Part shown: positions 1 through 36,702 of the stretch, in pieces | How the letters are laid out: each line of letters opens with the position of its first letter | Position numbering within the stretch: the first letter of the stretch is position 1 | Assembly: GCA_021770615.1 (NCBI GenBank) | Contig: JAETQR010000035.1 | Coordinates: 1 to 36,702, forward strand | Direction of reading: 5' to 3' | Length of the DNA stretch: 36,702 nt | Origin: Lachnospiraceae bacterium | GTDB lineage: Bacteria; Bacillota_A; Clostridia; Lachnospirales; Lachnospiraceae | The notes under the pieces: generated by a model | Told to the model about the DNA's origin: nothing | Seen by the model: the letters and a program-made list of their open reading frames with translations, nothing else | Databases searched by the model: none | Program-made: the position numbers and the translations under genes

Positions 1-173
1 TACTCATGGTAGCTGTCCTTCTCCCGGTTTCTCCGCCACAGCTTAGAATCCAGTTCGGTAAGGGCCTCCGGATCGACGATCTTTTGTCCCTGAAACAAAA
101 CGCCATTGAAAAAATCCGCAAAGCGTTCATCCTGCGATATGTAGTCATTCCATACGATGTTCTTTTTTCCCAA
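1..173 (-). CDS. Rpn-family recombination-promoting nuclease/putative transposase, N-terminal part (runs off the window)
   Basis: Only the first 57 codons are inside the window. The protein begins MGKKNIVWNDYISQDERFAD and continues with FFNGVLFQGQKIVDPEALTE, which I recognise as the N-terminal leader of the Rpn (PD-(D/E)XK-like) recombination-promoting nuclease / putative transposase family common in Lachnospiraceae. The catalytic region would lie beyond base 1. The start is a TTG at 171-173, supported by a GGAAG ribosome binding site just upstream and a promoter at 194-221; no ATG is available in this frame. Family assignment rests on the N-terminus only, so the role (RecA-independent DNA exchange by nicking) is inferred. 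Confidence 0.6.
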   Translation of the reverse strand, partial: MGKKNIVWNDYISQDERFADFFNGVLFQGQKIVDPEALTELDSKLWRRNREKDSYHE

Positions 174-193
174 ATATCCACTTCCTATTCTTT

Positions 194-221
194 ATTATAC
201 TATGTAATATATAAAAATCAA
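194..221 (-). promoter_or_regulatory. Predicted sigma-A promoter of the Rpn-type gene
   Basis: On the minus strand TTGATT (216-221) is followed after 16 bp by TATAAT (194-199). The predicted transcript start is close to 187, leaving a short leader with GGAAG before the TTG start at 173. Confidence 0.55.
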
Positions 222-440
222 GTATTTTTATAATTTTTATAATTTCTATAAACAGACCCTGTTTTACATTTTGGATTTTTATAAACGCACGAATGTGCTT
301 TCTGAAATATTTTTAGAATATAAATCAACGATAAATGCTTTATATCAAATAGTATACTACAGACAAGACAGTTTGTAAACCGGAAAATAAAAATAATTTC
401 CACTCCGGATCTGCTCCTGATATCTATATTATGGCAACGC

Positions 441-469
441 TTGACATCGCTTCCCATTCTTATTAAAAT
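441..469 (+). promoter_or_regulatory. Predicted sigma-A promoter of the surface protein gene
   Basis: A perfect TTGACA (441-446) is followed after 17 bp by TAAAAT (464-469). Transcription would begin near 476, about 37 bases before the chosen ATG at 513. The rest of the 174-512 gap is A+T-rich and shows no gene. Confidence 0.65.
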
Positions 470-512
470 AATGTAAATAACCATAAAACCATGTGAAATG
501 GGGTATCTGTAT

Positions 513-2333
513 ATGAAAATACCAAAAAAAACTGCCATCGCATTCGCTGCGCTGTTCATCGTGTTAAACAGCTTTCCTGTCTATGCAATGGATACACGGG
601 CATTGCCGGAAAAAACTACGGCATTGTGCGAAGCGCCGGCATTTCGTGCCCAAATACAATATTCTTTCGAGGGCTATATCGTAAAAGGAACCTTTACAGA
701 ATTTACTCCGGATACCAGCCTCGTTCAGCCATTATACTCGCTGGATGGAGAAAACTACCAGATTTGCGGTGAAAATTGGGACTTACACTACCTTGGTACA
801 GAGGATGAAGACACACTGGTAAAACTGCAGAATCAGATCTGCCTTTATCCAAGCTACGAACCACTGAAAAGCTACCTTGCAGAGGAATTGGACTGTTTCT
901 ATCTGAAACTGCGTATTACCAGAGAGAACGGGCATACATATGAAACCCAGCCGGCCGTCATTGACCGCGGCATCCCACAGCCCATTCCGGAGGGGGTAAG
1001 CCCTGGCGCTAAGTTCTCCCCTGCCATGTCTGTCATTGAAACAAGACCATTCAGCTACTATGGCAGATATCAGCTCACCATAAGTGAAAATGCTACAGCA
1101 GAAGAAATATCCGCATATTTACCAGATACGCTTCCATTAAAAGTCGATCTGGAAACAGGAAAAGAACATTTTGCGGATGGTATCGTGAACTGCCCTGTCA
1201 CATGGAAATCTTTATCACTCCCCCGGCTCACTGCCGGAGAAAGCGTGACCACTGCAGATGCCGCCGAGGAAATTGTGATTCCGGAAACCTCTCTGGTTAC
1301 TACCCCGATGGGCATCTTTCAGTTAGACGAACCACTACGCATGGATCAATATGCACCTACAGATGAAATCAGGCTGGTTTTAAACGTCATTTCCGAGGAC
1401 GAGGAGCCTACAGGGGTATTGGCAGAAGAAAATGCCGGGTTGGAAATGTCCTTTCATCTCAAGCCCACTGGTGCCACAGCGATCCGGGCATATACCTTTT
1501 CGGAAGGCAATCCGGAATGGACAGAAATTCCCGATCTTCCATTGCTAAAGGCAGTTACCGCCCAGCCTTCCACCCCAAACAGCGGCTATACCTTAGTACT
1601 TCACAAAACCATGGAGCCATACCGTTCTTACCTGGAAGCACAGGCCTCAGGAGACACCCCCACACCATTCTTCATCGGACTGAAAATAGAAGGTGGTGTT
1701 TACGACGGGAAACAGCTTATCCTAGCATGGCCAGACACCTATGAACTACCTGCTGATCTACCGGATATCTGTGGCTCCGGAGGAAATCATAACAACGCCG
1801 GCACCGGCAATGAAGGCGACAGTACCGAAAGTGGACAGCGGCCGGATCTGCCACATACGGTGGAAACCAAACCACAAACTACCGAGGCACCGGATGATAC
1901 GAAAAACAGTACTGACTCTGACAGCAGGGATGATAGCACCGGCAATGAGAAACACCCTGATATTGTACCAATCCAGGGAAACAAACCAAAAACTACTGCT
2001 AAACCAGACGATACAGAAAATAATACGGACTCCGGTAATAAAAATAACAAAACAGAACGCGGGCCACATCCAAATACAGCACCGGATCCAACCTACAAAC
2101 CGAATACACCGGATCCGACCCACAAACCAAATACACTGGAACCGGACGATACATTCGGTTACGAAATGCCATTAAACCAACAAAATGAGGCATCGGATGC
2201 CTCTCTTTTGCCAGCAACTGTGGCCGTGATCGCAGTCGCCGGCCTGTGTGCCGCCAGTTTCGGCTTTGCTACCGTCTCCGGAAAGATTCCCGGAAAAAAA
2301 CACATACTCCGCAAATATTTCCTTCACAGATAG
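513..2333 (+). CDS. Secreted, C-terminally membrane-anchored surface protein with Pro/Thr/Asp-rich repeat stalk
   Basis: I do not recognise a named family. The ATG at 513 is preferred to the one at 498 because a GGGG ribosome binding site lies 9-10 bases before it and the product then starts with a clean signal peptide (MKIPKKTAIAFAALF..., cleavage near VYA). The 606-residue protein has an extracellular body of about 400 residues, then a low-complexity stalk (about residues 420-555) with two diverged repeats around KPQTTEAPDDTKN and KPKTTAKPDDTEN and a short tandem PDPTYKPNT / PDPTHKPNT. A hydrophobic segment (about 567-588) and a basic tail (KKHILRKYF) end the protein, so it is probably held in the membrane with the body outside; there is no LPxTG motif. 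It faces the kinase gene tail to tail (4 bp apart). Adhesion or sensing is possible but unproven. Confidence 0.7.
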   Translation: MKIPKKTAIAFAALFIVLNSFPVYAMDTRALPEKTTALCEAPAFRAQIQYSFEGYIVKGTFTEFTPDTSLVQPLYSLDGENYQICGENWDLHYLGTEDEDTLVKLQNQICLYPSYEPLKSYLAEELDCFYLKLRITRENGHTYETQPAVIDRGIPQPIPEGVSPGAKFSPAMSVIETRPFSYYGRYQLTISENATAEEISAYLPDTLPLKVDLETGKEHFADGIVNCPVTWKSLSLPRLTAGESVTTADAAEEIVIPETSLVTTPMGIFQLDEPLRMDQYAPTDEIRLVLNVISEDEEPTGVLAEENAGLEMSFHLKPTGATAIRAYTFSEGNPEWTEIPDLPLLKAVTAQPSTPNSGYTLVLHKTMEPYRSYLEAQASGDTPTPFFIGLKIEGGVYDGKQLILAWPDTYELPADLPDICGSGGNHNNAGTGNEGDSTESGQRPDLPHTVETKPQTTEAPDDTKNSTDSDSRDDSTGNEKHPDIVPIQGNKPKTTAKPDDTENNTDSGNKNNKTERGPHPNTAPDPTYKPNTPDPTHKPNTLEPDDTFGYEMPLNQQNEASDASLLPATVAVIAVAGLCAASFGFATVSGKIPGKKHILRKYFLHR

Positions 2334-2337
2334 AACC

Positions 2338-4245
2338 TTAAATGTTCCGGGGAAATTCCATGATAAATTTTGTTCCTCTGCCCACGACAGACCGGACGCT
2401 GATCGTCCCCCCCAGTTCAGTCACAATACTGTGTACAATATACAGCCCCAGTCCTGTACCATTTCCCCGATTATTCTCACCCACATAAAAACGTTTAAAC
2501 ACATGGGGCAGTTCCTCTTCCGGGATGCCACAGCCGCTGTCTTCTACCGTGACACAGATCTTCCCGTCCACAGCCCCGGCTGCTATCGTGATATTTCCGT
2601 TACCCGGCGTTGCCCGGAGCGCATTGTAAATGAGGTTTTCAAAAAGGATATCCAGTTTCTCCGGCTGTGCCATCAAAAACGCATCCTTCTGTGGCGGTTC
2701 TACATAAAAATGCACCGACCGGACTTCCGCTTCCCCATGATAGGTGGCATAAATTTCGTCAAGCAGTTCTTTTAAAGATACCCGAACCCATTCCCCCTCG
2801 ATCCTGTCCAGCGCATTAATGGAAGAAAGCCCCTGAAGACGTCTGGCCATTTCCTGCTGTTTTTCCTCTGCCAGATCGAGATATCCCTGCAATTCTGTAT
2901 CCACTCCCACACCGCTGCTGCGGATGGCCTGGATAAAAGACTGGGTGGCAAATACAGGCGCCTTCAGATCATGTGCCATATCAGAAAAGAATGCCTTGCG
3001 CTCTTCCAGAAGCTGTCTCACTTCCCTTGTACGCTCCTTTACCTGCTCCTCGAGATGATTCGTGAGCGCATCATTTTCCCGCAGGATATGACGATTATGT
3101 GACACCATCATGGCAGCAAATAACAACACCAGCAACAGCCCGCACCATTCAAACTGCCAGAAAAAACGAATTGGCTCGAAGCGGTTGGAGAAAAACAGGT
3201 TAACAAGCATCCCCGCTCCAAACACCACACAACCTGTTAGTGTATAACGGCTTTTCCAGTTTTGTGCGGTCATTCCCCGGACAGCAAAAAAAGCAGCTGT
3301 ACCAAAGATAGAAATATAATAAATATCCGTCAGCCTGCTATGGATAAAAACTGCCCATGGCAGTACCGGAATGAGAATGCCAAGTAAAAGAAGAAAAACG
3401 GGCAGCACGATCAAAACCGCCTTTATGCCCCGCCACCTGCCCAATGTACCGGAAGCCAGAACCGTAAGCTGCACCACACAAAAGCACAGACAATAGAATG
3501 CCAGATTCTGCACCAGGAACCAGTACTGTGCCACGGGCATAGAAAAAAGAAATACGAAATACCGAAACATATACAGGGCATAACAGCAGCACATCCGTCC
3601 AAACCAGCGGCTGAGGTTTCCTCCCTCCCGCCACAAAAACAGCGTGAACGCCGCCAGTGCCAACGGTAGCAGAAAAGCCAGCGCATAGGCAAAACTCTGA
3701 ATATTTTCCACGCGCTGGATCGTCCGATCCGTACCCAATGCCGGAGGAAAATACATCCCACTGTAATATCCTGCTTTTGATGAAGTCTCTACAGTCAGAA
3801 CATGATCGCCCGGTGTCAGTAAAAAGGTGATCCGTCCGTTTCCCATCCCCCGGGCACACTGCTCTCCATCCAAAAAAACCACATACTGCGAATAAAGTTC
3901 CGGAAAATCCACGGATACATTTTTTGAATCACCGTCATAACGCAGTGTCAGCTGATATCGTGCCTCTCCATGAGGCAAAACCGACAGTTCCCCTCTCTGA
4001 AGACTGGAGAACTCGCCGATATAAGTAAGCTTGTCCGTAATGCGTTCATCTGAAAGCAGCCAGCCATCAATAAGAAAAACAGGATTTTCCTGTTCCAGAT
4101 CCTCCCCGTTCAAAGTTATCACGCCGGATCTACCGTATGGAGGCGGCGTCTGGTATTTATTATCCCCATAATAGATCACTGTAAAAAAAACTACCAATAC
4201 AGCCAAAACAACCAGTGGCTGCCACCAGATTTTCTGCTGTTTCAT
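2338..4245 (-). CDS. 7TM receptor (7TMR-DISM-like) sensor histidine kinase
   Basis: The start at 4245 (MKQQKIWW) has an excellent AAAAGGAG site; the upstream in-frame ATG at 4272 lies inside the regulator gene. The 635-residue protein has an N-terminal membrane helix (about 9-26), an extracytoplasmic beta-rich domain (about 30-175), then about seven hydrophobic helices (183-385), a coiled linker, a HisKA domain with phosphoacceptor His425 in DMAHDLKAP, and a HATPase domain with N box ENLIYNALRATP, G1 VEDSGCGIP, F box and G2 GTGLGLYIV. All catalytic boxes look intact. It is read after the double regulator (23 bp gap), so it is the obvious partner. The layout matches 7TMR-DISM kinases, which often sense carbohydrate-type or envelope ligands; the ligand here is unknown. 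Confidence 0.88.
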   Translation of the reverse strand: MKQQKIWWQPLVVLAVLVVFFTVIYYGDNKYQTPPPYGRSGVITLNGEDLEQENPVFLIDGWLLSDERITDKLTYIGEFSSLQRGELSVLPHGEARYQLTLRYDGDSKNVSVDFPELYSQYVVFLDGEQCARGMGNGRITFLLTPGDHVLTVETSSKAGYYSGMYFPPALGTDRTIQRVENIQSFAYALAFLLPLALAAFTLFLWREGGNLSRWFGRMCCCYALYMFRYFVFLFSMPVAQYWFLVQNLAFYCLCFCVVQLTVLASGTLGRWRGIKAVLIVLPVFLLLLGILIPVLPWAVFIHSRLTDIYYISIFGTAAFFAVRGMTAQNWKSRYTLTGCVVFGAGMLVNLFFSNRFEPIRFFWQFEWCGLLLVLLFAAMMVSHNRHILRENDALTNHLEEQVKERTREVRQLLEERKAFFSDMAHDLKAPVFATQSFIQAIRSSGVGVDTELQGYLDLAEEKQQEMARRLQGLSSINALDRIEGEWVRVSLKELLDEIYATYHGEAEVRSVHFYVEPPQKDAFLMAQPEKLDILFENLIYNALRATPGNGNITIAAGAVDGKICVTVEDSGCGIPEEELPHVFKRFYVGENNRGNGTGLGLYIVHSIVTELGGTISVRSVVGRGTKFIMEFPRNI

Positions 4246-4268
4246 ATACTTCTCCTTTTTGTATGGCA

Positions 4269-5726
4269 TCAATGATCTTCCGGGACAAAACGGTATCCCT
4301 GTCCCCAGACTGTCTCAATAAAAAGATGTCCTCCCCACGCCTTTTCCAGTTTCCGCCGAAGTCTGGACATATGCGTCTGCACCATCTGTCCACCATCCCA
4401 CGCCTGGGAACCACAAACCATGTTAAAAATCTCCTGCGGCGTAAAAATATGTTCTGCCTGCTCCGAAATCCGCCACAAAATATCAAACTCAACCGGAGTA
4501 AGAGGCAGCTCATTCCCTTTCATCAATGCCTTATGTTCCGCGAGATCTAAGAGAAGCGAACCATAACATAACTGAGTCCGGTCAGATACAGCCAATTTGA
4601 TATGTGTCTCAATCTTCGCCCAGAAGAGATCGGCCGGAGTATCCTTGGTAATATATTCAATACCGCCAGCGGCAAATCCCTCGATCTGCCTGTCTGGTTC
4701 GGTAACACAGCTTAAAAAAATAACAGGTGTATTCACAGATTTGCGGAGTTCTTCGCAAATGGAAAATCCATCCTCACCGGGAATCATCACGTCTAACAGG
4801 ATACAGTCATAAGGATCACCGGACACCATTTTGACCGCATCCCCTCCATTCTCCGCAATTTGAACGATACAGCCGTGATGTCGCAGAATATCCGCCCAAA
4901 ACGTACGGTCAGAAGGATCATCGTCCACCAACAGGATCCGCCACGGGCCATCAGAGCGCACCTGCTTCCTGGCAAATCCGGGTTCCTGTGCATCCGGTGT
5001 CCGGACGACCATTCCTTCCTGATGCAAAAAATGCATATAGGCATCTTGTATCTCGTCACGCCGCCTTCTGGATACCGGAATATTATGTTCATTCTTTGTC
5101 ACAATACTACTAACGCCAACCGACTGCACATATTTTAAATTGACAAGATAGGAACGATGAGGTTTTATAAATTCCGGTCTTGGTAAAAGTTTTTCCTCAA
5201 TATCCGCCAAAGCTGCCGTCACCTCACGGACCACACCATCTGCCATATGGAAAGACACCGTTTTATTTATGACTTCCACATACTCCAGTCCCGTAAAAGA
5301 TATCATGGCAACACCTTTGCGGTCTTTCAGCACAAATCCCTGTTCTTCCTGCATGAACAGTTCACTCCCCACTCTGTCCAGCAGCGGAAAAAGTGAAGCA
5401 GCGTCTGCAGGTTTGAGTAAATAATAATATGCCCCCACACGATAACTCTCCACAGCAAATTCCGGCGATGAAGATATAAAAATGAGCTTAACATTTTTAT
5501 CCAGTTCTCTCAATTCCTGTGCAGCCTGTACCCCACTTATCCCCGGCATGAGAACATCCAGCAAAATGAGGTCATATTCCCCACCCTTCATATTACACAA
5601 AAAATCAGTACTATTATTAAAAAAACGACAGTCATTGCTCACCCCACGGCTCAACTGATACTCCGTGATCAGCTCCATGAGGTGGGCAAGTTCCTGTTCG
5701 TCGTCATCACAAACTGCTATCCGCAT
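4269..5726 (-). CDS. Double response regulator: REC-LytTR-REC-OmpR-type winged helix
   Basis: One 485-residue chain carries two complete response regulators. Residues 1-120 are a receiver (acidic DDD at 7-9, phosphoacceptor Asp57 in LILLDVLMPG, Lys105). Residues about 140-232 are a LytTR DNA-binding domain (FIKPHRSYLVNLKYV is diagnostic). Residues 262-380 are a second receiver (VDDDPSD, Asp312 in ILLDVMIPGEDG, Lys361), and 385-485 an OmpR/PhoB winged helix ending in ETVWGQGYRF. Both receivers keep their key residues, so both may be phosphorylated. The ATG at 5726 has an AGGGGG site. The gene is first in a two-gene operon with the kinase at 2338-4245. The two DNA-binding domains differ in fold and site type, so the protein could bridge two operator sites. 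Fusion rather than misassembly is supported by an uninterrupted frame through the junction (residues 235-262). Confidence 0.9.
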   Translation of the reverse strand: MRIAVCDDDEQELAHLMELITEYQLSRGVSNDCRFFNNSTDFLCNMKGGEYDLILLDVLMPGISGVQAAQELRELDKNVKLIFISSSPEFAVESYRVGAYYYLLKPADAASLFPLLDRVGSELFMQEEQGFVLKDRKGVAMISFTGLEYVEVINKTVSFHMADGVVREVTAALADIEEKLLPRPEFIKPHRSYLVNLKYVQSVGVSSIVTKNEHNIPVSRRRRDEIQDAYMHFLHQEGMVVRTPDAQEPGFARKQVRSDGPWRILLVDDDPSDRTFWADILRHHGCIVQIAENGGDAVKMVSGDPYDCILLDVMIPGEDGFSICEELRKSVNTPVIFLSCVTEPDRQIEGFAAGGIEYITKDTPADLFWAKIETHIKLAVSDRTQLCYGSLLLDLAEHKALMKGNELPLTPVEFDILWRISEQAEHIFTPQEIFNMVCGSQAWDGGQMVQTHMSRLRRKLEKAWGGHLFIETVWGQGYRFVPEDH

Positions 5727-5788
5727 GATGTACCCCCTGAATCAATTCTTTCACTTCCGTTATAAAAGCCTTTGCGCCACAAACGGTA

Positions 5789-5808
5789 ATAAAAGGTGCA
5801 CCTTTTAT
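5789..5808. promoter_or_regulatory. Perfect 20-bp palindrome, candidate operator of the regulator-kinase operon
   Basis: Bases 5789-5808 read the same on both strands (core AAAAGGTGCACCTTTT). It lies just downstream of the predicted -10 box (5821-5826), around +6 to +25 of the transcript, where a bound repressor or autoregulator would block initiation. Next to it, on the minus strand, 5779-5787 reads ACCGTTTGT, which fits the published LytTR half-site consensus; a clear second half-site was not found. Confidence 0.45.
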
Positions 5809-5820
5809 ACTTATACTATT

Positions 5821-5849
5821 ATCATACGCTAAAATTAGTTTTGTTACAA
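5821..5849 (-). promoter_or_regulatory. Predicted sigma-A promoter of the regulator-kinase operon
   Basis: On the minus strand TTGTAA (5844-5849) and TATGAT (5821-5826) are separated by 17 bp; transcription would start near 5814, giving a leader of about 88 bases that contains the palindrome at 5789-5808. Confidence 0.5.
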
Positions 5850-5907
5850 TAGGATAGCAGAAAATATTTATTTATAGATGTCGTTTCATTCGTTTGGCGT
5901 TATTCCA

Positions 5908-6402
5908 TCACTTCGTCGTCATTTCTACGTCAAGTTCTTCCGCCAGTTTCTTTAATTCTTCCATATACCTGTTGCCCTCTTCATCTGCTTTGTTCATAGT
6001 TTCATTGATCTGCTCCAACTTGTCAGCATCCCCGCTCTCCAACGCCTGTATGAGCTGGTCAACTCCACTCTGGAAATCTTTGAGGGAAGTTACGCATATC
6101 TCATGTACCTTTTTCAACTGCTCCCCCTCCAGCGTCTCTCCGAGGGCTGTCGCCTTGTCAACCGTCTGCTTTGCCAAAGTTGCTGTGTTTGTACGGAGTT
6201 CCTCAAGCATTGTCGCATCATCCTTGTAGTTATCACCGGCCACACTCGCATAACTATCCTTCGCCTTTGACTCCAGTTCTGTTACCTCTTTCTTGGCATC
6301 ACCATTCAAATACTCCAGAAGCTCATCCTGCTCCTTTCCACAACCGGTCATGCACAGTACCACCATAACTGTAACCATCATAACTTGCAACATTTTTTTC
6401 AT
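5908..6402 (-). CDS. Small lipoprotein with helical, coiled-coil-like body
   Basis: The 164-residue product starts with a lipoprotein signal (MKKMLQVMMVTVMVVLCMTG) followed by the lipobox cysteine at residue 21 in MTGCGKE. The mature part is charged and almost wholly helical (many Glu, Lys, Leu, no Cys or Trp), with a heptad-like spacing over residues 40-155. I recognise no family. The ATG at 6402 follows a GAGAGGA site. It stands alone between the regulator operon and yihY and has its own extended -10 promoter (6442-6450). A periplasm-like or membrane-surface role is inferred only from the lipobox. Confidence 0.75.
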   Translation of the reverse strand: MKKMLQVMMVTVMVVLCMTGCGKEQDELLEYLNGDAKKEVTELESKAKDSYASVAGDNYKDDATMLEELRTNTATLAKQTVDKATALGETLEGEQLKKVHEICVTSLKDFQSGVDQLIQALESGDADKLEQINETMNKADEEGNRYMEELKKLAEELDVEMTTK

Positions 6403-6441
6403 TTTAATGATTCCTCTCTTTCTTTAATATGAATTTAATTC

Positions 6442-6450
6442 ATTATATCA
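6442..6450 (-). promoter_or_regulatory. Extended -10 element (TGaTATAAT) of the lipoprotein gene
   Basis: The minus strand reads TGATATAAT here, a full extended -10; there is no good -35 hexamer, as is usual for this promoter type. It lies about 40 bases upstream of the ATG at 6402. Confidence 0.45.
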
Positions 6451-6572
6451 TTTTCCCTGACATTTTTATGGGATTGGCGTGAATGGTAGTTATATGGCGC
6501 GAATGGTAGATTGTACACATTTTACGGCCGGGCCGCCAAAAATTGATTTCCGTGAACTCTGGCTTTTATCCC

Positions 6573-6601
6573 TTGATTTTTTTCCATTTTTTACATATAC
6601 T
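6573..6601 (+). promoter_or_regulatory. Predicted sigma-A promoter of yihY
   Basis: TTGATT (6573-6578), a 17-bp spacer and TATACT (6596-6601) predict a start near 6608. This rules out in-frame start codons further left and supports a start at 6635 or 6665. Confidence 0.5.
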
Positions 6602-6664
6602 ATTACAAGAAACATTAAGTTACATTCGTATGTGATGAAGAATCTGAAATCATGGAGGCGCATT

Positions 6665-7534
6665 TTGAAACGATTTCCATTTATCATCCGGTGGTTTATC
6701 AATAAATTCAGTGAAAATACCCTTTCGATCCACTCTGCACATGTGGTGTTTTTCGTTATGGTATCCTTTTTTCCCTTTGTCATGTTTTTCTTTACATTGC
6801 TAAGATACACTCCTTTGTCAGAAGAAAATGTAGTTCGTTTACTCCAATCTGTCATCCCCGGCGGCTTTAGTGACATTCTGGCCTCCTGGATCAATGAAGC
6901 ATACCAGCAATCTTCCGGAACCATCATCTCGATCACTGTGATCACGACTCTGTGGTCCGGCTCGAAAGGTTTTATGGGGATCACTTATGGCCTTGATAAA
7001 ATATATGGCGCAAAAAACAAGCGAAACTGGCTGTGGAACCGTTTCTCCTCACTGATGTATACGATTGCTTTTGCTATCATTCTTCTCATATCGCTCATTG
7101 TACTCGTATATGGAAACCGGATCCTGCTCGCCATCGATTCTTTTTTGTCGATTGAAACACCTTTATTTATCGGTATTTTTTCCCTGCGCTCCATTCTTGG
7201 ATTTTCCATATTTTTCCTCTTTTTCCTTCTGTTGTATACCTTTGTTCCGGACAGAAAGACAAGAATCCGCAATGAGGCTCCGGGTGCGCTGTTCACATCT
7301 GTACTATGGATCCTGTTCAGTTATATCTTCTCAATCTACATTGATTATTTTACTAACTTTTCTTCTATTTACGGAAGCCTTACTTATATCGTTCTTTTCA
7401 TGCTCTGGATGTATATCTGTATGGACATCTTATTTACCGGTGCTCTTATAAACCGTTTTCTCGCTGACGGAAATACATTTTTTAAAAGAAAGCCAAAAAC
7501 ACATCACTCCCGAAGCTCTGTCCCGTCAAAATAA
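6665..7534 (+). CDS. YihY/virulence factor BrkB family inner-membrane protein
   Basis: The protein has the family's six-helix layout and hallmark segments: SAHVVFFVMVSFFPFVMF near the N-terminus, TTLWSGSKGFMGITYGLDKIY in the middle and EAPGALFTSVLWILFSYIF plus YGSLTYIVLFMLWMYI near the end. The function of the family is not settled (once misnamed RNase BN). I place the start at the TTG at 6665 because GGAGG sits six bases before it (6654-6658) and this gives 289 residues, the usual length, with the family's short basic N-terminus (KRFPFIIRWF). An ATG at 6635 (ten residues longer) is possible but has no ribosome binding site. The last 31 bases overlap the 3' end of the convergent SpoIID-like gene. 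Confidence 0.85.
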   Translation: MKRFPFIIRWFINKFSENTLSIHSAHVVFFVMVSFFPFVMFFFTLLRYTPLSEENVVRLLQSVIPGGFSDILASWINEAYQQSSGTIISITVITTLWSGSKGFMGITYGLDKIYGAKNKRNWLWNRFSSLMYTIAFAIILLISLIVLVYGNRILLAIDSFLSIETPLFIGIFSLRSILGFSIFFLFFLLLYTFVPDRKTRIRNEAPGALFTSVLWILFSYIFSIYIDYFTNFSSIYGSLTYIVLFMLWMYICMDILFTGALINRFLADGNTFFKRKPKTHHSRSSVPSK

Positions 7535-9318
7535 TATTTTAATATCTCTTCGCAGCTTTTTCCCGCCTGTGCCAGTTCATTCGCTCCCGTCTGGCTCATA
7601 CCTGTTCCATGGCCAAATCCTCCTCCTTTTATCTCATAAGAGCTTCCTGACTTATCCATAACAAAAAATCCACTGGGCAGCATCGTCAGTCCGGATACAC
7701 TTTTACCATCATTCTTTCTGACAATAGCATTTTCATTAAACAAAAGCATTCGTATGTTGTACTCCGAATACACTCTCACCGTAGCTTCTGTTCCAACGAT
7801 AACAGCCATATAGACTACCCCGCCGCTCTTTCTGGTTTTGATCTTAACCCGTTTTAGTTTCCCAATACTCTGAATTTCCTGTTTGGCATAAGATCCATCT
7901 GCCTGACGCACCTGGATCTTTTCACCAGATACCTGACACCGGCCGCCAATCTTTGTGTTGATATTATTTTCCATATCTCCAAGCGAAATCGTGGTGCTCC
8001 ACCGATACCACGGTTCATTTTTTTCCAGGATATTTCTATCTTCCTGTAAAAATTTCCGAAACAGATCTTCATTTCCAAACGTGTCCGAGGCCAGTCTTGC
8101 CCTTTCCCGCTTCTCTTCATCTTCAAAATCTGTCTCCTGCAGCTTTCCGGTGAGATAAGAAACCGGTTTGCTGCTAAAAGTCACGTCCTCCGCCGAAGTC
8201 GTCACGCCACAGGACGTTGAAAAGAAATACGTAGACGCCACTTTCCCATCATGATACACTTTCTTTCCTTTCGTCTCATCCACCGCCCGGTTACACCGCT
8301 CATCTTCTGCCATATTGTTATAAACCTGATAGGATGTGCTGTCATCTACATGGGCCCCCCTTTCCTTCAGGCGGTTATTTCTGATATGACGCACGGCATA
8401 GCTTCTGGCACATACCGCCTGCGCTTTCAACGCCTCTTCATGATACTCTGCCGGCATTTCACTCGGAATAACACCATACAGATATTCTTCCAGCGGCAGA
8501 TCATTGATGATATGCAAACCGCCCTCTGCTTTCACGATTTCTATCTGCCCACGGTAAAGCGGATTCATTCCGTTTCTTGTCACAGTGGTGATCTGTATTT
8601 TCCCCCCCTCCTCACTGGATACCGTCACCCGGTTCTCTTTCATGCCTTCCCGGGAAAAGCTAATCTCCTCGCCGGGTTGGTACTCGGTCCGCTGCTTGCC
8701 CTCCTTCACAACGATTTTTTTCGTCCCTCTTACTTTGACGGCAGGATGTTCATATCCGCCAAACCCATCTGTTTTTATGAGTACCCGGATGTTTTGTTCT
8801 TTTTCCTGCTCCTCCTCTTTGTCAATATCCCCTTTAAAAAGTACGCCGCATATTTTTCCTCCTGCCACAGCAAACTCTGCATCCGTCTGGCCAATGTAAA
8901 GATTGTCCTGTGTCGAAGCGGAAATCCCATCCTTCACAGCAAACCAGGAACACTTTTCATCTACCGGGATCGTCCCATAATTCTCAATATCCATTGTCTC
9001 CACCTGTACTTCCAGTACCCTGCCACTGATCCGTTCCGGCTTACATACAAGTTTTTCCACCTCTCCGCGCCGGATATAAAGATCTCCGATTCCCTCATAC
9101 ACCTGCTCCTTCATATCTCCCCTCACAGGAAAACTTTTTTCTCCTTCCTGTGTGTACACCTTTACAGAATCCCCTTCTTTCTTCACGATATATGCATTGA
9201 TTATTTCCTGCTCTCCCATCAGATCCTGTCCATCTTTCCAGGACTGGTATACCCACATCCCGGCAATGGAAACTGCGATAATAATAAATGTCAGAAATAA
9301 TGCCCCGATCCTCTTCAA
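7504..9318 (-). CDS. SpoIID/LytB-domain membrane-anchored protein (lytic transglycosylase-like)
   Basis: A 604-residue protein with one N-terminal membrane helix (about 5-24) and a long outside part. Residues about 30-250 are a beta-rich region not seen in short SpoIID; the SpoIID/LytB domain follows from about 260, with EYLYGVIPSEMPAEYHEEAL containing the PSEMP glutamate that is catalytic in clostridial SpoIID, then LKAQAVCARSYA and the C-terminal GGGFGHGTGMSQTGANELA. Family members cut peptidoglycan glycan strands during engulfment or daughter-cell separation. At roughly 600 residues it is much longer than sporulation SpoIID (about 340) and no spoIIQ/spoIIIA genes are nearby, so a vegetative or LytB-like role is as likely. 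The start is TTG at 9318 with a GAGGGGG site. Its tail overlaps yihY. Confidence 0.87.
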   Translation of the reverse strand: MKRIGALFLTFIIIAVSIAGMWVYQSWKDGQDLMGEQEIINAYIVKKEGDSVKVYTQEGEKSFPVRGDMKEQVYEGIGDLYIRRGEVEKLVCKPERISGRVLEVQVETMDIENYGTIPVDEKCSWFAVKDGISASTQDNLYIGQTDAEFAVAGGKICGVLFKGDIDKEEEQEKEQNIRVLIKTDGFGGYEHPAVKVRGTKKIVVKEGKQRTEYQPGEEISFSREGMKENRVTVSSEEGGKIQITTVTRNGMNPLYRGQIEIVKAEGGLHIINDLPLEEYLYGVIPSEMPAEYHEEALKAQAVCARSYAVRHIRNNRLKERGAHVDDSTSYQVYNNMAEDERCNRAVDETKGKKVYHDGKVASTYFFSTSCGVTTSAEDVTFSSKPVSYLTGKLQETDFEDEEKRERARLASDTFGNEDLFRKFLQEDRNILEKNEPWYRWSTTISLGDMENNINTKIGGRCQVSGEKIQVRQADGSYAKQEIQSIGKLKRVKIKTRKSGGVVYMAVIVGTEATVRVYSEYNIRMLLFNENAIVRKNDGKSVSGLTMLPSGFFVMDKSGSSYEIKGGGFGHGTGMSQTGANELAQAGKSCEEILKYYFDGTELRE

Positions 9319-9432
9319 AAAAACAGCCCCCTCACACTAGTCCAAAGATTGTTTATCTCTAACACCTTATGCGAGACAGGCTGTCATTATTCAAAAATCT
9401 GATAAGGCAGGTTATGGCAATACACAAAAAAA

Positions 9433-9541
9433 TAATCCCCCGGAACAACCTTATGAATCCGTTGGTGCAAAATCTGGTACTTTCAGATTTTAGCACCACT
9501 ACGTGATTCATATAGCGAAAGCGTGTTGTTCCGGGGGATCA
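9433..9541. terminator. Long branched hairpin downstream of thiC; terminator and member of a structured element family
   Basis: The ends pair (ATCCCCCGGAACAAC near 9434-9448 with 9525-9539), then TATGAATC (9452-9459) with GATTCATA (9505-9512), GGTGC (9464-9468) with GCACC (9493-9497), and AAAATCT with AGATTTT. Read on the minus strand it ends in a T-run (bases 9424-9432), so it should terminate thiC, whose stop codon is 5 bp away. The plus strand carries a GCGAAAGC mini-hairpin (GAAA tetraloop) at 9514-9521 between two stems. Both arms resemble those of the element at 11327-11549 (see findings). Confidence 0.65.
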
Positions 9542-9546
9542 TTTTG

Positions 9547-10854
9547 TCAATCCTCCATGATATCCACATTCTCCCCCCGGAGGATCTTATTGATATTTCT
9601 CACCGCACACATCTTTCCGCACATCGTGCAGGTATCTTCTTTCTCCGGCTTACTTTCCGCACGGTAGCGGCGGGCCTTCTCCGGATCGATCGCGAGCTCA
9701 AACTGCTTTTCCCAGTCCAGATTTCTTCTGGCCTCACTCATCTCATAATCCCACTCCCTTGCACCCGGGATCCCCTTTGCCACATCAGCCGCATGCGCTG
9801 CGATCTTAGAGGCGATGATACCTTCCTTTACATCCTCCACGGTCGGCAGACGAAGGTGCTCAGCCGGTGTCACATAACATAGGAAAGATGCTCCGTATGT
9901 AGCAGCGATCGCTCCTCCGATCGCACTTGTAATGTGGTCATAACCCGGCGCCACATCTGTCACGAGAGGGCCAAGTACATAAAACGGCGCTCCTTTGCAT
10001 ACCGTCTGCTCAATCTCCATATTGGCACGGATCTGGTCAAGCGGCATATGGCCCGGCCCCTCGATCATGACCTGGACATTGTGCCTCCACGCACGCTGCG
10101 TCAGTTCGCCAAGCGCTACCAATTCTGAAATCTGGGAAATATCCCCGGCATCCTCGATGCTTCCCGGACGGCAGGCATCCCCAAGACTGATCGTCACATC
10201 ATATTTTTCACAGATATCTAAAAGTTCATCATATCTCTCATAAAACGGGTTTTCATTTCCCGTTAACTCCATCCACGCAAAGATGATCGAACCTCCCCGG
10301 GATACGATATTCGTATGACGCAGATTCTGCTTAAAACGGTCTGCAGTCGCACGGTTGATGCCACAGTGGATCGTCATAAAATCGACCCCGTCCTCTGCGT
10401 GCATCTTCACCACATCCATCCACTCATCTGCTGTGATATCCTTTAATGCCTTATTATAATATACAACAGCGTCATAAATCGGCACGGTACCGATGACAGC
10501 CGGACACTCAGCGATAAGTTTTCTCCTGAATTTTTTTGTATCTCCATAAGAGCTGAGATCCATGATTGCCTCCGCCCCCATGTCGACTGCCGCCTTTACC
10601 TTCTCCATCTCGACGTCCAGGTCGAGACAGTCCCGGCTCGTTCCGAGATTTACATTGATCTTCGTCTTTAATTTATTTCCAATCCCATATGGTTTCAGAC
10701 ATTTATGGTTTTTGTTCGCCGGGATCGCAATCTGTCCCTTTGCCACAAGTTCCATCAACACATCCTTTTCCATGTTCTCATATTCGCATATATACTTCAT
10801 CGCCTCCGTGAAAATTCCTTTTCTCGCGGCGTCCATCTGTGTCGTGTAATTCAT
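9547..10854 (-). CDS. thiC: Phosphomethylpyrimidine synthase ThiC
   Basis: ThiC is a radical-SAM enzyme that rearranges 5-aminoimidazole ribotide to hydroxymethylpyrimidine phosphate for thiamine. The 435-residue protein matches the short clade without the extra N-terminal domain. Visible hallmarks include [15 protein letters not shown], the MDLSSYGD segment, [60 protein letters not shown] and the C-terminal cluster-binding cysteines 409, 412 and 416 (CTMCGKMC, spacing CX2CX3C). ATG at 10854 follows a GGAGG site. It is a single-gene unit with its own promoter and terminator; no other thiamine gene is nearby. A ThiC paralogue making 5-hydroxybenzimidazole (BzaF) is an alternative I consider less likely because no cobamide gene is present. 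Confidence 0.95.
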
Positions 10855-10957
10855 CCGTACTGTCCTCCGTCAGTTCCCGGGATACCCCCGTATTTATAAT
10901 ATATCCCGGCAACACTGCCGGGGTTTGTCCATGGATTTTCAACCCATCCGGATTCTC
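10855..10957 (-). promoter_or_regulatory. Structured thiC leader without a recognisable TPP riboswitch
   Basis: The predicted mRNA leader is about 103 bases. It contains a perfect 7-bp hairpin CCCGGCA-gtgt-TGCCGGG (10903-10920), a small ATAC/GTAT hairpin after it, a possible GGGTT/AACCC pairing upstream, and the GGAGG ribosome binding site placed in the loop of ACTG...CAGT just before the start. The CUGAGA, ACC and GAACCUGAUC segments that define the TPP riboswitch are not seen. Control of thiC by this leader is an inference. Confidence 0.35.
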
Positions 10958-10963
10958 TCAACT

Positions 10964-10992
10964 ATTGTACTAGAAACCGATTTCATTGTCAA
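10964..10992 (-). promoter_or_regulatory. Strong sigma-A promoter of thiC
   Basis: Minus strand TTGACA (10987-10992), 17-bp spacer, TACAAT (10964-10969). The start would be near 10957. The right half lies only 17 bp from the long hairpin at 11010-11244. Confidence 0.75.
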
Positions 10993-11009
10993 CATTTGTG
11001 AAGTGCATG

Positions 11010-11244
11010 TTTGTGTCAGGGACTCATTGGCAATTCTTTCAGGTTCCGTATTTCATGGAAAAAGTTTACCCGCATGGGCGCTCCCGCTACAATAAGCACG
11101 CAGCGGTATGGGTGTGCAAAAGTGCAAAAAACATGCACTTCATACGCACACCTCATACCGGCGCACTTATAACCCATGCTCCGTAAATCTTTTTCCATGA
11201 AACACTGGTATTCTGAAAAGATTAGAATGAGTCCCTGACACAAA
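11010..11244. repeat. Long inverted-repeat element with REP-like ends (TGTGTCAGGGAC)
   Basis: A 19-bp perfect terminal inverted repeat (11010-11028 with 11226-11244, containing TGTGTCAGGGAC) encloses further nested pairing: TTTCATGGAAAAAG with CTTTTTCCATGAAA, GCATGGG with CCCATGC, and a central CGGTATG..GTGTGC arm with its complement. The whole 235-bp stretch can fold into one long interrupted hairpin and has no credible gene. Ends of the type GTGTCAGGGAC are known to me from REP sequences mobilised by RAYT (Y1) transposases in Clostridia; no such transposase is in the window. It sits between the thiC promoter and the next element. Confidence 0.6.
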
Positions 11245-11326
11245 GTTCTATCCAATCCGTATTTCTGATTTTGCCAACTACAATTTTACACTAACAAACA
11301 AATCGGCACGGAAATGAATTTGGAGC

Positions 11327-11549
11327 GGCCACAATTTATGGGAAGCTGACGAAGCTTCGTACAGCATCGGGAATATTTCCTGAAGAGGACCGTATAAACG
11401 TGTCGGTCCTTAGGCTGCGTACAAGGTGCAAAAATTGCACCTTGCAGCCTTTGTACCGCTACATGTTTATTTTAAGCGAAAGCGGGTCCACGTCAGGAAA
11501 TATTCCCGATGCTGTACAAATGTCACGATTCTCATAAATTGCGGCGGCC
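11327..11549. repeat. Long branched hairpin downstream of the xrtG operon; second member of the structured element family
   Basis: Nested pairings: GGCC..CAATTTATG (11327-11340) with CATAAATT..GGCC (11533-11549), a perfect 25-bp stem (11359-11383 with 11493-11517), GGACC (11387-11391) with GGTCC (11485-11489), ATAAAC (11394-11399) with GTTTAT (11465-11470), CGGT with ACCG, and an apical AAGGTGCAA/TTGCACCTT stem. The plus strand carries AGCGAAAGCG at 11475-11484. It begins 3 bp after the stop codon of the last operon gene (11553). It shares the arm sequences of 9433-9541. Confidence 0.6.
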
Positions 11550-11552
11550 ATC

Positions 11553-13988
11553 TCACTCTTCCCTGCTCCGCATCTGGATAATAACAAATGCAACCGCTGC
11601 CAGAGCTCCGAAAAGGCTCACTGCTATGCCAAGTGTCTTCTTCGGATAAACAATGTCAATCTTCGTATCCTTCTCTTCTACAAAAAGCAGGTTGTTTTCT
11701 GACCACATCTTCGTATCTGACACGAAATTATCCTGATAGGCGAGCGTCGTATTTATATTTTCTTCCTCTGACAGGATCTCAATCGCATCCATTCCGATCT
11801 TAAGCCGGATCGGAACGATCTGACGGTCCGGCAGCTCATCCCGCTTCACACCAAGCACCTCATCCATTACGGAAAACACTGCTGTATCCTCTGTCTCCAG
11901 CGCATGGTACATCAGATTGAGTCCGAGAAAATAAATATTCGGATCCGATTCATTCGTCCCCAGCCAGGCTAATTTTTGTCTGTCATATTCCATCTCACCC
12001 ATGACGTAGTCAACTTTTCCGATATATCCAGTAAACCACTCTGCATACTCTTCCGAAAAATCTTTCGTATGGATTTCTTTGTCCCCATACCGCAGCGCCG
12101 GAAAACGATCCTGGATCGTAACAGACTGGGATGTAACCCCGAGAAAACTTAACTGTTTTGTACTGCTGTCCTCCTGCACATGTGTGATATCGACGACAAC
12201 TTTTGTCCCGGCGGCCGCTGCCTCACGCAAAAGCTGCTCGGCCTTTTCTTTTTCATGATAATAAATTCCGCTGAGAAAAATCGTACGGTACTTCTTTAAC
12301 TCATCCAACGTATAGTCATCCACATAATCCGAATCCCCTTCCTGGAATGCCGGATAATATAATGTCATTACGTTGGCATACTTACCCAGTGCCAGCCCCG
12401 CATATTCAGATTTCACGCCAAACTGTTCCGGAGTCTCCTTTTTAAAAATATAAGCAGTATCCGTCTCTGCGCACAGAGAAAAACCATTCTTTTCTGCCCC
12501 GGCAAACACATCCGCGGTGGTACGTTCTTTCTTCCCGATCAATTCCTTTTTGATCAGGACGGTATCATTTCCCATCTCGATACAGCGGTCAAACAAATAA
12601 TCATAAGTTTCATACTCAAGCGCCGTGTTAAGCATCACGATATTGGAAGACGTCGTCGCTCCCTGCCAGGCCCATCCAAATGTACTTTTCACTGCATCCT
12701 CACCGGTACTGAGCCCCCACGAGGGATAAGAGCCGAATGAACTCAGATCCATCAGAGCCGTCCGGTATTCCGTATGCTCTTTTAACACACCTACATTTTC
12801 TACTGCTATCTCACTGGCAGGCGTGGCATACCTGGAAAAATTGAAAGAAGGGATACAGTCGATCGCAAGGATCACAAATGCAACGACACAATATTTGCGT
12901 TTGAGCGTCTTCCACTCCATCAGGGAAAATAGAAACATTGCATAAGCGATCGTGGCAAACCTCGACATCCAAAACAGGGTACTGAGAGGCATTTTCGACA
13001 AAAACGGGAGAAATGCCGGCGTACTCATGACCAGGATCAAAACAAATAAAATATATCCTGCACACTTTTTCCGGTCTGCCAGAAAGATACCGGCCACCGC
13101 CAGAAAGAGTACCGAAATCCCATAATAAAACGTATCCGTCACCCCTGATATCCGGTTCATGGGATTTAAAAGGGTAGAAAATCCCGCCATCCACATCCCC
13201 ATCACATCGATACTTGCAGAAGACTCCATATTCATGATACCACCGGAAAGCGCAGGCATCAGCCAGATCCCTACGAGAAGAAGTCCGATCACCATCGCCA
13301 CAAGCGTCTTAAAGGCCTTTTTAAAATTTTTGTTACTGATACAGTCAAATACCAGAAACACAAAAGCTGCGACGCCAAGCATCGCCGTGATCATAACATG
13401 GGACAGTATCATGACAGACATCGAAAGCATGATCCCAATGACAGAAAAACGTTTATCCCTTCTCAGATAACGCCACATAAAATAAACGACATAAGGAATC
13501 ACGATCGCCGACATCATACGGGGCATATTTCCCTCACAGAAATACACCCGGATATTTTCCGGCAAAAAAAACCAGAGAAGTGCAATTCCCGCTGCAAATA
13601 CCGGGCGCTTACTCTCCCTCCCCCACAGGATCCACGGAATTCCGCCTATTATAATAGAAAACGCCGCAAAATAGCGGTATGCCATCACGATATCCCCACC
13701 GGACAAAAACTCAAGAAAGGCCACCGCATAATAAGACATGGGAGCCCAGTACCGAAACAACTGGGTCCCGTTGTACCAGTACTCCGAATAAAGCTGATAC
13801 CACCGGCCTTCCTGCATATTATGATAGGCCACATCTCCTTTATAGAGATGACTCCAGATATCATTGCCGGACGGTTCAAATGCCATCCGGTTTAAAACAA
13901 GGACAACAACCACCGCCGATAGGACTAAAACCAGAAAACCAGCCAGGGCAAGTATATTATTTTTTGCACGGTCACTTATTTTTTTCAC
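11553..13988 (-). CDS. Large polytopic membrane protein, PTPS-related (PF10131-like), XrtG operon
   Basis: Last gene of the seven-gene operon; 811 residues. A first membrane helix (about 12-32) is followed by an outside loop with NDIWSHLYKGD and YWYNGTQLFRYWAPM, then about ten hydrophobic helices to about residue 400, a large soluble region (about 410-770) and a last helix (about 782-803) with a short RSREE end. This resembles the membrane protein family called 6-pyruvoyl-tetrahydropterin synthase related, which has the look of a GT-C-type glycosyltransferase with an early acidic residue (Asp39 here) in the first loop. The start is GTG at 13988 with a GGAGG site; it overlaps the preceding PTPS-like gene by 17 bp. 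Transfer of a lipid-linked sugar outside the membrane is a reasonable guess, not shown. Confidence 0.7.
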   Translation of the reverse strand: MKKISDRAKNNILALAGFLVLVLSAVVVVLVLNRMAFEPSGNDIWSHLYKGDVAYHNMQEGRWYQLYSEYWYNGTQLFRYWAPMSYYAVAFLEFLSGGDIVMAYRYFAAFSIIIGGIPWILWGRESKRPVFAAGIALLWFFLPENIRVYFCEGNMPRMMSAIVIPYVVYFMWRYLRRDKRFSVIGIMLSMSVMILSHVMITAMLGVAAFVFLVFDCISNKNFKKAFKTLVAMVIGLLLVGIWLMPALSGGIMNMESSASIDVMGMWMAGFSTLLNPMNRISGVTDTFYYGISVLFLAVAGIFLADRKKCAGYILFVLILVMSTPAFLPFLSKMPLSTLFWMSRFATIAYAMFLFSLMEWKTLKRKYCVVAFVILAIDCIPSFNFSRYATPASEIAVENVGVLKEHTEYRTALMDLSSFGSYPSWGLSTGEDAVKSTFGWAWQGATTSSNIVMLNTALEYETYDYLFDRCIEMGNDTVLIKKELIGKKERTTADVFAGAEKNGFSLCAETDTAYIFKKETPEQFGVKSEYAGLALGKYANVMTLYYPAFQEGDSDYVDDYTLDELKKYRTIFLSGIYYHEKEKAEQLLREAAAAGTKVVVDITHVQEDSSTKQLSFLGVTSQSVTIQDRFPALRYGDKEIHTKDFSEEYAEWFTGYIGKVDYVMGEMEYDRQKLAWLGTNESDPNIYFLGLNLMYHALETEDTAVFSVMDEVLGVKRDELPDRQIVPIRLKIGMDAIEILSEEENINTTLAYQDNFVSDTKMWSENNLLFVEEKDTKIDIVYPKKTLGIAVSLFGALAAVAFVIIQMRSREE

Positions 13989-14421
13989 CCTTAATATCCT
14001 CCAAAACCATATCTACCAGTGAATTTATGGAACGCTCTCTGTCACTTTCACTCTCGTCTGCAATGCTGATCACATAAGACCTCGCAGGCGTCTCGCTCAT
14101 CTCCATGGACAAAAACAGCCACCCCTCAGCCGCAAGGATCTCACTCAGACGGTCCTTAAAATAATGGCAGCAGTTTTCCAGGGTAGGATTGAGCACATCA
14201 AAGGGTTCCACCTCATTCAGACAAGTGTCCTGATAGGTATCCATAAACGTCTCAATCTTCTGTTCCAGTGCATGAAACTGAATAAATTCATCTCTCCCCT
14301 TTATGACATGAAGTGTGATCTCCCACGTATGGGGATGGGTCTCACCAAGATTTCCATTGATCAAAATAGCATGCCTTGCATTCAGATAAAATTTAAACCG
14401 GTACTGCCGGTATTTATTCAT
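13972..14421 (-). CDS. PTPS/QueD-like protein 1, catalytic residues missing (XrtG operon)
   Basis: A 149-residue protein of the 6-pyruvoyl-tetrahydropterin synthase / 6-carboxytetrahydropterin synthase fold. The three zinc-ligand histidines are kept (His17 in NARHAIL, His29 and His31 in THPH), as is NPTLEN with the pterin-anchoring Glu. The catalytic Cys that normally precedes the HGH motif is absent (NGNLGETHPH), and the usual Asp-His of LDHxxLN is replaced (QDTCLNE). It is therefore unlikely to be a working QueD, and no queuosine gene is nearby; PTPS-related proteins of this type are known companions of XrtG. ATG at 14421 has AAAGGAGG and overlaps the previous gene by 8 bp. Confidence 0.75.
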   Translation of the reverse strand: MNKYRQYRFKFYLNARHAILINGNLGETHPHTWEITLHVIKGRDEFIQFHALEQKIETFMDTYQDTCLNEVEPFDVLNPTLENCCHYFKDRLSEILAAEGWLFLSMEMSETPARSYVISIADESESDRERSINSLVDMVLEDIKGEKNK

Positions 14422-15505
14422 GGATCGCGCCTCCTTTCAGCCTCTCTTCATAAACCTCCATAGCACTTTGTCCCTCTTTGACCTCAACTACAGAAATCTC
14501 CATGCAGATCGCCTCATCATCCCCCTGCCGCCCCAGGCTCTCCTTGCACCGCTCCATAATGCGCACCGCCTCTTCATAGGTTGTCCGGTACATAAGAACG
14601 ACGAAACTGCCTTTTTTAATCTCTCCAAGCACATGTGTCCTGCCGAGAAAGCGCTTCAGGTTCTCCAATGCGCCAAAAATCTCCCCTCTTGAATAATACC
14701 GGCTCTCCATCACAATATCTGCAAACAGGATCTGCATCGGCATAAGCGCCTCATCATCCGATTTTTTCAAAAATACCCGGATCAATTCCGAATCATAAAA
14801 GTCGTGTTCCTCATAGTCTGCTTCCGAATGATTGTCTGGCTGTGTGATCATTGTATGCTCTCCGGATCTTTCCAGCTTTATATTTTGTTTTTTCATTTTT
14901 CCTTCTATTTCTAAAAGTGTATTTTCCACCACATTCAGTTTTGCTGTCAGACTGATCACTGCCATCACGGCAAGCATTGCCAGAATAGCAGAAAAAAGAT
15001 ACAGGTAAATTTCATGCTGCGGTAACTTTGTCTTAGAAAGTGCATAGGATTCTGACGTTATCACTCCGACAATATTCGTCTGCCCGGTTTTTACCGTCAC
15101 TGTCGTCACGATTCCCTCCTGACTGTTTAAGTCAGCAAGAAACGTATCCTTTTTCCTCGCCTCACGCAGTGAGTCCGTTGTCTGTTCGTCCTTTGCATAT
15201 ACTACTTCATCATCCCGGATCCAGAACATCCAGCTGTTAGCAGATACCTCTGCATTCTCAGAAAACCAGGCACTGATCTCTTCCTGGTCTTTCCCGGACG
15301 TCACAAGCTGTTCCAACTGATTTCCCAGTTGATCCGTATAACTTTGCTGCATCTGGTGGTACGTATCCAGATAAAATTCACGGTTCTTTTTGTTTTCCCA
15401 TAAAAGAAAGCACACTCCCGCCACGACCAGGACAGCCAGCGTGACGAGCACTGCCTTCATCCGGGTCTGCGGTTTTTTATAAAATCCTGTCAATCTGTTC
15501 ATCAA
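14414..15505 (-). CDS. Two-helix membrane sensor with degenerate GGDEF-like domain (XrtG operon)
   Basis: A 363-residue protein with membrane helices at about 17-34 and 168-188 flanking an outside sensor-like domain (about 35-165), then a cytoplasmic coil and a domain from about 225 that reads like a diguanylate-cyclase fold: MQILFADIV, GALENLKRFL, then LGEIKKGSFVVLMYRTTYEEA where an active enzyme has GGDEF. The metal and GTP residues are gone, so it is probably a receptor or scaffold rather than a cyclase. I infer the fold by pattern only. Start is TTG at 15505 (AGGGG site, spacing 9) or the ATG directly after it. Placed between the glycosyltransferase and PTPS-like genes, it could gate surface polymer synthesis. 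Confidence 0.6.
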   Translation of the reverse strand: MMNRLTGFYKKPQTRMKAVLVTLAVLVVAGVCFLLWENKKNREFYLDTYHQMQQSYTDQLGNQLEQLVTSGKDQEEISAWFSENAEVSANSWMFWIRDDEVVYAKDEQTTDSLREARKKDTFLADLNSQEGIVTTVTVKTGQTNIVGVITSESYALSKTKLPQHEIYLYLFSAILAMLAVMAVISLTAKLNVVENTLLEIEGKMKKQNIKLERSGEHTMITQPDNHSEADYEEHDFYDSELIRVFLKKSDDEALMPMQILFADIVMESRYYSRGEIFGALENLKRFLGRTHVLGEIKKGSFVVLMYRTTYEEAVRIMERCKESLGRQGDDEAICMEISVVEVKEGQSAMEVYEERLKGGAIHE

Positions 15506-15520
15506 ATTATGATTCCCCTT

Positions 15521-16894
15521 TTACATTTTCATATTGACTTCATTTCTCAGTTTCTCAAGCCCCTGCCGGAACCATATGAAATCCTCTCCCACCGTTTTTT
15601 TAACAGCCTGCCACTCTTCGGAAAAATTTCTCGTCCGCCATGTCTGTTCCCCTTTGATGGAATTGATGATACCGGCAAAGCGAAACCAGAAAACCATAAA
15701 ATTAAACAGAGGCAGGAAAAAGATCATATACCATTTCCTCGCATAATATTTCTGCAGATCCCTGAATTTTGATAAAAACAGTGTGATCGATATATACAAC
15801 AACAAAGAAGAAATTACATATAGAAGGTAAATGATCACCACTGACTGTATGACTAATTTCATCGGATAATTAATAAACGCAAGGCAGATCAGGGCAAAAT
15901 ACCAGATCATACGGGGAAAAGCAAACGTATGGTCAAACATGATGAGACGGATCACAAAATCAGAAAAAAATCCCTTCGCCGGGTTAAGCTTCTTTTTCAT
16001 AAACATGTGGACTACTTCCATTTCACCGCGCTGCCAGCGCTGTCTTTGGACATATAGCTTATTGATGCTCTCGATCGGATCCACAAAAAACATCGCCGAG
16101 TCACAAAGTACCACCTTTTCCTGCAGGTTATCCCGGATCTGGAACGTGACATGGGTATCTTCGCAGATCGTATCCGTATTATAAAGCTGGGTTTTTAAAA
16201 TAGAAGATTTGCGGAAAGCAGAAAAAGCTCCCGACATCGTAAAAATGCTATTAAATTCGGACTGAAAATTCCGCCCCGCTAAAAACGCCTGACAGTATTC
16301 AAAAAACTCCATTTTCAAAAAAAGGCGCCACAAAAATCCCTTTGAGTGATCGATCGCATCTGGATTTGTCATGATCGTACCTGTCACACAGTACACATCC
16401 GAATGATTCTCAAATTTTTTTACAATATTTCTCAGAGCATCCGGATGAAGCACTCCGTCAGAATCAATATGCATGATATACTTGCCAGAGCTGTTAAAGA
16501 GCGCAAGATTAAGTGCCTTTGATTTTCCCTGCTTGGAATTCATCCAGTTGATCGTAAGCTCCGGAAAATCTTTCTGACACTGGCAGAATACCTCAAAACT
16601 ATTGTCCCTGCTCATATTATTTACAAGCATGATATAGATCATCTTATTATCATAGTTGGAATCGTATACAGATTTGATGCAGTCATACAACGTATCCGCT
16701 GAATTGTATACCGGTATGATAAGCGTGATCTCCGGAAGATAAACAAGCTCTTTCTCATTTCTCTGCACGATCTTACGCTTGAGCAGGATAAAAAAATTAA
16801 AAATAGTTGGAATGATTTCCATCATAAGCGGGATAATGATCCACGCAACCCAGAAAACAACAGAACTCCTGAACAGATTAATGATCGCTTTCAT
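15521..16894 (-). CDS. Family 2 glycosyltransferase of the XrtG cluster (TIGR03111-like)
   Basis: A processive-type GT2 enzyme: one N-terminal helix (about 15-38), catalytic domain with LIIPVYNSADTL, the donor-binding HIDSDGVL (DxD), the catalytic CEDTHVTFQI and the Q(R)xRW box VQRQRWQRGEME, then about four helices (330-435). Its layout is that of hyaluronan/poly-GlcNAc synthase-like enzymes that build and extrude a polysaccharide. It overlaps xrtG by 17 bp and belongs to the Gram-positive exosortase cluster. Start: I prefer ATG at 16894; a GTG at 16906 (four residues longer) is possible, but its GAAGG site is only three bases away. Sugar specificity cannot be read from the sequence. Confidence 0.85.
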   Translation of the reverse strand: MKAIINLFRSSVVFWVAWIIIPLMMEIIPTIFNFFILLKRKIVQRNEKELVYLPEITLIIPVYNSADTLYDCIKSVYDSNYDNKMIYIMLVNNMSRDNSFEVFCQCQKDFPELTINWMNSKQGKSKALNLALFNSSGKYIMHIDSDGVLHPDALRNIVKKFENHSDVYCVTGTIMTNPDAIDHSKGFLWRLFLKMEFFEYCQAFLAGRNFQSEFNSIFTMSGAFSAFRKSSILKTQLYNTDTICEDTHVTFQIRDNLQEKVVLCDSAMFFVDPIESINKLYVQRQRWQRGEMEVVHMFMKKKLNPAKGFFSDFVIRLIMFDHTFAFPRMIWYFALICLAFINYPMKLVIQSVVIIYLLYVISSLLLYISITLFLSKFRDLQKYYARKWYMIFFLPLFNFMVFWFRFAGIINSIKGEQTWRTRNFSEEWQAVKKTVGEDFIWFRQGLEKLRNEVNMKM

Positions 16895-17471
16895 AATGGA
16901 ATGCACCTACCTTCTGCCTGATAATATGAGATTTGGTAAACACAAGGAAATACAACATAATCGTACATATATAGAAAAAAATACGCGCAAATACTGTGTG
17001 GGCATAAAAATAAATCCCATCTCCAAAAAAATAGATCAAAATACAGATCAGATAAATACGCAGTACATTGAAAAGAAAGATCGACAGGATTCCCCCAATG
17101 CTCACGACGATCTTCTCATGAAACCGGTACACCGGAAAAAACCAGAGCAACGCCAGAAAAGCCATCGTTTCTATGATTCCCGAGCACTCGAAATCAATAT
17201 ACAGCGACAGGCTGTTTCCCCCATTCTGGATAAACAGCATTCCTTTTTGGAAATAAGAATCAAAAACTCCGGTAAGCTCCCCAAGCATACCGGAGACAAC
17301 TGCTACTGCCTTCTGCAGCGGCACAACCAGTATCGGCTCGAGCCAGACCAGACAGAGCAGAAACATACCCACACTTCCCACCAGATACAGCCAGAAATCC
17401 AGCTTGCATCTTTTTAAAACAGTAAGCACGTAAACCCATATGATTGCAAATACAACAGATAACCAGTTCAT
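16878..17471 (-). CDS. xrtG: Exosortase family protein XrtG
   Basis: A 197-residue integral membrane protein with about six helices. It shows the exosortase/archaeosortase catalytic triad in the right order: Cys96 in DFECSGIIE, Arg138 in NVLRIYLI and His158 in FYAHTVFAR. Exosortases are transpeptidase-like enzymes that process proteins with a C-terminal sorting helix. The length and the surrounding genes (GT2, PTPS-related proteins) identify the Gram-positive type XrtG. Its ATG overlaps the stop codon of the upstream Firmicu-CTERM gene (ATGA), so enzyme and candidate substrate are translationally coupled. It is not related to LPxTG sortases. Confidence 0.9.
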   Translation of the reverse strand: MNWLSVVFAIIWVYVLTVLKRCKLDFWLYLVGSVGMFLLCLVWLEPILVVPLQKAVAVVSGMLGELTGVFDSYFQKGMLFIQNGGNSLSLYIDFECSGIIETMAFLALLWFFPVYRFHEKIVVSIGGILSIFLFNVLRIYLICILIYFFGDGIYFYAHTVFARIFFYICTIMLYFLVFTKSHIIRQKVGAFHYESDH

Positions 17472-18202
17472 CGTACCATTTTCCTTCTTTTTCGATATCG
17501 ATCCAAACCAATCACACTAACTGCAAATACAAAACCAATACCCACTCCCACTAACGGTGATGTGGAGGATCCGGCATATATAAGAGCCTCTGCACCGATA
17601 TTCGGATTTCTTACCGAAATCGTATCAATACTGTCTGCCTCAATTCCAAAATATTTCGTAATATCTTTCATGCTGATACGAAATTCGATCTCATCTCCTT
17701 TTGTATCTGTCGCATGATCCTTATCATATACGGTAAACGCCACCGAACTGTCACAGGATGTATAGTATCCAAGGAATACAGCAAGATTCTTGTGTGTTCC
17801 TTCTGACATACCACCATAGATCGGCACATTCCAATCAATCGCCCCGGTGTCGTCTACACCGAGGATCGGTATCGCGATCTCCTGATCATTGATCTTCAGC
17901 AAGAAGGACTGAATCGACATCTGGCTCTGATACAGCTTATCCATACTTACATGGACATACAGGTAATCTCCATCGCTGTATATATTTCCCTTATGGATAC
18001 AGACTGCATTATTCGAGCGGTAGGTAATATCCGTATCCGGAAAATCTTTCCACTCATCATAATATCCGTCAATACGAATCCCATCTGAACCGACATTCAA
18101 TGCATCCTGTTCTTTTGCATATGAAATTTCCGTCAAAAGCAGTATCCCTATTATAACAACTACCACCGATAACGCAGTCATTCTTTTCAGCATTTTTTTC
18201 AT
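17468..18202 (-). CDS. Secreted protein with Firmicu-CTERM-like sorting tail, candidate XrtG substrate
   Basis: The 244-residue protein has a signal peptide (about 1-29, ending ISYAKEQ), a beta-rich body starting IRIDGYYDEWKDFPD, which resembles CBM9/DOMON-type sugar or heme-binding domains, and a C-terminal tripartite tail: small polar SSTSP, hydrophobic helix LVGVGIGFVFAVSVIGL and basic RYRKRRK. That tail fits the Firmicu-CTERM signal described with XrtG. ATG at 18202 has AAAGGGGG. It is directly upstream of and overlaps xrtG. Being the only such tail in the window, it is the best candidate for XrtG processing, perhaps coupled to glycan attachment. Confidence 0.8.
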   Translation of the reverse strand: MKKMLKRMTALSVVVVIIGILLLTEISYAKEQDALNVGSDGIRIDGYYDEWKDFPDTDITYRSNNAVCIHKGNIYSDGDYLYVHVSMDKLYQSQMSIQSFLLKINDQEIAIPILGVDDTGAIDWNVPIYGGMSEGTHKNLAVFLGYYTSCDSSVAFTVYDKDHATDTKGDEIEFRISMKDITKYFGIEADSIDTISVRNPNIGAEALIYAGSSTSPLVGVGIGFVFAVSVIGLDRYRKRRKMVR

Positions 18203-18217
18203 GCACGATTCCCCCTT

Positions 18218-18667
18218 TTACTTCTCCATCATGCTCAAAAGTTTTTTCTTCCGGTTCAAAATATCTTCAATTCCCTGCCTGCTCTCTTTCTCAGATCTCG
18301 TATGCAACATGATCCGGTTCGATATCATATAGACACACAACGGATTTTCAGAAATTTCAAGCTGATAAAGCCGAAATCCCTTCTTCTTCATCCAATTCAG
18401 GATATCATCATAAAACACTTCGCCGATATCTTCAATACTTGTTCCCAGATTCCGGAATTCCTCCATGTCATTCAGATATTTTCCCTCATAACGTTTCAAA
18501 TATTCCCTGACACTCCGATCCATATCATGAAACAGATATTGTTTATCTATGTTGTGAACACCTACATATAATACAAGCTGAAAAGTATGATAATGCTCGT
18601 TCTTCCTGTCTCCATCCACACTGTGCCCCGCATTAAAATAGTACTTGTAAATATAATATTCCCGCAT
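18218..18667 (-). CDS. PTPS/QueD-like protein 2, catalytic residues missing (first gene of XrtG operon)
   Basis: A 149-residue relative of the PTPS/QueD fold: Tyr-rich first strand YYIYKYYFNAGHS with zinc ligand His15, then His25 and His27 in NEHYHTFQL. The catalytic Cys before the second histidine pair is missing and the usual NPTxEN is changed to GTSIED. It is only distantly similar to the second PTPS-like protein of this operon (13972-14421), yet has the same length. Loss of catalytic residues in both suggests a structural or ligand-binding role for a zinc-bound PTPS fold in surface glycan assembly. The ATG at 18667 has a weak GGTGAG site; 15 bp separate it from the next gene. Confidence 0.7.
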   Translation of the reverse strand: MREYYIYKYYFNAGHSVDGDRKNEHYHTFQLVLYVGVHNIDKQYLFHDMDRSVREYLKRYEGKYLNDMEEFRNLGTSIEDIGEVFYDDILNWMKKKGFRLYQLEISENPLCVYMISNRIMLHTRSEKESRQGIEDILNRKKKLLSMMEK

Positions 18668-18783
18668 TCACTCACCATTTCCATGTCAAAATCATAATTT
18701 TTTTATATATTTCTACTTCGACAATTTCTCATTATTATTTTACCACTTACATAAAAATTTTTCAATAAAATATTGCCGCCATT

Positions 18784-18812
18784 TATTCCCTGTAATTTAT
18801 TTACAGGGAATA
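18784..18812 (-). terminator. Hairpin at the end of icd
   Basis: A perfect 12-bp stem with a 5-base loop (TATTCCCTGTAA at 18784-18795 and its complement at 18801-18812) includes the icd stop codon. The following bases are A+T-rich but lack a strong T-run, so termination is likely but may be leaky into the XrtG operon. Confidence 0.5.
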
Positions 18813-20015
18813 TTCTGCATCCAGCGTCTCTCGGATCGCTTTGATGAAATCCAGGCTGTTCAAAATCACCGGATTCTCACAAGTTGAGATCAAAGACAAA
18901 CTCTTTGTCATTTTGCCATCCTCCACGGTTTTGATACATGCCCGTTCAAGTTTATCCGCAAAAGCCATAAGTTCCGCATTGTTGTCAAGTTCTCCTCTTT
19001 TGCGAAGGGCACCTGTCCATGCAAAAATAGTCGCAATCGAATTGGTAGAGGTCTCCTCCCCCTCAAGATGCTTATAATAATGACGCTGCACGGTCCCATG
19101 CGCCGCCTCATATTCATAGACACCACTTGGCGATACTAACACTGACGTCATCATAGAAAGATCACCATACGCAGTCGCTACCATATCAGACATAACATCG
19201 CCGTCGTAATTTTTACATGCCCAGATAAACCCGCCGTCTGAGCGGATCACCCTGGCTACTGCATCATCGATCAATGTATAAAAATACTCAATACCGAGTT
19301 TCTCAAATTTCTCTTTATATTCAGCGTCATAAATTTCCTGAAAAATATCTTTAAATGTGTGATCATATTTTTTCGAAATGGTATCCTTCGTAGAGAACCA
19401 CAGATCCTGCTTCGTATCAACTGCATATCCAAAACATGCTCTTGCAAAACTGGAAATCGATTCTTTTGTATTATGGATTCCCTGAATGATTCCCTCACCA
19501 TTAAATTCATGTATCACTTCTCGTATTTCTGTTCCATCTTCAGCAGTAAATACCAATTCTGCCTTTCCTTTTCCCGGAACTTTGATCTCTGTATTTTTGT
19601 AAACATCACCGTAAGCATGACGCGCAATCGTGATCGGCTTCGTCCAGTTCTTAACATATGGAATGATTCCTTTTACCAGGATCGGCGCACGGAAAACTGT
19701 ACCGTCTAACGCCGCACGTATCGTTCCATTCGGGGATTTCCACATTTCTTTCAGTTTATATTCTGTCATTCTCGCCGCATTTGGTGTGATCGTCGCACAT
19801 TTTACTGCAACACCATATTTTTTCGTGGCCTCGGCAGAATCGATCGTCACCTGGTCATTCGTTTCGTTTCTGTACTCAAGACCAAGGTCGTAATACTCTG
19901 TCTTTAAATCGATATATGGCAGCAACAGTTCATCCTTTATCATCTGCCATAAAATACGGGTCATTTCATCTCCATCCATCTCCACAAGTGGTGTCGTCAT
20001 TTGAATCTTAGCCAT
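18801..20015 (-). CDS. icd: NADP-dependent isocitrate dehydrogenase, class II
   Basis: Oxidatively decarboxylates isocitrate to 2-oxoglutarate in the cytoplasm. The 404-residue length and motifs [63 protein letters not shown] and [14 protein letters not shown] mark the homodimeric eukaryotic-like class II enzyme. I start at the ATG at 20015 ([20 protein letters not shown]), the family's usual beginning, with GAGAGGCGG upstream; a longer reading frame to 20090 would run into the promoter. In anaerobes with a partial TCA cycle it supplies glutamate. It is a single-gene unit with promoter at 20062-20090. Confidence 0.95.
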
Positions 20016-20061
20016 ATTGATCATCCGCCTCTCTTCATCTTTTTTATTGATTTCGCCTATC

Positions 20062-20090
20062 ATCTTACCACATGTAAATCCAGATTTCAA
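20062..20090 (-). promoter_or_regulatory. Predicted sigma-A promoter of icd
   Basis: Minus strand TTGAAA (20085-20090), 17-bp spacer, TAAGAT (20062-20067); start near 20055, 40 bases before the ATG at 20015. Confidence 0.5.
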
Positions 20091-20153
20091 ATTTTTTGCA
20101 AAAAATCACCCGCAAGAAGTAGAACATCTCATTCCCCGGGCTGACATATGAGA

Positions 20154-20228
20154 CAAAAAAATGACCAAAACCACTGAAAACACTTGCAAACAAACCTGCT
20201 AAACATTTTCACTGATTTTGGTCATTTT
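20154..20228 (-). terminator. Rho-independent terminator of the REC-ComFB gene
   Basis: AATGACCAAAA..A.TGAAAA on one arm (about 20159-20180) pairs with 20206-20228 around a 25-base loop; on the minus strand the stem is followed by a run of seven T (20154-20160). Confidence 0.65.
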
Positions 20229-20254
20229 CTATTTATTCATGCTATTTTGCCCGA

Positions 20255-20899
20255 TCAGTCATGCCGCGGATTCGCTCCGATCAGCTGGGCATAGTGGGCG
20301 ATATCTGCTAAAAGATGGATCCGATCGTCCATCGAGGCCAGACGTCCCGCTGTAATGATCGCATTTCCCTTTTCAGTAGTAACATATTTTGGTTTTACAT
20401 TGTTTAGTGTCAGCGTCAGAAGATCCCTCCTGCATTTGAGGCAGGAACAAATCCCCAAGCTATCAATGTTTTTATCAATCTCGGACCGGATCAGATCCTC
20501 CATTACATTATGTACGCCTCTCACTCTTCCGACATCCATCAGATTTTGGATTCTCTTATGGGCAATATCCAGATTGACCGGCTTAAACAAAATATCATCT
20601 GCCCCCATCTCAAATAAATGTGCAATCTCATCCGCCTGTTCCGGCAGTGCGATCGGCAGGACCGGAATGCTTTTATATGCATAATGGTCCTGAAGTTCCT
20701 CTAAAACTTTGAACTGATCTTTTAAAACTTTTTCGAGATCCAGAATAATAAGCTCAATCTGGTCAGAACTGTTTTCCAGATAAGAAATCCCTGCGGCACT
20801 ATCCGCAAGCAGGATACAATCATAATCTGTCTTCAATGATCCTATCAGCGTTTTTTCGATCTGTTCATCATGACTTATCAATAGTATCTTATCCCTCAC
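20255..20899 (-). CDS. Response regulator with C-terminal ComFB domain
   Basis: A 214-residue fusion. Residues 1-120 are a receiver with Asp11/Glu12, phosphoacceptor Asp54 in LIILDLEKV and Lys106 in LFKPVN. Residues 130-185 match the late-competence ComFB family: NVMEDLIRSEID, the cysteine cluster Cys151, Cys153, Cys156 in CSCLKCRRD, and LTLNNVKPKYVTTEKGNAI. ComFB proteins bind zinc, and cyanobacterial members have been reported to bind cyclic dinucleotides. There is no DNA-binding domain and no kinase next to it, so the partner is unknown. The ATG at 20899 is the only good start in frame. Competence itself is not implied. Confidence 0.85.
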   Translation of the reverse strand: MRDKILLISHDEQIEKTLIGSLKTDYDCILLADSAAGISYLENSSDQIELIILDLEKVLKDQFKVLEELQDHYAYKSIPVLPIALPEQADEIAHLFEMGADDILFKPVNLDIAHKRIQNLMDVGRVRGVHNVMEDLIRSEIDKNIDSLGICSCLKCRRDLLTLTLNNVKPKYVTTEKGNAIITAGRLASMDDRIHLLADIAHYAQLIGANPRHD

Positions 20900-20918
20900 A
20901 TTCTTCCCCTCTCCGACT

Positions 20919-20946
20919 CATACAACGAGTATCAAATCATTGTATG
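20919..20946. promoter_or_regulatory. Inverted repeat upstream of the REC-ComFB gene
   Basis: CATACAA (20919-20925) and TTGTATG (20940-20946) flank 14 bp, 20 bp upstream of the ATG at 20899. It could be a leader hairpin or an operator. Further up, the minus strand has an extended -10 (TGATATAAT, about 21022-21030) without a good -35. Confidence 0.35.
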
Positions 20947-21075
20947 AAAATCTTTTTATAAAGGTGAATCCCTGATGCCGTCCCATGATGATTTACAAAT
21001 GACCACCCGTCTATTTTTATTATATCATTTTTTGTCATAAAATAACAGTATTTTTTTAGAAAGCCGATCGTATCA

Positions 21076-21963
21076 TCATTTCCTCCCTTTTACTGCCAGG
21101 ACCGTCGATGTCGAAAAATCCCAGACCGGTATCCCCGCCCCGTATTTTCCCAGTCTTTTATCGTATCGTTCATTTATCCTGTCTTTCAATCTTCTTTCCT
21201 CTTCATCTGTCAATGCATCTGGCGCCAGACGGGCTCCCTTTCTTATCTGGTTTAAAGCGATGATACGGCGGCTGTTGATCTGCCTGACCGCCTCTTCCCC
21301 TGATACGGATGCATTATCCGGACAGTGATCCATAACGGTAAACATCTGCACATCAATATCCCGAAATCCATACTGACCCAGCTTATGCGGATATTCATGC
21401 TCTGTCATTTCATATTTCCCAACTTCATACTGGTCAAATATGTCTGCATCCTTTGACCAGAGCTTTCCCAAGAGTTCCTTTTCTTCCTCCGAACGGTCAT
21501 CCGGCGTCACATCTTTCAGGTTTAACCCCGTCCGGACTGACAATACAGAAATACTTCCACCAGATTTTAAAACCCGATGCTGTTCTCCAAAAAACGAATC
21601 AGGCGGAACATGCTCCGCGACAGTGTAGGAATACACCAGATCAAATGTCTCATCTGCAAACGGCAGACTGCCAATATCTCCTTCGGTAAATGTACAATCC
21701 AACCCTAATTCCTTCGCTTTTTCCCTCGCGTATGTAATATGGTTTCTGTCCCGGTCCAGACCTGTTATATCAAGATCCGGAATCAGCTTTTTCAGCTTAT
21801 GGCAAAACACGCCGCCTCCACAGCCAACCTCCAGTACCTTCATGCCTGGCTCTGCTCCGATATGTTTTAACCACAATTCTTTATTTTCATCCGTGAACCT
21901 GCATTCTCTGCTCACATATAGTTCTTCTGTTGTCTGAACATAATCTGACCAGTAACTGTCCAT
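21076..21963 (-). CDS. Class I SAM-dependent methyltransferase
   Basis: A 295-residue soluble protein with the Rossmann-fold motif I VLEVGCGGGVFCHKL (about residues 40-54), an acidic motif II (ITGLDRDRNH), motif post-II FTEGDIGSLPFADETFDLVYS and VLKSGGSISVLSV, the layout of Methyltransf_11/25 enzymes. A helical C-terminal part ends with VWDFSTSTVLAVKGRK. The substrate is not evident. ATG at 21963 has an AAAGGAGG site with a 7-base spacer. It is a single-gene unit read away from the sigma-factor gene. Confidence 0.85.
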   Translation of the reverse strand: MDSYWSDYVQTTEELYVSRECRFTDENKELWLKHIGAEPGMKVLEVGCGGGVFCHKLKKLIPDLDITGLDRDRNHITYAREKAKELGLDCTFTEGDIGSLPFADETFDLVYSYTVAEHVPPDSFFGEQHRVLKSGGSISVLSVRTGLNLKDVTPDDRSEEEKELLGKLWSKDADIFDQYEVGKYEMTEHEYPHKLGQYGFRDIDVQMFTVMDHCPDNASVSGEEAVRQINSRRIIALNQIRKGARLAPDALTDEEERRLKDRINERYDKRLGKYGAGIPVWDFSTSTVLAVKGRK

Positions 21964-22006
21964 ATAGGCTCCTCCTTTTTCGTTAATTCACGTTTGAATT
22001 TTTGTA

Positions 22007-22042
22007 CATCATTATTATAACAATGATGGTATAAAACCGCAA
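22007..22042 (-). promoter_or_regulatory. Methyltransferase promoter overlapping a dyad
   Basis: Minus strand TTGCGG (22037-22042), 17 bp, TATAAT (22014-22019). The -10 box lies at the centre of a 22-bp near-palindrome CATCATT..AATGATG (22007-22028), a candidate repressor site. Confidence 0.4.
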
Positions 22043-22103
22043 GCAATACCACAATATTTCAATAAACATTACAGCAGCCTGACGGTGCCAGTTTGAACCC
22101 GTT

Positions 22104-22154
22104 CGTTAACTTAACGTCACCAATTTGACACCAAAATGAACCTTTTGATATAAT
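22104..22154 (+). promoter_or_regulatory. Promoter of the sigma-factor gene with upstream dyad
   Basis: TTGACA (22125-22130), 18-bp spacer, TGATATAAT (22146-22154; -10 at 22149-22154) form a strong sigma-A promoter. CGTTAA-C-TTAACG (22104-22116) lies just before the -35 box. About 60 bases of leader precede the GTG at 22224. Confidence 0.6.
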
Positions 22155-22223
22155 ATTCCGTCTATAATAAATGAAACCGGTTTTATAGAAGTACTTAATA
22201 ACAAAACGAAAGGAAGTGATGAT

Positions 22224-22586
22224 GTGGAACAATTTGAACAACTGCTGAAAATACACCGGGTCTATGTCGAACGCTATGTACGATTCCGACTAATCTCCAT
22301 AACGGATGCTGATGATGTTTTACAGGAAGTATACCTGACCGCCTGCGAAAAATTTGAACAGTTAAAAAACAAAGATTCATTCAAAGCATGGCTCATCAGC
22401 ATTGCAAGAAATAAATGCAATGATTATTTCCGAAAAAAAGCAGCCTGGTTGGAAATCCCGATCGACCGGATAATAGAAACAGAATTATCTGACACCAGAT
22501 ATGGCGTTTCAGAAATCCCCGTCGTCAGAGAAACTCTGGCACTCCTTGGTGACAGAGACAAACAGATCCTTTATCTATACTACTAG
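22224..22586 (+). pseudogene. ECF-type sigma factor interrupted by an amber codon
   Basis: The start is GTG at 22224 with AAAGGAAG seven bases before it. The first 120 residues show sigma region 2 (HRVYVERYVRFRLISITDADDVLQ then EVYLTACEKF, SFKAWLISIARNKCNDYFRKK) and the beginning of region 4 (LALLGDRDKQILYLYY). A single TAG at 22584-22586 then stops it. The frame continues without another stop, giving the rest of region 4 and running on into the gene at 22725. Region 4 is needed for -35 recognition, so the truncated product should not work as a normal sigma factor unless the TAG is read through or suppressed. Confidence 0.75.
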
Positions 22587-22724
22587 AAAGAACTTCCCCA
22601 GACAGAAATCGCGAAAACTTTAAATGTTCCTCTGGGGACAGTCAAAAGCCGTCTCTATACCGCCAGACAAAACTTTAAGAACAAATATCCATATCACACA
22701 TGCACATCAAAAGGAGGACTTTAT
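22587..22724 (+). other. Orphaned sigma region 4.2 coding stretch after the amber codon
   Basis: In the same frame the bases encode KELPQTEIAKTLNVPLGTVK and SRLYTARQNFKNKYP, a typical region 4.2 helix-turn-helix, followed by KGGLY, which is encoded by the ribosome binding site of the next gene (AAAAGGAGG at 22709-22717). Only one base change would restore a frame from 22224 to 23495 (423 sense codons). Confidence 0.7.
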
Positions 22725-23495
22725 ATGAGAACATTACCTGCATCTTTACCAGAATATACGATTGAAGAGTGTAACAAAAAACCTTTTTCTGTAAAATGGG
22801 AAGAACTAATGGGATGGTTTCTGGTTCCAAAACCCGGTGAAAAATCATGCTGGGGAATGTATGATATCCCTTCAAGGAAATGCAGTCGTATTTACGATAT
22901 GAAAGTTACTGGAAAAGCAATGGTTCACGGCATTGAGGGCGTCGAGGTAAATGCAAGAGAATCCGATCATCCGGATAAGAAGAAAGTGGTCGACCAGACT
23001 TTTATTGCGCAGCTGACCGAAACCCACTGCCGCTATCTTGCCACCTTCCGGACTGATGGGAACATCCGGAATTATACCACATTTCTTGATGATTCTTTTA
23101 TGGCTAATTGGGGAATTGGAGAAGATAACTGTGGAACTGAGACAAATCTCTCTCCAAAAGGGGTGATAAAAAGAACCGGAAAACATATCACCGGTTCCGG
23201 CAAGGATTTCCTACTGGATATTGTCGGCCGTTATACCGTCACGATCGGCGGCAAAACTTTTGATACCGTTTGTGTCATGGATATTGAAGCGGGTGACTGC
23301 GGTATTGTCTCAGAACAATTCCTTGATAAGAATGGAAGAACAATCCTCTGGCGGAGATTTAACCGGGATGACTGGTCCATCGACCGTTATAACAAGAAGT
23401 GGTCTGAACTGCTTCCGGAAAATGAACAGCTCATCGTCAACGGCAAAACCTACGTACACTGGTATGATTGCATTACAGATTATATCTGCGGTTAG
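22725..23495 (+). CDS. Unknown soluble protein paired or fused with an ECF sigma factor
   Basis: A 256-residue cytoplasmic-looking protein (no signal or helices), rich in Trp and aromatic residues: SVKWEELMGWFLVPKPGEK, SCWGMYDIPSRKCSRIYDMK, GIEGVEVNARE, DWSIDRYNKKWSELLP, TYVHWYDCITDYICG. I recall that this domain occurs as a C-terminal extension of some Firmicute ECF-like sigma factors, which fits its being in the same frame as the sigma gene with no stop other than the amber at 22584. It also has its own very good ribosome binding site (AAGGAGG, 7-base spacing to ATG 22725), so it can be made alone. It may sense a ligand and control the sigma part; its biochemical role is unknown. Confidence 0.65.
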   Translation: MRTLPASLPEYTIEECNKKPFSVKWEELMGWFLVPKPGEKSCWGMYDIPSRKCSRIYDMKVTGKAMVHGIEGVEVNARESDHPDKKKVVDQTFIAQLTETHCRYLATFRTDGNIRNYTTFLDDSFMANWGIGEDNCGTETNLSPKGVIKRTGKHITGSGKDFLLDIVGRYTVTIGGKTFDTVCVMDIEAGDCGIVSEQFLDKNGRTILWRRFNRDDWSIDRYNKKWSELLPENEQLIVNGKTYVHWYDCITDYICG

Positions 23496-23503
23496 CTGTT
23501 GAG

Positions 23504-23665
23504 CTAAAATACCACCACCAGAAGCATTTTAAATTTTTCCTCCCCAAAGACAGCGTGGGGATGTCCTGCAGGCATCACAATGGACTGGCCCTCATGCAGA
23601 AGATTCTCCACGCCGTCTATCATAATCTTTCCAACGCCATCAAGGCAGGTTACAAAAGAGCATCT
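23504..23665 (-). pseudogene. Cupin-domain C-terminal remnant
   Basis: Directly after the HAD stop codon the same strand encodes 53 residues of a cupin barrel: CLDGVGKIMIDGVENLLHEG, QSIVMPAGHPHAVFGEEKFK, MLLVVVF, then a TAG stop. PAGHPHA is the second cupin motif. The N-terminal half and any start codon are missing; the coding begins abruptly next to the HAD stop, which suggests a deletion that fused the two ends. Confidence 0.65.
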
Positions 23666-24487
23666 TCACGAGTTTTTCTCCTTATAATTGTTTTTCAGCC
23701 ATCTCGCAACACCGTCTTCTTCATTACTCCCGATCACCCCTGTGGCACGTTTTTTCAGCTCACAGACCGAATTGCTGACAGCATAACACTCATCCGCCAC
23801 CTCAAACATGTCAATATCGTTTTTTCCATCCCCGAATACGACCAGCCTGTCACATTGCAATCGTTCTTTCAGCTGCAATACCGCATTGGATTTGGACGCT
23901 TCCCGGGGCATGATCTCCAACCACTGCTCTTTTGTATACAGATCCTGCTCATAAACACAATGATACTGATCCTTATACATTTCATACAGTGGTTCTAATT
24001 TTTCCGGTTCATCGATACAGGTCATATAAAAACAGTCACCCTGTATGAGTCCGGCAGCCGCCACGACCGGATTCGTTCTCACATCACCTTTTCGGCTTTC
24101 AAGAAAAGCACACATACCTCTCGTACACTTATCTTCAACAAAAGAAAATTTTTCCCTGCCATCAATTATCGAATACACGATAGGATACACTTCATTACGA
24201 AACAGTTCTGTCAGGATGTCTTTCTCCGCCCCATGAAAATAATTGGCGATCATTATTTCCTCTGTTATATTATTTAAAACAAATGCCCCGTTATATACGA
24301 TCAAAGGAATGTTCACATCAATGCCCTCTGTCACCTTTTTCGCCGTTATGACCGATCTGGCTGTCGCATACGAAAAAATCATTCCCTTTTCTGTCAGTTC
24401 ATTGATCACTGCACTTGTGTATTCAGAGATGACCTGATCGCCCGTAAGCAATGTACCATCCAAATCTGATACATATAATGTTTTCAT
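23666..24487 (-). CDS. Cof-type HAD-IIB family phosphatase
   Basis: A 273-residue haloacid-dehalogenase hydrolase with motif I VSDLDGTLLTGDQ (nucleophile Asp8, acid/base Asp10), motif II ATARS, a IIB cap domain in the middle, motif III Lys in ASKSNAVLQL and motif IV VFGDGKNDIDMFEVA. Such enzymes remove phosphate from sugar phosphates, FMN or pyridoxal phosphate; the substrate cannot be told. ATG at 24487 has AAAGGAG. Its 3' end is convergent with the gene ending at 23495, with the cupin remnant between. Confidence 0.9.
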   Translation of the reverse strand: MKTLYVSDLDGTLLTGDQVISEYTSAVINELTEKGMIFSYATARSVITAKKVTEGIDVNIPLIVYNGAFVLNNITEEIMIANYFHGAEKDILTELFRNEVYPIVYSIIDGREKFSFVEDKCTRGMCAFLESRKGDVRTNPVVAAAGLIQGDCFYMTCIDEPEKLEPLYEMYKDQYHCVYEQDLYTKEQWLEIMPREASKSNAVLQLKERLQCDRLVVFGDGKNDIDMFEVADECYAVSNSVCELKKRATGVIGSNEEDGVARWLKNNYKEKNS

Positions 24488-24612
24488 CCGGCAGCTCCTT
24501 TCTTATCAGTCAGCAACACTCCATAAAGCAATTCTGTTAAAAATATCCATTCGTTTTTATTTTACAACATCTTACCCCTGACTGTAAAGATATACTGTCT
24601 TAGTATCCATAA

Positions 24613-25458
24613 CTATTTTTTTACTACAGGTATCCATACTTCATATTTCGCATTTTGCGGGTCTGGATTTAGGTAAACCTCGACATCGGGAGCATTACCA
24701 TATTCGTATCCCGATGTTGGCAGCCATTCTGTTACGATACGTCGTTCTAATTCTTGAATAGACTCATTAGTACCCTCTCCAGAAAATATTGCCCATGTGG
24801 CCGCTGGTACAATGTATTCTTCAAGGTCATTCTTTGCTTGTGAAGTTGATACCGCAATATAATACTTCCACGGTTCCGTATCATTACAGGTGCTGATGCC
24901 AAGCACTCCCATAGGCGGCGTATTCATCATACCGATTAATCTCTGCAATGTTCCGTTCATAGAGATTTCCTGCCACTTTGGAGGTATGACTGTAAAATTT
25001 TTTTCAATATCCTTATGAAGCGGTACAGATACGCCTACAATACGGAATGCATCTTTTGTTTCAATTCGATAATTCATTTCTTCCACTCCTTTAACTGTCA
25101 TTTTAAATAAGATAGGTGGGAAGGATTTTACGGATACACCCCCATTTTTAACAGCAGATGGGGCGATTCCGTGAACAGACTGAAATGCTCTATTAAATGC
25201 AGTAGGGGAATTATATCCATATTTTCCTGCCACATCAATGATTTTCATGCTTTTACCCTGTAAGTCTACAGCGGCAAGTGACATTTTTCTCCTACGGATA
25301 TATTCAGATAAAGAAATCCCTGCCATATAGGTAAACATTCTCTGAAAATGATAAGAAGAACAACAGGCAATCCGCCCAAGCTGTTCATAATCCATTTCAT
25401 CTGTCAAATGTTCCTCAATATAACCAATTGCATCATTTAATCTTTCAATCCATTCCAT
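24613..25458 (-). CDS. AraC-family regulator with GyrI-like effector-binding domain
   Basis: The 281-residue protein has an N-terminal AraC/XylS double helix-turn-helix (residues 1-105: LGRIACCSSYHFQRMFTYMAG, IIDVAGKYGYNSPTAFNRAF) and a C-terminal GyrI-like/SOUL-fold domain (about 128-281: FRIVGVSVPLHKDIEKNF, ending YEVWIPVVKK). Regulators of this layout (Rob/BmrR-like logic) respond to small hydrophobic or cationic molecules. ATG at 25458 has AAGGAGG. It lies 80 bp from the flavin reductase gene, which is read in the same direction, so it may control that gene or itself. Confidence 0.88.
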   Translation of the reverse strand: MEWIERLNDAIGYIEEHLTDEMDYEQLGRIACCSSYHFQRMFTYMAGISLSEYIRRRKMSLAAVDLQGKSMKIIDVAGKYGYNSPTAFNRAFQSVHGIAPSAVKNGGVSVKSFPPILFKMTVKGVEEMNYRIETKDAFRIVGVSVPLHKDIEKNFTVIPPKWQEISMNGTLQRLIGMMNTPPMGVLGISTCNDTEPWKYYIAVSTSQAKNDLEEYIVPAATWAIFSGEGTNESIQELERRIVTEWLPTSGYEYGNAPDVEVYLNPDPQNAKYEVWIPVVKK

Positions 25459-25538
25459 AACAAAAATCCTCCTTCCAGCTTTTAGTATATATTACGATTC
25501 CGTTTTTTTCCTCTCAATCTCTGCACAAAAAAGAGAGA

Positions 25539-26267
25539 TTACATTTTCTGTGTTCTCCACGGTCTGTTTTTCCCAAGCCACCCCTGTTCTGCCCAATACT
25601 TTCCGTCAAGGTATTCAGGGGCTGACTTATGTATAGATTTCTGCATCATACGGCAGACGAAGAACCTGAATTTCGTAATCAAATTTGTGTGTGCAGGTTT
25701 CGTATAATCTATATGGGCAAATTTACAGGATAGTTTTTGAACCTTTCCCGTAAGCTCGCCTTGTTTCTTTTGGGGAAGGTTTTCCCAAACAATATCGCTC
25801 ATTAAAGCACCAGTAAATATCCCAATTTTAGAAATTCCCCACCAAGATAAACTATGCTTAATATCTTTCGCCGCAGATTTTGCTCCGCTGCCTAAACATT
25901 GCGTTATGATGACTGCACGCTTTCCAAACATTTCAGAAGCAGGGCGGTGCGGCATCCAATGGTAAGCGAAATGGTCAAGAAATGCTTTCATTGCTCCCGT
26001 AGCGTGAAACACATAGGCAGGGGATGTCATTACAATCAAGTCTGCTTCCAAAAGTGATTTATCAATTCTCCCAATATATTTTGCGTCCTTGCAAATGCTT
26101 TCACCCTTTAATGTACAACTCAGGCAACCCGTGCAGAAACTTGGACAATCCTTTGGAAGATAATATTCTGTAATATTCGCTTTATCCCTAAATTCTGCTA
26201 AAAACATCTCTTTTAAACGGTAGGTAACGCCGTGCTTTTCTGTTCCGTTTATCACTGTAATATTCAC
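25539..26267 (-). CDS. Flavodoxin-fold NAD(P)H-dependent FMN reductase / iron-sulfur flavoprotein-like
   Basis: A 242-residue flavodoxin-like protein: phosphate loop INGTEKHGVTYRL at the N-terminus, a cysteine-rich stretch (CPSFCTGCLSC..SIC, residues about 41-59) as in iron-sulfur flavoproteins, ADLIVMTSPAYVFHATGAMK for flavin contact, and a long C-terminal extension (about 200-242). It probably reduces quinones or other electrophiles. The GTG start at 26267 follows GGAGG by 8 bases and is 4 bp after the stop of the TetR remnant, so the two were an operon. Confidence 0.8.
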   Translation of the reverse strand: MNITVINGTEKHGVTYRLKEMFLAEFRDKANITEYYLPKDCPSFCTGCLSCTLKGESICKDAKYIGRIDKSLLEADLIVMTSPAYVFHATGAMKAFLDHFAYHWMPHRPASEMFGKRAVIITQCLGSGAKSAAKDIKHSLSWWGISKIGIFTGALMSDIVWENLPQKKQGELTGKVQKLSCKFAHIDYTKPAHTNLITKFRFFVCRMMQKSIHKSAPEYLDGKYWAEQGWLGKNRPWRTQKM

Positions 26268-26270
26268 TCT

Positions 26271-26669
26271 TTATACCTCCAAAATATCGTGTAAAACCTG
26301 CGTATGAAATTTCTTGCGGTTTTCTTTCTGTCTAAGGTCAATCCCCAATGTTTGCGATATGATTTCGTATCGCAGGAACATTTGCTGCATAACGGTAATC
26401 AAATACAGCGTTTTTCGCTTTATCGCCGCTTCGTTAAGGTCAGGACGGCAGGCTGCAACAAGCGGAAAATATGCTGCATAAGTTCTGTCGGTATTGTCAT
26501 TTTCTTTCGGATATTGCATATCAGTAAAAACGGAAATCTTGGAAATGGCATAATGTTCAAACAGAAAATCAAGTGTCATATTGCCGAGATACTCTAACTT
26601 CTCAAAAGGAGTAAAACCGTCTGTTTTCTCTCGTATAATCTGAAAATGCTCAACTGTTGCGTTTATCAT
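26271..26669 (-). pseudogene. TetR-family regulator lacking its DNA-binding domain
   Basis: The 132-residue frame matches only the C-terminal ligand-binding part of TetR/AcrR regulators (INATVEHFQIIREKTDGF onward: FEKLEYLGNMTLDFLF, ITVMQQMFLRYEII). A few further codons (LIEQCIER) can be read upstream before a TAA at about 26700, but no helix-turn-helix is encoded there in any frame. The protein cannot bind DNA in the usual way; it is most likely a truncated remnant, whose breakpoint lies close to the tnpV remnant. It was probably the regulator of the flavin reductase. Confidence 0.6.
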
Positions 26670-26740
26670 ACGCTCAATACATTGCTCGATGAGTTATGCG
26701 TTTCAGTGTCAAAATGCCCTGTTTAAGCGGCTAAGAGAAC

Positions 26741-26776
26741 AAAAAAATGGCGGGTAAGGATTTCTCCCTACCCACC
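26741..26776 (-). terminator. Rho-independent terminator downstream of the tnpV remnant
   Basis: Minus strand GGTGGGTAGGG (26766-26776), 6-base loop, CCTTACCCGCC (26749-26759), then A plus seven T (26741-26747). Confidence 0.75.
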
Positions 26777-26807
26777 ACAATTTTATAGTTGCATGCATTA
26801 CATTCCT

Positions 26808-27012
26808 TTAAGCATAGATGATTTCTTTATTGATAATCTCCCTCGCACGATCTCTTATATTATTTATTATTCATTCGTCCTGTCCATTCTAAAGTGTTTT
26901 CCGCCTTTAATTTAATGTATGTACCTCTACGATACTATTTCAAATCCGGGATAAGATACCCATTTTCTTCGTCATATGTGCCGCTGAACTGTTCAAATAA
27001 TGATTTTGCCAT
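26808..27012 (-). pseudogene. TnpV remnant (transposon-encoded protein)
   Basis: The ATG at 27012 has a GGAGG site and begins MAKSLFEQFSGTYDEENGYL then IPDLK, the N-terminus of TnpV, a small protein of Tn4451/Tn4555-type mobile elements of Clostridia. After a premature TAG the C-terminal half follows out of frame (LKAENTLEWTGRMNN, and NIRDRAREIINKEIIYA in a third frame up to the stop at 26808). The middle half of the gene is deleted. It marks a past insertion of a mobile element here. Confidence 0.75.
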
Positions 27013-27087
27013 TTTGTAATTCCTCCATGTGATTTGAATTTTTCCTACAATTTAATCATTCTGGCTGATTACAAGGTAAAGACAAGA

Positions 27088-27852
27088 TCACAGCACATAC
27101 CACGTCAAAAAAATCTTATGCCTTACCGTGAACTCCTCCGGATATTTTTCTTCCAGCATCCTCCTGTGTTTATGGTCAAATTGTTCGATTTCCTCTTTAT
27201 TCATTGAAGCCATCACTCCACGGCTCGCCATCATCCTTCCATGCCATGTTTCCCTTGTGAACGGAAGCTCTACAATCATAGTATCCATCTGTGGATTGTC
27301 AAAATAATGTGTTTTCAAATCCTTGATCGATGCAGATGCCCCATTCCATGAGCCATTGATACTCTTGACCAGTCCATTGGAATCCGCAGTAATTGCTTCT
27401 TCTCTCATATAACTCATATACACCTTCAAAAAAATACCACCTGGCTTAAGCCAGGATTGTATCTTCGGCACGATGATCTCCGGCTCAAAATACCAAAAAC
27501 ACTGACATGCTGTAATACAATCAAATGAATCATCCGGTAATACCAAATCCTCTGCAGAAACCACATGATATTGAATATTATTAAATTCAGCTGATAATCG
27601 GATCGCCTCGTCGATCTGGCTCTGTGAAATATCCGTTGCCACAATATCCGCACCAAATTTCGCCATGCCACGCGGAACTACTCCTGTTCCCGTTCCCAGA
27701 TCCAGCCAGTTACTATCTTTAACGCCAACTCCGATCTCATGTAACCTCTGAAAAAGTTCCTCCGGATATATATCGCGGTATTTTGCATATTTTTCCGAAG
27801 CTTTTCCAAAATCAAACTGCTTTCCGTTATCTACCAGAAATTTTTCGTTCAC
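27088..27852 (-). CDS. Class I SAM-dependent methyltransferase (Methyltransf_11 type)
   Basis: The 254-residue product has motif I WLDLGTGTGVVPRGMAKFGA, acidic motif II ADIVATDIS, motif post-II YHVVSAEDLVLPDDSFDCIT and LKPGGIFLKVYMS, all typical of small-molecule methyltransferases of the UbiE/Methyltransf_11 group. I start at the GTG at 27852 (MNEKFLVDNGKQFDFGKASE), where GAGGTGG gives a well-placed ribosome binding site; a longer frame to 27888 has none. Substrate unknown. The ferredoxin gene at 27904-28089 is read just before it in the same direction. Confidence 0.8.
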   Translation of the reverse strand: MNEKFLVDNGKQFDFGKASEKYAKYRDIYPEELFQRLHEIGVGVKDSNWLDLGTGTGVVPRGMAKFGADIVATDISQSQIDEAIRLSAEFNNIQYHVVSAEDLVLPDDSFDCITACQCFWYFEPEIIVPKIQSWLKPGGIFLKVYMSYMREEAITADSNGLVKSINGSWNGASASIKDLKTHYFDNPQMDTMIVELPFTRETWHGRMMASRGVMASMNKEEIEQFDHKHRRMLEEKYPEEFTVRHKIFLTWYVL

Positions 27853-27903
27853 ATCAACCCACCTCAACCTTTCACAATCTCTGCCCACACCATTTTATGT
27901 ATT

Positions 27904-28089
27904 TTACAATACTAATGCTTTTTTAGGACAAAAATTTGAACATTTGCCACAGCTTATACACTTGCCATAGTCTATTTGGGGCGCTTCAAAATCTTTTTGG
28001 CTTAACGCTCCAACCGGGCAGACTTTTACAGCAGGACATTTGTGATTTTGAGGACAATTATCTATTACTATTTCTAATTTTTTCTCCAC
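27904..28089 (-). CDS. Small 4Fe-4S ferredoxin-type protein
   Basis: A 61-residue protein with two cysteine groups: CPQNHKCPAVKVCPVGAL and CISCGKCSNFCPKKAL. The second is a perfect CX2CX2CX3CP cluster motif; the first has wider spacing (C..C..C plus P), so one or two 4Fe-4S clusters are possible. It would carry electrons in the cytoplasm. Start is GTG at 28089 with AAAGGAG eight bases before it. A strand of small ferredoxins like this is common in anaerobes; no partner enzyme is obvious. Confidence 0.85.
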   Translation of the reverse strand: MEKKLEIVIDNCPQNHKCPAVKVCPVGALSQKDFEAPQIDYGKCISCGKCSNFCPKKALVL

Positions 28090-28269
28090 AATTTTATCTC
28101 CTTTCCAAAATCTCGCATATCTTCCATAAAAACAATCTCATTATATCACATCCGTCTTTTATCGGCAAATAATATATGACGCTGTTTATCTACCTTATTA
28201 TCATCCCCCGTTTCGATAAGACACCTGTCCCGTCATATCTTTCCAAATGTGGCAACTCCTTCTTGTGTT

Positions 28270-29481
28270 CTATATCATATTTAACAATTTTTCCTGTTCT
28301 TTCGCAAATTCTTCATCAGATAACAGCCCCGCATCTTTCATCATTTTCAATTTTTCAACTTTTAGTTTAAAGTCCTCCATTTCATTCATTTCTTGCGATT
28401 CTTTATGTTCAATTGACAAAACATCTGGTCTTATATCAGCTTTCAGCAGTCCTCCATTTTCGATAATATCAGTTGATTGATGAACAACCGTTTTCTTCTC
28501 TAATTCATCCACTATACCATATTTCTTTTCTGGAAGGTACGTCTGCAAAAAATTGTAAATATCCTGTGGCAATTCGATGTCTATATATTGTTTTTTCATT
28601 TCAGAATAAAAATTTAGTATAACACTTCTATCATCTATCTTTTCAATATCTGAGTCAATAGAAAATGATGTACTCACAGGCCTTTGCTCAGCTGGCTTAT
28701 ATGTAAGTGCTGCACCCAAGGCCATTCCCATAAAGCCAAACAATAAGCCTCCACCTACTGTGGCTAATTTAGAGAATTTACCGCCTGTCATGCTTCCACC
28801 AAAACTAGAGTAGTTGCCATGTATATCTGTTACATAAGAAACATTTCCAGCTTTCTCATAGTAATGTATATTTTCATATGTTATGACACCATTATTTTCT
28901 TCATGCGCATATCCATCTATCTTTAAAAAATTTAACGATTTTTTTTCATCAATGTAAATCAAAGCAACCTTATTTTTGTCCGAAAACAACTGATATATTG
29001 GTGTAGATTCTTTTATATGAAAGGAATAACACTTTTGGTAAAACTGCAATGCTTCTTGTTCCTTCTGCTCGGCCAATCTACGCTGTTCTTCCTCCCTTTC
29101 AGTTTTTATCTGTTGTTGCTTTTGTTTCTTTTCAATAAATGCACTTCTTGTCTCTTCAATAATATTTAACCATTTTTTTGAATTTTCTATTCCCGGTAAT
29201 GCGAGTATATGTTTTTTGTCATCTACCATAAATTCAGGATTATATTCAATAAACAGAATGGATTCTTTTCCAATTTCGCCAATATAAATTTTTGTAATAT
29301 CATTACATGATATCTCAAACGAATATGTATTATTGCTTAGTTTATTATCATAAAACGAAAATCCATCACCTTCAATCAGAGAAGGGTATATTCGCAGTCT
29401 TATCGTAGTCTTTTTACCAAAAACACCATTTTTATATTCTCCATAATAAAAATCAATACACTTTTCCATTTTTTTATTCAT
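28270..29481 (-). CDS. SHOCT-domain protein with PH-like N-terminus, coiled coil and Gly-zipper segment
   Basis: The 403-residue protein has a beta-rich N-terminal part (1-110) that looks like a PH-like/bPH fold, a charged coiled coil (about 112-145, KKQKQQQIKTEREEEQRRLA), a middle part with a glycine-rich hydrophobic stretch (GGGLLFGFMGMALGAALT, about 239-256) and a C-terminal SHOCT motif (LKMMKDAGLLSDEEFAKEQE). SHOCT helices usually mediate oligomerisation next to membrane-active domains. Function unknown. The ATG at 29481 has GAGAGGG. It lies at the left edge of the A+T-rich Rhs debris block. Confidence 0.75.
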   Translation of the reverse strand: MNKKMEKCIDFYYGEYKNGVFGKKTTIRLRIYPSLIEGDGFSFYDNKLSNNTYSFEISCNDITKIYIGEIGKESILFIEYNPEFMVDDKKHILALPGIENSKKWLNIIEETRSAFIEKKQKQQQIKTEREEEQRRLAEQKEQEALQFYQKCYSFHIKESTPIYQLFSDKNKVALIYIDEKKSLNFLKIDGYAHEENNGVITYENIHYYEKAGNVSYVTDIHGNYSSFGGSMTGGKFSKLATVGGGLLFGFMGMALGAALTYKPAEQRPVSTSFSIDSDIEKIDDRSVILNFYSEMKKQYIDIELPQDIYNFLQTYLPEKKYGIVDELEKKTVVHQSTDIIENGGLLKADIRPDVLSIEHKESQEMNEMEDFKLKVEKLKMMKDAGLLSDEEFAKEQEKLLNMI

Positions 29482-29880
29482 AATTGTACCCTCTCAAAAA
29501 ATCAGCTTGTAACATCAATTCTTTATTGTATACCATACTATATCTTCCATACAATTAATCCTCGCTGTTTATGAATTTGATTATATCACTTCTACTCTCC
29601 ATTTACCACTATAAAAATGACAGTGCAAATTTACCGTAGGATTTAACTGTCAACTTAAAAGCTCTAAAAGATTTCCCCGTTTTCACCTTATCACTCCTAT
29701 CTCCGTATATACTATCAGAGACTTTGAATCATTTGAGAGGTTCTCTTGATGTTTGCAATATCTCCTACTGACACCTATTGATTGCTCAAATATAAATCAC
29801 CACATGCAATCAACTAAACCAACAATATCAATATTCTGTATATCAATATTAATAAGTAATTTGTGCTATTATATTTTTGC
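29482..29880. other. 399-bp gap without a clear gene
   Basis: A possible minus-strand promoter for the SHOCT gene is visible near 29520-29550 (TTGTAT and TATACA/TACAAT boxes). A 39-codon open stretch (29612-29728, ending ALSFL) is weakly coding-like but has no start codon or ribosome binding site; it may be a decayed fragment. Otherwise nothing is supported. Confidence 0.4.
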
Positions 29881-30771
29881 TCATTTACCGTTACCATGAA
29901 TGTCCTTTTCTTTTTCAAAGTCATCTTTTTCTTGTAAATAATCAAGAATCGCTTTAACATCTTGATTATGAGGAGTTCTCCTGTTATTTAATACTTTAAA
30001 TAAACTATCACTCTCTTCAAATCCTAAGTTATCATTTTGAATATACACCCGGGCTTGTTTTGCATCCGCTCCATCACTTAAAATCAGAATCAAATCTTTT
30101 AATCCATCTTTATTAATATCATCAAATAAATACTCATAAACAAATGTATCATATGAAAAGTATTTAGGTGGTGCAAAATCATAGAGTATATTTCCAGCTT
30201 TATCTGTCAAATAAACAAATAAAACTCTTCTCCCCATATTTTCACATCTTACTCTCGAAACCAATTTTACATTCCCCCATTTTTCCAATATTACTTCATT
30301 TTCTGAATCGTAAAAAACAGCTCTCCCATCCTCTTGATCATATACAGAATAGGGTCTATAGTAATTTACAGAATTCTGTTTAGAATCCATTGCAACTTTT
30401 ATCCTTAATTCATCCATAAATTGTACTTTTATAACTTCATCTATTTTTTCATCTTTCCACAACAAATTACAAGTAGCTTCATTGTCCTTTATAATTCCAG
30501 TAAACTTTCCATATTTTTCTTTTTCATTTCCAGAGTAAATAAAAATATCGGGATTTATTATATCATTTATATTAAAATATCCTTCAATACTATTTTCTCT
30601 CCTTTTAGTTATTATGAATGAATAATAATCATATTCTTTCTCCGAACGCCAATTTTGATCAATCCATACCTTATTTAGATAATTATCCCATTCCATTTCA
30701 TTTGCTTTTTCTTTACTACATGACACTAAAAGCATAAAACATAAAATAACAATAACTACTTTATTCTTCAT
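29881..30771 (-). CDS. Lipoprotein with FG-GAP-like motif, possible immunity gene of the adjacent Rhs tip
   Basis: The 296-residue product (start ATG 30771, MKNKVVIVILCFMLLVSC) has a lipoprotein signal with Cys18 in LLVSCSKEK. The mature protein is rich in beta strands and aromatic residues and contains DINKDGLKDLILIL, an FG-GAP/EF-hand-like calcium loop. The start lies inside the last codons of the Rhs C-terminal tip (stop at 30761), an overlap typical of toxin-immunity pairs. A role as immunity protein is inferred from position only. An ATG three codons upstream (30780) is an alternative. Confidence 0.65.
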   Translation of the reverse strand: MKNKVVIVILCFMLLVSCSKEKANEMEWDNYLNKVWIDQNWRSEKEYDYYSFIITKRRENSIEGYFNINDIINPDIFIYSGNEKEKYGKFTGIIKDNEATCNLLWKDEKIDEVIKVQFMDELRIKVAMDSKQNSVNYYRPYSVYDQEDGRAVFYDSENEVILEKWGNVKLVSRVRCENMGRRVLFVYLTDKAGNILYDFAPPKYFSYDTFVYEYLFDDINKDGLKDLILILSDGADAKQARVYIQNDNLGFEESDSLFKVLNNRRTPHNQDVKAILDYLQEKDDFEKEKDIHGNGK

Positions 30772-31096
30772 AACATTCATTTTGTCTAACTATTTTATTC
30801 CTTCCCTTTATTCTAATCATGAATAACCTGTTTTCAGATACACTCCAACTAATACCATCATCTCTTGAAACGATTGCCCAAGCCCCATACAATGTCCCAC
30901 TCTTAGCTCCAACGTAATTTTTTGAGATACAGTGCCCACTCGGATCCCATGCATTCACTCCATCATACCCACAGTACGCATACAAATGCAAACTCTCTGG
31001 TTCATGATCCTCTCCAGTATACGTATCCCTCGTCAGAAACCTCCCCACAGCGGGAACATAACACCTTGCCCTAAGGCAAAGCTCCCCTGCCTCCTT
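30761..31096 (-). pseudogene. Rhs C-terminal core end plus variable tip (copy 1), orphan
   Basis: Reading opens abruptly at about 31096 with GELCLRARCYVPAVGRFLTR, the end of the Rhs-repeat-associated core, goes through HLYAYCGYDGVNAWDPSGH and then changes to a variable tail (KNYVGAKSGTLYGAWAIV...NKIVRQNECYEE). There is no ribosome binding site and no upstream Rhs body, so this is a displaced C-terminal tip as found beside Rhs/polymorphic toxin genes. Its 3' 226 bp are repeated at 34776-34999. Whether the tail is toxic is unknown. Confidence 0.7.
30825..31050. repeat. Direct repeat, copy 1 (second copy 34776-34999)
   Basis: About 225 bp covering the end of the Rhs core and the first part of the variable tail are nearly identical in both copies. 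Both end sharply at ACCTGTTTTCAGATAC on the left; beyond it the flanking sequences differ. The copies are 3.95 kb apart in the same direction. Confidence 0.85.
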
Positions 31097-31186
31097 TTAA
31101 TTTTTTAATGCTTTAACGGCTCTATTTTCAATTTTCTTTCCTATTGTCTTGGCTACGCCAAATGCCTTTCAGGGTTTTTCTTCATA

Positions 31187-32563
31187 TTACCAATAAAAAT
31201 ATTTTGATTTTTTTAACTTTACGCTCTCTAACACTCCAATGATATTTCCTTTTGAATTTAACCAACAATACTCAGGTGCATAATCTCTATTCGGTCCAAT
31301 ATCATATTCCGCCAATTCTTCTATTTTACGTTCATCTTCTTCCATACGTTTTTTTACGACCAGACATCCATCCGAATAATAAAGCTGGCTAACTGATAGA
31401 TCAGTCAGTTTCTCCGGCGCTACATACCCTTTTATTGATACCTTATATATACCCTGAACATCTTTGTTGACAAAGTAGACATTATCATCTCCCACCACAA
31501 AACACTTTACTTGATGTTCCTCACTAATTCTTTTTTCTACTTCCAAATCCTCCGATATCATATATAATCCCTCAGTCTTACCATTTTCCAAATAGAAAAT
31601 TTTATCACCTGACAGTGAAAATTCCTCAACAGAACATCTTGTGATTTTCTCAATATTACCACCATGTAGCGGTATACGATAAAAGGAACCATATGTTGCA
31701 TAAACATCCAGCATATAAATATAATCATGATATATCGTCATTTGAGTAGACGAAAGTCTTCTACACCACTTTTTTTCTTCCTCACCACGAGTATACTGAT
31801 ACAAAATTTCCTGTTTACTACCATCCAAACCACATCGCATAATCTTCGTAGTTCCACCAGCCTCCGACATACAGACTGTATAGTATATCTTTCCATCAAC
31901 AATTTTTTGAAACTCAACCTGTTTCTTTAATAACATCTCGGCATCATCCGGGAAATCAACCTTCCCTTTTCCAATTGAAAAGGCGTTCATCTTTTTTCCC
32001 CGCAGATTATAGCGCGTAATATGATTCTCATCCGTTATGCAATAAAAATAATTGCGGTATAAGACAACACGTTCTATATCAGGAGAATCGATTTCCTTTA
32101 TAAACTGTAGTTGACTAGTGTTAATATTAAGAGCAGCAACCCATACATTTGATCCTTTTTCCATCTGAAGCCATATGCAATTTTTATATTTTACAAATCC
32201 CCATATTTCGCCTTTGGGTTTCTCCATTTCACAGACTTTTATTTTATTATCCCGGTAAAAAACAATCTTCTTTTCTTTCTCTCTAAAATAGTAGTAACTA
32301 CTATCATCACCTTCTACCATTTCCGATGAATACTCCAAACTTCCTTGTAATTCCACCCCAACCGAAGAATCTTTTACCTTTTTTATCAAATACGGTACAC
32401 TCTCCTTGTTAATCGTATCCTCTCTATCCGCCTGCTCCTCTGTTCGGTTTTCTTCTCCTATTGCGCTTCCTGAAACTGTCTGGTCTTCATCCATAATATC
32501 CGTTCCGCAGCATCCGGTTATCAGCAAGATAACCAAAAAGAAACTAAAAAATATTTCCCTCAT
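31187..32563 (-). CDS. DUF5050-like beta-propeller lipoprotein
   Basis: The 458-residue protein starts at the ATG at 32563 (GGAGG site; the longer frame to 32632 has none). It has a lipoprotein signal with Cys19 in LLITGCCGTD. The body is made of repeated strand units such as GKIYYTVCMSEAGGTTKIMR, NYFYCITDENHITRYN, DNVYFVNKDVQGIYKVSIKG, as in DUF5050 / prolow-density-receptor-type propellers. No catalytic motif is visible. It is a diverged paralogue of the gene pair at 33211-34543. It lies between two Rhs fragments, so an immunity or surface-binding role is possible. Confidence 0.7.
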   Translation of the reverse strand: MREIFFSFFLVILLITGCCGTDIMDEDQTVSGSAIGEENRTEEQADREDTINKESVPYLIKKVKDSSVGVELQGSLEYSSEMVEGDDSSYYYFREKEKKIVFYRDNKIKVCEMEKPKGEIWGFVKYKNCIWLQMEKGSNVWVAALNINTSQLQFIKEIDSPDIERVVLYRNYFYCITDENHITRYNLRGKKMNAFSIGKGKVDFPDDAEMLLKKQVEFQKIVDGKIYYTVCMSEAGGTTKIMRCGLDGSKQEILYQYTRGEEEKKWCRRLSSTQMTIYHDYIYMLDVYATYGSFYRIPLHGGNIEKITRCSVEEFSLSGDKIFYLENGKTEGLYMISEDLEVEKRISEEHQVKCFVVGDDNVYFVNKDVQGIYKVSIKGYVAPEKLTDLSVSQLYYSDGCLVVKKRMEEDERKIEELAEYDIGPNRDYAPEYCWLNSKGNIIGVLESVKLKKSKYFYW

Positions 32564-32604
32564 TTTTCCTCCATTCCAAAGCGTTTTACGCTGATGAGAC
32601 GAGC

Positions 32605-32628
32605 AAAATGTCAGATTTCGCTCTGACA
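32605..32628 (-). terminator. Possible terminator upstream of the DUF5050-like gene
   Basis: TGTCAGA (32609-32615) and TCTGACA (32622-32628) form a 7-bp stem with a 6-base loop; on the minus strand four T follow. Weak but isolated between 32654 and 32563. Confidence 0.4.
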
Positions 32629-32653
32629 TCAAGCAATTTATTCAACCTTCCCC

Positions 32654-33013
32654 TCAAAATGCTACATATAAACATTTTCTTAGACATTCATAGGACTCTT
32701 GAATTGCCCCCTTGATTCTCTTATTTTTATTAAATGAACTATTTTTCCACTTCCCCTTTCTATAATCAAAATCTTTTTTAGGATTATCCTTCCACTTCTT
32801 ATGAAGTTTCATATCACGTTCCAATATATCTTTCTTGATTTTCTTTATACGTTTCAATATCTACATAGTAACTATGTGCATAATAATCCTCAACAGAATG
32901 CAATAATGCACCCAGCAAAATATATTTATCCTTCTCTCTTTCCCCAGCACTAACTTGAATCCCTAAACTAACCTTTAATTTCAACTTATTCAGCCAAATT
33001 CTCTTTTTTCCAT
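32654..33013 (-). pseudogene. Frameshifted toxin-tip-like fragment with HxxxDxxxH motif
   Basis: From about 33013 one frame encodes HGKKRIWLNKL, then KYILLGALLHSVEDYYAHSY and YVDIETYKENQERYIGT to a TGA near 32829; the next frame continues the same kind of sequence to 32654 (MKLHKKWKDNPKKDFDYRK, RIKGAIQESYECLRKCL). The two halves look like one domain broken by a frameshift. LHSVEDYYAHS recalls zinc-site helices in phospholipase-C-like or DUF6765-type domains seen in toxin tips. There is no start signal. In the same frame upstream, 33015-33239 is open (74 codons, ending SEDWEW) but low in complexity and of doubtful reality. Confidence 0.4.
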
Positions 33014-33210
33014 GTCACCACTCCCAATCTTCAGATAAATCTATTCCACAATATGTAGTTCTTGTTTTAGCAAATTCTTCTTTTCTTACCTTGTCTGGCA
33101 GGTTACCGTTACCGCAGTTCCTGCCATCATTCGTTTTGTCTTTTCCATTTCTGTTCACTCCTCTTTCCTGATTGTAAATCTGATTCCTTACATTTCTGTT
33201 CTTTACTTCT

Positions 33211-33519
33211 CTACCAGATTCTCTTCTCTTTTTTTCCATTTAAGTTCATACAATATAAGTTATCTGCATAGGCATTGTAAATGTGCCACGAATCATCTGG
33301 GTCATACGGCTCCTTGAGGCTATGCCACTCTTTATCTCTAACCCGGATATATATTTTATCTTCCGTGCAATCAATTCCCACCACCTTCCTCTTGCTGATA
33401 ATAATATCTTTCTTCGTTTTTTTGTTAATACGATGTGCTCTCTCTTTTTCGTCTATATAAAATATATATTTCTCATTAAAGGAGTAATCAGCTATACCAT
33501 ATTTATTTTTTTTTCGCAT
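33211..33519 (-). CDS. C-terminal part of a DUF5050-like protein, out of frame with its N-terminal part
   Basis: The 102-residue frame (KKNKYGIADYSFNEKYIFYI ... NLYCMNLNGKKEKRIW) directly continues the propeller-like repeats of the gene at 33503-34543. It has an ATG at 33519 but no ribosome binding site. The two frames meet at a run of nine A (33496-33504 on this strand); with eight A they form one protein of about 445 residues, close to the 458 of the paralogue at 31187-32563. It may therefore be the tail of a frameshifted or slippage-controlled gene. Confidence 0.55.
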   Translation of the reverse strand: MRKKNKYGIADYSFNEKYIFYIDEKERAHRINKKTKKDIIISKRKVVGIDCTEDKIYIRVRDKEWHSLKEPYDPDDSWHIYNAYADNLYCMNLNGKKEKRIW

Positions 33520-34543
33520 TTTTTAATACTGGAAGCATCTTCCCTCCAGCCCTTGGAATCATGTAATCCTCACAATAAATATAATTTTCATCAATGGCTA
33601 TGAAGACATTATCTGAGTCGTATTTCTTTTTCCGTTTATATACTAACACCTGTTTTTCCACTTTTGATGCCATGTCATAGGAATATATAGTAACTGTTTT
33701 ATCAGATGATACTCCATAATAAATCTTTCCATCCATATACGTAAGATACGGCTTTGCTTTCGTCATATTCAATGGCACAGACAATTCTTCCCGAGCATGT
33801 TCAACTGTAAAGTCATATCGGATAGAAGTCCCCGGTCTTCCATCTCCTCTCTGCCATATAGTCCTGCTGTCGAAATAAAAAGAATCTCCATAAATGTTAC
33901 AAAACACAGTGTTGCCATCATTCAACATATGATCATCAGTAATATCACAAATTACGATGGGCTCAGATTGTTCCGGATCAATATAAGCCAATTCCTGTGG
34001 GTTATCAAAATCATCTAAAAAAACATAGAACCTGTCGCCATATTTTACAAAACCCAGCACACGATAATAGGGCTCTCCGATTTCATCACACGGCACATCA
34101 AATTCCCCTACCTTTTCACCCGCATCTTGATAAATAGTAAATCCATAACTGTCACCAATATTGTCAAATTGCACTTCTCCGTTTGTTATTGTAAATTTAT
34201 TGCTGTCACTAAATCTCAAATAATAATAATGCCCATCCGAAACCTGAGAGAAATCCGTTATCCATTCCATGTATGGGAAATATACCCCTGCATCCTTTGT
34301 ATTTATATGTGATAACTTTAACTCTCTTTTCTCCCCCGTTTCATCGGTAACATGTACAATTTCTTCCTCATCTTCGGAAGTGCTTGGATATGTATTGTCA
34401 GACAAATTAACTGATTTATCCTCTATATTTTCTTTTTTGTTCATAAATAGCAAAACAGCACCCAATACAAAACAACATGACACGAAAAAGATAATATTTT
34501 TATTTTTATAGGCACCTCTCCATTTATCGTATACTCTAGTCAC
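33503..34543 (-). CDS. DUF5050-like membrane-anchored protein, N-terminal part, stopped after a poly-A run
   Basis: A 346-residue product with a short cytoplasmic start, one membrane helix (about 17-34, NIIFFVSCCFVLGAVLLFM) and an outside body with propeller-like units (DGHYYYLRFSDSNKF, GKIYYGVSSDKTVTIYSYD, ENYIYCEDYMIP). It ends LPVLKNAKKK because the A9 run shifts the frame; the expected continuation is in the next frame (33211-33519). It follows the broken Rhs fragment at 34678-35535, in the position of an immunity gene. No catalytic motif is visible. Confidence 0.65.
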   Translation of the reverse strand: MTRVYDKWRGAYKNKNIIFFVSCCFVLGAVLLFMNKKENIEDKSVNLSDNTYPSTSEDEEEIVHVTDETGEKRELKLSHINTKDAGVYFPYMEWITDFSQVSDGHYYYLRFSDSNKFTITNGEVQFDNIGDSYGFTIYQDAGEKVGEFDVPCDEIGEPYYRVLGFVKYGDRFYVFLDDFDNPQELAYIDPEQSEPIVICDITDDHMLNDGNTVFCNIYGDSFYFDSRTIWQRGDGRPGTSIRYDFTVEHAREELSVPLNMTKAKPYLTYMDGKIYYGVSSDKTVTIYSYDMASKVEKQVLVYKRKKKYDSDNVFIAIDENYIYCEDYMIPRAGGKMLPVLKNAKKK

Positions 34544-34579
34544 ATAAAGAAACTATGCAAAACACTTAAAAGAAATATA

Positions 34580-34783
34580 TCATCTTTTCTGTATTAATAT
34601 ATCTCTTCTTATTTCTAATAAAAATGTTTTTGAATCCTCTATTGCTTTCATATATCGTTTATTTCCCATTTCCGAATCTACCGGTTTCCAGTATCCATTG
34701 GCGCCAAGCACAAAATCCATATAAGAATTGTCTTTGTAATCTCTATGCACTTTCTTCCGTTCTGCTTTACTCTTGACCTGTTT
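34580..34783 (-). other. Open coding-like stretch after Rhs copy 2
   Basis: A 67-codon open frame without a start codon encodes KQVKSKAERKKVHRDYKDNS, YMDFVLGANGYWKPVDSEMG, NKRYMKAIEDSKTFLLEIRR and ends with a TGA at 34580. It starts exactly where the direct repeat ends, so it is probably the variable tip that belongs to another Rhs protein, or part of one. Family unknown. Confidence 0.4.
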
Positions 34784-35535
34784 TCAGATACACTCCAACT
34801 AATACCATCATCTCTTGAAACGATTGTCCAAGCCCCCATACAATGTCCCACTCTTAGCTCCAACATAATTTTTTGAGATACAGTGCCCACTCGTCCCATG
34901 CATTCACTCCATCATACCCACAGTACGCATACAAATGCAAACTCTCTGGTTCATGATCCTCTCCAGTATACGTATCCCTTATCAGGAACCTCCCCACAGT
35001 CTGCTGATAGTATCTCGCCCTGATATACACTTCCCCCATCTCCCTACCATAGTACTCTCCACAGTAATGGAACAGGTTATCATCCTTACTGTCCGATTTT
35101 ACTTCATTGTCAAAGGAATCATACTCTAACTTTTCCACTTTTATCCGTCAGCGAACCACATTTCCATGAGAATCCGTCACATAAAACTACTTCTCTGTAT
35201 TGTCTCCCTCATCCGCATAAACAAGGTCGTTACCACGGATATACCATTTCTGTACCTTTCCGCTTTCAGAAAGCTCCAGCACCAGTTGACCCTCATCCCA
35301 CACAAAGACCGTCTTCTCCCCATTCACTGGCTTGCTCGTACGCAGTCCTTCCGCATCATAAGTAAAGCTTACCTTACAATTCTTTGGATTGACCGTGACA
35401 AGCTGATTTCCATTCTTGTCATTTTTATAAATAACAACAGCTGTACCGGTATTTAACGTATCGGTACGGAACAATTCGTCATTCTTATTGTATTTATAAG
35501 CAATTACTTTATTCCCAGACAACAAAAGACACTCG
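34678..35535 (-). pseudogene. Rhs-repeat protein, C-terminal core (copy 2), multiply broken
   Basis: From 35535 the minus strand encodes YD-repeat/Rhs sequence (AYKYNKNDELFRTDTLNTGT, VSFTYDAEGLRTSKPVNGEK, QKWYIRGNDLVYADEGDNTE), then in the same frame a TAG (35187-35189), FYVTDSHGNVVR, a TGA (35148-35150), and VEKLEYDSFDNEVKSDSKDD ... GEVYIRARYYQQTVGRFLIR, HLYAYCGYDGVNAWD. Near 34893 two bases present in copy 1 are missing, and near 34835 one C is extra, so the tail is in other frames. Two nonsense and two frameshift changes make it a clear relic of the end of an Rhs toxin gene. The large N-terminal part is absent. Confidence 0.85.
34776..34999. repeat. Direct repeat, copy 2 (first copy 30825-31050)
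   Basis: Same Rhs core end and tail start as copy 1 with a 2-base deletion and a 1-base insertion. Shared tip sequence in two places suggests cassette duplication or recombination between Rhs tips. Confidence 0.85.
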
Positions 35536-35556
35536 TTTTATAACAGTGACGCTAAA

Positions 35557-36131
35557 TTATTCATAAAATATAACGTAACTATAATAATTTTCATCTACCT
35601 TTTTATAATGTCTCTTTTGCTTCTTCGGTTTATCCTCTATATGAATCAAACAATAATTCCCAATAACTCCTTCCAACGCAAATCGATGAAGAATAATAAT
35701 CTCATTGTCCTTAAACCAATTATTCCTAATAGCATATTCATTTATGGTAATAAGTTCTTTTATTTTTTTAAAATTTTTTTCAGTTTGAATTTTCTCTCTT
35801 ACTTCTTTATTATCAGGAAAAATAATTAGATCCCCATCAGAAAAAGATAATGTTTCACAATAACTAATATTTTTAAACCAATTTACTATATAATCTATTT
35901 CCTTTTTCTTTTTCTTAATGATACCCCTCCAATAAGTATTAGACCCAAAATCTGTATATCCTGTAGATTCTCTTTCTTCTATGTACTTTCTTAGTGTATC
36001 TTCTTTAGGCGCTGCAGTTATTACGTTTTGCTTATTGATACTCTCTGACAAATCCACAGAATTTTTTTTGCACCGCATCCATATAAAACCAAGCAACACA
36101 TAACTAAAACGCATATAAACTTTCTTGTCAT
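35557..36131 (-). pseudogene. Small lipoprotein gene split by a poly-A run after the lipobox
   Basis: The ATG at 36131 has a strong GGAGG site (36137-36141, 5-base spacing) and encodes a perfect lipoprotein signal MTRKFICVLVMCCLVLYGCG. A run of eight A (36062-36069) follows, after which the frame changes: the long coding part (NSVDLSESINKQNVITAAPK to VDENYYSYVIFYE, stop at 35557) is in a different frame. Nine A would give one continuous lipoprotein of about 190 residues. The frame from 36114 that encodes the body has a signal-like but poor start (MRFSYVLLGFIWMRC). Either a recent pseudogene or a slippage-controlled gene. The body is not recognised. Confidence 0.6.
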
Positions 36132-36224
36132 ATCGACCTCCACTATATTACAAATACCTACTGCAATATATTTTATTTATGGTTAATCCTTTTTACATCA
36201 GTAAGGAATTATATATCTTGTCAC

Positions 36225-36422
36225 TTAAGCTGCTAGAATATCTTCTATTCCAATAATTTTATCATCATCTGTAATGCCAAACACCAATACTCCACCACTG
36301 CCATTAACAAAAGTACTGACTCTTTTCAACCAGCTTTTTGGTTTCTTCGTTTCAACAGCCTGTTTTTTATCATATCCTGTAGTTTCCCCAAACAACTATG
36401 CTATTTTCAATTTCCTATGCAT
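36225..36422 (-). pseudogene. AlbA_2/divergent AAA-4 (Schlafen-like) domain fragment
   Basis: The minus strand encodes LFGETTGYDKKQAVETKKPK and SWLKRVSTFVNGSGGVLVFG then ITDDDKIIGIEDILAA and a TAA. SWLKxVxxFxNGxGGxLVFG is the hallmark of the AlbA_2 (putative DNA-binding) domain of ATP-binding proteins. A TAG occurs eight codons after the ATG at 36422, and the rest of the ~450-residue protein is missing. Confidence 0.6.
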
Positions 36423-36549
36423 AAGTAAATCACTCAAATAATACAATCATTATCACTTTTCTCACTACTGTTATTTTACTCCATACATAAACTGTTAATA
36501 ATAATCTTACTACTTTCCTATACTTATTGAAACTTATAATTATTATACC

Positions 36550-36579
36550 AAAAACTCCCGCCTTTGAAAAGACGAGAGT
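36550..36579 (-). terminator. Rho-independent terminator of a gene beyond the right edge
   Basis: Minus strand ACTCTCGTCTTT, 2-base loop, AAAGGCGGGAGT (36554-36579) forms a 12-bp RNA stem with two G-U pairs, followed by five T (36550-36554). The remaining bases to 36702 and the gap 36423-36549 show no convincing gene. Confidence 0.6.
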
Positions 36580-36702
36580 CCCATTTGATGAAGTAAACGA
36601 ATTGTCAGTTAGGATAAAAAAGACTGGTCCTGAGAAATTTTGATCCCACATCTTTGTCTTATCCATCATACAACTCCCAACTCTTTTTTTCAACCTTATA
36701 TA

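Follow-up and report, generated by a model that had tools for sequence, protein, structure and literature searches.

What purpose does the reaction of an exosortase serve when the enzyme is encoded in one operon with its substrate and with genes of glycan synthesis? The action of bacterial exosortases on their substrates is hard to test where genomes hold many of them. The locus described here combines one enzyme and one substrate in one operon, and distant relatives in which a fusion replaces the reaction provide a natural experiment on the purpose of this exosortase.

The XrtG operon and its surroundings

In the window, i.e., the whole stretch of 36,702 nucleotides that was analyzed, a check of open reading frames recovered seven genes at 11553..18667, all on the minus strand and in the order PTPS1, CTERM, XrtG, GT2, SENS, PTPS2, GT-C:

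18737..18765, minus strand: TTGAAA-17-TAAAAT with TG, a site resembling a promoter that lies some 70 bp ahead of PTPS1
18218..18667, minus strand: PTPS1, small PTPS-fold protein (TIGR03112 100 bits, PF01242) with the two-His motif HxH
17468..18202, minus strand: CTERM, with a signal peptide-like helix, a predicted CBM9-like beta domain (about residues 41-215) and a Firmicu-CTERM tail
16878..17471, minus strand: XrtG exosortase (TIGR03110 196 bits) with C96/R138/H158
15521..16906, minus strand: GT2, membrane glycosyltransferase of the processive type (TIGR03111 655.5 bits) with DxD, ED and QRQRW
14414..15505, minus strand: SENS, consisting of TM, extracytoplasmic alpha/beta domain, TM and a predicted degenerate GGDEF-fold domain (residues 231-362)
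13972..14421, minus strand: PTPS2, PTPS-fold protein (TIGR03112 145.7 bits) with the Zn-type His set kept
11553..13988, minus strand: GT-C-like polytopic membrane protein (PF10131 PTPS_related 626.1 bits)

The original prediction had placed seven genes here with overlaps of 17, 8, 17 and 4 bp, and both statements hold. CTERM and xrtG overlap by 4 bp, SENS and PTPS2 by 8 bp and PTPS2 and the GT-C gene by 17 bp; the 17 bp between xrtG and GT2 require the alternative GT2 start, an ATG at 16894, whereas the GTG upstream of it gives an overlap of 29 bp. Gaps of 15 bp each separate PTPS1 from CTERM and GT2 from SENS, the latter counted from the SENS TTG. Six of the seven proteins exceed the curated cut-offs of 102.75 bits for TIGR03110, 363.95 for TIGR03111, 69.35 for TIGR03112 (passed twice), 50 for TIGR04145 and 26.4 for PF10131, and thereby all four TIGR models that had been proposed as a check were recovered. 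Likewise, Cys96, Arg138 and His158 proved to be the conserved residues of XrtG in the alignment. Judged by its sequence, the locus is a member of the XrtG system named by NCBI and hence of an already known kind, as XrtG and its neighbors form this named system.

Promoter-like sites in the scanned region (17 found) showed no excess over chance, with a mean of 19.2 in shuffles. The Rfam search of the window at gathering scores gave no match and therefore no TPP riboswitch at 9547-11552 (minus strand), where a thiC-like gene (assigned by eye) is preceded by about 700 bp without an ORF of 80 aa. Elsewhere in the window, a protein of 485 aa (4269-5726, minus strand) unites, by eye, a receiver, a LytTR-like part, a second receiver and a winged-helix part in one chain and adjoins a histidine kinase-like gene (2338-4272).

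Of 397 genomes from the family of genome G205, 28 carry XrtG, each scoring above the cut-off; the corresponding figures are 16 of 398 for the phylum of G001, with 11 above it, and 14 of 63 for the order of G016, with 13 above it. These draws overlap one another. A scan of genome contigs with XrtG gave only two loci, and whole-genome draws were used instead; neighborhoods were inspected in 49 genome stretches, the locus L001 and three plasmid records. The GT2 gene directly follows xrtG, usually with an overlap, in 43 of 44 loci; the remaining locus stops at a contig end. L084, where both genes share one frame, was left out of this count. Searches of plasmids returned four records with each of two queries, and the XrtG copy of Lachnospira eligens lies on a 627 kb replicon. 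With near relatives such as this species, the gut-type bacterium of the window probably belongs to the Lachnospiraceae. The Lactococcus lactis plasmid pBV60 (L005, 4407-10691), predicted to be conjugative, carries the XrtG operon with GGDEF and EAL genes and represents a portable form of the system.

Some operons contain additional genes. In L001 (12733-13958) and L052, the operon includes genes resembling polyprenyl-phosphate glycosyltransferases (by eye) and GtrA, which might supply GT-C with a sugar donor; neither has a match in the window. A protein family of 700-744 aa is found at most 7 kb from xrtG in seven loci covering both XrtG types (L074:12587-14749, L075:15141-17375, L073, L069, L085, L086, and L087). 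Its members of 720 and 744 aa matched no family in a Pfam scan and feature, by eye, a C-terminal CBM9-like stretch. This neighbor is perhaps an unrecognized glycosidase, a label that stays conjectural since a weak GH2-domain match of the 744 aa protein (E 0.038) is the sole lead. As described in a study titled on self-aggregation (PMC12854382), transcripts of the XrtG system in Lactiplantibacillus plantarum are raised in interferon-inducing strains, in line with a role at the surface or in aggregation.

One substrate for one exosortase in relatives

The CTERM protein of the window scores 144.6 bits with TIGR04145 and possesses the tail motif G-S-S-T-S-P, a TM helix at residues 216-243 and the basic end RYRKRRK. 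By score, tail alignment and helix, it combines the body and tripartite tail of a Firmicu-CTERM protein, and the body is predicted to be a CBM9-like beta domain.

A search with TIGR04145 covered 41 genomes that carry XrtG, namely G001, all 28 from the family of G205 and 12 with more distant XrtG types, and matched in 30 of them (26 over the cut-off). In G001 and the family draw, a match lies on the same contig within 2.6 kb of xrtG in 29 of 29 genomes; the 12 distant-type genomes yielded only a weak match (21 bits) in G283, on a different contig. Extra matches in the 29 genomes are tandem body copies in one frame, save two. TIGR04145-like bodies also occur within frames of 1750 and 1591 aa (G464:C83:9311-9802 and G767:C26:7978-8166), where the match stops short of the tail. 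A tail-only profile, built from 22 tails of which 21 stem from the searched genomes and are self-matches by construction, had its best match in the xrtG-linked gene at E <= 0.001 in 24 of the 29 genomes and gave a weak or no tail score in the other five, the best match at any other locus reaching E 0.0135 (G537:C14). The XrtG–CTERM pair is thus dedicated in these 29 relatives, with one substrate per genome, because the matches of both profiles center on the xrtG-linked gene.

The synthase and its sensor

The motifs DxD, ED and QxxRW are all present in the GT2 protein of the window; QxxRW was found in 44 of 44 GT2 loci and the strict D-S/A-D-G pattern in 32 of them. An assignment of GT2 as PgaC/IcaA PNAG synthase was rejected, with TIGR03937 at 134.2 bits against a cut-off of 422.3. 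Gene fusions in relatives connect the remaining parts. SENS is fused to PTPS2 in L051, L058, L062, and L077, a PTPS domain to GT-C in L079 (by Pfam), L071 (by sequence reading) and further distant loci (by similarity), and GT-C to a CBM9-like body with tail in L079, L080, L082, and L083. In two loci, GT2 is joined to a phosphoglycerol-transferase-like domain (L059:5214-8153 and L064:8935-11811), which in L059 reaches 71.5 bits with Sulfatase and 181.6 bits with the phosphoglycerol transferase I model, below its cut-off of 572; these fusions suggest a glycerol-phosphate decoration of the polymer. Together, the fusions imply that PTPS, GT-C and body belong to one membrane complex.

Sequence models hardly recognize SENS: the window protein matched nothing in Pfam at E 0.01 and came near no NCBIfam cut-off, and five relatives gave no convincing Pfam family. 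The best match of a SENS profile in a PDB sequence search was an unconvincing cohesin subunit (E 0.019); a fold search then gave GGDEF. Accordingly, the C-terminal domain is predicted to adopt a degenerate GGDEF fold, and the extracytoplasmic domain is by its topology putatively Cache/PAS-like. At the GGDEF position, the window protein reads KKGSF in place of the diguanylate cyclase signature GG(D/E)EF.

This fold raises the question of whether c-di-GMP switches the synthase by binding to the degenerate domain, as in PssE of Listeria or PelD of the Pel system, whose published descriptions serve as precedents. The GGDEF and EAL genes within the Lactococcus operon point in the same direction, as does the finding of at least ten GGDEF matches in 29 of 29 XrtG genomes, compared with 8 of 20 genomes from that family draw in which XrtG is absent. 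This co-occurrence is suggestive only, the 20 controls being the first listed and unmatched by genus, with some GGDEF in 16 of them. However, the RxxD I-site is missing from the SENS family, where Arg was found in 3 and Asp in 0 of 38 sequences at the aligned places, and three of the SENS-PTPS2 fusions lack the GGDEF domain. Control by c-di-GMP is a real possibility, yet one with clearly less than an even chance. Be that as it may, the hidden GGDEF fold offers a testable signal input for the operon.

Fused relatives and the purpose of the reaction

In ten loci from nine genomes (one locus, L106, ending at a contig end), XrtG comprises about 400 aa with a CBM9-like body joined just before the first TM helix. 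The fused body matches the stand-alone body of L081 with 121-142 bits, and a direct profile match with the window CTERM is modest. Cys is kept as nucleophile in 44 of 44 unfused loci and in none of the ten fused ones, which feature nine Asn and one Ser. With one fused member as query and scoring confined to the 7,999 candidates that had the most words in common with it, 48 relatives were obtained, called fused by length and coverage. None of these has the Cys (35 Asn, 13 Ser); Arg is found in 48 and His in 44 (four Gln), and the length is 393-403 aa in 46, the others having 388 aa and, as a partial sequence, 284 aa. The corresponding search with the window XrtG gave 206 relatives, and among the 120 listed (at least 54% identity) Cys and Arg occur in all 120 and His in 119, with one gap. 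Syntrophomonas wolfei is among the named fused members. Within the nine fused genomes, the exosortase/archaeosortase signature was found in the fused genes only, and TIGR04145 gave no match in the six of them that were searched. Glu95, Gly98, Glu101, Asn135, and Arg138 are kept in 10 of 10 fused forms, and dN/dS of their XrtG part amounts to 0.08-0.135 in five pairs. The trees require two changes and place unfused relatives among the fused ones; as this intermingling is weakly supported and a single clade is not rejected, the fused set may be one event. For annotation, it should be noted that a Cys-less protein, the fused L085, passes the XrtG model (105.2 vs. 102.75 bits) and that several such proteins are labeled XrtG.

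On slightly better than even terms, we consider the operon to encode a membrane glycan-synthesis machine that probably produces a surface sugar polymer and whose own one-substrate XrtG retains the CBM9-like protein at it, a permanent tether being able to substitute. According to family and motifs, GT2 would polymerize a sugar at the membrane, and GT-C would modify or extend the glycan on the outer face. SENS might sense an outside signal and relay it inward via its GGDEF-fold domain and the Zn-type PTPS2. After its export, the CTERM protein would stay attached through the tail helix, Cys96 of XrtG would cut the tail at the G-x-S-T/S-G motif, and, by analogy with ArtA of Haloferax, XrtG may re-anchor the cut protein on an amine in the membrane, which is probably a lipid. 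The purpose of this reaction would be to retain the glycan-binding protein at the membrane machine. In the fused relatives, the body is joined straight onto XrtG, the nucleophile is lost and the rest of the machine is retained; because a fixed tether can replace the reaction, the job of XrtG would be retention at the synthase and not release into the matrix.

Beyond that, we tentatively propose, at a little under even odds, that XrtG has two separable roles, one being to re-anchor a single glycan-binding protein by means of its Cys and the other to act as a structural subunit of the GT2 synthase complex. The Syntrophomonas-type fusion would have made the first role dispensable, leaving a selected pseudo-exosortase as membrane mount of the glycan-binding domain. 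If true, this would be, within the literature searched, the first case of an exosortase that has become a non-enzymatic scaffold bearing its own former substrate, and the reaction would serve retention rather than release.

The original prediction had instead inferred a one-substrate sorting machine that joins the surface protein to a glycan or lipid from the same operon. In the rival reading along these lines, XrtG would attach the CTERM protein covalently to that glycan or release it to the matrix or wall. The fixed neighborhood with a processive GT2, the CBM9-like CTERM body and an early idea of this kind for PEP-CTERM/EpsH, as put forward in PMC1569441, speak for it. Nevertheless, the fused relatives are incapable of release or transfer by Cys, and yet purifying selection maintains their XrtG, with GT2, PTPS and GT-C as its neighbors. 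While the pairing with one substrate is supported by the relatives, the glycan coupling is opposed by these Cys-less forms, and we regard coupling or release as unlikely.

A pterin cofactor or signal as product of the PTPS-like genes, with a cluster only partly related to glycans, would agree with the PTPS fold and the retained Zn His set of QueD/PTPS (H..HPHTWE in PTPS2). QueD/PTPS enzymes need a Cys between the first His and HxH. With the place judged by eye, this residue is lacking: neither PTPS1 nor PTPS2 has a catalytic Cys in the 24 residues before HxH, and in the 4 of 31 PTPS2 rows with the motif where a Cys occurs in this stretch, it lies ahead of the first His. The QueD model stays far below its cut-off (30.2 and 21.6 vs. 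89.25), by which a QueD identity was rejected, and fusion of PTPS-like proteins to SENS and GT-C in relatives argues further against pterin formation, which is very improbable. That the fused XrtG is merely a decaying gene and uninformative on function, as the lost nucleophile, the missing His in 4 of 48 and differences also at I142 and F178 might suggest, is hardly credible in view of the purifying selection, intact frames, residues conserved in 10 of 10 and uniform lengths.

The fold of SENS, the gene fusions and the fused branch without nucleophile appear to be new within the literature searched. Among the titles listed, none concerned an exosortase fused to its own substrate, an earlier mention in the founding paper of 2012 (Haft) being possible; the search gave no paper on Syntrophomonas wolfei with exosortase and none naming TIGR03111. 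Among known systems, the closest is the XrtG/Firmicu-CTERM system of NCBIfam itself, with TIGR03110, 03111, 03112, and 04145 over the cut-off in the window. TIGR03766 matches in the Lactococcus copy but not in the window, and no model exists for SENS. The gts operon of Lactobacillus acidophilus, linked to exopolysaccharide and co-aggregation (PMC6123363), resembles the locus in its BcsA/PgaC-like GT2 and a c-di-GMP receptor, whereas this receptor is a degenerate EAL protein and the main text of that report mentions neither exosortase nor 6-pyruvoyl. Listeria Pss (PssE) and Bacillus cereus Pel (PelD), as described, likewise combine a polysaccharide machine with a degenerate GGDEF-domain protein, but SENS lacks the RxxD I-site, and exosortase, CTERM and PTPS parts are additional in the XrtG operon. 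Haloferax ArtA with PGF-CTERM shares the Cys enzyme and the tripartite tail; according to PMC7157517, lipid re-anchoring is proposed and ArtA has more than one substrate, in contrast to one per genome, within the operon, for XrtG in the relatives. PEP-CTERM/EpsH features an exosortase amid polysaccharide genes and the same Cys/Arg/His set. The fusions of EpsH described there (PMC1569441) involve an EpsI-like or CAAX-protease-like domain, EpsH itself being without sorting domain, and the median PEP-CTERM genome carries 8 substrates, most of them encoded in operons of a single gene, compared with the one in-operon substrate of XrtG.
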